Assembly: GCF_002407205.1 (NCBI RefSeq)
Contig: NZ_CP023548.1
Span: forward strand, 2,938,501-3,002,500
Direction of reading: 5' to 3'
Source: Rhodobacter sp. CZR27
Lineage (GTDB): Bacteria; Pseudomonadota; Alphaproteobacteria; Rhodobacterales; Rhodobacteraceae
DNA: 64,000 nucleotides
Shown here: positions 1 through 64,000 of the stretch, in pieces
Layout: every line of letters begins with the position of its first letter
Position numbering within the stretch: the first letter of the stretch is position 1
Position numbers and translations under genes: made by a program
The notes under the pieces: generated by a model
Seen by the model: the letters and a program-made list of their open reading frames with translations, nothing else
Database searches by the model: none
Told to the model about the DNA's origin: nothing

Positions 1-316
1 AGAGCCAGAAGCTGACGGGGTTGAAGACATGCCCCAGGACCCTCGGCTGGGTGAGCAGCAGGATGCGCTCTCCCCCCGGCGCGGCATGGGCGGCCAGCAC
101 CTCGCGCACCCAGGCAACGCCGCGCCCCCTGCCCGGCTCGCCGCCATAGTCGCGATCGTGCAGCGCGACCAGATTGGCGCGGTTGCGCGAGAACAGCGCC
201 GGCGCCTCGACCGCCTCGGGGTCGAGGATCACGTAGTCCACGCCATAGCGGAAGCTGTTCTCCAGCGCCCCCTTCCGGCCGTGGAAGGTCTCGCCCCGGA
301 CATGCTCGACCCTCAT
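1..316 (-). CDS. DUF1365 family protein, C-terminus outside window
   Basis: The first 105 residues of a protein read leftward out of the window. The start ATG at 316-314 overlaps the stop of the upstream FAD oxidoreductase by four bases (ATGA), so the two are translationally coupled. The early motif MRVEHVRGETFHGRKGAL and the late motif VFNPVSFWL are typical of DUF1365, a family of about 250 residues with no established reaction. In Rhodobacter relatives this gene follows a FAD-dependent amine-oxidase-like gene in an operon controlled by the singlet-oxygen sigma factor RpoE, often with a cyclopropane fatty acid synthase-like gene further on. That last gene would lie off the left edge and is not visible. 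A role in lipid modification under photo-oxidative stress is inference. Confidence 0.85.
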   Translation of the reverse strand, partial: MRVEHVRGETFHGRKGALENSFRYGVDYVILDPEAVEAPALFSRNRANLVALHDRDYGGEPGRGRGVAWVREVLAAHAAPGGERILLLTQPRVLGHVFNPVSFWL

Positions 317-1605
317 GCGGCCACCGGCGTCGCGATGCGGCGGCGCATCGCCTCGACCACGTCCACCGCGCTGGCAAAGCCGTCCTCGTGAAAGCCGTTG
401 CGCATCCAGGCGCCGGCGAACCACGTGTTGCGCTTGCCGTTCATCATGCGCAGCGCCGCGACCCCCAGCTGCGCCGCAAGGTCATAGACGGGGTGACGGA
501 AGGTCACCACGTCATGCACCAGCTCGTCGCGGATCGGCCGCTCGCCGTTCAGGGTGACGAACAGCGGATCGTCATGCGGAATCGGCTGCAGCGAGTTCAT
601 CCAGTAGGTGATGTCGATGGGGGCCTGCGGGTCCTCGGGCTCGACATAGACCCACGAGGCCCAGGCCGCGCGGCGCTTCGGCATCACGGAGGTATCGGCG
701 TGCAGCACCGCCCGGTTCGGCTGGTAGCGCACCGCGCCCAGCGCCTTCGCTTCCTCCTCCGAGGCGTCGGACAGGAGCCGCAGCGTATCGTCGGAATGAG
801 TGGCGAAGATCACCTCGTCGAAGGCTTCCCAGTCGCCGCCGGTCACGCGCACCTGCACGCCGTCGCCCTGCCGCCGGACGCCCGCCACGTCGGCGCCCAG
901 CCGCAGATCGACCCCGGCCGAGGTCATCGCCACCTGAAGCCTGCGCACATATTCGATGGAACCGCCGGCCACCGTATACCACTGATGCTGCCCAGTGTGC
1001 GACAGCAGCGCATGGTTCTCGAAGAAGCGCAGCAGCGCCTGTGCCGGGAAGTCGAGGATCCCGCGCGAGGGCGTGGACCAGATCGCGCCCGAGATCGGCA
1101 GCAGGTAGTAGTCGCGGAACCAGTCGCCCAGGTCGAGCCGCTCCAGCAGGTCGCGGATCGTCATCACCGGATCGTCGGCATGGTCCATCGCATGGGCGTT
1201 GAAGCGCAGCACGTCCATCAGCATGTTCAGGAACCGCGGGTCGAGCGCGTTGCGCTTCTGCGCGAAGACAGCCTTCAGATCCTTGAGCCCGTATTCCAGC
1301 CGCCCGCCGCGCACCGAGGCGCCGAAGCTCATGTCGCTTTCCACCACCGGCACCTGAAGCTCGTCGAAGAGGCGCGTCAGATGCGGGTAGTTCACCTTGT
1401 TGAAGACGATGAAGCCGGTGTCCACCGGCTGGTCGCCACGCTTGCCGGCCAAGACCGTGCGCGCGTGGCCGCCAAGCCTGCTCTCCGCCTCGAACAGCAC
1501 CACCGTATGGTCGCGGGCCAGCAGATGCGCCGCCGCCATTCCCGAAACGCCTCCGCCGATCACAGCAACGCGCCGACGCGCGAATTCAGACGTCTCGAAT
1601 GGCAT
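313..1605 (-). CDS. FAD-dependent oxidoreductase (amine oxidase/desaturase-like)
   Basis: A 430-residue flavoprotein. The N-terminus carries the dinucleotide-binding motif VIGGGVSGMAAAHLL (about residues 15-29), and an acidic residue plus RLGGHART follow, as in NAD_binding_8/amine-oxidase proteins. This subgroup is found beside DUF1365 and cyclopropane fatty acid synthase-like genes and is often annotated as a NAD/FAD-binding protein; its substrate is not established. It is the first gene of a leftward operon divergent from rpoE-chrR. An ECF-type promoter (TGATCC, 18-base spacer, TATCGG) lies at 1662-1633, about 30-60 bases upstream of the ATG, so it is probably part of the RpoE regulon. No transmembrane segment is obvious. 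Confidence 0.88.
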   Translation of the reverse strand: MPFETSEFARRRVAVIGGGVSGMAAAHLLARDHTVVLFEAESRLGGHARTVLAGKRGDQPVDTGFIVFNKVNYPHLTRLFDELQVPVVESDMSFGASVRGGRLEYGLKDLKAVFAQKRNALDPRFLNMLMDVLRFNAHAMDHADDPVMTIRDLLERLDLGDWFRDYYLLPISGAIWSTPSRGILDFPAQALLRFFENHALLSHTGQHQWYTVAGGSIEYVRRLQVAMTSAGVDLRLGADVAGVRRQGDGVQVRVTGGDWEAFDEVIFATHSDDTLRLLSDASEEEAKALGAVRYQPNRAVLHADTSVMPKRRAAWASWVYVEPEDPQAPIDITYWMNSLQPIPHDDPLFVTLNGERPIRDELVHDVVTFRHPVYDLAAQLGVAALRMMNGKRNTWFAGAWMRNGFHEDGFASAVDVVEAMRRRIATPVAA

Positions 1606-1632
1606 GCCTGCAGTCTCCCGGTTTGCTCGGGG

Positions 1633-1662
1633 CCGATACGCCCCGCGAAGAGGAACGGATCA
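1633..1662 (-). promoter_or_regulatory. Candidate RpoE-type promoter for the FAD oxidoreductase operon
   Basis: On the minus strand TGATCC (1662-1657) is followed after exactly 18 bases by TATCGG (1638-1633). TGATCC with an 18-base spacer is the published form of Rhodobacter RpoE promoters. The site is correctly placed upstream of the ATG at 1605. The -10 box is weaker than the -35 box. Confidence 0.6.
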
Positions 1663-1674
1663 ACCCGGTGGCGA

Positions 1675-1741
1675 TTTTTCTGCACGGCGGCGGATGATCC
1701 GGTCTCGCCCGTGCTTTTTCTGCAGGGCGGCGGATGATCCG
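1675..1741 (+). repeat. Direct repeat duplicating an RpoE -35 element
   Basis: A 27-base sequence at 1675-1701 recurs at 1715-1741 with one mismatch, a 40-base period. Each copy ends in a TGATCC box (1695-1700 and 1735-1740). Only the second copy has a plausible -10 at the right distance. The first is followed after 18 bases by TCTGCA. Confidence 0.8.
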
Positions 1742-1764
1742 CTCGGGCCGCTCGGCCGTAGAAG
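1735..1764 (+). promoter_or_regulatory. Candidate RpoE autoregulatory promoter of rpoE-chrR
   Basis: TGATCC at 1735-1740, an 18-base spacer, then TAGAAG at 1759-1764, about 95 bases upstream of the chosen rpoE start codon. The spacing equals that of the divergent promoter at 1662-1633. RpoE of Rhodobacter sphaeroides transcribes its own operon from a TGATCC-type promoter, so this is the expected autoregulatory site. Confidence 0.7.
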
Positions 1765-1857
1765 AGATGACATGCCGGGGCCGGCCAAAAAATGCGGATG
1801 CAAGCGGGGGGGCGGTTGCCTATGTTTCCCCTCGGGCGACGAAACGGAAGGCCGACG

Positions 1858-2403
1858 GTGACAGGTCAGGGTAACGAGACGGATTGGGTAGCGCTGATGC
1901 AGGCGGTCCGGGACCAACGCGATGAGGCGGCCTTTGCGCGGCTGTTCGAGCACTTTGCCCCGCGGGTGAAGGGCTTCCTGATGAAGTCCGGCACGGCGGC
2001 GGCGCAAGCCGAGGAATGCGCGCAGGACGTGATGGCCGCGGTCTGGCAGAAGGCCCACCTGTTCGATCCCTCGCGGGCCTCGGTCGCGACCTGGATCTTC
2101 ACCATCGCGCGGAACCGGCGGATCGACATCCTGCGTCGGGCGCGCCATCCGGAACCGGAAGACCTGTTCTGGGGTCCGGAGGTGGAGCCCGACCAGGCCG
2201 ACATCTACGAGATGCAGCAGGAGAACGACCGTCTCGGCCGGGCGATCGCCCTTTTGCCCGACAAGCAGCGGGCGCTGATCGAGCGCGCCTTCTTCGGCGA
2301 TGTCTCGCACAGGGAACTGGCCGAGGAGACCGGGCTGCCGCTTGGAACCATCAAGTCGCGGATCAGGCTGGCCCTGGAACGCCTGCGCCACCACATGGGT
2401 TGA
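1858..2403 (+). CDS. rpoE: ECF sigma factor RpoE (singlet-oxygen response)
   Basis: A 181-residue group IV sigma factor. Region 2 is visible as FARLFEHFAPRVKGFLMKSG and VATWIFTIARNRRIDILR; region 4 as LIERAFFGDVSHRELAEETG followed by LPLGTIKSRIRLALERLR. I chose the GTG at 1858, preceded by GGAAGG, over the in-frame ATG at 1792 because it gives the family length and the usual TDWVALM N-terminus. In Rhodobacter this factor is held by the zinc anti-sigma factor ChrR and released by singlet oxygen during photosynthesis, switching on photolyase, cyclopropane fatty acid synthase-like and FAD genes. chrR follows eight bases downstream, as in the known operon. Confidence 0.96.
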   Translation: MTGQGNETDWVALMQAVRDQRDEAAFARLFEHFAPRVKGFLMKSGTAAAQAEECAQDVMAAVWQKAHLFDPSRASVATWIFTIARNRRIDILRRARHPEPEDLFWGPEVEPDQADIYEMQQENDRLGRAIALLPDKQRALIERAFFGDVSHRELAEETGLPLGTIKSRIRLALERLRHHMG

Positions 2404-2411
2404 AGGAAACG

Positions 2412-3053
2412 ATGACGATCCGGCACCACATATCGGACTCCCTGCTGCTGGCCCATTCCTCGGGCAACCTGCCCGAGGCTTTCGGGCTGGTGGTGGCGAC
2501 GCACATTTCGCTCTGCGACGAGTGCCGGGCGCGCCTGGCAGCCTTCGAAGCGGTGGGCGGCAGCCTGATGGAGGATGCGGCACAGGTGGCGATGGCCGCC
2601 GGCAGCCTCGCCGCGGTGATGTCCCGGCTCGACCGACGGATCGAGACGCCCCGCCCGGTGAGGCGGCTCGATCCGCGGGCCCCCGCGCCGCTTGCGGACT
2701 ACATCGGTGGCAGCCTCGACGCGGTGCGCTGGCGCCCGCTGGGCGGCGGCGTGCGGCAGGCCATCCTGCCCACGGGGGGCGAGGCGATCGCGCGGCTCTT
2801 GTGGATCCCGGGCGGCCAGTCCGTGCCCGACCACGGCCACCGCGGGATGGAACTGACGCTGGTCCTGCAGGGCGCGTTCCGCGACGAGACCGACCGCTTC
2901 GGTCCCGGCGACCTCGAGATTGCCGACGAGGAGATGGAGCACACCCCGGTCGCCGAGGCCGGGCCGGACTGCATCTGCCTTGCCGCCACCGATGCGCCGC
3001 TGCGCTTCAACAGCCTGCTGCCGCGGCTGGTGCAGCCCTTCGTGCGGATCTGA
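2412..3053 (+). CDS. chrR: Zinc anti-sigma factor ChrR
   Basis: 213 residues, the exact length of the Rhodobacter sphaeroides protein. The N-terminal anti-sigma domain has the zinc ligands His6, His31, Cys35 and Cys38 in the HxxxCxxC (ZAS) arrangement. The C-terminal cupin-like domain has His141, His143, Glu147 and His177, matching the known second metal site that is needed for the response to singlet oxygen. ChrR binds RpoE in the cytoplasm and blocks its contact with RNA polymerase. All eight ligands are intact, so the switch should be functional. The start ATG at 2412 is preceded by AAGGAAAC. Confidence 0.96.
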   Translation: MTIRHHISDSLLLAHSSGNLPEAFGLVVATHISLCDECRARLAAFEAVGGSLMEDAAQVAMAAGSLAAVMSRLDRRIETPRPVRRLDPRAPAPLADYIGGSLDAVRWRPLGGGVRQAILPTGGEAIARLLWIPGGQSVPDHGHRGMELTLVLQGAFRDETDRFGPGDLEIADEEMEHTPVAEAGPDCICLAATDAPLRFNSLLPRLVQPFVRI

Positions 3054-3139
3054 GGACACCCGGCCACAGGCCTGCGGATGCCAGGTCCCTGCGGTGCCGT
3101 CCGGGCCTGGGTCCCGCGGGCGCACACCGGCATCGGGCG

Positions 3140-4276
3140 CTATTCCGCGGCGTCAGCCGGGGGCGCCAGATCCTGGAAGTCGAAGTTGTCCAGCCGGCGC
3201 GCCTTCTTTCCGGCCTTTCCGGCCGAGATGCGGATCTCCTCCACATCCCGCGCGGCCTGCGCGAAGTGCCGGTCGAGGTTGCCCGCCCGCTCCACCAGCC
3301 GCTCGATCTCGCGCCCGAGTTCGGCCAGTTCGCGCCGGATCGCACCGGCCTGCGCCCGCATCCGAGCGTCCTTCAGCACGGCGCGCATGGTGTTCAGCAC
3401 CGCCATGCAGGTGGTGGGCGACACGATCCAGACCTTCACCGCAAACCCCTCTCGCACGATGTCGCCGAAGTTCGCATGCAACTCGGCATAGACCGCTTCC
3501 GAGGGCAGGAACAGCATCGCCCCGTCGGCCGTCTCGCCGTCGAGGATGTATTTCTCGGCGATGGCCCGGATATGGGCGCGCACCGCCACCCGCATAAGCC
3601 GCTGCGCCTCCATCGTCTCCGCGGGGCCTTCGGACTCGCGCAGCATCTCGTAGGCTTCCAGCGGGAACTTCGAGTCGATGACGATGGGGCCGGGAGGCTC
3701 GGGCAGGTGGATCAGGCAGTCCGCCCGCCGCCCGTTCGAAAGCGTCGCCTGCATCGTGTAGCTGTCGGGCGGCAGGGCCTTCCGCACGATGTCGTGCAGC
3801 TGGATCTCGCCGAAGGCCCCCCGGGTCTGCTTGTTCGACAGGATGTCCTGCAGGCCCAGCACGTCGCCCGAGAGTTTCTCGATGTTCGCCTGTGCCCGGT
3901 CGATGGTCTCCAGCCGCTGCTGCAGGTCGCCCAGCGACCGCGCGGTGCGGACCGCCGTGCCGTGCAGGCTCTCCGCCATGCCGCGCTGCACCTCGGCCAG
4001 CCGCCGCTCCATCAGTTGCAGCATGGCATGCTGGCTGGCCGCCTGCGCGTCCGAGACATGGTGCAGCCCGCCCGCAAGCCGCTCCTGCCCGTCCGACAGC
4101 ATCTGCACCTGCTGCGAGAGCCAGCCCAACTCGCGCACCAGCGGCGCGGCGACCCGCGCCGACCGCCCGGCCGCGCGCAGGATCAGGAGAAGCAGGATCA
4201 GGACCGCCGCCGCCCCGGCAGCCATCAGGACGCGCGGATCGTCCCAGGCATAGCTCTGGCCGAGGATCTGGATCAT
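3140..4276 (-). CDS. rmuC: DNA recombination protein RmuC homolog
   Basis: 378 residues. An N-terminal membrane helix (about residues 16-36, rich in Ala/Leu/Ile) is followed by a long heptad-rich stretch and the RmuC nuclease-like domain, with the typical segments GAFGEIQL, VIDSKFPLEAYE and MLFLPSEAVYAE. RmuC limits inversion at short inverted repeats in Escherichia coli and belongs to the PD-(D/E)xK-like nucleases. It starts 10 bases after the mutL stop and is probably the last gene of the long leftward transcript. The 86 bases between it and convergent chrR hold no gene. Confidence 0.9.
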   Translation of the reverse strand: MIQILGQSYAWDDPRVLMAAGAAAVLILLLLILRAAGRSARVAAPLVRELGWLSQQVQMLSDGQERLAGGLHHVSDAQAASQHAMLQLMERRLAEVQRGMAESLHGTAVRTARSLGDLQQRLETIDRAQANIEKLSGDVLGLQDILSNKQTRGAFGEIQLHDIVRKALPPDSYTMQATLSNGRRADCLIHLPEPPGPIVIDSKFPLEAYEMLRESEGPAETMEAQRLMRVAVRAHIRAIAEKYILDGETADGAMLFLPSEAVYAELHANFGDIVREGFAVKVWIVSPTTCMAVLNTMRAVLKDARMRAQAGAIRRELAELGREIERLVERAGNLDRHFAQAARDVEEIRISAGKAGKKARRLDNFDFQDLAPPADAAE

Positions 4277-4286
4277 CGGTCGCGGA

Positions 4287-6122
4287 TCATCGCCGCCCGA
4301 ACAGCCGCTCGATGTCGGCGAGCTTCAGTTCCACATAGGTCGGCCGGCCGTGGTTGCACTGGCCGGACAGCGGCGTCGCCTCCATCTCGCGCAGGAGCGC
4401 GTTCATCTCCTCGGCCCGCATCTGCCGGCCCGACCGGACCGAGCCGTGGCAGGCCATCCGGCTGAGGATCGCATCCATCCGCGCCTGCAAGCGGTCCGAG
4501 GCGCCGGTCTCGCCCAGATCGTCGAGGATGTCGCGCAGAAGCGGCGCCGCCTCGATCCGCCCGAGGATCGCCGGCACCTCGCGCACCGCCACCGCTCCGC
4601 CGCCGAAGGGCTCGATCACCAGCCCGAGCGCCGCCAGATCCCCGGCGGCATCGAGAAGCCGCGCGGCGTCCGAGGGCGACAGGTCCACGATCTCGGGGAT
4701 CAGCAGCGCCTGACGCGCGATGCCCGCCCCGTCGCGCTGGCGCTTCAGCTTCTCGTAGACCAGCCGCTCGTGCGCTGCGTGCTGGTCCACGATCACCATG
4801 CCGGTCGCGGTCTGGGCGATGATCCAGTTCTCGTGGATCTGCGCCCGCGCCGCACCAAGCGGGTTCTGCTCGGCCGACGGCGTGGCCTCCTCGAAGCGCG
4901 CGGCCGGGGCTTCGGCAAGGCCCGCCATCGCGGGTTGCGGATCGGGAGCCTGGAAGGCAAGGCTGCGGCAGATCGCCGAGGCCGAGGGCCGGTCCATCTG
5001 GTAGACGCGGGGCGTCCAGCCGGGCTCCGGCCGAAAGGCGCCCAGCGTCTCCTCCGCAACGGTGGTCGAGGCGCGATGCCCCGCCCCCGCCAGCGCATGT
5101 CGCAGCGCCAAGACCACCAGCCCCCGCACCTCGCCCGCCTCGCGGAACCGCACCTCGGCCTTTGCGGGATGCACGTTCACGTCCACCCGCTGCGGGTCGC
5201 AGATCAGGTTCAGCACGGCGGCCGGGTGACGGTCGCGGCTCAGCACATCCATGTAGCCGGCGCGCAGCGCTCCCAGCAGCATCCGGTCCAGCACCGGCCG
5301 CCCGTTCACGAACAGGAACTGCGCCGCCGAGGAGCCGCGCGAATAGGTCGGCAGCGCCGCATAGCCCTGCAGCCTCAGCCCCTCGCGCTCCACCTCGATG
5401 CGCAGCGCGTTCTCGGCAAAGTCGGCGCCGAGCACCCGCGCCACCCGGCGATGCAGCGCGTCGAACAGGTCGCCCGCCTCGGGCTCCGTCCGGAACAGGA
5501 TGCGCGGCTCGCCGCCCGAGACATCGGTGAGGGTGAAGCCCACCTCGGGCTCGGCCAGCGCCAGCCGCTTCAGCACCTCGGCGATGGCCTGCGTCTCCGC
5601 GCGGTCGGTGCGCAGGAACTTCAGCCGCGCCGGCGTGGCGAAGAACAGGTCGCGCAATTCGACCACCGTGCCGACGGAGAGCGCGGCCGGGCGGACCGGC
5701 TCCATCCGCCCCGCAGTGACCGAGACCGAGGCGCCCTCTTCGCCCGCGACGCGCGAGGTGATGGTCAGCCGCCCGACCGCCCCCAGCGAGGGCAGCGCCT
5801 CGCCCCGGAAACCGAAGCTGCGGATGTCCAGAAGGTCCGAGCCGTCGATCTTCGAGGTCGCATGCCGCGACAGCGCGAGCGGCAGGTCCGCCGCCGTCAT
5901 GCCGCAGCCGTCGTCAGTGACGCGGATCAGCACCTTGCCGCCGTCGGCGATGTCCACGGCGATCCGCCGCGCGCCGGCATCCAGCGCGTTCTCGACCAGC
6001 TCCTTCACCGCCGAGGCGGGACGCTCCACCACCTCGCCCGCCGCGATCCGGTTGATCGCGGCCTCGTCGAGCTGCCGGATCACCGGCCGGGCAGGGCTTA
6101 TCTTGGGGCTGGCTGCGGTCAT
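4287..6122 (-). CDS. mutL: DNA mismatch repair protein MutL
   Basis: 611 residues from the ATG at 6122, a start that places the family motif NRIAAGEV at residues 24-31. An in-frame ATG at 6170 would add 16 residues. The GHKL ATPase motifs are present: ELVENALDAGA, TDDGCGM, RHATSKI and GFRGEALPS. The C-terminal dimer domain carries the metal-binding endonuclease motif DQHAAHERLVYE (from about Asp446), ACHGSVRSG and CNHGRPT. It is therefore the nicking type of MutL found in bacteria without MutH. It acts with MutS after replication errors. It lies in a leftward run after the M16 peptidase gene (88-base gap) and before rmuC. Confidence 0.95.
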   Translation of the reverse strand: MTAASPKISPARPVIRQLDEAAINRIAAGEVVERPASAVKELVENALDAGARRIAVDIADGGKVLIRVTDDGCGMTAADLPLALSRHATSKIDGSDLLDIRSFGFRGEALPSLGAVGRLTITSRVAGEEGASVSVTAGRMEPVRPAALSVGTVVELRDLFFATPARLKFLRTDRAETQAIAEVLKRLALAEPEVGFTLTDVSGGEPRILFRTEPEAGDLFDALHRRVARVLGADFAENALRIEVEREGLRLQGYAALPTYSRGSSAAQFLFVNGRPVLDRMLLGALRAGYMDVLSRDRHPAAVLNLICDPQRVDVNVHPAKAEVRFREAGEVRGLVVLALRHALAGAGHRASTTVAEETLGAFRPEPGWTPRVYQMDRPSASAICRSLAFQAPDPQPAMAGLAEAPAARFEEATPSAEQNPLGAARAQIHENWIIAQTATGMVIVDQHAAHERLVYEKLKRQRDGAGIARQALLIPEIVDLSPSDAARLLDAAGDLAALGLVIEPFGGGAVAVREVPAILGRIEAAPLLRDILDDLGETGASDRLQARMDAILSRMACHGSVRSGRQMRAEEMNALLREMEATPLSGQCNHGRPTYVELKLADIERLFGRR

Positions 6123-6210
6123 GCCACCAGCATTAGCAGAGTCGGCGGATCCGCGCCACACTGACATCATGCAGGATGCGACCGCCCGATATCACAACGA
6201 CCACGGAGCC

Positions 6211-7518
6211 TCAGCCGTCCGACTCGACTCCCTCGGGCTGGCCCACGACCACGAAGTGCAGCGCATCGGGCTTCAGGAGCCACGCGGCGACGCGCTTCAC
6301 GTCCTCGAGCGTCACCGCCTCGATCTTCGCGTTCCGCGTCGTCGGGTAGTCGATCGGCAGATCCTCCATCTGCATGCCGACGAGGATGCTCGCGATCGGG
6401 CCGTTCCCGTCGAACCGCAACGGATAGGAGCCGGTGAGATAGGTCTTCGTCGCGGCCAGTTCCTCGGCCGTCACGCCCTCGGCGGCGGCGCGGCGCCATT
6501 CGTCGCGCACGATGCCGATAGCCTCGGCCACCGTGGCATTGGCCGAGGCGAAATGGCCCATCATCAGCTCGGCATGGTCCATGGGCGCCAGATAGGTGCC
6601 GATGCCGTAGGTCAGCCCGCGCTTCTCGCGCACCTCGGTCATCAGGCGCGAGCCGAAGCCGCCGCCGCCGAGGATCTCGTTCAGCACATAGGCAGGGAAG
6701 AAGTCCGGGTCGTCGCGCTTGATCCCGGCATGTCCGAAGCGGACCGCCGATTGCGGCGTGGGGAAATCGACCACGGTCACCCCGCCGCCGACCCGCCACT
6801 CGGCCCGGCCCGGCATCGGCGCGCCCTCGGCGGGCAGGTCGCCCAGCAGCCGGTCGAGGAGCGTGCCCAACTCGGCTGCCGTGATGTCGCCCGCCGCGGC
6901 CACATAGATCCGGTCGCGGGCGAGCGCCGCCTTGTGCGCTGCCACGATCTGTTCGCGCGTCAGCGCCCGCACGCTCTCGGGTGTGCCCTCGCCTTGTGAG
7001 CCATAGGGGTGGGCGCCAAAGGCCTGTTCGTCGAAGACCCGGCCCGAGATGCTCGTCGGGTCCTTGGCATCCGACGCAAGGCCAGACAGCACCTGCCCGC
7101 GCACCCGCTCGATCGCCTCCGCGTCGAAACGTGGCGACACCAACGCCAGACGCAGCAGGTCCGTGGCCGCATCGCGGTTCTCGGTCAGGAACTCGGCCGA
7201 GACCGCCACGGCATCGGCGCTCGGCCGGAAGGAGAAGCTTGCCGCCAGCGCGTCCCGCGCCCGGGCGAAGCCCTGCGCGTCGAGATCACCCGCGCCTTCC
7301 TCGATCAGGCCGGTCATCAGGTTCACCGCCCCCCGGGCGCCCTCGGGATCGAGGCTCGTGCCGCCACGGAAGCGGATCTCGAGCGCGGTGAACGGCAGTT
7401 CGTGCGATTCGACCAGCCAGGCGCGGATGCCGCCGGGCGAGGTCACGTCCTGGATCTGCACGTCCGCCCGGACCGGCAGGGCGAACAGGATCAGCGCGGC
7501 GGCCAGACGTAACATCAT
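6211..7518 (-). CDS. M16 family peptidase-like protein, catalytic zinc motif lost
   Basis: 435 residues with a short signal peptide (MMLRLAAALILFALPVRA), so probably periplasmic. The M16 fold is recognisable by the second-half motif REKRGLTYGIGTYL, the substrate-binding Arg/Tyr pair of the family. Where an active enzyme has HxxEH, this protein reads NLMTGLIEEG, so it cannot bind the zinc in the usual way. Pairs of one active and one inactive M16 protein work as heterodimers in mitochondria and many bacteria, and the active partner is encoded immediately upstream with a four-base ATGA overlap. The substrate is unknown. Confidence 0.88.
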   Translation of the reverse strand: MMLRLAAALILFALPVRADVQIQDVTSPGGIRAWLVESHELPFTALEIRFRGGTSLDPEGARGAVNLMTGLIEEGAGDLDAQGFARARDALAASFSFRPSADAVAVSAEFLTENRDAATDLLRLALVSPRFDAEAIERVRGQVLSGLASDAKDPTSISGRVFDEQAFGAHPYGSQGEGTPESVRALTREQIVAAHKAALARDRIYVAAAGDITAAELGTLLDRLLGDLPAEGAPMPGRAEWRVGGGVTVVDFPTPQSAVRFGHAGIKRDDPDFFPAYVLNEILGGGGFGSRLMTEVREKRGLTYGIGTYLAPMDHAELMMGHFASANATVAEAIGIVRDEWRRAAAEGVTAEELAATKTYLTGSYPLRFDGNGPIASILVGMQMEDLPIDYPTTRNAKIEAVTLEDVKRVAAWLLKPDALHFVVVGQPEGVESDG

Positions 7519-8855
7519 TGGCTTTCTTCCTCTTCCTGCTCCAGCCAGCCCGTCACGGCGCGGCGGCGGTCGAACACCTCGCGGGCGGCGGCCACCACCT
7601 CCTCGGGCGTCACCGCCTGCAAGACCTCGGGCCAGCGCTCCACGTCCTCGACCGTGAGGCCGGTGGTCAGCGCCGCGCCATAGCGCCGGGCCAGTCCGTC
7701 CACGTTGTCGCGGGAATAGATGTCATGTGCGCGAAGCTGGGTCTTGATGCGGGCGAAATCCTCGGGGTCAGGCCCCGTCTTCAGGAAATCCTCGATCACC
7801 GCATCCATCGCCTCCTCGGCCGCCTGCAGGCTGACGCCCGGCACCGGCACCACGGCCAGCGAGAAATTGCCCGAGTCGAGCGCCGAGCCATCGTAATAGG
7901 CCTGGCTCCACACCGCCTTCGGCGCCTCGCCGAACTGAAGGGCACTGGCGAGGAGCGACGTGGTGGGGCTGCCGCCGAGAAGCTCGGCGAGGATGGTCAG
8001 CGCCGCGGCCTTCTCCTGCGCGCCGCTCTCGCGGGCGGGGGCGAGGTAGCTGCGGGCCACATAGGGTTGCGCCACGCGCGGATCGGTGAAGGTCAGGCGC
8101 CGCTCGGCCAGTTGCGGCGGCTCCTGCGGGCGGAGGCGAGGCGGCAGGTTCTCTGTCGGTTCGAGCGCGCCATAGTGGGTTTCCGCCAGACGCTTCACCT
8201 CGTCCGGGGTCACGTCGCCCGCCACGACGAGGATCGCATTGTTCGGCGAGTAATAGGTCCGGTAGAAGCTGAAGGCGTCCTCGCGGTCGAGTTGCTCGAT
8301 CTCGTGGCGCCAGCCGATGATAGGAATGCCGTAGGGGTGGTTCAGATACTGGGCGGCGCGGCGCTGCTCGCCGAAGATGGCGTCCGGGTCGCTGTCGGTG
8401 CGCTGGCTGCGCTCCTCCAGCACCACCTGACGCTCGGTCTTCACGTCATCTTCGCTCATCTGGAGGTCGCGCATCCGGTCGGCCTCCATCTTCATCATCA
8501 GGTCGAGCCGGTCCGCGGCGACCCGCTGGAAATAGGCGGTATAGTCCCAGGACGTGAACGCGTTGTCGTCGCCGCCCTGCGCCTCGACCGTTGCCGAGAA
8601 CTCGCCCGGCTTCAGCTCGTCGGTGCCCTTGAACATCAGGTGTTCAAGGAAATGCGCGATGCCGGAATGACCGGGCGGCTCGTCGGCGGCGCCCACGCGG
8701 TACCAGACCATATGGGTCACGACCGGGGCGCGGTGATCCTCGATCACCACGACCTCCAGCCCGTTCGCGAGGCGGAAATCCGTCACGGCTTCGGCAAAGG
8801 CGGGCAGCGAGAGGGTAAGCGCGGTCGCGGCCGCAAGGCCCAGTCGGCGCAGCAT
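7515..8855 (-). CDS. Active M16 zinc peptidase, periplasmic
   Basis: 446 residues from the ATG at 8855, which opens a clear signal peptide ending near AFAEA. The inverted zinc motif HFLEH sits at residues 68-72, and the downstream segment TERQVVLEER supplies the third ligand expected of M16 peptidases (pitrilysin/mitochondrial processing peptidase type). It probably forms a heterodimer with the inactive homolog encoded next, whose start overlaps this stop. The natural substrates of such periplasmic pairs in alphaproteobacteria are not well defined. Confidence 0.92.
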   Translation of the reverse strand: MLRRLGLAAATALTLSLPAFAEAVTDFRLANGLEVVVIEDHRAPVVTHMVWYRVGAADEPPGHSGIAHFLEHLMFKGTDELKPGEFSATVEAQGGDDNAFTSWDYTAYFQRVAADRLDLMMKMEADRMRDLQMSEDDVKTERQVVLEERSQRTDSDPDAIFGEQRRAAQYLNHPYGIPIIGWRHEIEQLDREDAFSFYRTYYSPNNAILVVAGDVTPDEVKRLAETHYGALEPTENLPPRLRPQEPPQLAERRLTFTDPRVAQPYVARSYLAPARESGAQEKAAALTILAELLGGSPTTSLLASALQFGEAPKAVWSQAYYDGSALDSGNFSLAVVPVPGVSLQAAEEAMDAVIEDFLKTGPDPEDFARIKTQLRAHDIYSRDNVDGLARRYGAALTTGLTVEDVERWPEVLQAVTPEEVVAAAREVFDRRRAVTGWLEQEEEESQ

Positions 8856-8937
8856 CGGCTTGTCCTTCCAGAAGATCGGCGTCGCGCGAAAGCTACCGTG
8901 TGGCGGGGGGCCTTCAAGCCCCCCTACGGGCTTGTGA

Positions 8938-9465
8938 TCACTCGCCCGCCTGCGGCGGCGGCGCCGAGGGGTTGCGGGCGCCGGCGGCGCGCCAGCGGGC
9001 AAGCTCCGCCTGCTGGTCGAGCGACATCGGCTCATAGGCCTTGAAGTAGACGTTCACGTTGAACACCCGTTCGAGCAGGCGCCCGTCGTTGTCGCGGCGC
9101 CATTGCAGATCCTCGGCCGCCAGCGTCTGCCGGATGCCCGGATCGGACCCGTAGCGCCGCGCGTGGGCCACCACGGCCGCGTCCGAGGCGGGGATCGCGC
9201 GCGACCGGCTCGGGTCACCGCCGAGTGCTGCGATCGCGTCGGCTTCCGGGTTGCGGTCGGCAAGGTTCGCGCCGCCGGGCGTCGGCGGGGGCAGCGCGCC
9301 CAGCGTGTCGGGGATCTCCAGCGGCTTCGACGGCAGGATGCTGAACTCGTCCGGACCCTGCCCGGTCGAGCGCAGGTTCATCAGCCTCGGATCGCCGCCG
9401 CCGCAGGCTGCCAGCAGGAGCATTGCCAGTGCCGCACCCGCCCCTGCGCCTCGAGCTGCCCGCAT
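8938..9465 (-). CDS. DUF3035 family lipoprotein
   Basis: 175 residues. The N-terminus is a lipoprotein signal: a basic start, an alanine-rich helix, then the lipobox LLAAC with Cys21 as the lipidated residue. The rest is Pro/Ala-rich and shows no enzyme motif; the segment FSILPSKPLEIPD is typical of DUF3035 lipoproteins of Rhodobacterales. It lies directly downstream of lspA, whose product would process it, and upstream of the M16 pair, which suggests an envelope role. Function unknown. Confidence 0.8.
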   Translation of the reverse strand: MRAARGAGAGAALAMLLLAACGGGDPRLMNLRSTGQGPDEFSILPSKPLEIPDTLGALPPPTPGGANLADRNPEADAIAALGGDPSRSRAIPASDAAVVAHARRYGSDPGIRQTLAAEDLQWRRDNDGRLLERVFNVNVYFKAYEPMSLDQQAELARWRAAGARNPSAPPPQAGE

Positions 9466-9517
9466 GCCTTGCCTCCTTGCTGCCTCCGCCCGTCTTTAGC
9501 GCAAAGGTTTCCAGCCG

Positions 9518-10069
9518 TCACGGGGTCTTTCCACGGCCGGACTTGCCGTCCGCGCCGGGCTTGCGGGGCTTGGCGCCCGGGGCCTTCGGCTTGCCGGGCT
9601 GCTTCTCGCGCGTGTCGCGGGTGAAGAGGACGAGGCCGATCGCCCCGGCGAAGATCGCGATGTCGGCCACGTTGAACGCATAGGGATTCTCGATCCCGCA
9701 GCAGGACATGTTCAGGAAATCGGCCACGGCGCCGAACAGCACGCGGTCCACCACGTTGCCCAGCGCGCCGCCGATCAGCAACCCGCCCGAGATCCGCGCC
9801 AGTTTCGTCGGCTGACTGCGCGCCACCCACAGCCAGACCCAGACCGAGATCGCGAGCGCCACGGCGATGAGGCCCCAGCGCACGAACTCCTGGTCCGACG
9901 AGCCGAGGCCGAAGTTGATCCCCCGGTTCCACGCCATGCGGAAGGTAAGGTAGGGCGGGACGAGGTCGATCGCGCCGCGATGCGCCAGCCCGATCCACCA
10001 GACGACGATCCATTTCGTCAGCTGGTCGAGCAGGAAGGTCCCGAGGGCGGTGTAGACCGTCAGCCGCAT
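9518..10069 (-). CDS. lspA: Lipoprotein signal peptidase (signal peptidase II)
   Basis: 183 residues with four predicted membrane helices. The two catalytic aspartates are visible: Asp108 in GNVVDRV and Asp136 in FNVADIAIF, with the conserved WNRGINFG between helices 1 and 2. It cleaves the signal peptide from diacylglyceryl-modified prolipoproteins in the inner membrane. The start ATG at 10069 lies one base after the purH stop. A basic, Pro/Gly/Lys-rich tail of about 30 residues follows the last helix; such tails occur in relatives but have no known role. Confidence 0.94.
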
Positions 10070-10070
10070 C

Positions 10071-11663
10071 TCAGTGCCGGAAATGCCGCTGCCCCGTGAA
10101 GACCATCGCAAGGCCCGCCGCATCGGCCGCGGCGATCACCTCGTCGTCGCGCATCGAGCCGCCGGGCTGGATGATCGCCTTGGCGCCCGCCTCGGCCGCC
10201 GCCAGCAGGCCATCGGCGAAGGGGAAGAAGGCGTCCGAGGCCACGACCGAACCTTGGGTCGGCGGCAGGGCAAGCCCCAGCGCCTGCGCCATGTCCTGTG
10301 CCTTGCGCGCCGCGATCCGGGTCGAGTCGACGCGGCTCATCTGGCCGGCGCCCACGCCCACGGTCGCGCCGTCCTTCACATAGACGATGGCGTTCGACTT
10401 GACGTGCTTGGCCACGGTCCAGGCGAACAGCAGGTCGGCCAGTTCCGCTTCCGTCGGCGCGCGCCGGGTCACCACCTTCAGGTCCAGCGCGTCGACATGG
10501 CCCGCGTCGCGGTCCTGCACGAGGAAGCCGCCCGCCACCTGCTTGAACGCCAGCCCCTTCGCCAGCGGATCGGGCAGCCCGTCCGTCGTCAGCAGGCGCA
10601 GGTTCTTCTTCGCGGCAAAGACGGCCTTGGCGGCCTCGTCGGCGCCGGGGGCGATCACCACCTCGGTGAAGATCTCGGCGATCTTCTCGGCCGTCGGCCC
10701 GTCGAGCGGCTGGTTCAGCGCGATGATGCCGCCGAAGGCGGAAACGCGGTCGCAGTCGAAGGCGCGGGAATACGCCTCGGCCAGTGTAGCGCCGCGCGCC
10801 ACGCCGCAGGGGTTGGCGTGCTTGACGATCACGCAGGCCGGGCCTTCGGTCGGATCGAACTCCGCCACCAGCTCGAAGGCCGCATCGGTGTCGTTGATGT
10901 TGTTGTAGGACAGCTCCTTGCCCTGCCACTGCTTCGCCGTGGCGACGCCCGCGCGGTTCGAGCCGTCGAGGTAGAACGCCGCCTTCTGGTGCGGGTTCTC
11001 GCCGTAGCGCATGGTCTGGGCGAGCGTCCCGGCGAAGGCGCGGCGCCGCGGCGCCTCGCATTTCAGTGCCCCGGCCATCCAGGCGGAAACGGCCGCATCA
11101 TAGGCCGCGGTGCGCGAATAGGCCGTCAGCGCCAGCTTCTGCCGGAAGGCGAGCGTCGTGGCGCCGTCATGCGCCTTCAGCTCGTCCAGCAGCGCCTTGT
11201 AGTCGGCGGTATCGGTCACGACGTTCACGAAGCGGTGGTTCTTCGCCGCCGCCCGGATCATCGCCGGGCCGCCGATGTCGATGTTCTCGATGCAGTCGTC
11301 GTAGGAGGCGCCGCGCGCCACGGCCGCCTCGAACGGGTAGAGGTTCACGACCAGCAGGTCGATCGGCTCGATCCCGTGCGCGGCCATCGCCACCAGATGC
11401 TCGTCATCGTCGCGCAGCGCCAGAAGCCCGCCATGCACCATCGGATGCAGCGTCTTGACCCGGCCGTCCATCATCTCGGGGAAGCCCGTGACCTCGGCCA
11501 CGTCCCGCACCTTCAGCCCGGCCGCGCGCAGTGTCGCCGCGGTGCCGCCGGTGGAAATCAGCTCCACCTCCAGCTCTGCCAGAGCCCGCGCGAGATCGAG
11601 AAGCCCCGACTTGTCGGAAACCGACAGAAGGGCGCGGCCAACAGGAACGAGGTTCGTCATCAC
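10071..11663 (-). CDS. purH: Bifunctional AICAR transformylase/IMP cyclohydrolase
   Basis: 530 residues. The N-terminal methylglyoxal synthase-like domain (IMP cyclohydrolase) has [19 protein letters not shown] and GRVKTLHP. The C-terminal transformylase domain has [18 protein letters not shown] and the family's Pro-Gly-Gly ending [12 protein letters not shown]. It catalyses the last two steps of de novo IMP synthesis: formyl transfer from 10-formyltetrahydrofolate to AICAR and ring closure. Two adjacent ATG codons (11663 and 11660) could start it. It follows the heparinase-like gene after 27 bases. Confidence 0.96.
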
Positions 11664-11690
11664 AGTGCCTCCAGGTCAAAACCGGTCAGG

Positions 11691-13388
11691 TCAGGGGCGG
11701 TCCGGCAGGTCGTCGCGCTCCACGTCACGAATGGCCAGCGGAGTATCCTCTGTCTTGGCGAAGGTCCAGCCGATCCGGGCCTCGACATCGAGAAGCACGC
11801 CCGCCAGCACGATCTGCCGGCAAGCCCGCGGCAAGAGATGCGCGCGATCGAGATAGACCGACGGGTCGAGCGTCAGGCGGGCCGGACCCTCGGCGCGGAA
11901 GGTCCAGTGCTCGCCGCTGGCAAGGGTCAGGCGGACGCCCGTCCCCCCCGGCTCGATGGCGGCATCGACGTCCGGATGCAGGTGGAAGCGCAGCGCGTAG
12001 CGCACTCCGGCGCCGCGGGCGGCCTTCAGGACGGCGTCCAGCCGCCTGCGCTCGGCCGCCGTCAGCGCCGCCAGCGTGTCCACGCCCGACAGGCTGCGCC
12101 CGTCCGGCGCCAGCACGAGATCGCGGCGGTGGGTCAGGCCATGCGTCTCGGCCCAGCCCGCATGGATCAGATGCAGCTGCGTGCCGGCCGGTCCGCGCTG
12201 CCGGTGCGCCGAAAGGACGCGGGCGCGGTCCGCGATCGCCTCGCCCGAACGGCCGAGCCGCGAGGACGAGAATCCCTCCAGCGTCAGGGTGGAATGCGAG
12301 GGCGTCGCCCGCCCGGCGCGGTGCCACTCCGCCCCCCAGGCCCGGCCCGAGCCGCAGGAGACGACGACCGGCCGCCGCCCCGAGGTCATCTCGAAGGCCA
12401 GGGTCGAGGCATGGGCATGGCTGCCCGGCGGCGGATCGGCGGCATCGACGATGACGCTCGTGCGCCCGTCGGCGAGACGCATGAAGCCCATCGCGGCGCC
12501 GTCGGCGGGCACCGCCCGCACCATGGCCGCCGCAAGCGCCCGTTCCACCCGCTCGGGAAAGGCGCGGCCGCCGCCGTGAAACCGCGCAAGCCCGCCATCC
12601 GCGTGGCGCAGCATGCGAAGGACGGGCGCGATCCGGCGGATCGCGGCGCGATGCGGCTCGGCCACCGGACGGCCCGCGGCAACCAGCGCGGCCTCGGTCT
12701 CGACCAGCAGCACGAAGAGGTCGGCCAGATCCTCGGGGCTGCGCGATACGATGCCGCCATGGCCATCGACCTGCGCCGCGGCCTCGCGGCCCAGCGCGAC
12801 GGCAGCGGGCGTGACGTGCCGCTCCATCCCGTCAAGCGCCAGCCCCGCGCGGAGGATCGCGGCAAGCGCCTCGATCCGGGCCGTGCCCTCGGCGGTCGTC
12901 CAGCGGCGGACGAGGAACGGGACGGTGCGCGACGCCGCGCGGGCAAGGTCGGCCGAAAGCCGCTCGTCCCCGTCGGTCAGCAGCGCGGCATGGCAGAGCC
13001 AGCGGCCAAGGCGGCGCGCGGCCAGCGCCGGCGCCCAGCCGGGACCGCCACCGCGGCCGTAGCGGGCGATCCAGCGCAGCGTCCAGTCCTGCGCCTGCCT
13101 GCGGGCGGCGCGGTCGCCCAGCCCCGCCAGATCGTCGAGCCAGCCGAAGCCATGCGCCGCAGCCAGCACCGCGGCATCCGCGCCCGGCACTTCCCAGGGC
13201 GGCACGGTGACGGCCTGGACCAGCCGGCCGTCGACGAGGTGGCTGCCGGCCAGCAGCCAGCGCCCCCGTTCTGCAAGGCCGATGCATCCCGGTTCGGGCA
13301 GCAGGACGAAGCGCCGCGATCCGCGGCGGAGGCCGGCCAGCCGCGCTGCAAGCCGGTCGAGGAACCCGACCCTGCCCGCGCCGGTCAT
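11691..13388 (-). CDS. Heparinase II/III family protein
   Basis: 565 residues, soluble, without a signal peptide. The N-terminal half is alpha-helical, with the Trp/Arg-rich segment WTLRWIARYG. The C-terminal half is the beta-rich heparinase II/III domain, with SHSTLTLEGFSSSRLG and YALRFHLHPDVDA. Members cleave uronate-containing polysaccharides by beta-elimination, but alphaproteobacterial proteins of this subgroup, encoded next to purH and rsmB, have no proven substrate. The gene order rsmB-heparinase-purH is common in Rhodobacterales. Lyase activity here is inference. Confidence 0.85.
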   Translation of the reverse strand: MTGAGRVGFLDRLAARLAGLRRGSRRFVLLPEPGCIGLAERGRWLLAGSHLVDGRLVQAVTVPPWEVPGADAAVLAAAHGFGWLDDLAGLGDRAARRQAQDWTLRWIARYGRGGGPGWAPALAARRLGRWLCHAALLTDGDERLSADLARAASRTVPFLVRRWTTAEGTARIEALAAILRAGLALDGMERHVTPAAVALGREAAAQVDGHGGIVSRSPEDLADLFVLLVETEAALVAAGRPVAEPHRAAIRRIAPVLRMLRHADGGLARFHGGGRAFPERVERALAAAMVRAVPADGAAMGFMRLADGRTSVIVDAADPPPGSHAHASTLAFEMTSGRRPVVVSCGSGRAWGAEWHRAGRATPSHSTLTLEGFSSSRLGRSGEAIADRARVLSAHRQRGPAGTQLHLIHAGWAETHGLTHRRDLVLAPDGRSLSGVDTLAALTAAERRRLDAVLKAARGAGVRYALRFHLHPDVDAAIEPGGTGVRLTLASGEHWTFRAEGPARLTLDPSVYLDRAHLLPRACRQIVLAGVLLDVEARIGWTFAKTEDTPLAIRDVERDDLPDRP

Positions 13389-13530
13389 GGCCGCACCCCT
13401 TCCGGTTGCTGTCGCAGGCGATGCTCCGATCGGGGAAGCGGGGGAGGCAGGGCTTCCACGCCCGCCCTGCCCGGGACCCGCGACCGAGCCACGGGCGGCA
13501 GGCCGCCATGGAACCGGCCGCCCGCGCCCC

Positions 13531-14763
13531 TCACGGCTTGCGCACCCGGACCATGAAGAAGCCGTCCATCCCGCCGCGGTCGGCCCAGAGGTCAGGGCGC
13601 AGCCGCAGCCCGCCGGCCTCGGTCACCCATACGGCTTCCACCCCCGCGATCTCGGGCCGCTCGACCCGAAGGCCGGGGTGCCGGGCGAGCATCGCGGCCA
13701 GCTGGTCCTCGCCTTCCTCGGGCAGGAGCGAGCAGGTGCAGAACACCAGCCGCCCGCCCGGCTTCAGCAGCGCGAGCGCCCGGTCGATCATCGCGGCCTG
13801 AAGCTCGGCCAGCGCCGGGATCTCGCTGCCATCCTTGACGAAGGGCAGGTCCGGGTGGCGGCGGATCGTCCCCGTCGCCGAGCAGGGCGCGTCAAGCAGC
13901 ACCGCGTCGAATGGCCCGCCCTGCCATTCCAGCAGATCGGCGGCCACCACCTCGGCCGAAAGCCGGCAGCGCGCGAGGTTCTCGCGCAGCCGCGCCAGCC
14001 GCGCTTCCGAGACATCGACGGCCGTCACCCGCGCCCCGGCAGCCGCAAGCTGCAGCGTCTTGCCGCCCGGCGCGGCGCAGAGATCGGCCACGGCCTCTCC
14101 CTCGGCGGGCGCGAGCAGCTGCACCGCCAGCGCGGCCGCGGCATCCTGCACCCACCAGTCGCCCGCGTCATAGCCGGGCAGCGCCGAGACCTGCCCGGGA
14201 TGGGTCAGGCGGAAGCTGCCCGTGGGCAGGGCCTCGCCCGGTGCGCTGGCGCCGGGCTTCGCCGTCAGGTCGAGCGGCGGCACCCCGGCCTGCACCGCCT
14301 CGATCACCGCAACGACCTCGCGCCCCCAGAGCCGCACCAGCGGCTGGCGCAGCCACATCGGCATCCGCTGCGCCGGCATCCGCTCGAACGAGGCCGGCGC
14401 GACCTTGCGCAACACCGCGTTCACGAGGCCCGCCAGATGCTGTGTCCGCCGCCCGCGCCGCACCAGATCGACGGCCGCACTGACCACGCCATGAGGCGCC
14501 GCGCCTTCCACCGCCATCTCGACCACCGCAAGGCGCAGCACGTTGCGTACCGTCAGCGGCGGCGCCTTGCGCAGGTGCGGCGACAGAAGCCGCTCGGCGC
14601 GCTCCAGATGACGCAGCACCGTCAGAGCCAGCCGCTGCGCCCGCGCCCGCTCGGACGGCGGGGCATCGTGGGGCAGGTCCGCCAGCGCCTGCGACAGAAG
14701 CCGCCCCTCGCCAAGGACGGCGTCGAGCAGCGCCACCGCCATGCTCCGGGACTCGTCCGCCAT
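13531..14763 (-). CDS. rsmB: 16S rRNA m5C methyltransferase RsmB-like
   Basis: 410 residues from the ATG at 14763, preceded by GGAGGCGGC. The N-terminal NusB-like RNA-binding domain (about residues 5-135) is followed by the SAM-dependent RsmB/NOP2 domain with CAAPGGKT, the motif IV DAPCSATG and the motif VI cysteine in VFCTCSLLPEEGE. Both catalytic cysteines are intact. The family methylates C967 of 16S rRNA. It is the first gene of the long leftward run, and its promoter region is shared with the divergent DUF1674 gene. Confidence 0.92.
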   Translation of the reverse strand: MADESRSMAVALLDAVLGEGRLLSQALADLPHDAPPSERARAQRLALTVLRHLERAERLLSPHLRKAPPLTVRNVLRLAVVEMAVEGAAPHGVVSAAVDLVRRGRRTQHLAGLVNAVLRKVAPASFERMPAQRMPMWLRQPLVRLWGREVVAVIEAVQAGVPPLDLTAKPGASAPGEALPTGSFRLTHPGQVSALPGYDAGDWWVQDAAAALAVQLLAPAEGEAVADLCAAPGGKTLQLAAAGARVTAVDVSEARLARLRENLARCRLSAEVVAADLLEWQGGPFDAVLLDAPCSATGTIRRHPDLPFVKDGSEIPALAELQAAMIDRALALLKPGGRLVFCTCSLLPEEGEDQLAAMLARHPGLRVERPEIAGVEAVWVTEAGGLRLRPDLWADRGGMDGFFMVRVRKP

Positions 14764-14831
14764 GCCGCCTCCTTGTTCCGCCTTCCTCCGGCGGTATATC
14801 ATGCCTTCATGCCGCACAAGGAAGCCGAGAC

Positions 14832-15011
14832 ATGACCGAGGAGACCCGCAAGGACCTGCCGCCCGAAGCGCTGCGCGCGCTGGCCGAGGCCGAGGAGCGG
14901 CGCCGGACCGCCAAGGCGCTGGAGCTGCCGACCGAGATCGGCGGCCGCAACGGCCCGGAGCCCGTCCGCTTCGGCGACTGGGAGAAGAAGGGCATCGCGA
15001 TCGACTTCTGA
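14832..15011 (+). CDS. DUF1674 protein, SDHAF4-like succinate dehydrogenase assembly factor
   Basis: A 59-residue protein. An N-terminal charged helix (about residues 10-32) is followed by the diagnostic ending GPEPVRFGDWEKKGIAIDF. This C-terminal signature defines DUF1674, the bacterial relatives of mitochondrial SDHAF4/Sdh8, which binds the flavinated succinate dehydrogenase subunit during assembly. That function is known for eukaryotic members and is inferred here. The gene is divergent from rsmB with 68 bases between the starts. Confidence 0.88.
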   Translation: MTEETRKDLPPEALRALAEAEERRRTAKALELPTEIGGRNGPEPVRFGDWEKKGIAIDF

Positions 15012-15044
15012 CCGGACCGCTCCCGCTCGACCGACACGGCAAGG

Positions 15045-15070
15045 CGGCCCCGAGGCAAGCCGGGGGGCCG
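15045..15070. terminator. Hairpin between convergent DUF1674 and dapB
   Basis: A seven-base GC stem (15045-15051 pairing with 15064-15070) lies between the two convergent stop codons. There is no clear T tract, so terminator function is only plausible. Confidence 0.35.
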
Positions 15071-15075
15071 TGGCT

Positions 15076-15885
15076 TCACAGACCCAGCACGTCGATCATG
15101 TCGTATTGCCCCGGCCGCTTGTCCTGCCCCCAGATCGCGGCCTTCAGCGCGCCGCGGGCGAAGATCGCCCGGTCGGTCGCGACGTGGCGCAACACGATGC
15201 GCTCACCTTCCGCCGCGAAGATCACGTCATGCTCGCCCACGATGTCGCCGCCGCGGATCGCCGAGAAGCCGATGCTGCCGCGCTCGCGCGCGCCGGTGAT
15301 GCCGTCGCGGCCCGAGACCTTCGCCCGCTCGAAATCGATGCCGCGGCCGTCGGCCGCCGCCTGACCCAGCATCAGCGCCGTGCCCGAGGGCGCATCGACC
15401 TTCATGCGGTGATGCGCCTCGACCACCTCGATGTCCCAGTCGGCATCGAGCGCCGCCGCCACCTTGCGCGTCATCTGCACCAGCAGGTTGACGCCGAGGC
15501 TCATGTTCCCCGCCCGCACGATCACCGCGTGATGCGCGGCCCATTCCAGCCGTTCCAGATGCTCGGACTGAAGGCCCGTGGTGCCGATCACGTGCACGGC
15601 GCGGGCCTGCGCGGCGAGTTCGGCGAACTGCACGGTCGCGGCGGGCGCGGTGAAGTCGATCACCGCCTGCGCCTGCGCGAAGGCTTCCAGCGGATCATCG
15701 GTCACCGTCACGCCCACGGCCGCCCCGCCCATCGCCGCGCCCACGTCGCGGCCGACCCAGTCGTGGCCGGCGCGTTCCACCGCCCCGACGAGTCGCGCCT
15801 TGTCCGAGGCCAGCACCGTCTTCATCAGCATCTGCCCCATCCGGCCCGAGGCCCCGGTGATGACGATACCCGGCAGATCCGACAT
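15076..15885 (-). CDS. dapB: 4-Hydroxy-tetrahydrodipicolinate reductase
   Basis: 269 residues from the ATG at 15885. The N-terminal Rossmann motif GASGRMGQ binds NAD(P)H; the catalytic and substrate loop reads [17 protein letters not shown]. It reduces hydroxy-tetrahydrodipicolinate to tetrahydrodipicolinate in the diaminopimelate/lysine pathway. The gene stands alone, convergent with DUF1674 and divergent from rbfA across about 200 bases that contain a three-copy tandem repeat. Confidence 0.95.
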
Positions 15886-15917
15886 GCTGCTTTCTCCCTC
15901 GCGTTTCGGCCTTCCTA

Positions 15918-16045
15918 GCCGCTTCGGGCGCGGCGCGCAAAGGATCCGCGCCGCCGCGGGGCCGCTTCGGGCGTGGCGCACACCGGTTCCGCGTCGTCGG
16001 GGGGCGCTTCGGGCGTGGCGCGCAACGGTTCCGCGGCGCCGAGGG
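15918..16045. repeat. Three-copy tandem repeat of about 42 bases
   Basis: Imperfect copies, each opening with CGCTTCGGGCG, with the common GCTTCGGGCG starting at 15921, 15964 and 16006, so the period is 42-43 bases. The middle parts share CGCAAAGGATCC/CGCACACCGGTTCC-like sequence. The array fills most of the dapB-rbfA divergent region. It is noncoding and its role is unknown. Confidence 0.7.
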
Positions 16046-16091
16046 TCCGCCGGCGTTGCGGGCCGGGGCGAAAGCGCCTAAATGGGCGATC

Positions 16092-16502
16092 ATGGCACAC
16101 AGATCCTCCTCCGGCTCCGGCCCGTCGCAACGCCAGCTTCGCGTCGGCGAACTGATCCGCCGCACGCTTTCCGACGTGCTGAACCGGGCCGAGATCCACG
16201 ACCCCGACCTGAACCGGCTGTCGATCACCGTGGGCGAGGTGCGCTGCTCGCCCGACCTGAAGGTGGCGACCGTTCACGTCATGCCGCTGGGCGGCAAGAA
16301 CGTGGACGAGGCGATCGCGCTGCTGTCCAAGCACCGGGGAGAGCTGCGCCACCACATCACCCGGCAGATGACGCTGAAATACGCCCCCGATCTGCGCTTC
16401 CGCCCCGACGAGACCTTCGACCGGCTGGACGAGACTCGGCGGCTGTTCTCGGACGAGACGGTGCAGCGCGACATCCGCGGCGGAGAGGCGGATGAGGGCT
16501 AG
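16092..16502 (+). CDS. rbfA: Ribosome-binding factor A
   Basis: 136 residues from the ATG at 16092, with the KH-like RbfA fold. Recognisable segments are RVGELIRRTLSDVL, VRCSPDLKVATVHV and the C-terminal helix with RFRPDETFDRLDE. It binds the pre-30S subunit during late maturation of the 5' end of 16S rRNA. The end overlaps the next gene by 11 bases. rbfA-truB-rpsO-pnp is a common bacterial order; here other genes have been inserted into it. Confidence 0.95.
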   Translation: MAHRSSSGSGPSQRQLRVGELIRRTLSDVLNRAEIHDPDLNRLSITVGEVRCSPDLKVATVHVMPLGGKNVDEAIALLSKHRGELRHHITRQMTLKYAPDLRFRPDETFDRLDETRRLFSDETVQRDIRGGEADEG

Positions 16503-17229
16503 GCTTGCGGCCCTGCTGCTCGCGCTCTGGCCCGCCGCCTGTTCGCGGGCCGAGGCCGAGTGCCGCGAGGTGAGCTTCGAGGGCATGACCTTCACCGTCT
16601 GCGAGGCAGTCGCCGGCGCGGATGTGCGGATCTTCCTGAACGACGCGGACGGCCAGCCCTTTGGCAGCTTCGACCGGGTGAACCGTGCGCTGGCGGCCGA
16701 GGGCGCCGAACTCGCCTTCGCGATGAATGCCGGCATGTATCATGCCGACCGCCGCCCGGTCGGGCTGATGATCGAGAGCGGGACGGAACTTGCCCCCATC
16801 GTCACCGCCGCCGGTCCCGGCAACTTCGGCCTGCTGCCGAACGGCGTCTTCTGCGTGGGCGACCGGTTCCACGTCATCGAATCGCGCGCCTTCGCGGCCG
16901 ATCGGCCGGACTGCCGCCATGCCTCGCAATCCGGGCCAATGCTGGTGATCGACGGCGAGCTGCACCCCCGGTTCCTCGTGGACAGCGATTCGCGCCATGT
17001 CCGCAACGGCGTGGGCGTCAGCCCGGACGGCAGCCGCGCGGTCTTCGCGATCTCGAACCGCCCCGTGACCTTCCACGAATTCGGCCGGTTCTACCGCGAC
17101 GCGCTGGGGCTGCCGGACGCGCTCTATTTCGACGGCTCGATCTCGCGGCTCTACGATGCCGGCGCCGGGCGGTCGGACTGGGGCACGCCGATGGGGCCGA
17201 TCGTCGGGCTGGTCGTTCCGAAGCGTTGA
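16492..17229 (+). CDS. Phosphodiester glycosidase family protein, exported
   Basis: 245 residues with an N-terminal signal (RARLAALLLALWPAACSRAEA); the Pro-Ala-Ala-Cys could be a weak lipobox, so lipidation is uncertain. The rest matches the NAGPA/DUF2233 family: AFAMNAGMYHADRRPVGL, NFGLLPNGVFCVGD, ALYFDGSISRLYDAG and the ending GPIVGLVV. The founding member removes GlcNAc from phosphodiester-linked mannose. Bacterial substrates are mostly unknown, but envelope or capsule phosphodiesters are plausible. The start overlaps rbfA by 11 bases. Confidence 0.85.
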   Translation: MRARLAALLLALWPAACSRAEAECREVSFEGMTFTVCEAVAGADVRIFLNDADGQPFGSFDRVNRALAAEGAELAFAMNAGMYHADRRPVGLMIESGTELAPIVTAAGPGNFGLLPNGVFCVGDRFHVIESRAFAADRPDCRHASQSGPMLVIDGELHPRFLVDSDSRHVRNGVGVSPDGSRAVFAISNRPVTFHEFGRFYRDALGLPDALYFDGSISRLYDAGAGRSDWGTPMGPIVGLVVPKR

Positions 17230-17275
17230 CGCTTGCGCCGCGACCGGATAGCTGGCGGGCCTTCTTGCAAAAGGG

Positions 17276-18187
17276 ATGACCATGGGACGGACGCGCAAGG
17301 GGCGGGCAATTTCGGGCTGGCTCGTGGTGGACAAGCCGGCCGGCATGACCTCGACCTCGGTGGTCAACAAGGTGCGCTGGGCGCTGGATGCGCAGAAGGC
17401 GGGACATGCGGGCACGCTCGACCCGGATGCGACCGGCGTTCTGGCCGTGGCGCTGGGCGAGGCCACGAAGACCGTGCCCTACATCACCGACGCGCTGAAG
17501 TGCTATCGGTTCATGGTGCGGCTGGGGATCGCCACCCGCACCGACGACGCCGAGGGAGAGGTGATCGCGACCTCGGACACGCGCCCCTCGGATGCCGACA
17601 TCGAGGCGGCGCTGGCCGCCTTCCGCGGCGAGATCATGCAGGTGCCGCCGCAGTTCTCGGCCGTCAAGGTCGAGGGCGAGCGCGCCTATGACATCGCCCG
17701 GGCGGGCGAGACGATGGATCTGGCCGCGCGGCCGCTCTGGGTCGAGAGCCTCGAGATGATCTCGCGCCCCGATGCCGACCATGTCGAGCTGGAGATGGTC
17801 TGCGGCAAGGGCGGCTATGTGCGCTCCATCGCGCGCGACCTGGGGCAGGCGCTCGGCTGCCACGGACATGTGACCTGGCTGCGCCGGACGTGGTCGGGAC
17901 CGTTCGAGGCCGAGGACGGGATCTCGGTCGCCACCATCGACGAGCTGGCGAAGACGGACGCGCTGCTCGCGCATGTCCTGCCGCTCGAGACCGGCCTTGC
18001 CGACCTGCCCGAGCTTCCGGCAACGGCCGAGGGCGCGGCGCGGCTCAAGAACGGCAACCCCGGCATGGTGATCGCGTCGGACGTGGAATTCGGCGACGAG
18101 GCCTGGGCGAGCTTCCAGGGCAAGCCCGTCGCGGTTGGCATCTACAAGGCGGGCGAGTTGCATCCGACCCGGGTGTTCAACCTCTGA
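17276..18187 (+). CDS. truB: tRNA pseudouridine-55 synthase
   Basis: About 303 residues; the ATG at 17276 or the one at 17282 may be used. The catalytic aspartate is in the motif [14 protein letters not shown] (Asp49 from the first start), followed by the TruB loop [20 protein letters not shown] and the [13 protein letters not shown] motif. It converts U55 of the T-loop of tRNAs to pseudouridine. It is separated from rbfA by the phosphodiester glycosidase gene. Confidence 0.95.
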
Positions 18188-18306
18188 CACCGTTCCATCC
18201 GCGCGGGCCGGGCGGGGACGGTCGTCCGGCGCGCGCGGAAAAATCGGGAAACACGCCGCGCGATAGCGGGTTAAGCTCCGATCACAAGAGTGACAGGAGA
18301 AGCATC

Positions 18307-19383
18307 ATGGATGCGCAGAAGATCCGGACGACCGAGGGCCGCGGCAGGCTCTACGACAGCGTGCTCGACACGGTGGGCGACACGCCCGTCATCCGCATCA
18401 ACAACCTTTCGCCCGAGGGCGTGACGATCTACGCCAAGGCCGAGTTCTTCAACCCGGCCGCGTCCGTGAAGGACCGTCTGGCGCTGAACATCATCGAGGC
18501 GGCGGAGCGGTCGGGCCGGCTGAAGCCCGGCATGACGGTGGTCGAGGCCACGTCGGGCAACACGGGGATCGGCCTTGCGATGGTCTGCGCGCAGAAGGGC
18601 TATCCACTGGTCATCACCATGTCCGAGGCCTTCTCGGTCGAGCGGCGGCGGCTGATGCGGCTTCTGGGCGCCAAGGTCGTGCTGACGCCGCGGGCGGGCA
18701 AGGGCTTCGGCATGTATCGCAAGGCGCAGGAACTGGCCGAGGCGAACGGCTGGTTCCTCGCCAGCCAGTTCGAGACCGACGCCAACGCCGACATCCACGA
18801 ATCGACCACCGCGCGCGAGATCATCGCGGATTTCGCCGGCCAGCGGCTCGACTGGTTCGTGACCGGCTACGGCACCGGCGGCACGGTGACGGGCGTCGCC
18901 CGCGTGCTGCGCCGCGAGCGGCCCGGGGTGCGGATCGTCCTGTCCGAGCCGGCGAACGCGCAACTGGTGGGATCGGGCATCGCGCAGGAGCGCAATCCGG
19001 ATGGCACCGCGGCCTCGGGCCACCCGGCCTTCGAGCCGCATGCGATCCAGGGCTGGACGCCGGATTTCATCCCGAAGGTGCTGCAGGAGGGTCTCGACTC
19101 GGGCGCCTATGACGAGCTGATCCCCGTTTCGGGCGACGAGGGGATGAAATGGGCGCGGGAACTGGCGGCCAGGGAGGGCATCCTGACCGGGATCTCGGGC
19201 GGGTCGACCTTCGCGGTGGCGCGGCAGGTGGCGGAGCGGGCCGAGAAGGGCTCGGTCATCCTCTGCATGCTGCCCGATACCGGCGAGCGCTACATGTCCA
19301 CCCCCCTGTTCCAGGCGATCTCGGAGGACATGGACGAGGAGGAGAAGGCGCTCTCGGCCTCGACGCCTGGCTTCCAGCTGTAA
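18307..19383 (+). CDS. Cysteine synthase family protein
   Basis: 358 residues from an ATG preceded by ACAGGAGAAGC. The PLP lysine is Lys55 in ASVKDRL, the phosphate-binding asparagine loop is TSGNTG (82-87), and the glycine loop is GYGTGGTVTG. It should make cysteine from O-acetylserine and sulfide. It is about 40 residues longer than Escherichia coli CysK, with an N-terminal extension and an acidic tail (EDMDEEEKAL), as in several alphaproteobacterial homologs. It sits between truB and rpsO with its own spacing on both sides, so it is probably a separate transcription unit. Confidence 0.9.
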   Translation: MDAQKIRTTEGRGRLYDSVLDTVGDTPVIRINNLSPEGVTIYAKAEFFNPAASVKDRLALNIIEAAERSGRLKPGMTVVEATSGNTGIGLAMVCAQKGYPLVITMSEAFSVERRRLMRLLGAKVVLTPRAGKGFGMYRKAQELAEANGWFLASQFETDANADIHESTTAREIIADFAGQRLDWFVTGYGTGGTVTGVARVLRRERPGVRIVLSEPANAQLVGSGIAQERNPDGTAASGHPAFEPHAIQGWTPDFIPKVLQEGLDSGAYDELIPVSGDEGMKWARELAAREGILTGISGGSTFAVARQVAERAEKGSVILCMLPDTGERYMSTPLFQAISEDMDEEEKALSASTPGFQL

Positions 19384-19416
19384 CGGCACGCTCCGGCGCG
19401 GGAGGTGCCGCCCGAG

Positions 19417-19451
19417 GGGGCATCGAACCCCCTCGGGCGGCCCTGCCGGGG
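19417..19451 (+). terminator. Perfect 14-bp hairpin after cysteine synthase
   Basis: Positions 19417-19430 are the exact reverse complement of 19438-19451, with a seven-base loop, starting 33 bases after the stop. There is no downstream T tract, so it may be a weak intrinsic terminator or an RNA 3'-end stabiliser. Confidence 0.5.
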
Positions 19452-19570
19452 ACCGACCGGAACCGTCGGGCGACGGGCTGTTCGGGCGTAGCCCGCGTGT
19501 GGTGCCGGGCTTGTCCTTTCGCCGCCGCCCGTCTAGCTCGGGGCGCGCGGCGGGCAGCACCGGAGGGCAG

Positions 19571-20083
19571 ATGATCACGCGCAGCTTCGTGAAGGGTGAC
19601 GCGCCCTCGACCGCGGTCTATTCCGATTGCGAACGCTATCGCTACCTTCTGACCCGGGTATGGGATCCGGAGGGGAAGAAGGCGCTGTTCGTGATGCTCA
19701 ACCCCTCGACCGCGACAGAATTCCAGAACGACCCGACGGTCGAGCGCTGCGAGCGGCGCGCCCGGGCGCTTGGTTTCGGCGCCTTCCGGGTCTGCAACAT
19801 CTTCGCCCGGCGCGACACCGATCCGCGGAAGATGCGTGCGGCAGCCGATCCGGTCGGCAATCCCGAGAACGACGCGGCGATCGCGCATTCCGCGCCCTGG
19901 GCAGACACGATCATCTGCGCCTGGGGCTCGCACGGCGCCTTTCTCGACCGGGGGCGGCAGGTCGAGGCGCTGCTCCGAGGCACGGGCTATCCGCTTCACC
20001 ACCTGGGGCTGACCCGCGACGGGCAGCCGAAGCATCCGCTCTACATCGGCTACGATCAGCAGCCGGTGCCCTGGGCGGGGTGA
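19571..20083 (+). CDS. DUF1643 family protein
   Basis: 170 residues from the ATG at 19571, preceded by GGAGGGCAG. The family signatures are RYRYLLTRVWD, FVMLNPSTATE, NDPTVERCERRARALGFG and NIFARRDTDP. DUF1643 proteins are widespread, soluble and of unknown activity. They look like nucleoside- or nucleotide-handling proteins only by weak analogy, so no function is assigned. No operon partner is evident; the next gene, rpsO, is 213 bases away. Confidence 0.85.
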   Translation: MITRSFVKGDAPSTAVYSDCERYRYLLTRVWDPEGKKALFVMLNPSTATEFQNDPTVERCERRARALGFGAFRVCNIFARRDTDPRKMRAAADPVGNPENDAAIAHSAPWADTIICAWGSHGAFLDRGRQVEALLRGTGYPLHHLGLTRDGQPKHPLYIGYDQQPVPWAG

Positions 20084-20296
20084 GGGCGGCCTGTCGCGGG
20101 CGCAACCGGCGCAACGGGCCGCCACTTTCCGCCCCACAGGACGCCCGAAAATCGGGCGGAGCGAGAACGCGCTTTCCTTTCAGGCGTTTTTCCCCTATAC
20201 GCGCGCATCCGCCACGGTTTTCCGGGCGGATGTTCCAAGGGCCTTGCTGGACGACATCCCGGCTCGTGCCGTCACCCTCAGACCAAGGAGATCCCG

Positions 20297-20566
20297 ATGT
20301 CGATCACCGTCGAAGAGAAATCCCGCCTCATCAAGGAATATGCCACCAAGGAAGGCGACACCGGCTCGCCGGAAGTCCAGGTGGCGATCCTCAGCTCGCG
20401 CATCGCGACGCTGACCGAGCATTTCAAGTCGCACCGGAAGGACAACCACTCCCGCCGCGGCCTCTTGATGATGGTGGCGCAGCGCCGCAAGCTGCTCGAC
20501 TACCTCAAGAAGAAGGACGAAGGCCGCTACACCGCGCTCATCGCGCGTCTGGGCCTCCGCCGCTGA
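20297..20566 (+). CDS. rpsO: 30S ribosomal protein S15
   Basis: 89 residues, the normal S15 length, with [17 protein letters not shown] and [15 protein letters not shown]. It binds 16S rRNA helices 20-22 early in 30S assembly. The upstream leader contains a hairpin (20206-20213 pairing with 20225-20232) that could take part in autoregulation, since S15 represses its own translation in several bacteria. That is inference. The gene is followed by an intrinsic terminator and then pnp. Confidence 0.97.
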
Positions 20567-20574
20567 CCTTGAAG

Positions 20575-20596
20575 CGCGCCCCGAGGGGCGCGTTTT
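20575..20596 (+). terminator. Intrinsic terminator between rpsO and pnp
   Basis: An eight-base GC-only stem (20575-20582 with 20585-20592) followed directly by TTTT, nine bases after the rpsO stop. Confidence 0.75.
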
Positions 20597-20745
20597 CCTA
20601 TTCCCGGCGCGGAGATCCCCTCCGCGAATGACGGCCTCCCCGACGGGCTCCGCGGGACAGGCTTCGGCAAGGAAAGGGGCCACGGGCATACGGCCCGTAC
20701 GCAACAGGCCGGGCGGAGGGTCCCCCGGTCAGGACAGGATAGAAG

Positions 20746-22890
<2,145 letters not shown>

Positions 22891-22910
22891 GCCTTCGGCA
22901 GGAAAAGAGG

Positions 22911-22938
22911 GGCCCCGGCATCGCGCCGGGGCCTTTTT
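22911..22938 (+). terminator. Intrinsic terminator of pnp
   Basis: A GC-rich stem (GGCCCCGGC paired with GCCGGGGCC) with a short loop and TTTTT at 22934-22938. It lies between the convergent ends of pnp and the RTX gene, three bases from the latter's stop. Confidence 0.85.
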
Positions 22939-22940
22939 CG

Positions 22941-24254
22941 TTACAGGAAGCTGGTGTTGCCCTGCAGCAGCTCTCCCAGTTCGTCGGCCGAGACGCCGAG
23001 GAACATCGCGCCGTTGCCGTCGCCGAGGTCGAGGAACGAGTCGCCGCCACAGTCCTCGATCCGGCCCAGCAGATCCTCGACCGTCACCGCGCCGTCCGGC
23101 CCGCCGATGCCGTTGATATTCAGCGTGATCATCAGCTGATCGTCCGCCGTGAAGTCCGTGATGAAGTCGATGCCGTGGGCGCTGCGCATCTGGAAGATGT
23201 CCTGGCCCTCGCCTCCGGTCAGGAAATCGTCGCCCGCCCCGCCGTTCAGCAGGTCGTCGCCGTCGCCGCCGTCGATCTGGTCGGACCCGCGGCCGCCGTG
23301 CATCGTGTCGTCGCCCTCGCGCCCGAGGATCACGTCGTCGCTGCGGCCGTGATCCTCGAGGGCAGCCACGAAATCGTTGCCCGCGCCGAGGTCGATCAGG
23401 TCGTCTCCGCCGCCGGCATCCACCCAGTCGTTGCCTTCGCCCGCAAGGATGCGGTCGTTGCCGTTGCCGCCGTAGACGATGTCGCGCCCGGCGCCCCCGC
23501 TGACGACGTCGTCGCCATTCCCGGCGATCAGCCGGTCCGAGCCGTCGCCCCCGGAAAGGACGTCATTGCCCAGGCCCGCTTCGATCGAGTCGTTGCCCGC
23601 ACCACCGTCGAGACTGTCCGCCCCCGCATCGCCCCGCAGCGTGTCGTGCCCGTCACCCCCGTCGAGCCTGTCGTCACCGTCCTGCCCGCCAATCGAATCG
23701 TTCCCGGCGTCGCCCCGAAGGCTGTCATTGCCGAAGGAAGCCTCGATGATGTCATCCCCGTCTCCGCCGGACATGCTGTCGCCGGCGCCGAGCTTGGTGG
23801 CGCGCCAGTTGTCGAACGACAGGCCGCCGCGGTCCGGGTCGGTGGTCCAACGGCTGTCGAGCACGTCATTGCCGGCACCGCCGAGCAGCAGGTTCGCCCC
23901 GGCACCGCCGTGCAGGCTGTCGTTCCCTGCCCCGCCGAGCATTAGATCGTCGCCCGGCCCGCCGGAAAGGACATCATCCCCCGGCCCGCCGAGCGCCGCA
24001 TCGGACCCGCCATTGCCGAAAATCGTATCGTTCCCGAACAGCCCGATGAGCAGGTCCGAGCCCTCGTGTCCCACAAGTCCGTTTCCAACGGGTGAACTGA
24101 CAAGCAGATCCCTCTCGTCCGTTCCCGAAACGGCGACTGTCCGCGTGCCCGCCAGAATCGCCGCGTCGAAGTGCAGGCTGTTGGTGAGAGGAATGCCCGA
24201 CCCGGCGGAAAGGTCGGCAAGCGCGTTGGTTAGTATCTGGTCTGCCTGATCCAT
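22941..24254 (-). CDS. RTX calcium-binding repeat protein
   Basis: 437 residues, almost entirely glycine/aspartate-rich nonapeptides of the form GGxGxDxxx from about residue 60 to 350, interrupted near residues 130-155 by a Trp-containing segment (RWTTDPDRGGLSFDNWRAT). Such repeats form a parallel beta-roll that folds on binding Ca2+ outside the cell. There is no N-terminal signal peptide. The C-terminal 80 residues (GIDFITDFTADDQL onward) are non-repeat and probably carry the uncleaved type I secretion signal. The gene is divergent from another RTX gene followed by a type I secretion ABC transporter and adaptor, the likely export route. No enzymatic domain is visible, so a surface, matrix or adhesin role is likely. 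GGGAGG precedes the ATG. Confidence 0.9.
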   Translation of the reverse strand: MDQADQILTNALADLSAGSGIPLTNSLHFDAAILAGTRTVAVSGTDERDLLVSSPVGNGLVGHEGSDLLIGLFGNDTIFGNGGSDAALGGPGDDVLSGGPGDDLMLGGAGNDSLHGGAGANLLLGGAGNDVLDSRWTTDPDRGGLSFDNWRATKLGAGDSMSGGDGDDIIEASFGNDSLRGDAGNDSIGGQDGDDRLDGGDGHDTLRGDAGADSLDGGAGNDSIEAGLGNDVLSGGDGSDRLIAGNGDDVVSGGAGRDIVYGGNGNDRILAGEGNDWVDAGGGDDLIDLGAGNDFVAALEDHGRSDDVILGREGDDTMHGGRGSDQIDGGDGDDLLNGGAGDDFLTGGEGQDIFQMRSAHGIDFITDFTADDQLMITLNINGIGGPDGAVTVEDLLGRIEDCGGDSFLDLGDGNGAMFLGVSADELGELLQGNTSFL

Positions 24255-24475
24255 GGAGCCTCCCGAAGCTGCCGTTGCGCCCCGGCCCGGTGCCGAAGCC
24301 GCGCAGCAGCGCAGTCAAGAGGTCAGACCCTTACCCGCAGGTTAACGCGCCAACTCCACCATCAGGAAGTTTCAATAAATCCTAATCAACCGAAAGCCGC
24401 ATTTAACACCTCATTAACAGGTGCCCGGCACATCTTGCACACGCAGAAATTGCACGTTCAAGGAGAGGGGTTCCA
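24255..24475. promoter_or_regulatory. AT-rich divergent regulatory region between two RTX genes
   Basis: 221 bases holding the promoters of both RTX genes. The part from about 24340 to 24460 is much richer in A and T than the neighbouring DNA, with repeated TTAAC/ATTAAC runs and AAGTTTCAATAAATCC. No specific sigma or regulator site could be assigned. A good ribosome-binding site (AAGGAGAGG) precedes the ATG at 24476. Confidence 0.5.
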
Positions 24476-25318
24476 ATGGCCACGATACCCGGAGGCGCGT
24501 TCAGCGACTTCATTTTCGGCACATCCGGCAGCGACTACATCCTGTCGGGCAGCGGCGATGACACCGTTTCGGGTGCCAGCGGCGACGATCTGATCCGCGG
24601 CGAGCAGGGCGCGGACCTGCTCAACGGCGGATCGGGCGACGACCGGCTGTTCGGTGACGAGGGCGACGACCAGCTCCTCGGCGGCACCGGGAACGACATG
24701 CTCGATGGCGGCACGGGCGACGATACGCTGGCCGGCGGCGCGGGCAACGACACGATGCGCGGGGGCGAAGGCGACGACCTGCTCGCCGGCGGCGCCGGCG
24801 ACGACGTGATGGAGGGTGGCGCGGGCGACGACGCGCTGCTTGGCGGCACCGGCAACGACCAGCTGTCGGGCGGGGCGGGCGACGACACCCTGTCCGGCGA
24901 GATCGGGGACGACCGCATCGACGGTGGCGCCGGCGACGACCGCATTGATGGCGGCGACGGGAACGACACCCTGACCGGAGGTGCCGGCGACGACCTGATC
25001 GTGGGCGGCGCGGGTGACGACCAGATCGACGGCGGCGCGGGTGACGACACGATCTACACCGGCGAGGGCAGCGACCTCATCACGTTCTCCGGCGGCGGCG
25101 ACGTCATCATGGACTTCTCCGAGGGCGACATCCTGCAGATCTCGGGTTCGCTCGAGGGGGTGTCGCTGGCCTCGGCCGACGACGTGGCGGGCTATGCGGT
25201 GGACCTCGGAGAGGCCGGCACCCTGATCGACTTCGGGCAGGGCGACAGCGTGCTGCTGCAGGGCGTCTCCTACGACGACGTGGCTTCGGACCCGTCGCGC
25301 TTCTTCTCGATCGTCTGA
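24476..25318 (+). CDS. RTX calcium-binding protein, nearly uninterrupted nonapeptide repeats
   Basis: 280 residues. After a 15-residue lead-in ([15 protein letters not shown]) there are about 20 consecutive nonapeptides of the GGAGDDxxx type to about residue 205, without interruption. The last 75 residues are non-repeat ([15 protein letters not shown] onward) and end FFSIV, a plausible C-terminal type I secretion signal. There is no signal peptide and no catalytic domain. The protein is thus essentially one long Ca2+-binding beta-roll. It is the first gene of a rightward cluster with glycosyltransferases, an ABC exporter and an HlyD adaptor, and is the likely cargo. The repeat DNA is itself highly repetitive and could change length by recombination. 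Confidence 0.92.
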
Positions 25319-25381
25319 TCCTGAACGGCCGGGCGCGCCGCGCGCCCGGCCCCTTCCCGCAAAGGCCCGCGGACGCACGCC

Positions 25382-27460
25382 ATGAACATGAGACCCGATG
25401 CCTTCGGCAATGCTCCTGCCCCGGCCGCACTGCTCCGGTCCGGCCCGCCGCTGGACGAAGCGCAGATCGTGCCCCTGACGGCCGATCTCGCCGCGCTGTT
25501 CGTCGACCGGCCAAGGCCCCCCCTGCGCAGGCCCCGCCTCGGCGTCACCATGGACGGCCGCCCGGTGCCGCCGCCCTGCATCGGCAGCGCGCTCGCGCTG
25601 GAGGGTGGCGGGCTGCGCCACATGATGATCCTGCAGCGGCCCGTCTCCGAGATCCTGGCTGCCCGCATCCTGCTGACGCTCCACGGCCGGGCCGAGGCCG
25701 AGGCCCGCCCCGACTGGCTGCAACCGCCGCTTCACGCGCTGCCAGCGCTGGTGCAGGGGCTGGCTCCGGCGGGGCGCGAGCAGTTCCTGAAGATGTTCCT
25801 GACCACGGGGGCTTCGCTCTTCGCTGCGGCCCCGGGTGCCGCCCTGTCGGCGCTGGCGCGCCAGCTTCTGGACCTCTGCGGCGTGCCGCCCGCCCTGCCC
25901 CTCGACTGCGCGGCCTTCGGCTCGGGCCACGCGATCCTGTCCTATGCCTGTGCGGCGGCGCCGCTCGCCGGCAGCCCCATCGTGGCCTTGCGACCCGACC
26001 GGCTGGTGCGCCTGCCCGAGGCGGCGACGCTGTCCGACGCGGACCGGCTGCACCTCCACCTGAACCGCCGCCCCGCCGAGGACGAGGAGATCGTGATCTT
26101 CGCGCCGCAGCCCGTACGGCTCGCCCCGCTCGGGCCGGCACGGATGCAGCCGATGGCCGTCTGGATCGAGGGGAACACGCCTGCCGCCCGGCACTGGGCG
26201 CTTGGAGAGGTGCGGAAATGCGCTCCGGACGACCCGGTGGCGCAGGCCCTGCTTGACGAGCTGCGCAGCCCCGACCTGCCGATCCGGTTCGAGACGCTGT
26301 CGCTTGCCGCCACGACGGGCGGCCTGCTCCATTCCTTCCGCCTGCAGGATCCCCGGGCCCTCGTGCGGGCGCTGCGGATCGAACGTGGCGGCGCGCATGT
26401 CGACCTGCCGCCCCAACCCGATCCCGACGGTACGTCGCTCTTCGCCGGCCTTGCGGCGCTTCCGCTTCCTGCGGACGGGATCGAGACATGCCGATTGCAA
26501 CTGGTGCTCGGCTCCGGCCGGCTGCGCGCGCTGGCCGAGGCCGAACCGCAGCCCTATGCCGGCGAGGTGCCGCCGGGCTTCGCGGAGGCATGGGCCGAGC
26601 GCCGCCTGAACGCGGCCACTCCGGCCGACGATCCGGCGCAGGCGCTGGCCGCAGCGCGTCTGTCGCTGCCCCGCCGGCAGGTTGCGACCCGAGTTCGGCA
26701 TTTCGGCCCCGACCGCGTCGGCCGGATCAGCCTGATCGCTCCGGTCGGTGCCAATCCCGACCTGATCCCGGCCCGCGCCGCTGCGATTGCGCGGGAGCAC
26801 GATGCCGCCCGAACGGAGGTGATCCTGACCGTGGCCGAGGGGCCGCGCGCAGCGCTGGCGCGGGATCTGGCCGCGGCCGCGGCAGAGATCCACGACATCC
26901 CGCACCGGATCGTCGCGCATTCCGCCTCGGCCCGCGGGCCGGAGGTGCTTCGCGCGGCGCTCGCGCTGACCGCGGGTCCGGCCCTGCTCCTGGGCAGCGA
27001 GGTGCTGCCGGCCACGCCGGGCTGGCTGATGGCCTGGCTGCAGCATCTTGCCGGCACCGAGGCGCTGGTCACCGGCGGGCTGATCGCCGATCACGACGGC
27101 GCCATTGCCGAGGCGGGCACGGAACTGGTGGGGAATCGCCTTGTCCGGCCTCTGGCGGGCCTGCCCGCGACGCGCCTGCCAGAGGCTCCCCGCTTCACCA
27201 GCCTTCCCTCCGAGGGGTACGCCGGCCTCAGCCGCGCGGGGATCGAGCGGCTTCTTGCCCTGCCCTTCGACCATGCGGAGACGGCGACCCTGCTGGCGGA
27301 CCTCGCCGCCGCGGATCGCAGGGAGGGGCGGGTTCCGCCCCTGCACTGCGGCCACCCGTTCACCAGCTTCGGCCTGCGTCCCGCGCCGGAGGACTTCGCC
27401 GAGGCGCTTCTTGTCCACAGCCTGCGGCTTCTCGGCGCCGTCGGGCAGGAGTGCGCATGA
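25382..27460 (+). CDS. Large protein with degenerate glycosyltransferase-like C-terminus
   Basis: 692 residues, not recognised as a named family. The first 100 residues are Pro/Ala-rich; the middle has helical and beta segments without a known motif. The C-terminal 260 residues resemble a GT2-type (GT-A) domain: RISLIAPVG.. opens a Rossmann-like half, and LLLGSEVLPATPGWLMAWL sits where GT2 enzymes have their acidic DxD-like loop and following Pro-x-x-Trp-Leu, then LVTGGLIADHDGAIAEAG. The aspartates of the DxD are absent, so normal transferase activity is doubtful. A similar C-terminus occurs in the 731-residue protein two genes on. The stop overlaps the next start (ATGA). Confidence 0.7.
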   Translation: MNMRPDAFGNAPAPAALLRSGPPLDEAQIVPLTADLAALFVDRPRPPLRRPRLGVTMDGRPVPPPCIGSALALEGGGLRHMMILQRPVSEILAARILLTLHGRAEAEARPDWLQPPLHALPALVQGLAPAGREQFLKMFLTTGASLFAAAPGAALSALARQLLDLCGVPPALPLDCAAFGSGHAILSYACAAAPLAGSPIVALRPDRLVRLPEAATLSDADRLHLHLNRRPAEDEEIVIFAPQPVRLAPLGPARMQPMAVWIEGNTPAARHWALGEVRKCAPDDPVAQALLDELRSPDLPIRFETLSLAATTGGLLHSFRLQDPRALVRALRIERGGAHVDLPPQPDPDGTSLFAGLAALPLPADGIETCRLQLVLGSGRLRALAEAEPQPYAGEVPPGFAEAWAERRLNAATPADDPAQALAAARLSLPRRQVATRVRHFGPDRVGRISLIAPVGANPDLIPARAAAIAREHDAARTEVILTVAEGPRAALARDLAAAAAEIHDIPHRIVAHSASARGPEVLRAALALTAGPALLLGSEVLPATPGWLMAWLQHLAGTEALVTGGLIADHDGAIAEAGTELVGNRLVRPLAGLPATRLPEAPRFTSLPSEGYAGLSRAGIERLLALPFDHAETATLLADLAAADRREGRVPPLHCGHPFTSFGLRPAPEDFAEALLVHSLRLLGAVGQECA

Positions 27461-28704
27461 TGGCCGCCCTTCGCATCCTGCAGATCGCCCACGACCATCC
27501 CGACTGGACCACCGGCGGGACCGAGATCGCGGCGCATGACCTGCACCGCGCGCTGGAGCGGCGCGGGCTGAACTCGACCTTCCTCGCAGCGGCCACATCG
27601 CTGCAGCGGCCCGAGGCGGTGGCGGGCAGCCTGGGCCGGCAGGGCGGCGACGTGGTGCTGCGCACCGGCGGCTATGACCGCTTCCTGATGAACCGCCTCG
27701 ACGGCCTGCGCTGGCTCGACTCGTTGCGCCGGCTCGTGGCCGACACACGGCCAGAGGTGGTCCACCTGCACGGCATCGACCGCATCGGCGCCGAGGTCAT
27801 CCCCGCCCTGCGCCGGCTGGCGCCGGCTGCGCGGATCGTGCTGACACTGCACGACTACCAGATCATCTGCCCGAACGACGGATTGCTGCTGACCCGGCCC
27901 GAGATCACGCGCTGCCGCGGGGCCAGCCCCGACGGCTGCCGGTCCTGTTTTCCCGATCTGGGCGCCGCCCGTCATGCCCTGCGCAAGACCTATCTCGCCA
28001 CCATCCTGCAGGGCGTGGACCTGTTTCTGGCGCCGAGCCGCTTCCTGAGGGATCGTTTCCTCGACTGGGGCCTGCCTGCGGGCCGGGTCCGCCTGATGCC
28101 GAACGCCGTGGCGCCGCTGGCCCTGATGCAGGACCGCCCCCGCGCGCGCCGCGACCGCTTCGCCTTCTTCGGCTCGATCGCTCCGCACAAGGGGGTGCTC
28201 ACGCTGCTCGATGCGGCGGCGCAGCTGAAGGCCGAGGGCGCGGCCCTGCGCCTCGCGCTGCACGGCGGGCTGCGCCATCCGACGCCGGAATTCCGCGGGG
28301 CGTTCGACGCCCGCCTTGCCGCGGCGCAGCCTCTCGCCCAGCATCTGGGACCCTACGACCGCAATGCCCTCGCCAGCCGGATGGCGGATGTCGATTGGGT
28401 CGTGGTGCCCTCGCTCTGGTGGGAGAACGCCCCGCTGGTGATCCTCGAGGCTCAGGCGGCCGGCCGGCCGGTGATCGCCTCGGGCGTGGGGGGGATGGCC
28501 GAACTGGTGCGGGACGGCGCGACGGGCCTGCTGGTTCCGCCCGGCGATGCCTCGGCCCTGGCCGAGACGCTGCGGGCCGCGGCCGAGGATGCCCCGCTCT
28601 GGGCGCGTCTCGCGGCCTCGCAGCCAAGAGCGAGCCACGAGGCCTTCGTGGACGCGCATCTCGACGTCTACCGTTCGCTTCATGAAGGGAGAAGGGCAGC
28701 ATGA
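27457..28704 (+). CDS. GT4 family glycosyltransferase
   Basis: 415 residues with the GT-B fold. The N-terminal domain opens with LRILQIAHDHPDWTTGGTEI, the glycine-rich acceptor loop. The C-terminal donor domain has FFGSIAPHKGVLTLLDA and the GT4 signature WWENAPLVILEAQAAGRPVI, whose E-x7-E supplies the catalytic/donor-binding glutamates. It should be a retaining transferase using a nucleotide sugar. A Cys cluster at about residues 150-170 (CRGASPDGCRSC) is shared with the second GT4 protein of this cluster and with related glycosyltransferases, and may bind metal. Sugar and acceptor are unknown; the RTX protein or a glycan are candidates. Both ends overlap neighbours by four bases. Confidence 0.88.
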   Translation: MMAALRILQIAHDHPDWTTGGTEIAAHDLHRALERRGLNSTFLAAATSLQRPEAVAGSLGRQGGDVVLRTGGYDRFLMNRLDGLRWLDSLRRLVADTRPEVVHLHGIDRIGAEVIPALRRLAPAARIVLTLHDYQIICPNDGLLLTRPEITRCRGASPDGCRSCFPDLGAARHALRKTYLATILQGVDLFLAPSRFLRDRFLDWGLPAGRVRLMPNAVAPLALMQDRPRARRDRFAFFGSIAPHKGVLTLLDAAAQLKAEGAALRLALHGGLRHPTPEFRGAFDARLAAAQPLAQHLGPYDRNALASRMADVDWVVVPSLWWENAPLVILEAQAAGRPVIASGVGGMAELVRDGATGLLVPPGDASALAETLRAAAEDAPLWARLAASQPRASHEAFVDAHLDVYRSLHEGRRAA

Positions 28705-30896
28705 CCCCTGCAGACGGCTCCTTGCTTCCTGCTGCTGCGGCTGCCGCGGTTCCGGCCCGGGCCGAGGCGCAACTGGCCGTCGTCCTTCCCGGCGGCCGCA
28801 GCCTCGTCGCCTTTCTCTCTCCCGACGAGCCGCCGCACGAGGGCACGGCGCTCTGGGGCGGCGGTCACGCCGGCTGGCGGGCCGGGATCTGGCCCGCCGA
28901 CGGCGGATGGGCCGGCATCGCCCTCGTCGGCGCCGCCCTGTGCGAGCGGGCGACGATCCGCGGCCCCGAGGGCGCTTCGATGCGGCTCGAACCGCCGCGC
29001 CGGATCGAGATCGCGTCCGAGCCGCTCGCCGATTTCGTTCGCTCGGCCGGGCTTCCGGCGCGCGAGGTTCTCGACTTCCTGCGCAAGGTCCTGCCCGCCG
29101 AGCCCGATGCGACGGCGGCCGAAGCCCGGTGGGCCCGCGACTTCCTCGGCGGCTTCATCGCAAGTGCGGCGACCACCGACGGCTTCATCGAGATCCTGGC
29201 GGTGCCCGAGACCGACGGCCTCTTCGCCCAGGGCTGGTCGGTCTCGCTGCCGGCCGGACCCTGCCGGATGGGCAAGCTTGACGACGATCTCGGCTTCTGC
29301 ACCGCCGAGGTCACCACCTTTCCGCGCGCAGACATCCTGCCCCCCGGCCAGGGCATCGCGCTCTTCAGCCGCGACTGGCGGGGCCAGGATCTAACCGCGC
29401 TGCGGGCGCTGGTCTACGAACACGAGGGCTGCCTGCGGCGGCTTGACGTGGTGCGGGACAGCGTGCTGCACCTGCGCGGCGAGGCGGGTTCCGCGCATGT
29501 CGCGCACATGCTGCCCCGCCTCGCTGGCCCCGACACCGCCCGCCGCGCGATGCGCCGGATCTGCCGCCCGCGCTATGCAGGCCACGACACGCTGAGCGCG
29601 ACCGCCCTGCCCGTCGCGGCGGCGCTGGAGGTGGTGTTCCAGGCACCCGACGGCGGCCTTCTCGCCATGGGCTGGCTGCTCGACCCGCTGGCCCGGGTCG
29701 AGCGGGTGCTGCTGAAAAGCTCGGCCAACCTCTATGCGCCGCTGCAGGACCGTTGGCACAGCGTCCCGCGACCCGACCTGAACGCGGGGTTTGCCACGGA
29801 TGCACGCTTCGGACGGCTGCTCGATGACCGGGACACGATGCACGGCTTCATCGCCTATGCGCCGGCAGCCCGGTCGTCGGTCGAGGGGGCCGAGGTCTAT
29901 CTGGAGTTGGTGCTCGACGACAACTCCTGCCTGTTCCGGCCGGCCTCGGTGACACCGCTTCCGACACGGGATCGCCTGCCGGGGATCCTGTCCGCGATCT
30001 CGCCCCATGATCCGGCCATCGGCCCGCTGGTCGAGGGGATCCTCGCGCCGTTCCTGGCCGGTCTTCCCGCCGCGGCGCCGCGCAACCGGGGCCGACGCAC
30101 CGCGACGATCCCGCTCGGCGCGCCCTCGTCCGACCGCGACATCGCGGCGATCATGCCGTTCCGAAGCCTCGCGCAGCTTCAGCCGGTGTTCGCGCTGCTC
30201 GCCGGCTCGCCCGAGGCGTCCGCGCTTGACCTGACGCTGGTCACGCCGCGCGGCGGCGCCGCCGGCCTGACCGAGAAGCTCGACGAGGCGTTCCGCTTCT
30301 ACGGCCTGTCCGGCCGGCTTCTTCTGGTGCCCGAGGGCGACGGGCTTCTCGCACAGGTCGAGGCCGGGATCGAGGCGACGGCGGGCTCGCGTCTTCTGCT
30401 GTGGCAGCCGTCGGTCCTGCCGACGGCACCGAACTGGCTGTCGCGTCTCGTGCGAGAGTCGCAGTGGGTCCGGCCGGCGGGCCTCGTCTCGCCGAAACTG
30501 GTCTACGAGGACGGCTCGATCTGCTTCGGCGGCGGGGAAGAGCATGGCAGCGGGGCGCAGGCGATCTGCCCGCAGCTTGGCTATCCGGCCGACTGGCTGG
30601 CGCAGGGACGGCCGAGCCGGGTGGCCTTCGGCGCCGCCGAGATCGCGCTGATCGGCCGGGCGGACCTTGCGGCGGCGGGGGGGCTTTCCGGCCGGCTGTT
30701 CGGCGACCGGCTGACCCATCGTGACCTCGCCGACCGTCTGCACGCCGCGGGGGCGGGAACCTGGTGCTCGGGCTCGGTCACGTTCTGGGCCCTGCAGGAC
30801 CAGCCTTCCGCCGCAAACGATTCCTTCACCGCCCTGATGTCTAAGGTGGATGCCGCGCTGATCGCCGCGCGCAGCAAGGAAAGGCACGCGCCGTGA
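28701..30896 (+). CDS. Large protein with degenerate GT2-like C-terminus
   Basis: 731 residues, not recognised as a whole. The N-terminal half contains two stretches with the look of a carbohydrate-binding beta domain (GGGHAGWRAGIWPADGGW and the region around residues 300-380). The C-terminal 290 residues (ATIPLGAPSSDRDIAAIMP onward) follow a GT2 outline: LLLWQPSVLPTAPNWLSRL at the place of the DxD loop and LVSPKLVYEDGSICFGGG after it. The canonical acidic DxD is replaced by Gln-Pro-Ser, so catalysis is doubtful. It shares this layout with the 692-residue protein upstream and overlaps both GT4 genes, which suggests the four proteins work together. Confidence 0.7.
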   Translation: MTPADGSLLPAAAAAAVPARAEAQLAVVLPGGRSLVAFLSPDEPPHEGTALWGGGHAGWRAGIWPADGGWAGIALVGAALCERATIRGPEGASMRLEPPRRIEIASEPLADFVRSAGLPAREVLDFLRKVLPAEPDATAAEARWARDFLGGFIASAATTDGFIEILAVPETDGLFAQGWSVSLPAGPCRMGKLDDDLGFCTAEVTTFPRADILPPGQGIALFSRDWRGQDLTALRALVYEHEGCLRRLDVVRDSVLHLRGEAGSAHVAHMLPRLAGPDTARRAMRRICRPRYAGHDTLSATALPVAAALEVVFQAPDGGLLAMGWLLDPLARVERVLLKSSANLYAPLQDRWHSVPRPDLNAGFATDARFGRLLDDRDTMHGFIAYAPAARSSVEGAEVYLELVLDDNSCLFRPASVTPLPTRDRLPGILSAISPHDPAIGPLVEGILAPFLAGLPAAAPRNRGRRTATIPLGAPSSDRDIAAIMPFRSLAQLQPVFALLAGSPEASALDLTLVTPRGGAAGLTEKLDEAFRFYGLSGRLLLVPEGDGLLAQVEAGIEATAGSRLLLWQPSVLPTAPNWLSRLVRESQWVRPAGLVSPKLVYEDGSICFGGGEEHGSGAQAICPQLGYPADWLAQGRPSRVAFGAAEIALIGRADLAAAGGLSGRLFGDRLTHRDLADRLHAAGAGTWCSGSVTFWALQDQPSAANDSFTALMSKVDAALIAARSKERHAP

Positions 30897-32170
30897 AAGC
30901 CCTCGTCCTCAGCCATGCCCATCCCGCCTTCTCGATCGGCGGGGCGCAGGTGGCCTCCTACAACCTGTTCACCGGGCTGAAGGCCATGTCGGGGTGGGAG
31001 GCGCATTACATGGCCGGGGTCGGCCCGCCCGTGGCGCGGCATGCCGACACGCCGCTGATGTCGCTGGGTCAGGGCCCCGACGAGACGCTGTTCTGGAGCA
31101 ATGACTACGACTGGTTCCACCTCGGCTCGAACGACCTCGACGGGCTGATGCGGCATTTCGAGCGGTTCCTTGCGGATGTCCGCCCGGACGTGGTGAACTT
31201 CCATCACGTGATGGGATTCGGCATCCAGGCGCTGCAGGCCACTCGCCGGGCGCTGGGGGATGTGCCCATCGTCTTCACCCTGCACGAATACCTGCCGATC
31301 TGCGCCCACCACGGCCAGATGATCAAGGCGCGGTCGCACAACCTGTGCCTGCGCGCCTCGGCCTCGGATTGCGGGCTCTGCTTCCCCGAGATCGGCGCGG
31401 CCGCCATGAAGCGGCGCGAGCTGTTCATCAAGAGCTTTCTCGACACGGTGGACGCCTTCGTCAGTCCCAGCCGCTTCCTGCTGAAGCGGTTCGATGACTG
31501 GGGCCTGCCGCGCGGCAAGCTGGTGATGATCGAGAACGGCCTGGACGGCGGCCCCGTCGCCCCGCCGCGCGAGCTGCCGCCCGGCGGAAGGCGCAACCGC
31601 TTCGCCTATTTCGGCCAGCTCAACCCGTTCAAGGGCATCAAGGTCCTGGTCGAGGCCGTGACGCGGATCCCCGAGAAGGTCTGGGGCGACTCGATCCTCT
31701 ACATCTTCGGCGGCAACCTCGAACACCAGCCCGAGGAGTTCCAGGCCCAGGTGAAGGAGCTGTTCCGGCTCTCGGGGCGTCGACTGCGCTTCATGGGATC
31801 CTACAAGAGCGCGGACCTGCCGCATCTGATGCGCGAGGTCGACTGGACCATCGTTCCCTCGACCTGGTGGGAGAACGCCCCCGTGGTCATCCAGGAGGCC
31901 TTCCACCACGGCCGGCCGATCATCGCCTCGGATATCGGCGGCATGGCCGAGAAGGTGCGGGACGGCATCGACGGGCTGCACTTCCGCGTCTCCAACGCGG
32001 AAAGCCTGGCCGAGACCATGGCGCGGGCCATCACCGAGCCCGCCCTGTGGGACCGGCTGCGCGCGGGGATCGAGCGTCCGACCGATTGCGCGACGGCGGC
32101 CCGGCTTCACGCCGAACTGTTCGAGCGGCTGATCGCAGAGAGCGCCGGGCGGCAGGTGCGGCATGGCTGA
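30893..32170 (+). CDS. GT4 family glycosyltransferase
   Basis: 425 residues from a GTG that overlaps the previous stop by four bases. The GT-B N-terminus reads LVLSHAHPAFSIGGAQVASY; the donor domain has FAYFGQLNPFKGIKVLVEA and the E-x7-E motif in WWENAPVVIQEAFHHGRPII. A Cys pair group (CLRASASDCGLC, about residues 152-163) matches the position of that in the other GT4 protein. The two enzymes are similar in design and probably add successive sugars. The end overlaps the ABC transporter start by eight bases, tying glycosylation to export. Confidence 0.88.
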   Translation: MKALVLSHAHPAFSIGGAQVASYNLFTGLKAMSGWEAHYMAGVGPPVARHADTPLMSLGQGPDETLFWSNDYDWFHLGSNDLDGLMRHFERFLADVRPDVVNFHHVMGFGIQALQATRRALGDVPIVFTLHEYLPICAHHGQMIKARSHNLCLRASASDCGLCFPEIGAAAMKRRELFIKSFLDTVDAFVSPSRFLLKRFDDWGLPRGKLVMIENGLDGGPVAPPRELPPGGRRNRFAYFGQLNPFKGIKVLVEAVTRIPEKVWGDSILYIFGGNLEHQPEEFQAQVKELFRLSGRRLRFMGSYKSADLPHLMREVDWTIVPSTWWENAPVVIQEAFHHGRPIIASDIGGMAEKVRDGIDGLHFRVSNAESLAETMARAITEPALWDRLRAGIERPTDCATAARLHAELFERLIAESAGRQVRHG

Positions 32171-33905
32171 GCCGACCGCAGCCCAGGGACAGGCGACCTA
32201 TCGCGCGGCGATGCGCGAGATGGTCCTTGGCGCCGGCGCCGCGGCCTTCGTCGGCTTCTTCGTCAACCTGCTGCACCTCGCGCTGCCGCTTTACAATGCG
32301 CAGGTCTATGACCGGGTGATCGGCAGCGGCAATCTGGACACGCTGGTGGCGCTGACCGTGCTGGTCGTCATCCTGCTGGTGTTCGGCGCGGTGCTCGACG
32401 TGCTGCGCTCGCGGATCTTCGCCATCCTCGCGGCACGGCTCGCGGGCCGGCTGGGGCGCCCGGTGTTCGAGGCGGCGGTCGAAACCTCGCTGCGCGGCGG
32501 CTCCGCCGCGGCCGGGGACGTCATGCGCGACCTGTCCGACCTGAAGGGCTTCGTCGCTGGCGGCGCGATCGCTCTGCCGATCGACCTCACCTTCAGCCCG
32601 GTCCTGATCGGCGTGCTGTTCCTGCTGAACCCGATCTACGGCCTGATCGGCTGCGTCGGCGCGCTGATCCTTGCCGCAACCGGCGTCGCGACCGAAGTGC
32701 TGGCGCGCCGCCCCGCCGCGCGCGCCACGGCCGCCACCGGTCGCACGCAGGCCGAGACCGCCACCGCCATCCGCAGCGCCGAGGTGATCGCAGCGATGGG
32801 GATGCTGCCCGACATCGCACGGCGGTGGCATCGGACCCAGGCGCAGGCGCTCGACTCGGCCGACCGTGGACAGGCGACGGCGAGGACGCTCAGCGCTGTG
32901 GCGCGTCTGCTGCGCACCGGCATCCAGATCGCCGTGATCTGCGCCGGCACGACCCTCGTCGTCGAACAGGAGGCGACGGTGGGCACCATCATCGCCGCCA
33001 TGGCAATCATGTCCCGCCTGCTGCTGCCGTTCGAGCATCTGATCGACGGCTGGCGGCAATGGGTGGACGCCAGCGCCGCGCACGGCCGCATCCAGTCCCT
33101 GCTGCGCGACGGAGGGAGCCCACGCTCCGTCGTCCCGGCGCCGGTGGGAAGCTCGACGGTGGTGGCGGACCGGCTGACCTATGTGCCGGCGGGACAGGAC
33201 ACGCCGCTGCTCCGCAACGTATCGTTCCGGATCGAGGCCGGGGAACTGGTGGGCGTGGTCGGGCCCTCGGGCGCCGGAAAGTCCACGCTCGCCCGGCTTG
33301 TCGTCGGCCTCTGGGCGCCCAGCGCCGGCGGCGTCTATCTCGACGGACAGAGCACCTTCCTGCACGAACGGTCGAGCTTCGGCGCCGCCGTCGGCTACCT
33401 GCCGCAGGAGCCGCTTCTGCTGGATGGAACGGTGCGCGAGAACATCGCGCGGTTCCGCGACGCCCCGATGGATGCGGTGATCGCCGCTGCACGGCAGGCT
33501 GGCGTGCATGACCTGATCGGGCGGATGCCGAAGGGCTATGGCACGCGGCTCGCCGACGGCGGCGGTCGCCTCAGCGGCGGGCAGCGGCAGCGCATCGCCC
33601 TCGCCCGCGCCGTTTTCGGCGATCCGCAGCTTCTGGTGCTCGACGAACCGAACTCGAGCCTCGATGCCGAGGGCGAGGCCGCCCTCGTTTCCGCCGTCGA
33701 GACGGCGCGCCAGCGCGGCGCCGCGGTGCTGGTGATCGCGCAGCGCATGTCGATCCTTGCCAAGGCCGACCGGCTGATCGTCCTGCGCGACGGCGCCGTT
33801 GCCCATTACGGCCCCCGCGCCGAAGTCCTCGCCGCGATCGGACCGCAACGGCAGGCCCAGCGCCCGGGTCCGGTCTACGCGCTTGGCGGCGAGGTGCGGC
33901 CATGA
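32163..33905 (+). CDS. Type I secretion ABC transporter (permease-ATPase)
   Basis: 580 residues, PrtD/HlyB-like without a peptidase domain. An N-terminal membrane domain with about six helices (residues 25-300) includes the family segment PLYNAQVYDRVIGSGNLDTL. The ATPase domain has Walker A GPSGAGKST (367-375), Q-loop GYLPQEP, signature LSGGQRQR (470-477) and Walker B LLVLDEPNSSLD. At the H-loop the sequence is VLVIAQRMS, so Gln527 stands where most ABC ATPases have histidine. It should drive ATP-dependent export of the RTX proteins across both membranes with the adaptor encoded next and a TolC-type outer membrane channel that is not in the window. Confidence 0.93.
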   Translation: MAEPTAAQGQATYRAAMREMVLGAGAAAFVGFFVNLLHLALPLYNAQVYDRVIGSGNLDTLVALTVLVVILLVFGAVLDVLRSRIFAILAARLAGRLGRPVFEAAVETSLRGGSAAAGDVMRDLSDLKGFVAGGAIALPIDLTFSPVLIGVLFLLNPIYGLIGCVGALILAATGVATEVLARRPAARATAATGRTQAETATAIRSAEVIAAMGMLPDIARRWHRTQAQALDSADRGQATARTLSAVARLLRTGIQIAVICAGTTLVVEQEATVGTIIAAMAIMSRLLLPFEHLIDGWRQWVDASAAHGRIQSLLRDGGSPRSVVPAPVGSSTVVADRLTYVPAGQDTPLLRNVSFRIEAGELVGVVGPSGAGKSTLARLVVGLWAPSAGGVYLDGQSTFLHERSSFGAAVGYLPQEPLLLDGTVRENIARFRDAPMDAVIAAARQAGVHDLIGRMPKGYGTRLADGGGRLSGGQRQRIALARAVFGDPQLLVLDEPNSSLDAEGEAALVSAVETARQRGAAVLVIAQRMSILAKADRLIVLRDGAVAHYGPRAEVLAAIGPQRQAQRPGPVYALGGEVRP

Positions 33906-35203
33906 GCGCGGCGGACGGCTGGACCGGCCAGCCGGCGCCGAGCTACGCGCCGGTTTTCCGGATCGCGCTGATCCTTGTCCTGTCGCTGACGGTCACGCTG
34001 GGCAGCTGGGGCGTCTATGCCCGACTGGACGGGGCGGTCATCACGCAGGGCGTCGTGCTGGCCGAAAGCCGACGCAAGACCGTCGAGAACCTGGAAGGCG
34101 GGATCCTCGAGCGGCTGCTCGTCAGTCCGGGGGACCGCGTCTCGGCCGGCCAGCCGGTCGCCCAGCTGGCGACCGTGCAGGAACGCGAGCGGCTGGCCCA
34201 GCTTCAGGCGGAACGCTCGGCCCTGCGGTTCGACATCTGGCGCCTGCAGGCCGAGGCCGCCGGCGCCGCAAGTCTCGACAGCGCTACCGCTCCCGATGCC
34301 GACAGCGGCCGCACGGCGGCCCAGGTGCGCCTGTTCCAGACCCGGCTTCGCGCGCATCGCGACCGGATCGGATCGCTCGAGAGCGAGATCCACCTGCTCG
34401 AGGCGCAGGCCGCCGCAAACGACGCGCAGGCCCGCGCCGCCGACATCCAGATCGAGAGCTGGAAGGCGGAACGCGCGGATCTCGTGACCCTCGTCGGTCG
34501 CGGTGCGGCCCCCCGCCAGAAGCTGGTGGAACTGGACCGCAACGTGGCCGTGCTGACCGGCAGTCGCGAGCAGTATCTTGCGCTGGCCCAGGCCGCGCGG
34601 GCCGATGTGGCGCGCGCGCGGATGGACATCTCGACGACGGAACAGCTTCGCCTGGCCGAGGTGGCCGAGCAGCTTGCGGCGGCCCTGCGGGCGATCCCCG
34701 GGATAGAGGCGCAGATCCGGGCGACCGCCGACATCCTCGAACGGCGCACCCTGCGCGCACCGCAGGGCGGGCTGGTGGTCGAGGTGCCGACGGTGAGCAC
34801 GGGCGCCGTGATCGCCTCGGGAACCCCGGTCATGGAGATCGTGCCTGACGCCGATCTGCTGATCATCCAGACCAGACTGCCACCCGAGGCCATCGACAGC
34901 GTGCAGAGGGATCGCACGGCGCGCGTGCGCCTGACCGCCTACCGCCGCTCGACCGCGCCGGTGATCGACGGCACCGTGACCTTCGTCTCGCCGGACCTGA
35001 TCGAGGACGAGCGGGACGGCAGCACCTATTTCGAGGCCCGCGTGACGCTCGACCGCGAGTCGCTCGCCGACCAGCCCTCGTGGGTCCGGCTGAGCGCGGG
35101 GATGCCGGTGGAAGTCTCCATCAGCACCGGCGAGCGGCGCGCCGGCGACTATCTGCTCGAGCCGATCCTTCGCCACCTGCGCCAGTCCCTCGACGAAGGA
35201 TAA
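33902..35203 (+). CDS. HlyD family periplasmic adaptor of type I secretion
   Basis: 433 residues. A short cytoplasmic tail, one membrane helix (about 20-42), a lipoyl half-motif ([19 protein letters not shown]), a long alpha-helical hairpin (about 100-265, rich in Ala/Glu/Arg/Leu heptads) and the second lipoyl and beta-barrel half ([20 protein letters not shown], then VRLTAYRRS). This is the membrane fusion protein that links the ABC exporter to TolC. Its ATG overlaps the ABC gene stop (ATGA), so the two are co-translated. Confidence 0.94.
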
Positions 35204-35288
35204 CCGCTTCACGCTTCCTCAAGAGACGCCCCCTAGAGTCGACCGCGAGACCGCGGCACCCCGACCGTTCAAGCCGAAAGGATCATCG

Positions 35289-36095
35289 ATGGCCCTGAGC
35301 CCCTTCACCCTGAAGCAAGCCGACTTCGCCGCGCTTGATCGTGTCGGCCTGCGCCTGCCCGGCATGCGCGAGACGAAAAGCCTGACCACGACATCCCGGA
35401 TCGAAGCGCCCGCGACGATCATCGCCACGGTCGTCCCGGGGGCGGAACTCCGCGTCGGCGCGTTCTGCAGTCTGAGCGGGGGAACGCTCAACAACGTGCA
35501 TTTCGGCCGTTACTGCGCACTGGCGGCCGGCACCGTCATCGGCACGCACGAGCATCCGACGGACTGGCTCACGACTTCGCGCACCGCCTACTGGCCGCAG
35601 GTCTACGGCTGGGACGAACTCGTCGCGCCGGATCGGGCGTCGGACATCCGTGCCGGCAAGCGGCCCTTCACGGGCAGCTGTCCCGTCACCGAGATCGGAA
35701 ACGACGTCTGGATCGGACAAGGCTGCTTCATCAAGTCGGGGGTGAAGATCGGCCATGGCGCGATCATCGGCGCGAGGTCGGTGATCACCCGGGACGTGCC
35801 GCCCTATGCGGTGGTTCTGGGCACCCCCGGCCGTGTGGTCCGACTGCGGTTCGCGGAACCGCTGGTCGAGCGCCTGCTGGCGCTGCAATGGTGGCGCTAT
35901 TCGATCTACGACCTGTTCGCGGCGCCCTTCGACGATGTGGCACGCGCGATCGACGTGATCGAGGACCGCATCGCAGAGGGCGCGGTGACACCTTACGAGG
36001 CACCGGTTGTCACGCCGGCCGATCTTGCCGAACCGCAGGCCCTTGCCGTGCGGCTCGCGGCGCAGTTCCCGGCACCCATGGCTGCGGCAGGCTGA
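35289..36095 (+). CDS. Hexapeptide-repeat acetyltransferase, CatB-like
   Basis: 268 residues. The left-handed beta-helix is visible from [20 protein letters not shown] to [20 protein letters not shown]. The loop [13 protein letters not shown] holds the likely catalytic histidine, and the segment [19 protein letters not shown] is diagnostic of xenobiotic/CatB-type O-acetyltransferases. The C-terminus [18 protein letters not shown] is typical of sugar-modifying CatB relatives. It should transfer an acetyl group from acetyl-CoA to a hydroxyl, here plausibly a sugar added by the GT4 enzymes, rather than to an antibiotic. It begins 85 bases after the HlyD gene. Confidence 0.85.
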
Positions 36096-36097
36096 CG

Positions 36098-36754
36098 ATG
36101 ACCGCCCTCGATGGCGCCGTCTCGCCGGACGTTGCGCGCACCGCGACCCTGGCCGAGACCTCGATCCGGCAGTCCGGTCCGCCGCTCTACGGCGTGATCG
36201 ACGTGCTTCGGCCGGATCGCGTCGCGGGATGGGTGATCGATCGGCGGGACCCTGCCGCCCATGCCACCGTCGAGATCCGTCGCGATGGCCGGCCCATTGC
36301 CTCCGCTCCCGCGAACCGGAGACGCAAGGATCTGGCGACGTCCGGCGTGGGCACCGGAGCCTACGGCTTTGCGGTGACGTTGGACCCGGCCGTGGATGAA
36401 GGGATGGAGTTCACCCTGACCGTCCGCGCCTTCGCCCCCGACGGGGCCGAGATCTTCCTGCGGCCCTCCGGACGGCTCGGCCAGCCCAGCCCCGAGCAGC
36501 GGGTCCTCGCGCGTCTGCTCGAGGAAATGGCGGTCTGCCGGACCCTGCTGGAAAGCCGGGCGGCGGAGCAGGCGGCCCTGTCCGAGACCCTTTCCCGCGT
36601 GGAACTGGTTCAGGCCCGGCTCGACAGCATGACCCCCTGTCCGGAAGAGCCTGACAACCGTGCCGGCAGTCCCGGCCTCTGGATCGTTTCGATTGCCGCG
36701 CTGGCTACGGCAGGAATATCGGCGGTGCTCGCCGCGCTGTCGCTGTGGACTTAG
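36098..36754 (+). CDS. Small protein with carbohydrate-locus beta domain and C-terminal membrane anchor
   Basis: 218 residues from the ATG at 36098, two bases after the previous stop. Residues 30-125 follow a beta-domain pattern common in proteins of polysaccharide and glycosyltransferase loci: VIDVLRPDRVAGWVIDRRDP, VEIRRDGRPIA, an Arg-x-Asp-Leu element and GAYGFAVTLD. A helical segment (about 145-185) and a single C-terminal membrane helix (GLWIVSIAALATAGISAVLA) follow, so it is probably tail-anchored. No enzyme motif is present. It is the last gene of the RTX/glycosyltransferase/export cluster and is convergent with the DUF4010 gene. Confidence 0.7.
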   Translation: MTALDGAVSPDVARTATLAETSIRQSGPPLYGVIDVLRPDRVAGWVIDRRDPAAHATVEIRRDGRPIASAPANRRRKDLATSGVGTGAYGFAVTLDPAVDEGMEFTLTVRAFAPDGAEIFLRPSGRLGQPSPEQRVLARLLEEMAVCRTLLESRAAEQAALSETLSRVELVQARLDSMTPCPEEPDNRAGSPGLWIVSIAALATAGISAVLAALSLWT

Positions 36755-36777
36755 TTTCACCAGGCAGAGGGGGACGT

Positions 36778-38031
36778 TCAGGCGAAGGCGATCAGATAGA
36801 AGGTTCCCGCCCCCGCCGCGACGGCGCCGAAGGTTGCCGCGGCCAAGGGAAGCCAGAATGCCGGCGGTCCTGCCAGAACTGCCAGCAGGATGCGCGCGCA
36901 GGCATTGGAGGCAACCGCGGCGAGCACGGCGGCGGCAACCAGCGGCAAGGCAATGCCACGGCCGATCATGCGAAGCGAACTGAGCACCGCGACGTCGACA
37001 TCCAGCGAGCCGGAGATGGCTGCGCTGGCGAGAAGGCTGGTGTCTCCGAAATACGAGACGAGGATGGCGCTGGCCATCGAGACGAACGCGAACAGCGCGG
37101 CGAACAGAGCCAGCGCCCTCAGTTCGAACGGGTTGCGCACGCCATCGGCCCCGTCGACGGCAGCCGGACCGAGGAAAAGCATCAGACCGCCCGACAGCAC
37201 CAGGACAGCTGCCGTCGCCAGTGCCGGCGGAGCCATCAGCGCAAGCAGCCCCGGTTGCAGCAGGGCGACGACCGCCGTAACTCGCAGGACGGAGACCGCC
37301 CCCGCCAGCAGGGCCGTCCCGGCCAGCGGCAGACGGTCGCGATCACCGCGCGCCATCCGGGCCAGGGCCACGGTAACGGCGGTGGAGGATGCCAGCGCAC
37401 CGGCAAGCCCGCTGACCAGCAGGCCCCGGCGGGGACCCAGCACGCGCACCGCGATGTAGCCGACGAAGGAAATCGTGGCGATCAGCACGGTGAACAGCCA
37501 GATCTCCCAGGGATTGAACCCGCCCCACGGATCCAGTGCGCGATTGGGCAACAGCGGCAGGATGATCGTCGTCATCACGGCCAGCGTGAAGGCCGAGCGG
37601 ATCTCGATCCAGTTCAGTTTCCGCAGGGCCTGGTGCATGACCTCGCGGCTGGCCAGAAGCGCGGCAAGCGCCGTTCCGGCCGCGGCGGCCGCGCGGGCAT
37701 CGTCGACCACCGCCAGCGCGCCCAGCGCAAAGACCGCCAGCCCCGCGACAAGGCCGGTGATGCTGTAGGTTTCGTCGTGCTCGGACTTCTGGAACTGGAA
37801 CAGGCCGTAGAGCACGGAGAAGCCCGCGAAGCCGGCCGCGAACACGATCGGCGCCACCATCGCCTGGCTGATCGCCGCGAAGAGCCCTCCGAGGAGGCCG
37901 AAGATCCCGAAGGTCCGCAGGCCGGCGGTCCGGCTTCCGGACGGCTCGTCCCGCTCGCGCCAGCCGCGCTCGAGCCCGACAAGCAGGCCGATGGCAAGCG
38001 CGACGCCGAGCCTGAGGATGAGGTCGTTCAT
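36778..38031 (-). CDS. MgtC/SapB-DUF4010 family membrane protein
   Basis: 417 residues from the ATG at 38031, with about 11-12 predicted membrane helices. The N-terminal MgtC-like half contains RLGVALAIGLLVGLERGWRE and RTFGIFGLLGG; the C-terminal half is the DUF4010 domain with GLAGALASSTAVTVALARMA and SAAISGSLDVDVAVLSS. The transported or sensed substrate is unknown; Mg2+ transport is often suggested for the N-terminal family but is not established for this one. It is a single gene between the convergent export cluster and the Mrp operon. Confidence 0.88.
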   Translation of the reverse strand: MNDLILRLGVALAIGLLVGLERGWRERDEPSGSRTAGLRTFGIFGLLGGLFAAISQAMVAPIVFAAGFAGFSVLYGLFQFQKSEHDETYSITGLVAGLAVFALGALAVVDDARAAAAAGTALAALLASREVMHQALRKLNWIEIRSAFTLAVMTTIILPLLPNRALDPWGGFNPWEIWLFTVLIATISFVGYIAVRVLGPRRGLLVSGLAGALASSTAVTVALARMARGDRDRLPLAGTALLAGAVSVLRVTAVVALLQPGLLALMAPPALATAAVLVLSGGLMLFLGPAAVDGADGVRNPFELRALALFAALFAFVSMASAILVSYFGDTSLLASAAISGSLDVDVAVLSSLRMIGRGIALPLVAAAVLAAVASNACARILLAVLAGPPAFWLPLAAATFGAVAAGAGTFYLIAFA

Positions 38032-38169
38032 GGTGATACCGGATCTGCCTCTGTCCCGGACATATCCCAGCTTTGCGATCCGAGGAACCGCGCCGTAGCA
38101 GGCGAACGTCCTTCGGCGGTTCACCGCAGCGGGGCGGCTGCGGCATGACCGCCGGCCGGGGGCGTGGCT

Positions 38170-38547
38170 TCAGAGGTCCGCGTCCTCGTGCGCACGGTCA
38201 TGGGGCACGGCCCCGGGAACGTCCGGGGAGGTCTCGGCCCGGTCGCGGTGCAGCGCCGCCCGTCCGAGCAGCATCAGCGTCACCGGCGTGGTGAGCATGA
38301 CGAAGGCGCCGATGACGATCTCGTGCACCACCGGCCTCGCCTGTCCCCAGCTGAAGAGCAGCATCGAGGCCAGGATGATCCCCGCGGTGCCCCAGCTCGT
38401 CCCAAGGGTTGGCGCGTGGAGACGGTCATAGAAGCTGCGCAGTTGCACGAGGCCGACCGTCCCCAGCAGCGTGAGCGTGCTGCCCAGCACCAGAAGGACC
38501 GCCACCGGCGCCGCAAGCCAGAGCGGCAGCGTCTCGGCCGCGCTCAT
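38170..38547 (-). CDS. mrpG: Mrp-type Na+/H+ antiporter subunit G
   Basis: 125 residues with three membrane helices. The family segment [22 protein letters not shown] is intact. It is the last gene of a six-gene operon transcribed leftward; its ATG overlaps the mrpF stop by four bases. All Mrp subunits are needed for activity in the systems studied. This subunit has no known ion-translocating residues of its own. Confidence 0.93.
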
Positions 38548-38825
38548 TCGATCACCTCGCCGCGGATCAGGAACTTGGCCAGCGAGACCGTCGCCACGAA
38601 GCCGAGGACGCCGATCACCAGTGACGCCTCGAAGAAGAACGTGGTGCCCATCCGCATCCCCGTGACCACGAACAGCAGCATCGCGGTGACGTAGAGCGTG
38701 TCGAGACCCAGCACGCGATCCTGGGCGCGCGGCCCTCGCAGCGTGCGCCAGCAGGCGAGCCCCGCCGCCAGGGCCAGCGCCATCTGGGCGTAGAACAGGG
38801 CAAGGGCGAGGATCCAGGCGCTCAT
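38544..38825 (-). CDS. mrpF: Mrp-type Na+/H+ antiporter subunit F
   Basis: 93 residues with three membrane helices. The motif [17 protein letters not shown] is typical of MrpF/PhaF. The start ATG at 38825 overlaps the mrpE stop by four bases, and the stop overlaps the mrpG start. MrpF of other species has been linked to bile salt or Na+ efflux, and the conserved Asp in helix 2 (GLDTL) is probably important. Confidence 0.93.
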
Positions 38826-39310
38826 TCGAAGATCTCCAGAAGCAGGGCCTCGTAGCGGTTGCGGATGAGGTGCCGCCAGGCGTCCTCGTCCACCAGGTCG
38901 AAGACGTGCAGCAGAAGCACGCCGGTCTCTGCGTCGTGTTCGAGCCAGGCGGTGCCAGGGGTGGCGGTGATGACGACCGCGAGCAGCGCCAGCGCCGAGG
39001 GAGACCGCAGTCTGAGCGGGATCTCGACGAAGCCCGAGCGGCGGCGGCCGTGGCGGCCCCCGGTCAGGATCAGCCATGCCACCGCGAAGTTCGAGCGCAG
39101 GATGTCGAGGCTGACGATCGCCAGCAGCCGCAGCATCGGCGCCCAGCGGCGGATGCGGGGCTTTGCAGGCTGAAGCGTGGCCATGGCTCGCCCCGCGATC
39201 AGGGCGATGGCCGAGCCGAGCAGCAGGTGGCCGAGCGACACCCGCGTCAGCAGCAGCCACATGCCGACCAGCATCAGCGACAGAACGGGATAGGGCACGA
39301 GGCGGCTCAT
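38822..39310 (-). CDS. mrpE: Mrp-type Na+/H+ antiporter subunit E
   Basis: 162 residues with two to three N-terminal membrane helices and a cytoplasmic C-terminus. Family segments are [31 protein letters not shown] and [15 protein letters not shown]. It aids assembly of the antiporter complex. It is overlapped by mrpD upstream and mrpF downstream, four bases each. Confidence 0.92.
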
Positions 39311-40923
39311 CGGGCGGCCTCCTCGGTGACGCGCGGGGCGGCGAAGACGCCGTCGGCATAGATCGCCGGGGCATGCAGCGCCTCGGCGGTGGCCTGCATG
39401 TAGCGCAGCGTGTCCTCGGCCAGAACCGTCATCAGCAGCATGAGGCCGATGAGCGCCAGCACCGGCACGATCTCGAGCGCCAGCACCTTCGGCACGGGCC
39501 CGTCGGTGGCCCAGAAGGTCTGGATGCCGGTCCGGACGAGACCGATCAGCGTCGCGAGTCCCGCGAGCAGGAGGAGCGCCAGGAAGGCCCAGGCCAGCGC
39601 CGGATCAAGCGTCACCCCGGCCATGAGCGGCGCGAGCATCGCGACCTTGCCGATGAAGCCCGACAGCGGCGGCAGCCCCGCGAGCACCAGAAGGCAGGCG
39701 CCGAAGCTGAGGCCGAGGACCGTCAGGGTGGCCGGGATGGCCAGCGTGCTTCCGGTCACGTCGTCGGCCCCCTCGTCGAGGCCATAGGCATCCGCGGTCA
39801 GCGCCAGCATGGCGGCAATGCCACCCTCCTCCCGGCTCATCGGTTCGATCAGCAGGAAGAGCGCACCGGTGGCGAGCGTGGAACTGACAAGATAGTAGAG
39901 CGCCCCCGCCAGCATTTCCGGCCCGCCGCCGGCCAGCGCAAAGCCGGTGACGGTCAGGACCGTGCCCGAGGAGATCAGGATCATGTTGGCCGCCATCCGG
40001 CCCAGCCCCTGCGAGGCCAGGACGCCCAGCAGGCCGAAGAGGATGGTTGCCATTCCCCCTGCGATGAGGATTTCGGCCCCGAAGCCTGCCGATCCGGCGG
40101 CGGATGGGCCGAAGAGCAGCATCGAGATCCGCAGGATGACGTAGATTCCGACCTTGGTCATGATCGCGAACATCGCGGCGACCGGCGCGGCGCCGGCCAT
40201 ATAGGCCGTGGGCAGCCAGAAGGACAGCGGCCAGATCCCGGCCTTCACGAGGAAGGCAAGGCCCATGATCGCGGCGCCCGTGTGCAGCAGCGGCAGGTCG
40301 CCCTCGGCCAGCGTTGGCACGATCCGCGCGAGATGGGCCATGTTCAGCGTGCCTGTCACGCCGTAGATCAGGCTGACCCCGATCAGGAACAGCAGCGAAG
40401 CCGCAAGGTTGATCGCGATGTAGTGCAGGCCCGCCCGGATGCGGAACTGCCCGGTGCCGTGCAGCAGCAGACCGTAGGAGGCCGCCAGCAGCACCTCGAA
40501 GTACACGAAGAGGTTGAACAGGTCGCCCGTCAGGAAGGCGCCGTTCAGCCCCATCAGCAGGAACTGGAACAGCGAATGGAAATGCGGGCCCTGCCGGTGC
40601 CAGCCGGCGGCCGCGTAGATCAGCGTCGGGATGGCCAGAAGCGCGGTCAGCAGCAGCATCATCGCCGAGAGCCGGTCGATCACGAGGACGATGCCGAAGG
40701 GCACAGCCCAGTCGCCGAGCAGGTAGAAGCCGATGTCGTTGCCGCCCGAGACATCGCCCTTCGAGCGCATCAGAAGCTCGATCGCCACCAGAAGCAGCGC
40801 GACGGTCGAGGCGATGCCGAAGCCGAGCTTCGCCCGCCGCTGCCGGTCGTCGTAAAGCAGCATCAGCGCGCCGGCCAGGAAGGGGATCAGGATCGGCGCG
40901 ATGACGAGGTGCCCTGCGGTCAC
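39307..40923 (-). CDS. mrpD: Mrp-type Na+/H+ antiporter subunit D
   Basis: 538 residues with about 14 membrane helices, of the NuoM/NuoN-like proton antiporter family. The signature region reads [18 protein letters not shown] with the conserved helix 5 glutamate (in YFEVL), then [17 protein letters not shown] with the helix 7 lysine (in LVKAG). It forms one of the two putative ion paths of the complex, the other being in MrpA. The gene overlaps mrpC and mrpE by four bases each. Confidence 0.95.
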
Positions 40924-41264
40924 TGCTCGCGCTCCTTCCCGTCGACGTGGTCGGTGCCGGTCACCCCGCGCGAGGCCATCATCACCACCAGAAACAGCGC
41001 CGTCGTCGCGAAGCTGATCACGATGGCCGTCAGCACCAGCGCCTGCGGCAGCGGATCCGCGTAAAGCTCGGGGTCGACGAAGCCCCCCTTCGGCATGATC
41101 GGCGGCTGCGCGAGCGTCAGCCGCCCCATCGAGAAGATGAACAGGTTGACCGCATAGGACAGAAGGCAGAGGCCCACGATGACCTGGAAGGTCCGCGGCC
41201 GCAGCAGCAGCCAGATGCCCGATGCGGCAAGGATGCCGATGGCCAGCGACAGCACGATCTCCAT
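40920..41264 (-). CDS. mrpC: Mrp-type Na+/H+ antiporter subunit C
   Basis: 114 residues with three membrane helices, a NuoK homolog: LVLTAIVISFATTALFLVV and SYAVNLFIFSMG are family segments. Its ATG shares one base with the stop of mrpA (TGATG arrangement on the minus strand), so translation is coupled. It lies between the fused mrpA-mrpB and mrpD, as in other Mrp/Pha operons of the six-gene type. Confidence 0.93.
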   Translation of the reverse strand: MEIVLSLAIGILAASGIWLLLRPRTFQVIVGLCLLSYAVNLFIFSMGRLTLAQPPIMPKGGFVDPELYADPLPQALVLTAIVISFATTALFLVVMMASRGVTGTDHVDGKEREQ

Positions 41265-44152
41265 CAGGCGGCCTCCTTCCGGGCCGCGTCCTCGGCCTCC
41301 TGTTCGCGCAGGCGCGCCGAGCGCAGCGACTGGTGGGCGATGGCGATCAGCATGAGGACCGTGGCCCCCACGACCAGCGCGAAGACGCCCAGATCGAAGA
41401 CCATCGCCGTCGCCGCCGGGATGCTGCCGACCAGCGGCAGGTCGACATAGCGCGCATGGGCGGTCAGGAACGGATAGCCGAACAGCCAGGCCGCCATGCC
41501 CGTCGTCCCCGCGATCAGCAGCCCCACGCCCATCCAGCGGATCGGCAGCACCGTCATCCGCATTTCGACCCAGCGGACATTGGTGGCGAGGTATTGCAGC
41601 AGGAACGCGATGGCGAGCGTCACCCCGGCCGAGAAGCCGCCTCCCGGCAGGTCATGGCCGCGGAAAAACAGATAGGCCGACATCACGATCATCGCCGGGA
41701 ACATCCACTGCATGATGACCGAGGGCACCACCATGTAATCGCGCAGCGCCTCGGCCTCCTCGCCGCGCTGCTCCTCGGGCAGGGCCACGCTTTCCGGCGC
41801 CGGGCGGAACCGGCGCAGCAGCGCGTAGACGGTCAGGCCCACGACGGCGAGCACGGTGATCTCGCCGAAGGTGTCGAAGGCGCGGAAGTCCACGAGGATC
41901 ACGTTGACGACGTTGGTCCCGCCGCCCTCGTGATAGGCATTGCGCAGGAACCAGTCGCCGATGTTGGGGACCAGCGGCCGGGTCATCACCACATAGGCGA
42001 GGGCCGCGATGGCCGTCCCCGAGATGCCGGCGATCACCAGATCGCGCAGGCGGCGCAGGCGGGCGGGCAACAGTTCGTCCTCGGCGATCTCCTCGCGGCG
42101 CTTCGGCAGCCAGCGCAGGCCCAGCAGCAGAAGGACGGTCGTCACGATCTCGACGAGAAGCTGCGTCACCGCCAGGTCGGGCGCCGAGAGCCACGCGAAG
42201 GTCAGGCAGGTGACCAGCCCCGCCCCGCCCAGAAGCACGAGGGCCGCGAAGCGGTGATACTTCGCCTGCCAGGCCGCACCCAGTGCGCAGCCCACGCCCA
42301 CCAGCCACATCAGCGCGAAGGTCGGGTTCAGCGGGTTCGTCCGCGCGGGTTCGGGCAGGCCGAGGCTGCCCCACATCGCGGCCACCCCGAACCCGAGCGC
42401 CAGCAGCACCAGGATCCGCATCTGCGGTTGCAGCCGTTCCGTGCCGGCCAGGCGGAAGAACATCCTCGGCCAGGTCCAGGTCAACCGCAGCAGCAGCCAT
42501 TCGTAGATCCGCTGCGCCCTGATGCGGTAGACCAGCGGCGGACCCTCGGGACCGGATGAAATGCGCCCCCCCAGCAGCGCATAGAGCCCGATGCCTAGCG
42601 ACAGCGCCACGAAGCTCATCAGCAGCGGCGCGTTCACACCATGCCAGATCGCGATGCTGGTATAGGTGGCCTCGCCGCCCAGCACCGCTTGCGCCGCAAG
42701 GTTCAGCACAGGCCCCAGCGTCACGCCCGGCAGGATGCCCACCACAAGGCAGACCATCACCAGCAACTCCACCGGGCGGCGCATCCAGGGCTGCGGCTCA
42801 TGCGGGGTCATGGGAAGGTCTGTCGGCGGTGGCCCGAAGAACACGGTGGCGATGAACCGCAGCGAATAGGCCACCGAGAAGACGCTGGCGAAGGTGGCGA
42901 GATAGGGCAGCGAATTGTCGAGCCAGGTGCCGTTGTGCCAGTCCACCGCCTCGGCGAAGAACATCTCCTTGGACAGGAAGCCGTTCAGAAGCGGCACCCC
43001 CGCCATCGCGGCCGCCGCGACGATGGCCAGCGTTCCGGTGACCGGCATCAGCCGCATCAGGCCGCTCAGCCGGCGCATGTCGCGCGTGCCGCTCTCGTGG
43101 TCGATGATGCCGGCCGCCATGAAGAGCGAGGCCTTGAACACCGCGTGGTTCACGATGTGGAAGATCGCGGCAAGGATCGCCCCCCCGCTTCCGATGCCGG
43201 CCAGTGCGGTGATAAGCCCAAGGTGGCTGATGGTGGAATAGGCCAGCAGCCCCTTCAGGTCATGTCGGAACAGCGCGATCACCGAGCCGATGATCAGCGT
43301 CGCCATGCCCGTGCCGGTGACGGCGAAGAACCATGCCTCGGTTCCGCCCAGCACGGGCGTGAACCGCAAGAGCAGGAACACGCCCGCCTTCACCATCGTG
43401 GCCGAATGCAGGTAGGCCGAGACGGGCGTGGGTGCCGCCATCGCCCCCGGCAGCCAGAAATGGAAGGGGAACTGCGCCGACTTGGTGAAGGCGCCGATCA
43501 GGAACAGCACGAGCACCAGCGGATAGGCGGCATGGGCCCGGATCGCATCGCCCGAGGCAAGCACCCGGTCGAGGTCATGGCTGCCGGCGATCTGCCCGAT
43601 GACGAGCATCGCGGCGAGCAGGCAGAGCCCGCCCGTCGCGGTCACGACAAGGGCCGTCCGCGCCCCGTCCCGCGCGGCCTGCGTCTGGTGCCAGTAGCCG
43701 ATCAGCAGGAAGGACAGGATCGAGGTCAGTTCCCAGAACACCACCAGCATCAGGATGTTGCCCGAGAGCAGCACGCCCACCATCGCCCCGGTGAAGGCCA
43801 TGAGGAAGGAATAGAACCTTGGCACCGGGTCGGACTTCGACAGGTAATAGCGCGCGTAGATTACCACGAGCCCGCCGATCGCCATCACCAGCGTCACGAA
43901 GAGCCAGGCAAACCCGTCCATCCGGAAGTGGAGCGCGAGCCCGATGGTGGGCACCCAGTCGATCGGCGCGGAAAGCACCGTGCCGCCGGCCACTGTCGCA
44001 TGAAGGGCGGCAAGGATGACAAGCCCGCCTCCCAGCACCAGCCCCGAGATCCATGCCGCCGCATTGTGGGCGTTGACCGGCAGCGTGGCCGCCACGGCCG
44101 CCCCGAGGAACGGCAGGGACACCAGAATCAGGAGGAGGTTCTGCTCGATCAT
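41264..44152 (-). CDS. mrpA: Fused Mrp-type Na+/H+ antiporter subunits A and B
   Basis: 962 residues from the ATG at 44152. The first 500 residues are the NuoL-like antiporter core: VVFWELTSILSFLLIGYWH carries the conserved helix 5 glutamate, and TKSAQFPFHFWLPGAMAAPT the helix 7 lysine. A second membrane region (about 500-790) is specific to MrpA. From about residue 815 the MrpB part follows (MQWMFPAMIVMSAYLFFRGH, then DLPGGGFSAGVTLAIAFLL), which is a separate gene in the seven-gene operons. The fusion marks a group 2 (Pha-like) system, as in Sinorhizobium. The complex exchanges Na+ (or K+) for protons and supports salt and alkali tolerance. It is the operon's first gene. Confidence 0.95.
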   Translation of the reverse strand: MIEQNLLLILVSLPFLGAAVAATLPVNAHNAAAWISGLVLGGGLVILAALHATVAGGTVLSAPIDWVPTIGLALHFRMDGFAWLFVTLVMAIGGLVVIYARYYLSKSDPVPRFYSFLMAFTGAMVGVLLSGNILMLVVFWELTSILSFLLIGYWHQTQAARDGARTALVVTATGGLCLLAAMLVIGQIAGSHDLDRVLASGDAIRAHAAYPLVLVLFLIGAFTKSAQFPFHFWLPGAMAAPTPVSAYLHSATMVKAGVFLLLRFTPVLGGTEAWFFAVTGTGMATLIIGSVIALFRHDLKGLLAYSTISHLGLITALAGIGSGGAILAAIFHIVNHAVFKASLFMAAGIIDHESGTRDMRRLSGLMRLMPVTGTLAIVAAAAMAGVPLLNGFLSKEMFFAEAVDWHNGTWLDNSLPYLATFASVFSVAYSLRFIATVFFGPPPTDLPMTPHEPQPWMRRPVELLVMVCLVVGILPGVTLGPVLNLAAQAVLGGEATYTSIAIWHGVNAPLLMSFVALSLGIGLYALLGGRISSGPEGPPLVYRIRAQRIYEWLLLRLTWTWPRMFFRLAGTERLQPQMRILVLLALGFGVAAMWGSLGLPEPARTNPLNPTFALMWLVGVGCALGAAWQAKYHRFAALVLLGGAGLVTCLTFAWLSAPDLAVTQLLVEIVTTVLLLLGLRWLPKRREEIAEDELLPARLRRLRDLVIAGISGTAIAALAYVVMTRPLVPNIGDWFLRNAYHEGGGTNVVNVILVDFRAFDTFGEITVLAVVGLTVYALLRRFRPAPESVALPEEQRGEEAEALRDYMVVPSVIMQWMFPAMIVMSAYLFFRGHDLPGGGFSAGVTLAIAFLLQYLATNVRWVEMRMTVLPIRWMGVGLLIAGTTGMAAWLFGYPFLTAHARYVDLPLVGSIPAATAMVFDLGVFALVVGATVLMLIAIAHQSLRSARLREQEAEDAARKEAA

Positions 44153-44323
44153 GCGGCCGCCGGGTCTCCTCTGGGTTGATTGCGGCCGAAACGGTTCGAC
44201 CCTCCCCGAGGTAGGCGGACCATCCCGGCAGGGCAATAGCTTGTCCGCAGCTTCGCACACATCCGATGGCGGCCCCGGGGCGCGGGATCGCCCTCGGGGT
44301 CGGGCCCGGCAGGGAGGGCGGAC

Positions 44324-45334
44324 CTAGCCTTCCGCCACCTCCTCGGCGATCACGGCCACGCAGTCGCCGGGTTTCACAAGCCCCGGGAAGTGCCGCGCGG
44401 TGAACAGGCCCGACCGCCGCGCGGCGAGAGTGACCGGCGAAATCCCCGTCCGGCCGACGGGATAGATCATGGCGATGGTCTGGCCCTTCTCGACCCGCTC
44501 GCCCAGATCGGCGCAGAAGCGGATCAGGCCGCCGTCCTCGGCGAAGGTGAAGCAGTCGCCGTCGGGCATGTCGAGCCACTGCGTCGGCTGCGGCTCGGCC
44601 TCGCCGCGCAGGATGCCGGCCGCGATCAGCAGGTTGCGGCAGCCCCGCATCGCGATGCCGGTGGTGCGCGCGCTGGCAGTGCCGCCGCCGCCCAGTTCGG
44701 TCGTCACGAACACCTTGCCCATGTCCTCGGCGGCGGTATCATACATGCCGACCGCATCGATCTCGAGCATCTTCACCGAAAAGGGCGCCCCGAAGGCGCG
44801 GACCAAATCGAAGGCGCGCGCCTCCTGCGCCTTGTCCGGCAGGACATGCGCCGCGCAGAAGGGCAGGAAGTCGAGCGTCCTGCCTCCCGAATGGAAATCC
44901 AGCACCACATCCGCCAAGGGCAGCAGCACGCGCTGGAAATAGTCCGCGATCTTTTCCGTCACCGTCCCGTCGGGGCGGCCGGGAAAGCTGCGGTTCAGGT
45001 TGCCGCGGTCGATGGGCGAGGTGCGGGTGCCCGCCGCGAAGGCGGGCTGGTTCATCGCGGGCAGGATGATCACCCGGCCCGTCACCTCCTCAAGGCGCAA
45101 CGACCGGGCAAGCTCGAAGAGCGCGATCGGCCCTTCGTATTCGTCGCCGTGGTTGGCGCCGGTCAGAAGCGCCGTGGGCCCCGTGCCGTTCGCAACCACC
45201 GTCACGGGGATCATCACCGACCCCCACGCGGCATCATCCCGGCTGTAGGGCAGCCGCAGGAAGCCGTGCTGCACGCCCGGCGCGTCGAAATCCACCGTCG
45301 CCGAAACCGGCGACGGCCGCAGGTCCGCGGTCAT
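44324..45334 (-). CDS. doeB: N-acetyl-2,4-diaminobutyrate deacetylase (ectoine catabolism)
   Basis: 336 residues, a zinc hydrolase of the succinylglutamate desuccinylase/aspartoacylase family. The metal ligands are in GANHGDEYEGPIALFELA (His and Glu) and VVLDFHSGGRTLDFLP (His). In ectoine breakdown DoeB removes acetate from N-alpha-acetyl-2,4-diaminobutyrate to give diaminobutyrate. It follows doeA after four bases and ends the leftward catabolic operon. The name rests on family features and on the complete surrounding ectoine operon. Confidence 0.92.
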   Translation of the reverse strand: MTADLRPSPVSATVDFDAPGVQHGFLRLPYSRDDAAWGSVMIPVTVVANGTGPTALLTGANHGDEYEGPIALFELARSLRLEEVTGRVIILPAMNQPAFAAGTRTSPIDRGNLNRSFPGRPDGTVTEKIADYFQRVLLPLADVVLDFHSGGRTLDFLPFCAAHVLPDKAQEARAFDLVRAFGAPFSVKMLEIDAVGMYDTAAEDMGKVFVTTELGGGGTASARTTGIAMRGCRNLLIAAGILRGEAEPQPTQWLDMPDGDCFTFAEDGGLIRFCADLGERVEKGQTIAMIYPVGRTGISPVTLAARRSGLFTARHFPGLVKPGDCVAVIAEEVAEG

Positions 45335-45338
45335 GGTC

Positions 45339-46520
45339 TCAATCCTTCACGAACAGCTGGCGCGGGACATTGGCGAGGCACTCCACCCCCGTCTCGGTGA
45401 TCAGGATCGACTCGGTGATCTCGAGGCCCATGTCCTCGAGCCAGAGCCCGGTCATGAAGTGGAAGGTCATGCCGGGGCGAAGCTCGGTCCGGTCGCCGGG
45501 GCGCAGGCTCATGGTGCGCTCGCCCCAGTCGGGCGGGTAGCTGACGCCGATCGGATAGCCGGTGCGATTGTCCTTGAGGATGCCGTATTTCGCCAGCACG
45601 TCGAAGAAGCCGCGGGCGATGTCCTCGCAGGTGGCGCCCGGCCGCGCGGCGGCAAGGCCCGCGTCCATCCCTTCCAGCGTCGCCTTCTCGGCATCCAGAA
45701 ACGCTTGCGTGGGCTTGCCGAGGAAGACAGTCCGCGACAGCGGCACATGATAGCGGTGATAACAGCCGGCGATCTCGAAGAAGGTGCCCTCGCCCGCCTT
45801 CATCGGCCGGTCGTCCCACGTCAGGTGCGGCGCGCTCGCGTCGCGGCCCGAGGGCAGGAGCGGCACGATCGCCGGATAGTCGCCGCCAAAGCCGTCGGCG
45901 CCGCGGATGCCCGCGTCATGGATCTCGGCGACAAGGTCGCACTTGCGCATCCCCACCTCGACCTTGTCGAGGATGCGCGCATGCATCGCCTCGACGATGC
46001 GGGCGGCGCGGCGCATGTAGGTGATTTCCTGCGGCGACTTCACCGCGCGCTGCCAGTTCACCAGCGCCGTGCAGTCGGTGAAGCGGGCATTCGGCAGGTG
46101 GCGCGTGAGGCTGGCGAAGGCGGCGGCCGAGAAATAGTAGTTGTCCATCTCGACGCCGATCCGCAGGCTGCCCCAGCCGCGGTCGGTCATCAGCGCCGAG
46201 AGGTAATCCATCGGGTGCCGCTCGGTCGATTGGACGTAGTGGTCGGGATAGCCGATGATGTTCTCGTGCCGCAGGTAGGCGGTGAGTTTCGCCCCGTTCG
46301 CGTCCTGTCCGCGGCCATACCAGATCGGCTCGCCATCGGGCGGCACGATCACGCATTGGTGGACGTAGAAGGACCAGCCGTCATAGCCGGTCAGCCAGTT
46401 CATGTTGCTGGGATCGGTGACGATCAGAAGGTCCACCCCCTTCGCCTCCATCGCTCGCCGCGTCTTTTCCAGACGCTGGGCGAACTCGTCGCGGCTGAAC
46501 CGCAGCTCGACTTCTGTCAT
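45339..46520 (-). CDS. doeA: Ectoine hydrolase
   Basis: 393 residues of the M24 (creatinase/prolidase-like) family: an N-terminal creatinase-type domain (SNMNWLTGYDGWSFYVHQ) and a pita-bread C-terminal domain with FFEIAGCYHRYHVPLSRT. DoeA opens the ectoine ring to N-acetyl-2,4-diaminobutyrate (alpha and gamma forms). Also called EutD in Ruegeria. The start at 46520 lies 42 bases after the eutC stop, the largest gap between the catabolic genes. Confidence 0.93.
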   Translation of the reverse strand: MTEVELRFSRDEFAQRLEKTRRAMEAKGVDLLIVTDPSNMNWLTGYDGWSFYVHQCVIVPPDGEPIWYGRGQDANGAKLTAYLRHENIIGYPDHYVQSTERHPMDYLSALMTDRGWGSLRIGVEMDNYYFSAAAFASLTRHLPNARFTDCTALVNWQRAVKSPQEITYMRRAARIVEAMHARILDKVEVGMRKCDLVAEIHDAGIRGADGFGGDYPAIVPLLPSGRDASAPHLTWDDRPMKAGEGTFFEIAGCYHRYHVPLSRTVFLGKPTQAFLDAEKATLEGMDAGLAAARPGATCEDIARGFFDVLAKYGILKDNRTGYPIGVSYPPDWGERTMSLRPGDRTELRPGMTFHFMTGLWLEDMGLEITESILITETGVECLANVPRQLFVKD

Positions 46521-46562
46521 CGGGGATGGTCCTCCTTCGGGCGGATGCGGCCCGGTCTCTTG

Positions 46563-47546
46563 TCAGACGGTGAAGCTCTGGCCGGCCTTCGCGGCGGTCG
46601 CGCGGGCGACGGCGAGGGCGGCGATGGCGGTGTCCTGGATGCCGGTGCCGGTCAGGTCGGCCAGCGTGATCTGGTCGGGCGCGGTCCGGCCGGGGCGAAG
46701 GCCCGCCACAACCTGGCCCAGCTCGGAAAACTCCCGGTCGGCGGGCACGAGGCCCGCGGCGATCGCATGGTGCAGCTCGCCCAGACGGCGGGTCTGGGAC
46801 AGCCGGTCGGCGACATAGGCGGTGCGCGCGATCAGCTCGGGAGCGATCTCGTTCTTGTGCTCGGCATCCGATCCCATCGCGGTGATGTGCTGGCCGGGAT
46901 GGGCCGTGCGCAGGATCGGCGTCGTGGCGGGCGTCGTGGTCACGACGATGTCGGCGCCGTCCGTCGCCTCCTCGGCGCTGGCGCAGGCGACGGAGTCCAA
47001 CCCGCGCTGCGCCAGCCGCGCGCACAGCGCCCGGGCCTTGGCCGGGTCGCGCGCCCAGACGCGGGCGGCGCGGATCGGGCGGACCAGCTGTAGCGCCGCC
47101 ACCTGAAGCTCGGCCTGCATCCCGGCGCCCAGAACCGCGACCGTCGCGCTGTCGGCGCGGCTCAGGTGGCGCGCGGCGACGGCGCCCGCCGCGGCGGTGC
47201 GAACGTCGGTCAGGTAGCCATTGTCGAGCAGGATCGCCTGAACCAGCCCGGTGCGCGCCGAGAGCACCACCATCAACCCGTTGGTCGAGGGCAGGCCGAG
47301 CCCAGGATTGCCGAAGAAGCCGGGGCTGATCTTGATGGCGAAATGGTCGAGGCCGGGGATGTGGGCCGTCTTGACGTCAACCTCGCCGCGATGTTCGGGG
47401 ATGTCGAGCCGCAGGATCGGCGGCATGGCGACGGGCCTCGTCGCGAGCGCACGAAACGCGTCCTCGACGCAGGCGACGGCCTCCAGGTCCAGCGGCACCA
47501 GCGTCCGCAGGTCGGCCTCGGTCAGCAGAAGGATGGGGTCCCTCAT
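46563..47546 (-). CDS. eutC: Ectoine utilization protein EutC (ornithine cyclodeaminase-like)
   Basis: 327 residues of the ornithine cyclodeaminase/mu-crystallin family. NAD-binding is indicated by VAVLGAGMQAELQVAAL, and the substrate half by HFAIKISPGFFGNPGLGLPS. EutC takes part in converting hydroxyectoine to ectoine, or in later steps, together with EutA and EutB; its exact reaction is less firmly known than those of DoeA/B. It overlaps the eutB stop by four bases. Confidence 0.9.
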   Translation of the reverse strand: MRDPILLLTEADLRTLVPLDLEAVACVEDAFRALATRPVAMPPILRLDIPEHRGEVDVKTAHIPGLDHFAIKISPGFFGNPGLGLPSTNGLMVVLSARTGLVQAILLDNGYLTDVRTAAAGAVAARHLSRADSATVAVLGAGMQAELQVAALQLVRPIRAARVWARDPAKARALCARLAQRGLDSVACASAEEATDGADIVVTTTPATTPILRTAHPGQHITAMGSDAEHKNEIAPELIARTAYVADRLSQTRRLGELHHAIAAGLVPADREFSELGQVVAGLRPGRTAPDQITLADLTGTGIQDTAIAALAVARATAAKAGQSFTV

Positions 47547-48499
47547 CCGCGGTCCCCGTCAAGGATGCGGGCGAAGGCGTCGGGCGCGATGTTGGCGCCG
47601 GACAGCAGCGCGACCGTGCCCGCGGCGGGGGCGCGCCCGGCCAGCACGGCGGCGACGCCGACCGCCGCCGCCCCCTCGACCGCGTCGCCGGTCACGGTAT
47701 GGATATGGCGCATCGCGACCGCGATCTCGTCCTCGGACACGAGGATGACATCGTCGAGCAGCTCCCGGCACATGGCGAAGGTCACGCGGTTCGCAAGCCC
47801 CACGCCGCCGCCAAGGCTGTCGGCCAGCGTCGGCAGTTCCGGGACCGTCACGGGATGCCCCGCGACAAGGCTCGCGGCCATCGCGGCGCCGCGCTCCATC
47901 GAGACGCCCACCACCCGGGTGCACGGCGACAGCGCCTTGACGGCGGCCGCCACGCCCGAGGCCAACCCCCCGCCCGACAGCGGCACGAGCACCCGGTCAG
48001 GTGCCGGCACATCCGCGAGGATCTCCAGCCCCACCGTGCCCTGCCCCGCCACCACGGCGGGATCGTCGAAGGGCGGCACCTCGGTCAGCCCCTCGGCGGC
48101 GACGGCGCGGGCCACCTCTGCCATCGCCTCGTCCTGACTGTCGCCCGTGACCCGCACCTCGGCGCCCAGCTCGCGCACCGCTGCGACCTTGTTCGGGGGC
48201 ACCAGCCGCGACAGGCAGACGACCGCCCGAACGCCCGCCGCCCGCGCCGCATGGGCAAGCGCCCGGCCGTGGTTCCCGGTCGAGGCCGTCACCACCCCGC
48301 GGGCCAGCCGCTCGGGCGGCAGCGACAGCACCGCGTTGGTCGCCCCCCGCAGCTTGAAGGCGCCGGTTTCCTGCCGGTGCTCCAGCTTCAGGACCAGCCC
48401 GGAAAGGCGCGTGTCCGCCAGCATCGGCGTCCGCCGGACATGGCCACGAATGCGCGCCTCGGCAGCCCGGATGTCGTCAAGCGTCACGGGCAGCGTCAT
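47543..48499 (-). CDS. eutB: Hydroxyectoine utilization dehydratase EutB
   Basis: 318 residues from the ATG at 48499, a fold type II PLP enzyme of the threonine dehydratase family. The PLP lysine is Lys49 in ETGAFKLRGA; the phosphate loop is LSGGGLASG. EutB is thought to act with EutA and EutC on hydroxyectoine-derived intermediates. It overlaps eutA and eutC by four bases each, so the three are co-translated. Confidence 0.91.
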   Translation of the reverse strand: MTLPVTLDDIRAAEARIRGHVRRTPMLADTRLSGLVLKLEHRQETGAFKLRGATNAVLSLPPERLARGVVTASTGNHGRALAHAARAAGVRAVVCLSRLVPPNKVAAVRELGAEVRVTGDSQDEAMAEVARAVAAEGLTEVPPFDDPAVVAGQGTVGLEILADVPAPDRVLVPLSGGGLASGVAAAVKALSPCTRVVGVSMERGAAMAASLVAGHPVTVPELPTLADSLGGGVGLANRVTFAMCRELLDDVILVSEDEIAVAMRHIHTVTGDAVEGAAAVGVAAVLAGRAPAAGTVALLSGANIAPDAFARILDGDRG

Positions 48500-49260
48500 G
48501 CCGGCAGCCCCAGCGTCATCAGGTGACCGGGCGCCAGTGCGTCCACGATGCCGATGCGGCGGGCGACCTCCCACGCGGCGGCGTGGTTCGAAGACAGCGC
48601 CGGCCGCCCCGTCGCCGCCTCGATCCGGTCGATGACCGAGGCCGCCCGCACCGCGGTGCAGGAGATGAAGGTGGCCTCGGACGCAGGGTCGGTCGCCTCG
48701 CGGGCCAGTTGCACCAGATCGTCCAGCGCAACCCGCGCCATGTCGCGGTCGTCGGCCATGTTCAGACAGGTGAGCCGGTCGATGGCAAAACCCTCGGCCT
48801 CGAACATCGCGGCCATCGGGCGGGTCGTCTCGACGAAATAGGGCGTCAGCACCGAGATCCGCCGCGCCCCCATCGCGCGAAGGCCGTTCAGCGTGCCCGA
48901 GATCGGGGTGACCACCGGACAGCCCGGCTTGCCGCGCGCCACCTGCGCCCGCACCGCCCCGTCGCCGATGCAGACCGAGGCCGAGGTGCAGCCATAGACC
49001 ACCGCGTCAAGGTCCTCGCCCGGCAGGATCAGCGCCGCACCCTCGGCCAGATCGGCCTCCATCGCCCGCAAGGTCGCGGGCGTCACCGGATTGGCGAAGG
49101 GGATGCGGTTGACATAGATCCCCACCCCGGCCGGCGCGAGGATGCGGGCGAAATCGACCTCGGTCGTGTGGTCGGTGGCCAGCGCGATCAGCCCGATCCG
49201 GTGAGGCACCGGCCGCGGGTCAAGCCGCGGCGGGCGGGTAGCGACGATGGGGTCGGTCAT
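48496..49260 (-). CDS. eutA: Ectoine utilization protein EutA (Asp/Glu racemase superfamily)
   Basis: 254 residues from the ATG at 49260. The superfamily's two active-site cysteines are visible in VVYGCTSASVCIG and ATFISCTAVRA. Relatives are arylmalonate decarboxylases and maleate isomerases. EutA works with EutB and EutC in hydroxyectoine use; its precise reaction is inferred. The gene overlaps ehuD and eutB by four bases each. Confidence 0.91.
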   Translation of the reverse strand: MTDPIVATRPPRLDPRPVPHRIGLIALATDHTTEVDFARILAPAGVGIYVNRIPFANPVTPATLRAMEADLAEGAALILPGEDLDAVVYGCTSASVCIGDGAVRAQVARGKPGCPVVTPISGTLNGLRAMGARRISVLTPYFVETTRPMAAMFEAEGFAIDRLTCLNMADDRDMARVALDDLVQLAREATDPASEATFISCTAVRAASVIDRIEAATGRPALSSNHAAAWEVARRIGIVDALAPGHLMTLGLPA

Positions 49261-49916
49261 TTCGCAAGCCTTCCGTAGCGGCGCTCCAACCAGCGCAACA
49301 GGACGACCGAGACGAGGCTCATGGCGAGGAACAACAGGCCCACCAGCGTCATCGGCTCGACATAGCGGTAGCTGGAATTGGCGACCGACTTCGCCTGGTT
49401 CATCAGTTCCAGCACCGTGATCGCCGACAGCAGCGGCGTCTCCTTGAACATGGCGATCAGGTAGTTGGCCAGCGCCGGGATCATCGGCGGGATCGCCTGC
49501 GGCACGATCACATGCCGCCATGTCTGGGCCGCAGTCAGGTTGGTGGCGCGCGCCGCCTCCCACTGGCCGCGGGGCACGTTCTCGATGCCCGCGCGATAGA
49601 CCTCGGCGGCATAGGTGGCATAGTGCAGGCCCATCCCGATCACGCCGGCGACCAGTGGGGGCAGCAGGACACCCGCATCGGGCAGCACGTAGAAGATGAA
49701 GTAGAGCTGCACGAGAAGCGGGGTGCCCCGGATGAAGTCCACCCCGAACCCCACGGGGCGGGCGATCCAGCGGCGCGGCGAGCGGCGGGCGATGGCGAAG
49801 ACCAATCCCAGCACCGCCGCCACCACCGCCGAGAGCAGCGTGACGAGCAGGGTGAGCCGCAGCCCCTGCAGCAGGACCGGCATGATCTCGGCGACGAAGG
49901 CCCAGTCCCACTCCAT
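49257..49916 (-). CDS. ehuD: Ectoine/hydroxyectoine ABC transporter permease EhuD
   Basis: 219 residues with five membrane helices and the amino-acid-type permease motif EAARATNLTAAQTWRHVIVPQA (EAA loop contacting the ATPase). It pairs with EhuC to form the membrane channel. The start shares one base with the ehuC stop; the stop overlaps eutA by four bases, so uptake and breakdown are translationally linked. Confidence 0.92.
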   Translation of the reverse strand: MEWDWAFVAEIMPVLLQGLRLTLLVTLLSAVVAAVLGLVFAIARRSPRRWIARPVGFGVDFIRGTPLLVQLYFIFYVLPDAGVLLPPLVAGVIGMGLHYATYAAEVYRAGIENVPRGQWEAARATNLTAAQTWRHVIVPQAIPPMIPALANYLIAMFKETPLLSAITVLELMNQAKSVANSSYRYVEPMTLVGLLFLAMSLVSVVLLRWLERRYGRLAK

Positions 49917-50572
49917 CAGCGCACCACGTCGAGGCCGCGCGTCGCGCGGCGTTCCAGATACCGCACCCCGCCGCCGATCGCCGTGGCCATCGCGTAGTAC
50001 AGCACGAGGATCGTCAGGAACGGCAGCAGCGTGCTGCCGGTCTGCGCCCGCACCACCTGCGCCTGAAAGGTCATGTCGGGCAACGAGATCAGCGAGACGA
50101 CGGCAGTGGCCTTCAGCAACTCGATCGCGTTGTTGCCGAACGTCGGCAGCATCAGGGGCAGCGCCTGCGGAAGGATGACGTGGCGCATCCGCTGGAACCG
50201 GGTCAGGTTCAGCGCAACCGTCGCCTCGACCTGATCCTTCGGCACCGACAGGACCGCGCCCCGCACGACCTCGGCACCGTAGGCGCCCACGTTCAGGCCA
50301 AGCGCCAGCACCCCCGCCGCCATCGGCGACAGCGTGATCCCGGCGAAGGGCAGCACGAAATAGACCCAGAACAGTTGGACGAAGATCGAGGTGCCGCGGA
50401 AGAACTCGATGTAGGTCGTGGCAAGCGCCCGCACCGCGAAGAAGCGCGACAGCCGCGCGAGGCCCGCCGCGAAGGCGACCGCCAGGGCGAGCGCCGAGCC
50501 GTAGAGGGTGAGTTGCGCCGTCATCAGCGCCCCCTCGACGATCAGGGTCAGATATCCGGACCAGTCGGTCAT
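49916..50572 (-). CDS. ehuC: Ectoine/hydroxyectoine ABC transporter permease EhuC
   Basis: 218 residues from the ATG at 50572 (an in-frame ATG at 50584 would add four). Five membrane helices; EAA loop at VEATVALNLTRFQRMRHVIL. The segment TTYIEFFRGTSIFVQLFWVY is typical of polar amino acid permeases. It lies 70 bases downstream of ehuB. Partner of EhuD in the EhuABCD importer. Confidence 0.92.
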   Translation of the reverse strand: MTDWSGYLTLIVEGALMTAQLTLYGSALALAVAFAAGLARLSRFFAVRALATTYIEFFRGTSIFVQLFWVYFVLPFAGITLSPMAAGVLALGLNVGAYGAEVVRGAVLSVPKDQVEATVALNLTRFQRMRHVILPQALPLMLPTFGNNAIELLKATAVVSLISLPDMTFQAQVVRAQTGSTLLPFLTILVLYYAMATAIGGGVRYLERRATRGLDVVR

Positions 50573-50642
50573 CGCGCGCGGCACCCCGGGCTGTCGTGCA
50601 GGAAGGAAGAGGGGCGGACGGGATCCCCGCCCGCCGGCCGGT

Positions 50643-51461
50643 TCATTCGCCGCAAAGCTCGGCGCGGCTGGTCGATTTCGCGGCCTCGGCCGAGAAGCCG
50701 TAGGGCTCGATGAGCTTCGCGAACTCGCCCGACTCCTTCATCTTCGCCAATTCCACGTCGAAGGCGTCGCGCAGCGCCGTATCCTGCTTGCGGAAGGCAG
50801 CGCCGTCGCAATAGACCGGCGCACCCTCGACGGGGGCCAGCATCTCGAGGTTCGGATCGGCGGCCTTCGCCATCAGGTCCGAGATCGACAGCACCGGCAG
50901 CGAATAGACGTCGATCCGGCCGTCCTGCAGCATCTTCAGGCCCGACTGGCCGTCGGGAACCACGATCACCCGCTCGCGCGGGACGCCCGCCTCCAGCGCC
51001 AGCTTCTCCTCGGTGCCGCCGCCGGGGGCGCCGATGGTAGCCGAAGAGTCGGCCGCGATGTCGGCGTAGGACCGGAAGCCCTTGGGGTTGCCCTTCGGCA
51101 GCAGGAACGCCTCGGCATCGCAGAGGATCGGCTCGGAATAGGCGACGGCCTGGCAGCGCTCGGGCTTCATGAAGAGGCCCGCGGTGATCGCGTCGTGGCG
51201 GCGAGCCTGAAGGCCGGGGATCATCGCGCCGTATTCGCTGATCGAGGCCACCACCTCGGGCACGCCCAGCCGCTTGAAGACCTCGCGCGCCACGTCGGGC
51301 GCGGCACCCGACACCGTGCCGTCGGCCGCAACCGCGGTGAACGGCGGCTCGTTGGCGATGGCGATGCGGGCAAAGCCCTGTTCCTTGAGGTCGTCCAGAG
51401 TGTCCGCCGCGACCGCAGCCGGAGCGGCAAGCAGCGCGAGCGTCAGAAGAGCCTTCTTCAT
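50643..51461 (-). CDS. ehuB: Ectoine/hydroxyectoine substrate-binding protein EhuB
   Basis: 272 residues with a signal peptide (KKALLTLALLAAPAAVAA, cleavage likely after AVA), so periplasmic. It is a family 3 solute-binding protein: FARIAIANEPPFTAVAADG at the start of lobe 1 and AKMKESGEFAKLIEPYGF at the end. Known EhuB proteins cage ectoine with aromatic residues; the exact pocket residues were not mapped here. It lies 28 bases after ehuA. Confidence 0.93.
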   Translation of the reverse strand: MKKALLTLALLAAPAAVAADTLDDLKEQGFARIAIANEPPFTAVAADGTVSGAAPDVAREVFKRLGVPEVVASISEYGAMIPGLQARRHDAITAGLFMKPERCQAVAYSEPILCDAEAFLLPKGNPKGFRSYADIAADSSATIGAPGGGTEEKLALEAGVPRERVIVVPDGQSGLKMLQDGRIDVYSLPVLSISDLMAKAADPNLEMLAPVEGAPVYCDGAAFRKQDTALRDAFDVELAKMKESGEFAKLIEPYGFSAEAAKSTSRAELCGE

Positions 51462-51489
51462 CGGGTGTCTCCCTGTTGGAGGGTGAGTG

Positions 51490-52275
51490 TCAGACGCGAT
51501 GCCCTGCGGCGATGATCTTGCGCAGGAAGGTCTGGGTTCGTTCGTGCGTCGGACGGGTGAAGATCTGTTCGGGCGGTCCCTGTTCCACGATGCGGCCCCG
51601 GTCGAAGAACAGCACGCGGTCGGCGAATTCGTGGGCGAAGCCCATCTCGTGGGTCACGAGAAGCATCGTCATGTCGGTCTCGGAAGCGAGGCGCTTCATG
51701 ACCAGCAGCACCTCCTCGACCAGTTCGGGGTCGAGCGCGCTCGTGATCTCGTCGAAAAGCATGATGCGCGGCTGAAGGGCGAGCGCGCGGGCGATGGCGA
51801 CGCGCTGCTTCTGGCCGCCCGACAGCTGCGAGGGCATGGCGCGAGCCTTGTCGGCAAGGCCCACCATGTCGAGCAGGTCCATCGCCCGCCGCTCGGCCGT
51901 GGCGCGCGGCTCGCCCTTGGTCAGGATCGGCGCCAGCGTGATGTTGTCCAGCACGCATTTGTGGGGAAACAGGTTGAAGTGCTGGAACACCATGCCGATG
52001 TGGCGGCGCATGTGGTGCAGGTGCGCCTCGTCGGCCGGCCGCTCGACCCCGTTGCGCCTCATGTGGAACAGCTGCTCGCCGCAAACCTCGACATGGCCGC
52101 CGCTGATGGTCTCGAGCGTCATCAGGATGCGCAGGATCGTCGTCTTGCCCGAGCCCGAGGGCCCGATCAGCGCCAGCTTCTCGCCCGGCATCACGTCGAA
52201 CGACAGGCCGTCGAGAACCTTCAGGCTGCCGAAGGATTTCTCAAGGTGATCGATGCGGATGATCGGCTGCGTCAC
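51490..52275 (-). CDS. ehuA: Ectoine/hydroxyectoine ABC transporter ATPase EhuA
   Basis: 261 residues from the GTG at 52275, which is preceded at good distance by AGGAGG; an in-frame ATG at 52311 lacks such a site. Walker [11 protein letters not shown]-loop [10 protein letters not shown], signature LSGGQKQR, Walker [15 protein letters not shown] and H-loop LLVTHEM are all intact. It powers ectoine uptake with EhuB, EhuC and EhuD. It is the first gene of the leftward ehuABCD-eutABC-doeAB operon, and the candidate EnuR operator lies 45-85 bases upstream. Confidence 0.94.
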
Positions 52276-52320
52276 GCCTGCCCTCCTCGGGTGGTTCGCA
52301 GTCAGGATCATGCCCGAACA

Positions 52321-52361
52321 AAATCATGTCAAATGGGAAAATAATATCATGACAATATTAG
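52321..52361 (-). promoter_or_regulatory. Candidate EnuR operator and promoter of ehuA
   Basis: This AT-rich stretch holds ATCATGACAATAT at 52346-52358, an exact reverse-complement match to the motif across the enuR start (53761-53773). A second, partial ATCATG lies at 52323, 23 bases away. The position upstream of ehuA and the shared motif make it the likely binding site of EnuR. Confidence 0.6.
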
Positions 52362-52384
52362 GAGGGCGCCGGGACAAAAGCCGC

Positions 52385-53770
52385 TCAGATCGTGGGCAGC
52401 GGCGGCTCGGGCGTGTCCTTCAGAAGGCCCGCGATCAGCGACAGCCCCCGCCGCAGGTCCTCGGCGCGGGTCGATCCGAGCGAGACGCGAATCGCCTGCG
52501 GCGACGCCTTGTCATTGGCGCGGAAGGCGTGGCCCGCGGCCACACCCAGACCCATGAAGCGCGCCTGCTCGACGAAGGCTTCCTCGGTCCAGCCCTCGGG
52601 CAGCGGCAGCCAGAGATGGAGGCTGTTGGGATGGCAGACCGGCATCTGCGCCCCCAGAACCTCGCGCGCAAGGGCATGGCGGTCGGCCATCGCGCGCGCC
52701 TGCCAGGCGGCAAGCCCCGCCACGGTGCCGTCCTTCACCCAATGCGACAGCAGGTCCGCCATGGGCGGCGTCGCCATCCAGTTCGACACCAGATGCCGGT
52801 TCGCCGCGGCGGTGGCATAGCGCGGCGGGGCGTGGAGATAGGCGAGCCGCAGTCCGGGAACCGTGATCTTGGTGAAGCCGCAGATATACAGCGTGCGCTC
52901 GGGCGCCAGCGTCGCGAAGGCCGGCGCGCGGTCGGGGATCATCGCGTTCAGGATGTCGTTCTCGATGATCGCAAGATCGTGCCGGCGGATCACCTCGACC
53001 AGTTCGGCGCGGCGGTCGGCGGGCATCATCATCGCCAAGGGGTTGATGACATTGGGCTGAAGATAGACCGCGCGGATCTGGCCGCGGCGCGCGGCCTCGT
53101 CCAGCGCGGCCGGGATCAGGCCCTGCGCGTCGATCGCCAGCCCCTCGAGATGCAGGCCCAGATAGGTGCAGAGCGGCTTCAGCGTGTGGTGCGTCAGCGC
53201 GGCGGCCGCGATCCCGGAGCCGGGGGGCGCCGCGCTCATCACGGCGGCGGTGATCGCCGGGGTGGCGCCGTTGGTCAGCACGACGCCCGAGGTTTCGGCC
53301 GGCACGCCCAGACCGGTCAGCCAGTCCACCGCCACGGCCCGGTGTTGCGGCATGACCATGTTCGGCCGGAAGGACAGGGCCGAGGAGGTCGCGAGGTTGT
53401 CGGCCAGCCAGGCGAAACCCTCGCGCATCCGCTCCATATGCATGGCCTCGACCACCGGCTTCAGGATCGACAGGTCGATCACCTCGCCCGGCCGCTCGGG
53501 CAGGTAGGGCTGCCGCGCCTCCGCCCCTGGACCCAGCACGAAGGAGCCCCGCCCCACCTCGCCCTGGATCAGCCCGCGCCGGATCAGCTCGTCATAGGCC
53601 CGGCTGACCGTCTGCAGCGACAGGCCCAGTTGGTCGGCCAGTTTCCGCTGCGGGGGAAGGCGCGCGCCCGGCGGCAGCTGCCCGGCCTCGATGGCGCGGG
53701 CAAATTGCTCGGCCAGCGAAAGATAGGCGGGTCGCGACAGGGTGGCGGGATTTGGCATCCATATTGTCAT
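52385..53770 (-). CDS. enuR: Ectoine catabolism repressor EnuR (MocR family)
   Basis: 461 residues. An N-terminal winged helix of the GntR type (about residues 13-80: LSLAEQFARAIEAG, LPPQRKLADQLGLSLQTVSR) is joined to an aminotransferase-like fold. The PLP lysine is Lys301 in CGFTKITVPGLRLAY, close to Lys302 of the Ruegeria pomeroyi protein. EnuR represses the ectoine genes and is relieved by alpha-acetyl-diaminobutyrate or diaminobutyrate bound to its PLP. I chose the ATG at 53770 (MTIWMPNP, as in other MocR proteins); an ATG at 53758 is possible. Neither has a clear ribosome-binding site. The gene lies between ehuA and the divergent doeX. Confidence 0.93.
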   Translation of the reverse strand: MTIWMPNPATLSRPAYLSLAEQFARAIEAGQLPPGARLPPQRKLADQLGLSLQTVSRAYDELIRRGLIQGEVGRGSFVLGPGAEARQPYLPERPGEVIDLSILKPVVEAMHMERMREGFAWLADNLATSSALSFRPNMVMPQHRAVAVDWLTGLGVPAETSGVVLTNGATPAITAAVMSAAPPGSGIAAAALTHHTLKPLCTYLGLHLEGLAIDAQGLIPAALDEAARRGQIRAVYLQPNVINPLAMMMPADRRAELVEVIRRHDLAIIENDILNAMIPDRAPAFATLAPERTLYICGFTKITVPGLRLAYLHAPPRYATAAANRHLVSNWMATPPMADLLSHWVKDGTVAGLAAWQARAMADRHALAREVLGAQMPVCHPNSLHLWLPLPEGWTEEAFVEQARFMGLGVAAGHAFRANDKASPQAIRVSLGSTRAEDLRRGLSLIAGLLKDTPEPPLPTI

Positions 53771-53799
53771 GATTGCCACGCTGGCGCAAATCATGGCAT
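53761..53799 (+). promoter_or_regulatory. Candidate EnuR operator between enuR and doeX
   Basis: ATATTGTCATGAT at 53761-53773 is the exact reverse complement of the motif upstream of ehuA and overlaps the enuR start codon. AAATCATGGCA at 53788 resembles the second half-site of the ehuA region (AAATCATGTCA at 52321). The core TCATGA is palindromic. One regulator bound here could control both enuR and doeX-doeC-doeD. Confidence 0.58.
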
Positions 53800-53827
53800 T
53801 CTGCAAACAATTCTTCCGGAGGGCGCG

Positions 53828-54304
53828 TTGAAGCTGGATACAATCGACCTGCGCATCCTCGAGGCCGTGCAGAAGGACGGGCGCATCACCAAGCTCCGGC
53901 TGGCCGAGGTGGTGGGGCTGTCGCCCACGCCCTGCTGGCTCAGGCTGCGCAAGCTCGAGCAGTCGGGCCTGATCGCGGGCTACCACGCCCGGCTGGCGCC
54001 GCGCCGCGTGGCGGCCTTCGCCACCGTGCTGGTCGAGGTCACGCTGGCCAATCACCGGCAGGCCGATTTCGACCGGTTCGAGCGTGCGATCGCCGCCCGG
54101 CCCGAGGTGCTGGCCTGCTGGTCGGTCGGGGGCGGCGTCGACTACATTCTCAAGGTGGTGGCGCGAGATATCGACGCCTACCAGCGGCTGGTCGACGGCC
54201 TGCTGGCCGAGGAGGTCGGGATCGACCGCTACTTCACCTACATCGTCACCCGCACCGTCAAGGAGGACGGCCCGCTTCCGATGTCGCTCTTTGCCGCGAC
54301 GTAG
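53828..54304 (+). CDS. doeX: Lrp/AsnC family regulator DoeX
   Basis: 158 residues from a TTG at 53828, preceded by GGAGGG. The N-terminal helix-turn-helix reads LDTIDLRILEAVQKDGRITK and LAEVVGLSPTPCWLRLRKLE; the C-terminal RAM domain senses amino acids. An AsnC-type gene is a regular member of ectoine catabolic clusters and is thought to regulate the doe genes together with EnuR. It leads the rightward doeX-doeC-doeD group, divergent from enuR with 57 bases between the starts. Confidence 0.9.
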   Translation: MKLDTIDLRILEAVQKDGRITKLRLAEVVGLSPTPCWLRLRKLEQSGLIAGYHARLAPRRVAAFATVLVEVTLANHRQADFDRFERAIAARPEVLACWSVGGGVDYILKVVARDIDAYQRLVDGLLAEEVGIDRYFTYIVTRTVKEDGPLPMSLFAAT

Positions 54305-54420
54305 AGACTTTCTCTATCTCCGCCCCGCGCGCCGCACCGGACGGACCACGGCACGGGGCGTCTTTGGCCCCCTTCTCTGCGGGCTTCGGTCAGGATGAAG
54401 GCACGCCGAAGGAGACCCGC

Positions 54421-55914
54421 ATGAACGCCCGACCGATCCAGACGACCCACCCCGCCCTGTCCCGCCTGACCGACCGCGCGCTGTTCCGCACCCTTGGCCA
54501 TGTGAACGGCCGCTGGACCGCCGCGCCCGACGCGGCGGACTTCGCCGTGACCGATCCCGCCAGCGGCGCCCTCGTGGCGCGCGTCGCGCGGCTGGGACCG
54601 GCCGAGACCGACGCCGCCATCGCAGCCGCGCGCGTCGCCTTCCCCGGCTGGCGCGATCGCCTGCCGCAGGAGCGGGCGGCCATCCTGCGCCGCTGGGCCG
54701 GGCTGATGCTGGCCGGGACCGAGGACCTCGCGCTGATCATGACGCTCGAGCAGGGCAAGCCACTGGACGAAAGCCGCGGCGAGATCGTCTATGCCGCCGA
54801 ATTCCTCGACTGGTATGCCGGCGAGGCGCTGCGGTCCAACGTCGAGGGCGTGACGCCCCATCTGCCCGACGTCGAGATGATCGTCCGGCGCGAGGCGCTG
54901 GGTCCGGTGGGCGTGGTCACGCCCTGGAACTTCCCCAGCGCGATGATCACCCGCAAGGTGGCCGCCGCGCTGGCCGCGGGCTGCACGACCGTCGTGCATC
55001 CCAGCGCCGAGACGCCGCTTTCCGCGCTGGCGCTGGCGGAACTGGCCGAGCGTGCCGGCCTTCCGGCAGGCGTCATGAACGTGGTGCCGGGCGAAGCCGC
55101 GGACATCGTCGGGCAGATGTGCGCCGACCCGCGGCTTGCCGCGCTGTCCTTCACCGGCTCGACCGCGATCGGCCGGCTGATCGCCGAGCGTGCAGCCCCC
55201 AGCCTGAAGCGGCTGGTGATGGAGCTGGGCGGGCACGCGCCGATGCTGGTCTTTGCCGATGCCGACCTCGACCGCGCGGTGGAGCTTGCGATGGCGGCCA
55301 AGTTCGCCACCTCCGGGCAGGACTGCCTTGCCGCGAACCGCATCTATGTCGAGCGCCCGATCCTTCCGGCCTTCACCGAACGCTTCGCGCAGCGGATCGC
55401 CGGCTTGAAGGTCGGGCCGGGCCTTGATCCCGGCACGCAGATCGGGCCGCTGATGCATGCCCGCGCGCTGGCGAAGGTCGCGGCCCAGGTCGAGGATGCG
55501 CTGGCACGCGGGGCGCGGCTGGTCACGGGCGGGCATGCCCATCCCGATCTGCCACTGGCCTACATGCCGACCCTGTTGGCCGGCGCGCCCGATGACGCCC
55601 TGATCCACCGCGAGGAAACCTTCGGACCCGTGGCCTCGCTCATCGCGTTCGATACCGAGGCCGAGGTGATCGCCCGCGCCAATGCCACCGACTACGGGCT
55701 GGCAGCCTATGTCGTGACGCGCGACAGTGCCCGCGCCCTCAGAGTTGCCCGGGCGCTGGAGTTCGGGATGGTGGCGGTAAACCGGGTCAAGATCACCGGC
55801 GGCCCCGTTCCCTTCGGCGGCTGGAAACAGTCCGGCCTCGGGCGCGAAGGCTCGCGTCACGGAATGGAGGCCTTCACCGAACTGAAATACCTCTGCATCG
55901 ATACGGCCGCCTGA
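54421..55914 (+). CDS. doeC: Aspartate-semialdehyde dehydrogenase of ectoine catabolism
   Basis: 497 residues of the aldehyde dehydrogenase superfamily. Catalytic Cys302 is in GQDCLAANR and general base Glu268 in VMELGGHAP; the Rossmann region has TPWNFPSAM and SFTGSTAIG. DoeC oxidises aspartate semialdehyde to aspartate. The segment that normally reads (L/V)KP(S/A)E has VVHPSAETP: His193 replaces the usual lysine that contacts the cofactor adenosine ribose, so cofactor preference may differ. It starts 116 bases after doeX. Confidence 0.92.
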   Translation: MNARPIQTTHPALSRLTDRALFRTLGHVNGRWTAAPDAADFAVTDPASGALVARVARLGPAETDAAIAAARVAFPGWRDRLPQERAAILRRWAGLMLAGTEDLALIMTLEQGKPLDESRGEIVYAAEFLDWYAGEALRSNVEGVTPHLPDVEMIVRREALGPVGVVTPWNFPSAMITRKVAAALAAGCTTVVHPSAETPLSALALAELAERAGLPAGVMNVVPGEAADIVGQMCADPRLAALSFTGSTAIGRLIAERAAPSLKRLVMELGGHAPMLVFADADLDRAVELAMAAKFATSGQDCLAANRIYVERPILPAFTERFAQRIAGLKVGPGLDPGTQIGPLMHARALAKVAAQVEDALARGARLVTGGHAHPDLPLAYMPTLLAGAPDDALIHREETFGPVASLIAFDTEAEVIARANATDYGLAAYVVTRDSARALRVARALEFGMVAVNRVKITGGPVPFGGWKQSGLGREGSRHGMEAFTELKYLCIDTAA

Positions 55915-55930
55915 GCCGGAAAGGACCAAC

Positions 55931-57304
55931 ATGCTCGACCGCGACAACGACCTGAACGCCTGGGACCGCGATCATTTCTTTCATCCCTCGACGCATATGG
56001 GGACCCATGCCCGCGGCGAGAGCCCCCGCCGGATGATCACCGGCGGCGAGGGCTGCCGCATCACCGACGCCGCGGGGCGCGAAAGCCTCGACGCCTTTGC
56101 CGGGCTCTATTGCGTGAACGTGGGCTACGGCCGGACCGAGATCGCCGAGGCCATCGCCGAGCAGGCCCGCCAGCTGGCCTATTACCACGCCTACGTCGGC
56201 CACGGCACCGAGGCCAGCGTCACGCTGGCGCGCATGATCATCGAGCGCGCCCCCGAGACCATGAGCCGGGTCTATTTCGGCCTGTCCGGATCGGATGCCA
56301 ACGAGACCAACATCAAGCTGATCTGGTATTACAACAACGTCCTCGGCCGCCCGGAGAAGAAGAAGATCATCAGCCGCTGGCGCGGCTATCACGGCTCGGG
56401 CCTGATGACCGGATCGCTCACCGGGCTGTCGCTGTTCCATGCCCAGTTCGACCTGCCGCTTTCGCCGGTGCTGCATACCGAGGCGCCCTATTACTTCCGG
56501 CGCGAGGACCGCAGCCAGACCGAGGAACAGTTCAGCGCCCATTGCGCGGACAGGCTCGAGGACCTGATCCTTGCCGAAGGCCCGGACACCATCGCCGCCT
56601 TCATCGGCGAGCCGATCCTCGGCACCGGGGGCATCGTGCCGCCGCCGAAGGGCTATTGGGCGGCGATCCAGGCGGTCCTCAAGAAATACGACATCCTGCT
56701 GGTGGCCGATGAGGTGGTGACGGGCTTCGGCCGCCTCGGCACCATGTTCGGCTCGGTCCACTACGGGATGGAGCCCGACCTGATCACAATCGCCAAGGGG
56801 CTGACCTCGGCCTATGCGCCGCTGTCGGGGTCCATCGTCTCGCAGCGCATGTGGGAGGTGCTGGTCGAGGGATCGGACCGCTTCGGGCCGATCGGCCACG
56901 GCTGGACCTATTCGGCCCATCCGGTCTGTGCCGCTGCGGGTGTGGCTAACCTCAAGCTGATCGACGAGCTCGATCTCGTGCGCAACGCGGCCGAGACCGG
57001 CGCCTATTTCCGCGCCGCGCTGGCCGATGCGCTTTCGGGCCATGTCCATGTCGGCGAGGTGCGGGGCGACGGGCTGATGGCTGCGGTCGAATTCGTCGAG
57101 GACCGCGACGACCGCCGCTTCTTCGACCCGGCAAGGAAGGTGGGGCCCGCGGTTTCGGCCGCGCTGCTGGACAACGGGGTCATCGGCCGCGCCATGCCGC
57201 AGGGCGACATTCTCGGGTTCGCGCCACCGCTCTGCATGACGCGGGAGGATGCGGATATCGTGGTGGACGCGACCCGGAAGGCCGTGGGGAGCGTTCTCGG
57301 CTGA
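55931..57304 (+). CDS. doeD: Diaminobutyrate aminotransferase of ectoine catabolism
   Basis: 457 residues of the class III (omega) aminotransferases. The PLP lysine is Lys289 in TIAKGLTSAYAP; the cofactor Asp is in LLVADEVVTGFGRLG. DoeD transaminates 2,4-diaminobutyrate to aspartate semialdehyde, which DoeC then oxidises. The gene starts 16 bases after doeC and ends the rightward catabolic group, followed by a strong hairpin. With doeA and doeB this completes the path from ectoine to aspartate. Confidence 0.93.
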   Translation: MLDRDNDLNAWDRDHFFHPSTHMGTHARGESPRRMITGGEGCRITDAAGRESLDAFAGLYCVNVGYGRTEIAEAIAEQARQLAYYHAYVGHGTEASVTLARMIIERAPETMSRVYFGLSGSDANETNIKLIWYYNNVLGRPEKKKIISRWRGYHGSGLMTGSLTGLSLFHAQFDLPLSPVLHTEAPYYFRREDRSQTEEQFSAHCADRLEDLILAEGPDTIAAFIGEPILGTGGIVPPPKGYWAAIQAVLKKYDILLVADEVVTGFGRLGTMFGSVHYGMEPDLITIAKGLTSAYAPLSGSIVSQRMWEVLVEGSDRFGPIGHGWTYSAHPVCAAAGVANLKLIDELDLVRNAAETGAYFRAALADALSGHVHVGEVRGDGLMAAVEFVEDRDDRRFFDPARKVGPAVSAALLDNGVIGRAMPQGDILGFAPPLCMTREDADIVVDATRKAVGSVLG

Positions 57305-57353
57305 CACCGCCTGCCCCGCGCGTCCGGCACCCCGACGCGAGGCGAAGGGCGAG

Positions 57354-57386
57354 CGAAGAAGTCCGGGCGCACCCCGGGCTTCTTCG
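57354..57386 (+). terminator. Hairpin after doeD
   Basis: A 14-pair stem with one G-U pair (57354-57367 with 57373-57386) and a five-base loop, 50 bases after the doeD stop. The following sequence has only short T runs, so termination strength is uncertain. Confidence 0.6.
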
Positions 57387-57652
57387 GTTCCACCGCCACG
57401 CCTCAGACATCAGGGGCTGGAACCCGGAACCCGGGCCTCGGCGGGCCCGGAAACCGCGCGCCGGCGGCTCAGGCGGACGACTGCATCCCCAACGCCCCGA
57501 CCCAGCACCTTTCGTCACGCGCCATACTTTCGAGACCGCGCATCCGGAAGTCCAACTTGTTGGACAGTTTCTACGTGCAGTAGTTGCATGCTAACGGATA
57601 GCCAGAAGGTCTTTTTAGGCCGCAGCTTGGAAAATTATCTGCGGAGCGCCGG
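57387..57652. other. Intergenic region before the diguanylate cyclase, with a palindrome at 57550-57565
   Basis: No gene is supported in the 348 bases between doeD and the next gene. Positions 57550-57565 form a palindrome GTCCAAC-TT-GTTGGAC with seven-base arms, of the size of a regulator site. The stretch after about 57540 is noticeably richer in A and T. The palindrome is about 90 bases upstream of the cyclase ATG. Confidence 0.5.
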
Positions 57653-58741
<1,089 letters not shown>

Positions 58742-59175
58742 GGCGGGGACGCGGCGCAGGCTGTCGCGGAGGCCCGGGCGGGTCGCCTGCCCTTGTCTTC
58801 AGGCTGCCCGATTGGGCCCGGCGATGTCTCCGCCACTGCCAGCTACAGGGAGGAGCGCGGCGGCGGACCTCAGCGCCCTGCATCCGCCCTCACGGGGTTC
58901 AGCCGGACGGAGCCGATCGGCTGCCAGTCGCACGTCTTGCCCGACCAGCGATCGGGCGACCGTCCGGAACGGGTTCGTGGACGCGGTAGCGCACGGCCAA
59001 CGACACGCGGTCAGATGGAGGCAGAGGAAGGCCCCGGCAGCCACACGCCACTGCAAATCCGGACGATCGCTTTTCCTCGCCGCGTGGCTGCGGCAGGTCG
59101 CGATATGTCACATTGCATTGTCGAAACACCGGTCAGACCCTGAAAATGGTTCTGTGCTGGAAAAGGATCCGGGTC
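58742..59175. other. 434 bases without a supported gene
   Basis: The stretch between the cyclase and the first precursor peptide contains only short overlapping open frames with no recognisable protein and no convincing promoter or RNA structure. The last 80 bases are richer in A and T and probably hold the promoter of the peptide genes. Confidence 0.5.
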
Positions 59176-59478
59176 ATGAGCAAGGTGAAACTGTCGGACG
59201 ACAAGGGCTTCCTCGCAGACATGGAGGAATTCGACGCGATGGACCTGCCGAGCAGCCCGGCGCTGCGAGCTTCGTTCTCGCCAGAAGGCGGGGAGGATGG
59301 CGACGCGGCAGGGACGAGATCGCCTGATTACTTCCGCGAATATTCGCGTCATGCCGACCATAGCCAGGTGCACTACGACAAGGAAGCTTACACGCGCAGC
59401 CACAGCCGTGGCCAGGGCTATGCAAAACTGCACAGCCGCGAGGGCGACTATACCAAGGTCTATGGCAAGAGCATCTGA
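59176..59478 (+). CDS. Putative RiPP precursor with five aromatic decapeptide repeats
   Basis: 100 residues from the ATG at 59176 (AAGGA about nine bases upstream). Residues 1-34 look like a leader: MSKVKLSDDK then GFLADMEE, DLPSSP and Arg31-x-x-Phe34. The same pattern occurs without gaps in the second peptide at 59582. Residues 35-51 are an acidic, Gly-rich linker. Residues 52-100 are five consecutive ten-residue units starting at 52, 62, 72, 82 and 92, with aromatic residues at unit positions 1 and 5 (Tyr52/Tyr56, His62/His66, Tyr72/His76, Tyr82/His86, Tyr92/Tyr96). In most units positions 3 and 7 are Lys or Arg; for example YAKLHSREGD at 82. Such aromatic-x-x triplets resemble substrates of cyclophane-forming radical SAM enzymes. 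A maturase gene follows. Product and activity are unknown. Confidence 0.72.
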   Translation: MSKVKLSDDKGFLADMEEFDAMDLPSSPALRASFSPEGGEDGDAAGTRSPDYFREYSRHADHSQVHYDKEAYTRSHSRGQGYAKLHSREGDYTKVYGKSI

Positions 59479-59581
59479 CCGGCACGTCTCACCGTCCTCC
59501 CTCGGTGCGGGGCGATGCGGCGGATCGCACAGAGCGCGGCCAGGCTCGAAAAGGCCAACGGGAACACGGAAATGGCACGCC

Positions 59582-59797
59582 ATGTCAGGGAAGCGCGCGC
59601 CTGAGATGCCCGGCTTCATCGCCGAGATGGAGAGGTCCGGACATGCGGACCTGCCGGACAACCCGCCCTATCGCACCGGCTTTGCCGCGCTGCAGACCGT
59701 GGCCGCGACCGACACGAGGGAGAAGATCGCGACTGACACAGCCGGGAGCCTTCGCGAAGGAGCACAGGCCGGTAAACCATGCCTGCCGCAAGCATGA
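59582..59797 (+). CDS. Second putative precursor peptide sharing the leader, core lost or different
   Basis: 71 residues from the ATG at 59582, 103 bases after the first peptide. Residues 1-34 align without gaps to the first peptide: Met1-Ser2, Gly11-Phe12, Ala14, Met16-Glu17, Asp23-Leu24-Pro25, Pro28, Arg31 and Phe34 are identical (13 of 34), with conservative Leu/Ile13 and Asp/Glu15. After the leader the sequence is different: no Tyr, His or Trp, a Thr/Ala/Asp-rich stretch (TDTREKIATDTAGSL) and one Cys67 near the end. It may be a second substrate with another type of modification, a partner that competes for the leader-binding site, or a decayed copy. The ribosome-binding site is weak. Confidence 0.55.
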   Translation: MSGKRAPEMPGFIAEMERSGHADLPDNPPYRTGFAALQTVAATDTREKIATDTAGSLREGAQAGKPCLPQA

Positions 59798-59930
59798 CCG
59801 GGTTCGTTCCGCCGCGCGCCCGGTGGCTGATACCCATCCTTCTGCCTCGCAGGCCCACCCGAGAAGCCCCGTGATCAAAGGGACCCGGCCGACAGCCCGA
59901 AGAGATGACCTGAACAGGAAGAGGCAACCG

Positions 59931-61085
59931 ATGCGCGCGATCTCGATCATCGTCAAGGTCACCAACGGCTGCAACCTGCAGTGCTCCTATTGCTACAACC
60001 GCTTCAACACCAATGCGAAGATCCTCGCACCAGAGGTGCTGGAGCGGGTGATCTCGCAGGCGGCGGCGAGTTTCGATCATGTGAAGTTCATCTGGCACGG
60101 TGGCGAGCCGCTCCTCGCGGGTCTGGATTTCTACAAGCGCGCCAAGGCACTTCAGGAGGCCCGTGCGCGCCCCGGCCTGACCATGCGCAACAACATCCAG
60201 ACCAATGGCACGCTCGTTGATCGCCCGTGGGCCGAGTGGTGCCGCGACAACGGCTTCGGGCTCGGGCTCAGCATCGACGGGCCTGTGGGGATCACCGGCG
60301 AGTCGCGTGCGGCCAAGCGTGGCAATTCCTTCGACGCGATCATTGCCGGGATGGAGGTGATCAAGTCGGTGATGGGCGGCGTCGGCGCGATCTGCGTGGT
60401 CCACAAGCTCAACGCCAGGCGCGGGCGCGATGTCTACGACTTCTTCAGGCGGCAGGGCGTCGACAGCGTTGTGCTGCTGCCGATCATGAACGACCCGAAG
60501 TTCCCCGAACTCGATCTTTGCGACGCCGATTACTTCGCCTTCCACAAGGATTTCTTCGACGCCTGGATCGAGGACGACGACCCGATCGAGGAGGTCGTGC
60601 CGTTCCGCCAGATCGTCAATGCGCTGCGGGGCGATCAGCCGACGCTGTGCTCCTACAGCGGCGGATGCTTCCGCGATTTCGTCTCGATCGAGCATGACGG
60701 CGCGGTCTATCCCTGCTCCGCCTTCTACACCGAGGACTATCGGCTCGGGAACATCCTGACCGACGATCTTGCGGATCTCCTCCGCTCGGCAAGGCTCGAG
60801 GCGATGCGTGCCGAGATGAGGCGCTCTCTGCAGGAACTTTGCAGCGATTGCCGCTATCTCGGGGTCTGCCAGGGCGGCTGCCGCGAGGCGGTGAACACCG
60901 CGAATAACTCGATCTACGGGCGGGACCCGCAATGCGAGGGTCGCAAGCAGGTCTTTGACTATGTCGAGGCGAAGCTGAAGCAACAACTCGGCGAGACCCT
61001 GGCCCGGAAGGCTCGCTACCCGCGCCCTGGCGAGCGCAGCTGGGACTTGGTCTTCCCGACGCATGGACAGCCGGGACCGGCCTGA
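59931..61085 (+). CDS. Radical SAM/SPASM peptide maturase
   Basis: 384 residues from the ATG at 59931, preceded by GGAAGAGG. The radical SAM cluster is Cys14-x3-Cys18-x2-Cys21 in NGCNLQCSYCYN, with HGGEP at 56-60. The C-terminal SPASM domain has eight cysteines in the usual order: Cys240, Cys246, Cys262 (YPCSAF, then LGNI), Cys304, Cys307, Cys313, Cys317 (CQGGC) and Cys335, enough for two extra 4Fe-4S clusters. Such enzymes make C-C, thioether or other cross-links in ribosomal peptides, or mature sulfatases. There is no sulfatase nearby, but there are two leader-sharing small peptides 133 and 452 bases upstream, so peptide maturation is the likely role. No RRE, protease or exporter is visible next to it. 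Confidence 0.88.
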   Translation: MRAISIIVKVTNGCNLQCSYCYNRFNTNAKILAPEVLERVISQAAASFDHVKFIWHGGEPLLAGLDFYKRAKALQEARARPGLTMRNNIQTNGTLVDRPWAEWCRDNGFGLGLSIDGPVGITGESRAAKRGNSFDAIIAGMEVIKSVMGGVGAICVVHKLNARRGRDVYDFFRRQGVDSVVLLPIMNDPKFPELDLCDADYFAFHKDFFDAWIEDDDPIEEVVPFRQIVNALRGDQPTLCSYSGGCFRDFVSIEHDGAVYPCSAFYTEDYRLGNILTDDLADLLRSARLEAMRAEMRRSLQELCSDCRYLGVCQGGCREAVNTANNSIYGRDPQCEGRKQVFDYVEAKLKQQLGETLARKARYPRPGERSWDLVFPTHGQPGPA

Positions 61086-61408
61086 CGTGCGAGGAGCGGG
61101 ACAACCGGGAATGAGAGAGGGTCGATAGTTGCAGAGCCCCGGCTGACCGGACGCCGCCCAATATTGCCGATGAAGTTGAGGATGTACCGGGGCACGGTTT
61201 TGACACACCGCTTTGCGCCGGCCTGAACGCGCGACGGCTTCGGCTTCAAGGGCCGTCCGCTCGGCCCGGATCTGATCCGCGTCTTGCGCCCGTGCCGCTC
61301 ACGCAACCGGCGGGCGTTGTGGAGGGTGTGAACTCTGCCACCGCCCGCCGGAGTTCCGCGGCGGTCGCGAGGTGTTCGGCCGGTAATCTTCCCCGTGGTC
61401 AAGGGCAG
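61086..61408. other. 323 bases without a supported gene
   Basis: Region between the maturase and the first insertion-sequence fragment. No recognisable protein in any frame and no clear terminator. It probably includes degraded mobile DNA. Confidence 0.4.
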
Positions 61409-61614
61409 ATCATGGGCGTGCTGCGTCAGGCGGAGGGCGGTTTGGCCGTTCACGAGTTGTGCCGCGTGCACAGGATCAGCAGCGCATCGCGCTGGCATGC
61501 CGGGCGTTCGGCGTCAGCGAGACCCGTTTCCGCCACAGCCCGAAGCGCGACGAAGAGAACGAGATGATCGCCGACATGCTTGTCGGGTTGACCAATGTTC
61601 ACAAGACCTGGGGC
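61409..61614 (+). pseudogene. Remnant of an IS3-family element (OrfA and OrfB N-terminal pieces)
   Basis: Positions 61409-61486 encode IMGVLRQAEGGLAVHELCRV, the N-terminus of an IS3-type OrfA. From 61477 another frame encodes QQRIALACRAFGVSETRFRH and then MLVGLTNVHKTWG, the early part of the IS3 OrfB transposase. The end of OrfA and the start of OrfB are missing, and OrfB breaks off after KTWG. Its last part reappears at 62672-62818, so the element was split and partly deleted. Confidence 0.8.
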
Positions 61615-61628
61615 TGGCCCGTCCCGAC

Positions 61629-62085
61629 GGCGAGGTCGAAGTCGATGGGGCCGCGTTCGGAGGCCACGTCCGACCAGCCAAGCTGCGCGAGCAGCGGATC
61701 GACCGGCGGCGATCGGTCAACCGCAGCGGCAAGCGCCGCATGGCGGTCGTCTTGCGTCAGCGCGGCGGCCGGACACTGACGCGAACGCTCCCTCAGGAGG
61801 CCCAGGGCGTGGACGTCGCCCGAGAGAGTATCGAGCCCGGAAGTGTCGTCTGCGCCCACGAGATTGCCCATTGGGACCTGCTCGATCCCGACGTCGACAT
61901 GCGCCGGATCAACCATTCTGAGGCCTGCAGCCGCGGCGGCGCGCACACCAATCTTGCCGAGAGCTACTTCTCGCGGCTCAGGCGCATGATCGGTGGACAG
62001 CATCTCCGGGTCGAGGGACGCTTTCTCGACGATTTTGCCACCGCCGCCTGGCTCGAGGACCACCGGTCCGAAAGCAACGGACCCT
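61629..62085 (+). pseudogene. Truncated ISXO2-like (IS1595 family) transposase
   Basis: About 150 residues of an IS1595/ISXO2-type transposase domain: EVEVDGAAFGGHVRPAKLRE at the start, then RRRSVNRSGKRRMAVVLRQR, HWDLLDPDVDMRRINHSEAC and the closing ESYFSRLRRMIGGQHLRVEG. The N-terminal zinc-ribbon part is absent; the homology starts directly after the broken IS3 OrfB. The frame then runs on without homology. Non-functional. Confidence 0.82.
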
Positions 62086-62142
62086 GGCGGATCGTCCGAT
62101 CGAAGGGGCCTTGGCCGCGCCGGTCAGCCTGGCCTGGAAGGG

Positions 62143-62605
62143 TCAAACCATGGACTTGACGGCAACGACGCGCAACGTACCTGCGTCGCCAGCCGCCCAG
62201 ACGCACATGCCTTGCCGCTTCTCCACCATGCGCACAAGCGTGCGGCGCTTGGCGTGGCGCAGCGCCTGGACGACCTTGAACACCAAGGAGTTCCGCAGCG
62301 CCGTGTCCGTGATCTCGAGGTCGCGCTCGACAATCACCCGTTCGGCCAACTCCGGCGTCGTCATTTCCGCGCCATTCCCCATGTGCTGCACGCACATCTC
62401 GGCGATCTCGCCCTTCTTGAAGAACCCGTGGCTCATGATGTAACGCGCCCGCTGGCGCTCCGGCGCCGCGAACAATTCGATGGTCGCGTTCAACATGGGC
62501 GAGGTCGTGCGTGGCGTGCGCGATCTGGGCGTCGGAGGCCTTGATGTGCCCGAGGATCTCGGCGCGATTCTGCTTCAATGTCCGGGCGACCAGGGGTTCG
62601 CTCAT
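62143..62605 (-). pseudogene. Frameshifted small gene of an IS-associated hypothetical family
   Basis: Read leftward from the ATG at 62605, the N-terminus is MSEPLVARTLKQNRAEILGH and then THDLAHV. At about 62492-62498 the frame shifts by one base and the protein continues as NATIELFAAPERQRARYIMS, EIAEMCVQHMG, MTTPELAERVIVERDLEITD and a basic end. Intact relatives in alphaproteobacteria have the two parts in one frame (DLAHV-NATI...) and are common next to insertion sequences. Their function is unknown; the layout (N-terminal coiled coil, C-terminal winged-helix-like part) suggests DNA binding. One extra base at the junction explains the break. Confidence 0.65.
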
Positions 62606-62671
62606 GCCCCCGATGGCACCCCACGCCGCCATCCCGGTCCAGCCGGCAACTTGGTTCCTGTGCTACCTAAG

Positions 62672-62818
62672 ACCGAATGGCTGGACCTCTACATCCTTGA
62701 ATCCATCGAGGAGGTGCAGGAAATCGCCACCGGACGGCTCTGGCCCCACAACAACGAACGTCCCAACATGGGTATCGGCGGCGTCACACCCGCCATGAAG
62801 CTGAAAATGGGCACGTGA
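62672..62818 (+). pseudogene. C-terminal end of an IS3-family OrfB transposase
   Basis: Encodes TEWLDLYILESIEEVQEIAT and NNERPNMGIGGVTPAMKLKM to a stop, the typical end of IS3-group OrfB. It is separated from the matching N-terminal piece at 61477-61614 by the ISXO2 fragment and the frameshifted gene. About 170 residues of the catalytic core are missing. Confidence 0.85.
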
Positions 62819-62861
62819 ATTTCTACGGCCGCGCCCCGCCAAGCCGAGGAGAACTACGGCA

Positions 62862-63074
62862 GGACGGCGGGATCAGCCGCACGTCATGTCCAAGCATGGC
62901 CAGTTCCCGAGACCGATGATGCGCGTTAGCGCAGGCTTCCTTGCCCATCAGGCACGGGGCAAGGCGCGAGAAGAACAGCAGCATCTCCGCCCGCCGAACC
63001 TGCCGCCGGACGAATACTCCAGCAGAATAGACTGCGTGAACCCGAAGCACGCTCTTGGCCAGATCCAGCACAAC
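62862..63074 (-). pseudogene. N-terminal fragment of an IS110-family transposase
   Basis: About 70 residues matching the DEDD-type N-terminus of IS110/IS1111 transposases: VVLDLAKSVLRVHAV, RRQVRRAEMLLFFSRLAPCL and ACANAHHRSRELAMLGHDVR, ending at LIPPS. The rest of the transposase is absent. The catalytic first Asp is in VLDLAK. The open frame extends to 63170 upstream without homology. Confidence 0.82.
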
Positions 63075-63210
63075 TGTGGCAATCTCCGCCTCATGGATGG
63101 CTTCCTGCACGCGATGATAGCACCCAATGTTGCACATCGCGATGCCGGGACCGGGAGCCATCCATTCCATCAGGGCGTTCTCGGCCTCACTCTACAACCA
63201 CCGCCGCCCA

Positions 63211-63684
63211 TCAGGCGCTGGACACGAGACCCCCGCCGGGTATTCGCCTTGGCAGTTCAACCTGTGCAGGTTCCGCCGCGTCAGTACAAAAGTCCACCGG
63301 TCGCGTGGCGATCACAATGGGCATCCTCTGGTCCGGGGCGATCGTCCACGCCGCGCCGGCAGCGCCACGATCTTCGCCACGCGTGCAGCCCGGCGTCGAG
63401 GCAGACAGGCGGATCGTGACGCCGCCCGCCTCGATCTCGATCCGCTCGTCAGATGTGGCCCGAGCCGATCGAGGTGCGGCTACCACCATCAGCGACACAA
63501 ACTTGGCCCCTCGGGAAAATCCGTTTCGAACGGCGATCTCGTCCGGGCTTGTGTACTCGACGGCGCCCGACTTGGACCCGGCCTCGATGGTCTTCGTCAG
63601 CAGCCACTCGACGTCTTCCTTGCCGATCCGCTTGCGCCAGCGGATGAGCGAGGTCGGGTCGATCGGCGGGCGGTGCTGGAACAA
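63211..63684 (-). pseudogene. Mosaic of IS5-like and IS66-like fragments in one open frame
   Basis: The first about 42 residues (63684-63559) match an IS5-type transposase segment: FQHRPPIDPTSLIRWRKRIG and VEWLLTKTIEAGSKSG. The next part (about 63530-63400) resembles the C-terminus of IS66 OrfA, with VVAAPRSARATSDERIEIEA and GGVTIRLSAS. It then joins a piece like the N-terminus of IS66 TnpB, APDQRMPIVIATRPVDF. The open frame is therefore a chance fusion of transposon scraps rather than a gene. Confidence 0.65.
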
Positions 63685-63807
63685 GGTCTCGCCGGTGAAG
63701 TGCCGGTAGCAGGTGGTTCCGGCCCAGCGGGCGACTACCGCCTCGTCCGAGAGCCGCGGTCACGTCCGTCAAGCTGGTGTAAATTCCCGGATGGCCTGAG
63801 GTCATGA

Positions 63808-64000
63808 TCAGGCGGCTTTTGTGGTCATGCTGAGAATGGGGTCGATCTCCTTGGTGTCGATGCGGGCGAAGGCCTCGACCATCATGTAGCGGCTCGAGGT
63901 CTGCCACTCGTCATTCTGCTCGAACAGCACCGCGCCGATCAGGCGCAGGATGGAGGCGTCGTTGGGGAGTTGGGAGGATCAGAAATCCTTCCAGTGGAAG
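63808..64000 (-). pseudogene. C-terminal transposase fragment (probably IS256 type), cut by window edge
   Basis: Read leftward, about 55 residues up to the stop at 63808: PNDASILRLIGAVLFEQNDE, WQTSSRYMMVEAFARIDTKE and ILSMTTKAA. This matches the ending of mutator/IS256-type transposases. An in-frame TGA at 63981-63979 breaks the upstream part (FHWKDF, stop), so at least this copy is probably inactive. More of it may lie beyond the window. Confidence 0.6.

Follow-up and report, generated by a model that had tools for sequence, protein, structure and literature searches.

A compact Rhodobacter locus pairing a ten-triplet peptide with a radical SAM/SPASM enzyme suggests a triceptide-like RiPP system

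In a 64,000-nucleotide stretch of the Rhodobacter sp. CZR27 genome (the window) we find a compact locus that is probably a minimal two-gene triceptide-like RiPP system, with up to ten rings in its first peptide. The plus strand carries, within 1.9 kb and in this order, peptide frame 1, peptide frame 2 and a radical SAM/SPASM enzyme (Table 1); the initial annotation had placed both peptide frames and the enzyme on one strand at these positions, and we confirm this. A SPASM-type radical SAM enzyme here lies beside a short precursor whose aromatic-x-x3 core triplets are conserved between homologs, and we favor the triceptide-like reading because peptide 1 fits the register of an aromatic residue at i and its partner at i+2 in every triplet.

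Table 1. Positions in the window of the locus, its parts and its neighbors.
Feature	Position	Strand	Remarks
GGDEF protein	57653-58741		upstream of peptide gene 1
Shine-Dalgarno-like run AAAAGGA	59161-59167		before peptide gene 1; by eye
Precursor peptide gene 1 (100 aa)	59176..59478	+	open frame; four full-length homologs at 70-80% identity
Leader, residues 1-34	59176..59277	+	LSxDKxFxADMxExDxxxLPSSxALRASF; conserved in 5/5 peptide-1 sequences
Variable hinge, residues 35-51	59278..59328	+	length and sequence differ among homologs
Core, residues 52-100	59329..59475	+	five ~10-residue units, ten [YH]-x-[RKQ] triplets
Triplets 1-5	YFR 59329, YSR 59341, HSQ 59359, YDK 59374, YTR 59389		
Triplets 6-10	HSR 59401, YAK 59419, HSR 59431, YTK 59449, YGK 59461		
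Peptide frame 2 (71 aa)	59582..59797	+	leader-like N-terminus, aromatic-free tail; candidate role only
Shine-Dalgarno-like run AGGAAGAGG	59916-59924		before maturase gene; by eye
Putative radical SAM/SPASM peptide maturase (384 aa)	59931..61085	+	
CxxxCxxC, residues 14-21	59970..59993	+	SAM-binding [4Fe-4S] cluster
SPASM domain, C240-C335	60648..60935	+	eight cysteines; Ser263 at anSME Asp277 place
IS1595-family (ISXO2-like) transposase frame	61395-62159		~300 bp 3' of maturase gene

The core of peptide 1 (residues 52-100) reads YFREYSRHAD HSQVHYDKEA YTRSHSRGQG YAKLHSREGD YTKVYGKSI, and its ten triplets were reached in none of 20,000 shuffles of the core, which gave a mean of 2.86. All nine of its arginine and lysine residues are placed two residues past a tyrosine or histidine, and the runner-up among the 902 stop-to-stop frames of the window has five [YH]-x-[RKQ] triplets in a stretch of equal length. 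The core pattern had been said to match no family that could be named; this we revise, since a ten-fold [YH]-x-[RKQ] array is the triceptide signature.

A word-based search of 5.8 billion proteins recovered four homologs of peptide 1, 70-80% identical over its full length. A profile search added no further homolog, and no relative of the peptide was found in viral contigs or in plasmids. All ten triplets occupy identical core positions in the five sequences, and their third residue is invariant throughout (10/10). The first residue is invariant in eight triplets, whereas in the remaining two Tyr and His replace each other (YFR to HSR, YTK to HTK). The second residue is invariant in four triplets, as are 9 of the 19 spacer positions, rough figures that come from five sequences. 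Residues 1-51 of peptide 1 have a net charge of -7; across the five sequences the leader is acidic and conserved and the hinge that joins it to the core varies in length, and residues 35-51 are likely to be the region in which the leader is removed. No cysteine occurs in the core of any of the five homologs, which sets them apart from the precursors of sactipeptides and ranthipeptides with their core cysteines.

The enzyme (P0003) contains the radical SAM cysteines C14, C18 and C21 and the SPASM cysteines C240, C246, C262, C304, C307, C313, C317 and C335; none of these eleven varies when the five members of its family are aligned. Pfam assigns it a Radical_SAM domain (63 bits, cut-off 29.5) and a SPASM domain (47.5 bits, cut-off 21.5), which together with the alignment bears out the original description of a 384-residue protein with CxxxCxxC and a full set of eight SPASM cysteines. 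Four close relatives at 85, 85, 56 and 56% identity, of which one (P0011) bears the name of a Prosthecochloris MAG, stand out among the best 120 of 2432 matches; they are followed by a shorter relative (41% over 83% of the query), and the rest are at most 35% identical. In a tree of 55 rows, comprising 54 of the 120 listed homologs, hand-picked for spread, and the anSME-like frame of the same genome, the five family members form one clade (100/96). The same 54 homologs were used to build the structure model, and its fold was compared by re-examining the 1000 best chains returned by Foldseek. All five members match the same 11 NCBIfam models, with bit scores covering P0003 and P0011 only. Of the 82 models that match, P0003 stays below cut-off in all of the top 25, which supports the original interpretation on the enzyme side; on these 25 models we rejected assignment to the curated cyclophane, sactipeptide, ranthipeptide, SCIFF, dynobactin and darobactin families.

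The best match of P0003 in both sequence and predicted fold is the anaerobic sulfatase maturase anSME (TIGR03942), and the spacing of the SPASM cysteines is nearly equal in the two, as far as the available part of the anSME source goes. This raises the alternative that the enzyme matures a sulfatase and that the peptides are incidental, which we regard as very improbable. P0003 scores 250 bits on TIGR03942 against a cut-off of 349, whereas the relatives P0034 and P0061 reach 467 and 484. The residue past the third SPASM cysteine is Ser263 in all five family members, at the place of anSME Asp277, to which we presume a catalytic role. P0034 and P0061 bear Asp at this place, as do all seven Pseudomonadota relatives read (L005, L006, L007, L018, L025, L026 and L027); of the 120 proteins listed, which are the top matches out of 2432 and include the five, 82 have Asp there and 9 have Ser, so that Ser is not unique to the family. 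The numbering of Asp277 follows from anSME Cys276 in the available part of PMC5682303, and the residue was placed by alignment. Twelve of the 20 Asp-bearing rows of the tree, among them P0034, P0061 and a CDHY-type relative that the same genome encodes besides P0003, form a separate group (100/100); the remaining eight are placed outside it. Pfam detects no sulfatase among seven neighboring frames. We reject a sulfatase maturase on the missed TIGR03942 cut-off, the absent Asp277 and the tree. The gene of the CDHY-type relative (L018, G000:C1:1432880-1433902), which is close to P0003, resembles sulfatase maturases in this motif, and the equally oriented frame upstream encodes His-rich GGHASHD repeats (by eye).

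The nearest described chemistry is that of enzymes forming three-residue cyclophanes, in which an aromatic ring at position i is linked to the beta carbon of the residue at i+2; for one of these, the SPASM radical SAM enzyme YhhB (NF041707), the available part of PMC11002830 describes Tyr-to-Arg and His-to-Arg three-residue cyclophanes. The likeness drawn here is to the reported linkages; on the enzyme side P0003 misses the curated cyclophane maturase cut-offs (YhhB, 119 of 445 bits; GrrM/OscB, 120 of 310; AmcB, 120 of 425; FxsB, 97 of 370; XyeB, 60 of 450; HxsB, 91 of 370). The accessible text of PMC9062424 describes a peptide of Tyr-Asn-Arg/His-Asn-Arg repeats that is accompanied by a radical SAM enzyme of the SPASM type, by a peptidase and by an oxidase. 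These 'H(Y)NR' precursors of Cluster 41 resemble peptide 1 in carrying repeated Tyr/His-x-Arg triplets in one precursor beside a SPASM enzyme. They differ in that their middle residue is Asn, whereas here it is variable and the third residue can also be Lys or Gln, and in that Cluster 41 has an Fe/alpha-ketoglutarate oxidase and a peptidase, neither of which was found among the seven frames neighboring our locus. Our guess is that Cluster 41 and YhhB are the same thing. The cyclophane synthase ChlB (PDB 9gm3, 9gmc), compared on the enzyme side alone, is 23% identical to P0003; its PDB molecule name is 'ChlB radical SAM domain', whereas P0003 has no second enzyme domain by Pfam. The ChlB work is cited together with fused radical SAM/HExxH proteins in the available part of PMC12636437.

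Two further loci likewise place a peptide beside a radical SAM domain. In a Chitinispirillia MAG (L009) a 49-aa Tyr-x-Asp/Asn-rich peptide (13-162) lies directly 5' of a 748-aa protein in which a protein kinase domain is fused to a radical SAM domain (183-2429), possibly a kinase-fused triceptide maturase. In a Verrucomicrobiales MAG (L013, 2281-7349) a radical SAM enzyme, over the cut-off for none of the NCBIfam models among the matches listed, comes before a 120-aa peptide that has Trp-x-Asn repeats at its end. An S8 protease frame on the opposite strand precedes them, and an ABC transporter frame follows.

If the locus works as a triceptide-like system, the enzyme would be held to the acidic leader of peptide 1 and a 5'-deoxyadenosyl radical would abstract hydrogen from the beta carbon of a triplet's last residue (Arg, Lys or Gln). 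A C-C bond would then form between that carbon and the ring of the triplet's first residue (Tyr or His), with the two SPASM clusters carrying the electron away. Repetition along the core could give up to ten small rings in series, a rigid basic rod with a mass change of -2.016 Da per ring and -20.16 Da for all ten, and a protease encoded elsewhere would then cut in the hinge. The calculated monoisotopic mass of untagged peptide 1 is 11191.24 Da before modification and would be 11171.08 Da with ten rings.

The same triplets might instead be crosslinked through a heteroatom, with the Tyr oxygen or a His nitrogen attached to the i+2 beta carbon as an ether or C-N bond, as in the maturation of daropeptides and dynobactin. 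Both Tyr and His offer such an atom, and precedents are reported in the available text on darobactin (ether crosslink, PMC9055067) and dynobactin (C-N crosslink, PMC11002830). The model of the dynobactin maturase DynA (NF041298) gives P0003 its second-best curated score after the sulfatase maturase, a likeness between enzymes alone, and we leave some room for such links, more so because of this rank. They are nonetheless unlikely in our view: the cut-offs of DynA (230 of 450 bits) and DarE (136 of 650) are far from reached, and the use of either Tyr or His with Arg at i+2 is reported as C-C chemistry for YhhB in the available part of PMC11002830. Less probable still is some other radical chemistry on the core (beta-hydroxylation, epimerization or an Arg/Lys-directed change), or the use of the peptide as a guide without crosslinks. 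Radical SAM/SPASM enzymes are chemically varied in the accessible parts of PMC11002830 and PMC9062424, but a strict aromatic/basic i, i+2 register would have no obvious use for single-residue changes. The most reasonable explanation for the array is C-C crosslinking within the triplets.

Several observations bear on whether peptide and enzyme belong together. For two of the related peptides the longest contigs measure 8497 and 3128 nt, and the longest contigs of the two nearest enzymes are exactly as long, with differing contig numbers for the peptides and enzymes (4 and 3; 11 and 8); because of these equal lengths each such peptide-enzyme pair may be linked. No peptide partner of the Prosthecochloris enzyme was found among the peptide-1 homologs, and for P0007, P0008 and P0012 none was visible among the listed homologs. 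The original proposal that the peptides are the substrates of the enzyme survives in part: peptide 1, with close relatives of both peptide and enzyme at hand, is very probably the substrate, whereas peptide 2 is a doubtful second substrate of the same chemistry because its tail past residue 34 is devoid of Tyr, His, Trp and Phe and because no homolog of it turned up in a profile search.

The relationship between the two peptides is itself modest. As had been pointed out, their N-terminal 34 residues align without gaps, with 13 identical residues and a BLASTP value of 4e-6 for the single pair. When peptide 2 was shuffled 100,000 times, one shuffle reached the local score of 62; none of 900 other frames of the window did so, the best of them scoring 49. 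With a profile of the five peptide-1 sequences alone, peptide 2 has E = 0.14 in the window, yet is the best non-self frame. With this value and no homolog, we do not accept peptide 2 as a proven second precursor. A frame-shifted second core was also rejected, as the other frames of 59479-59930 have no triplet array (by eye). Peptide 2 may have decayed from a copy, may be a partner that bears a leader but has a different fate, or may be a product of chance.

The enzyme family is rare. Scanning genome contigs with the single enzyme gave no further member, and a second scan with the alignment gave six distant relatives at 24-31% identity; viral contigs hold one distant enzyme and plasmids hold enzymes in 81 records, all below 60% identity. 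In whole genomes, always counting the window's own, matches occur in 4 of 101 genomes of relatives at E 1e-40, and in 1 of 394 of the family at 1e-70, while at 1e-58 the class gives 2 of 385 and the phylum 3 of 398; these sets overlap, and with the best four or five candidates scored per genome the absences in the family, class and phylum are soft. The remaining matches all carry Asp at the place of Ser263, and therefore the clade has a member only in the window's own genome among those searched. No YhhB positive control was found, with 0/21 over the cut-off and 0/398 in a search where the control genomes gave no signal either. Because the enzyme occurs in a MAG of Prosthecochloris, a phototroph, and is absent from the other genomes searched (within the limit of the best candidates per genome), rare horizontal transfer is suggested; the transposase nearby fits this and proves nothing.

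Five of the seven neighboring frames scanned have Pfam matches and two have none; no protease or exporter is among the seven, in line with what the initial annotation had noted. The window contains no Rfam family at gathering score and no tRNA. One promoter-like site (0.3 in shuffles) and five terminator-like sites (1.5 in shuffles) were counted in it; one terminator-like site lies at 58776-58792, just past the GGDEF gene, and none lies between the three genes on their strand. The locus flank is matched in four same-genus genomes by scattered pieces, the longer ones at 65-74% identity. An aminotransferase at 55931-57304 is ~81% identical to plasmid genes of Shinella and Sinorhizobium, pointing to an alphaproteobacterial affiliation. 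The host is probably an anoxygenic phototroph, because its genome encodes two PF00124 reaction-centre proteins.

Triceptide-like precursor logic, maturases that form a clade of their own and an extended array under strict conservation thus come together in a system that is apparently undescribed and rare; no earlier description was found in the open-licence literature, matched by words rather than by sequence. If all ten triplets close, a single small enzyme would put ten strained rings into the same peptide. Were this so, its tolerance of Tyr or His as the ring donor, of Arg, Lys or Gln as the acceptor and of any middle residue would be of use in enzymology and in the making of rigid peptides. 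A fixed target is favored over a diversifying antibiotic because the core is strongly conserved among relatives. Tentatively, and with some doubt, we suggest a separate clade of cyclophane synthases near the sulfatase-maturase line, found in a phototroph of the Alphaproteobacteria and in a MAG of the green sulfur bacteria, whose 49-residue, nearly invariant core might become a ten-ring rod with a conserved cellular, non-antibiotic function such as binding of metal, heme or nucleic acid. The enzyme-peptide pair would offer a way to test how triceptides serve the bacteria that make them.
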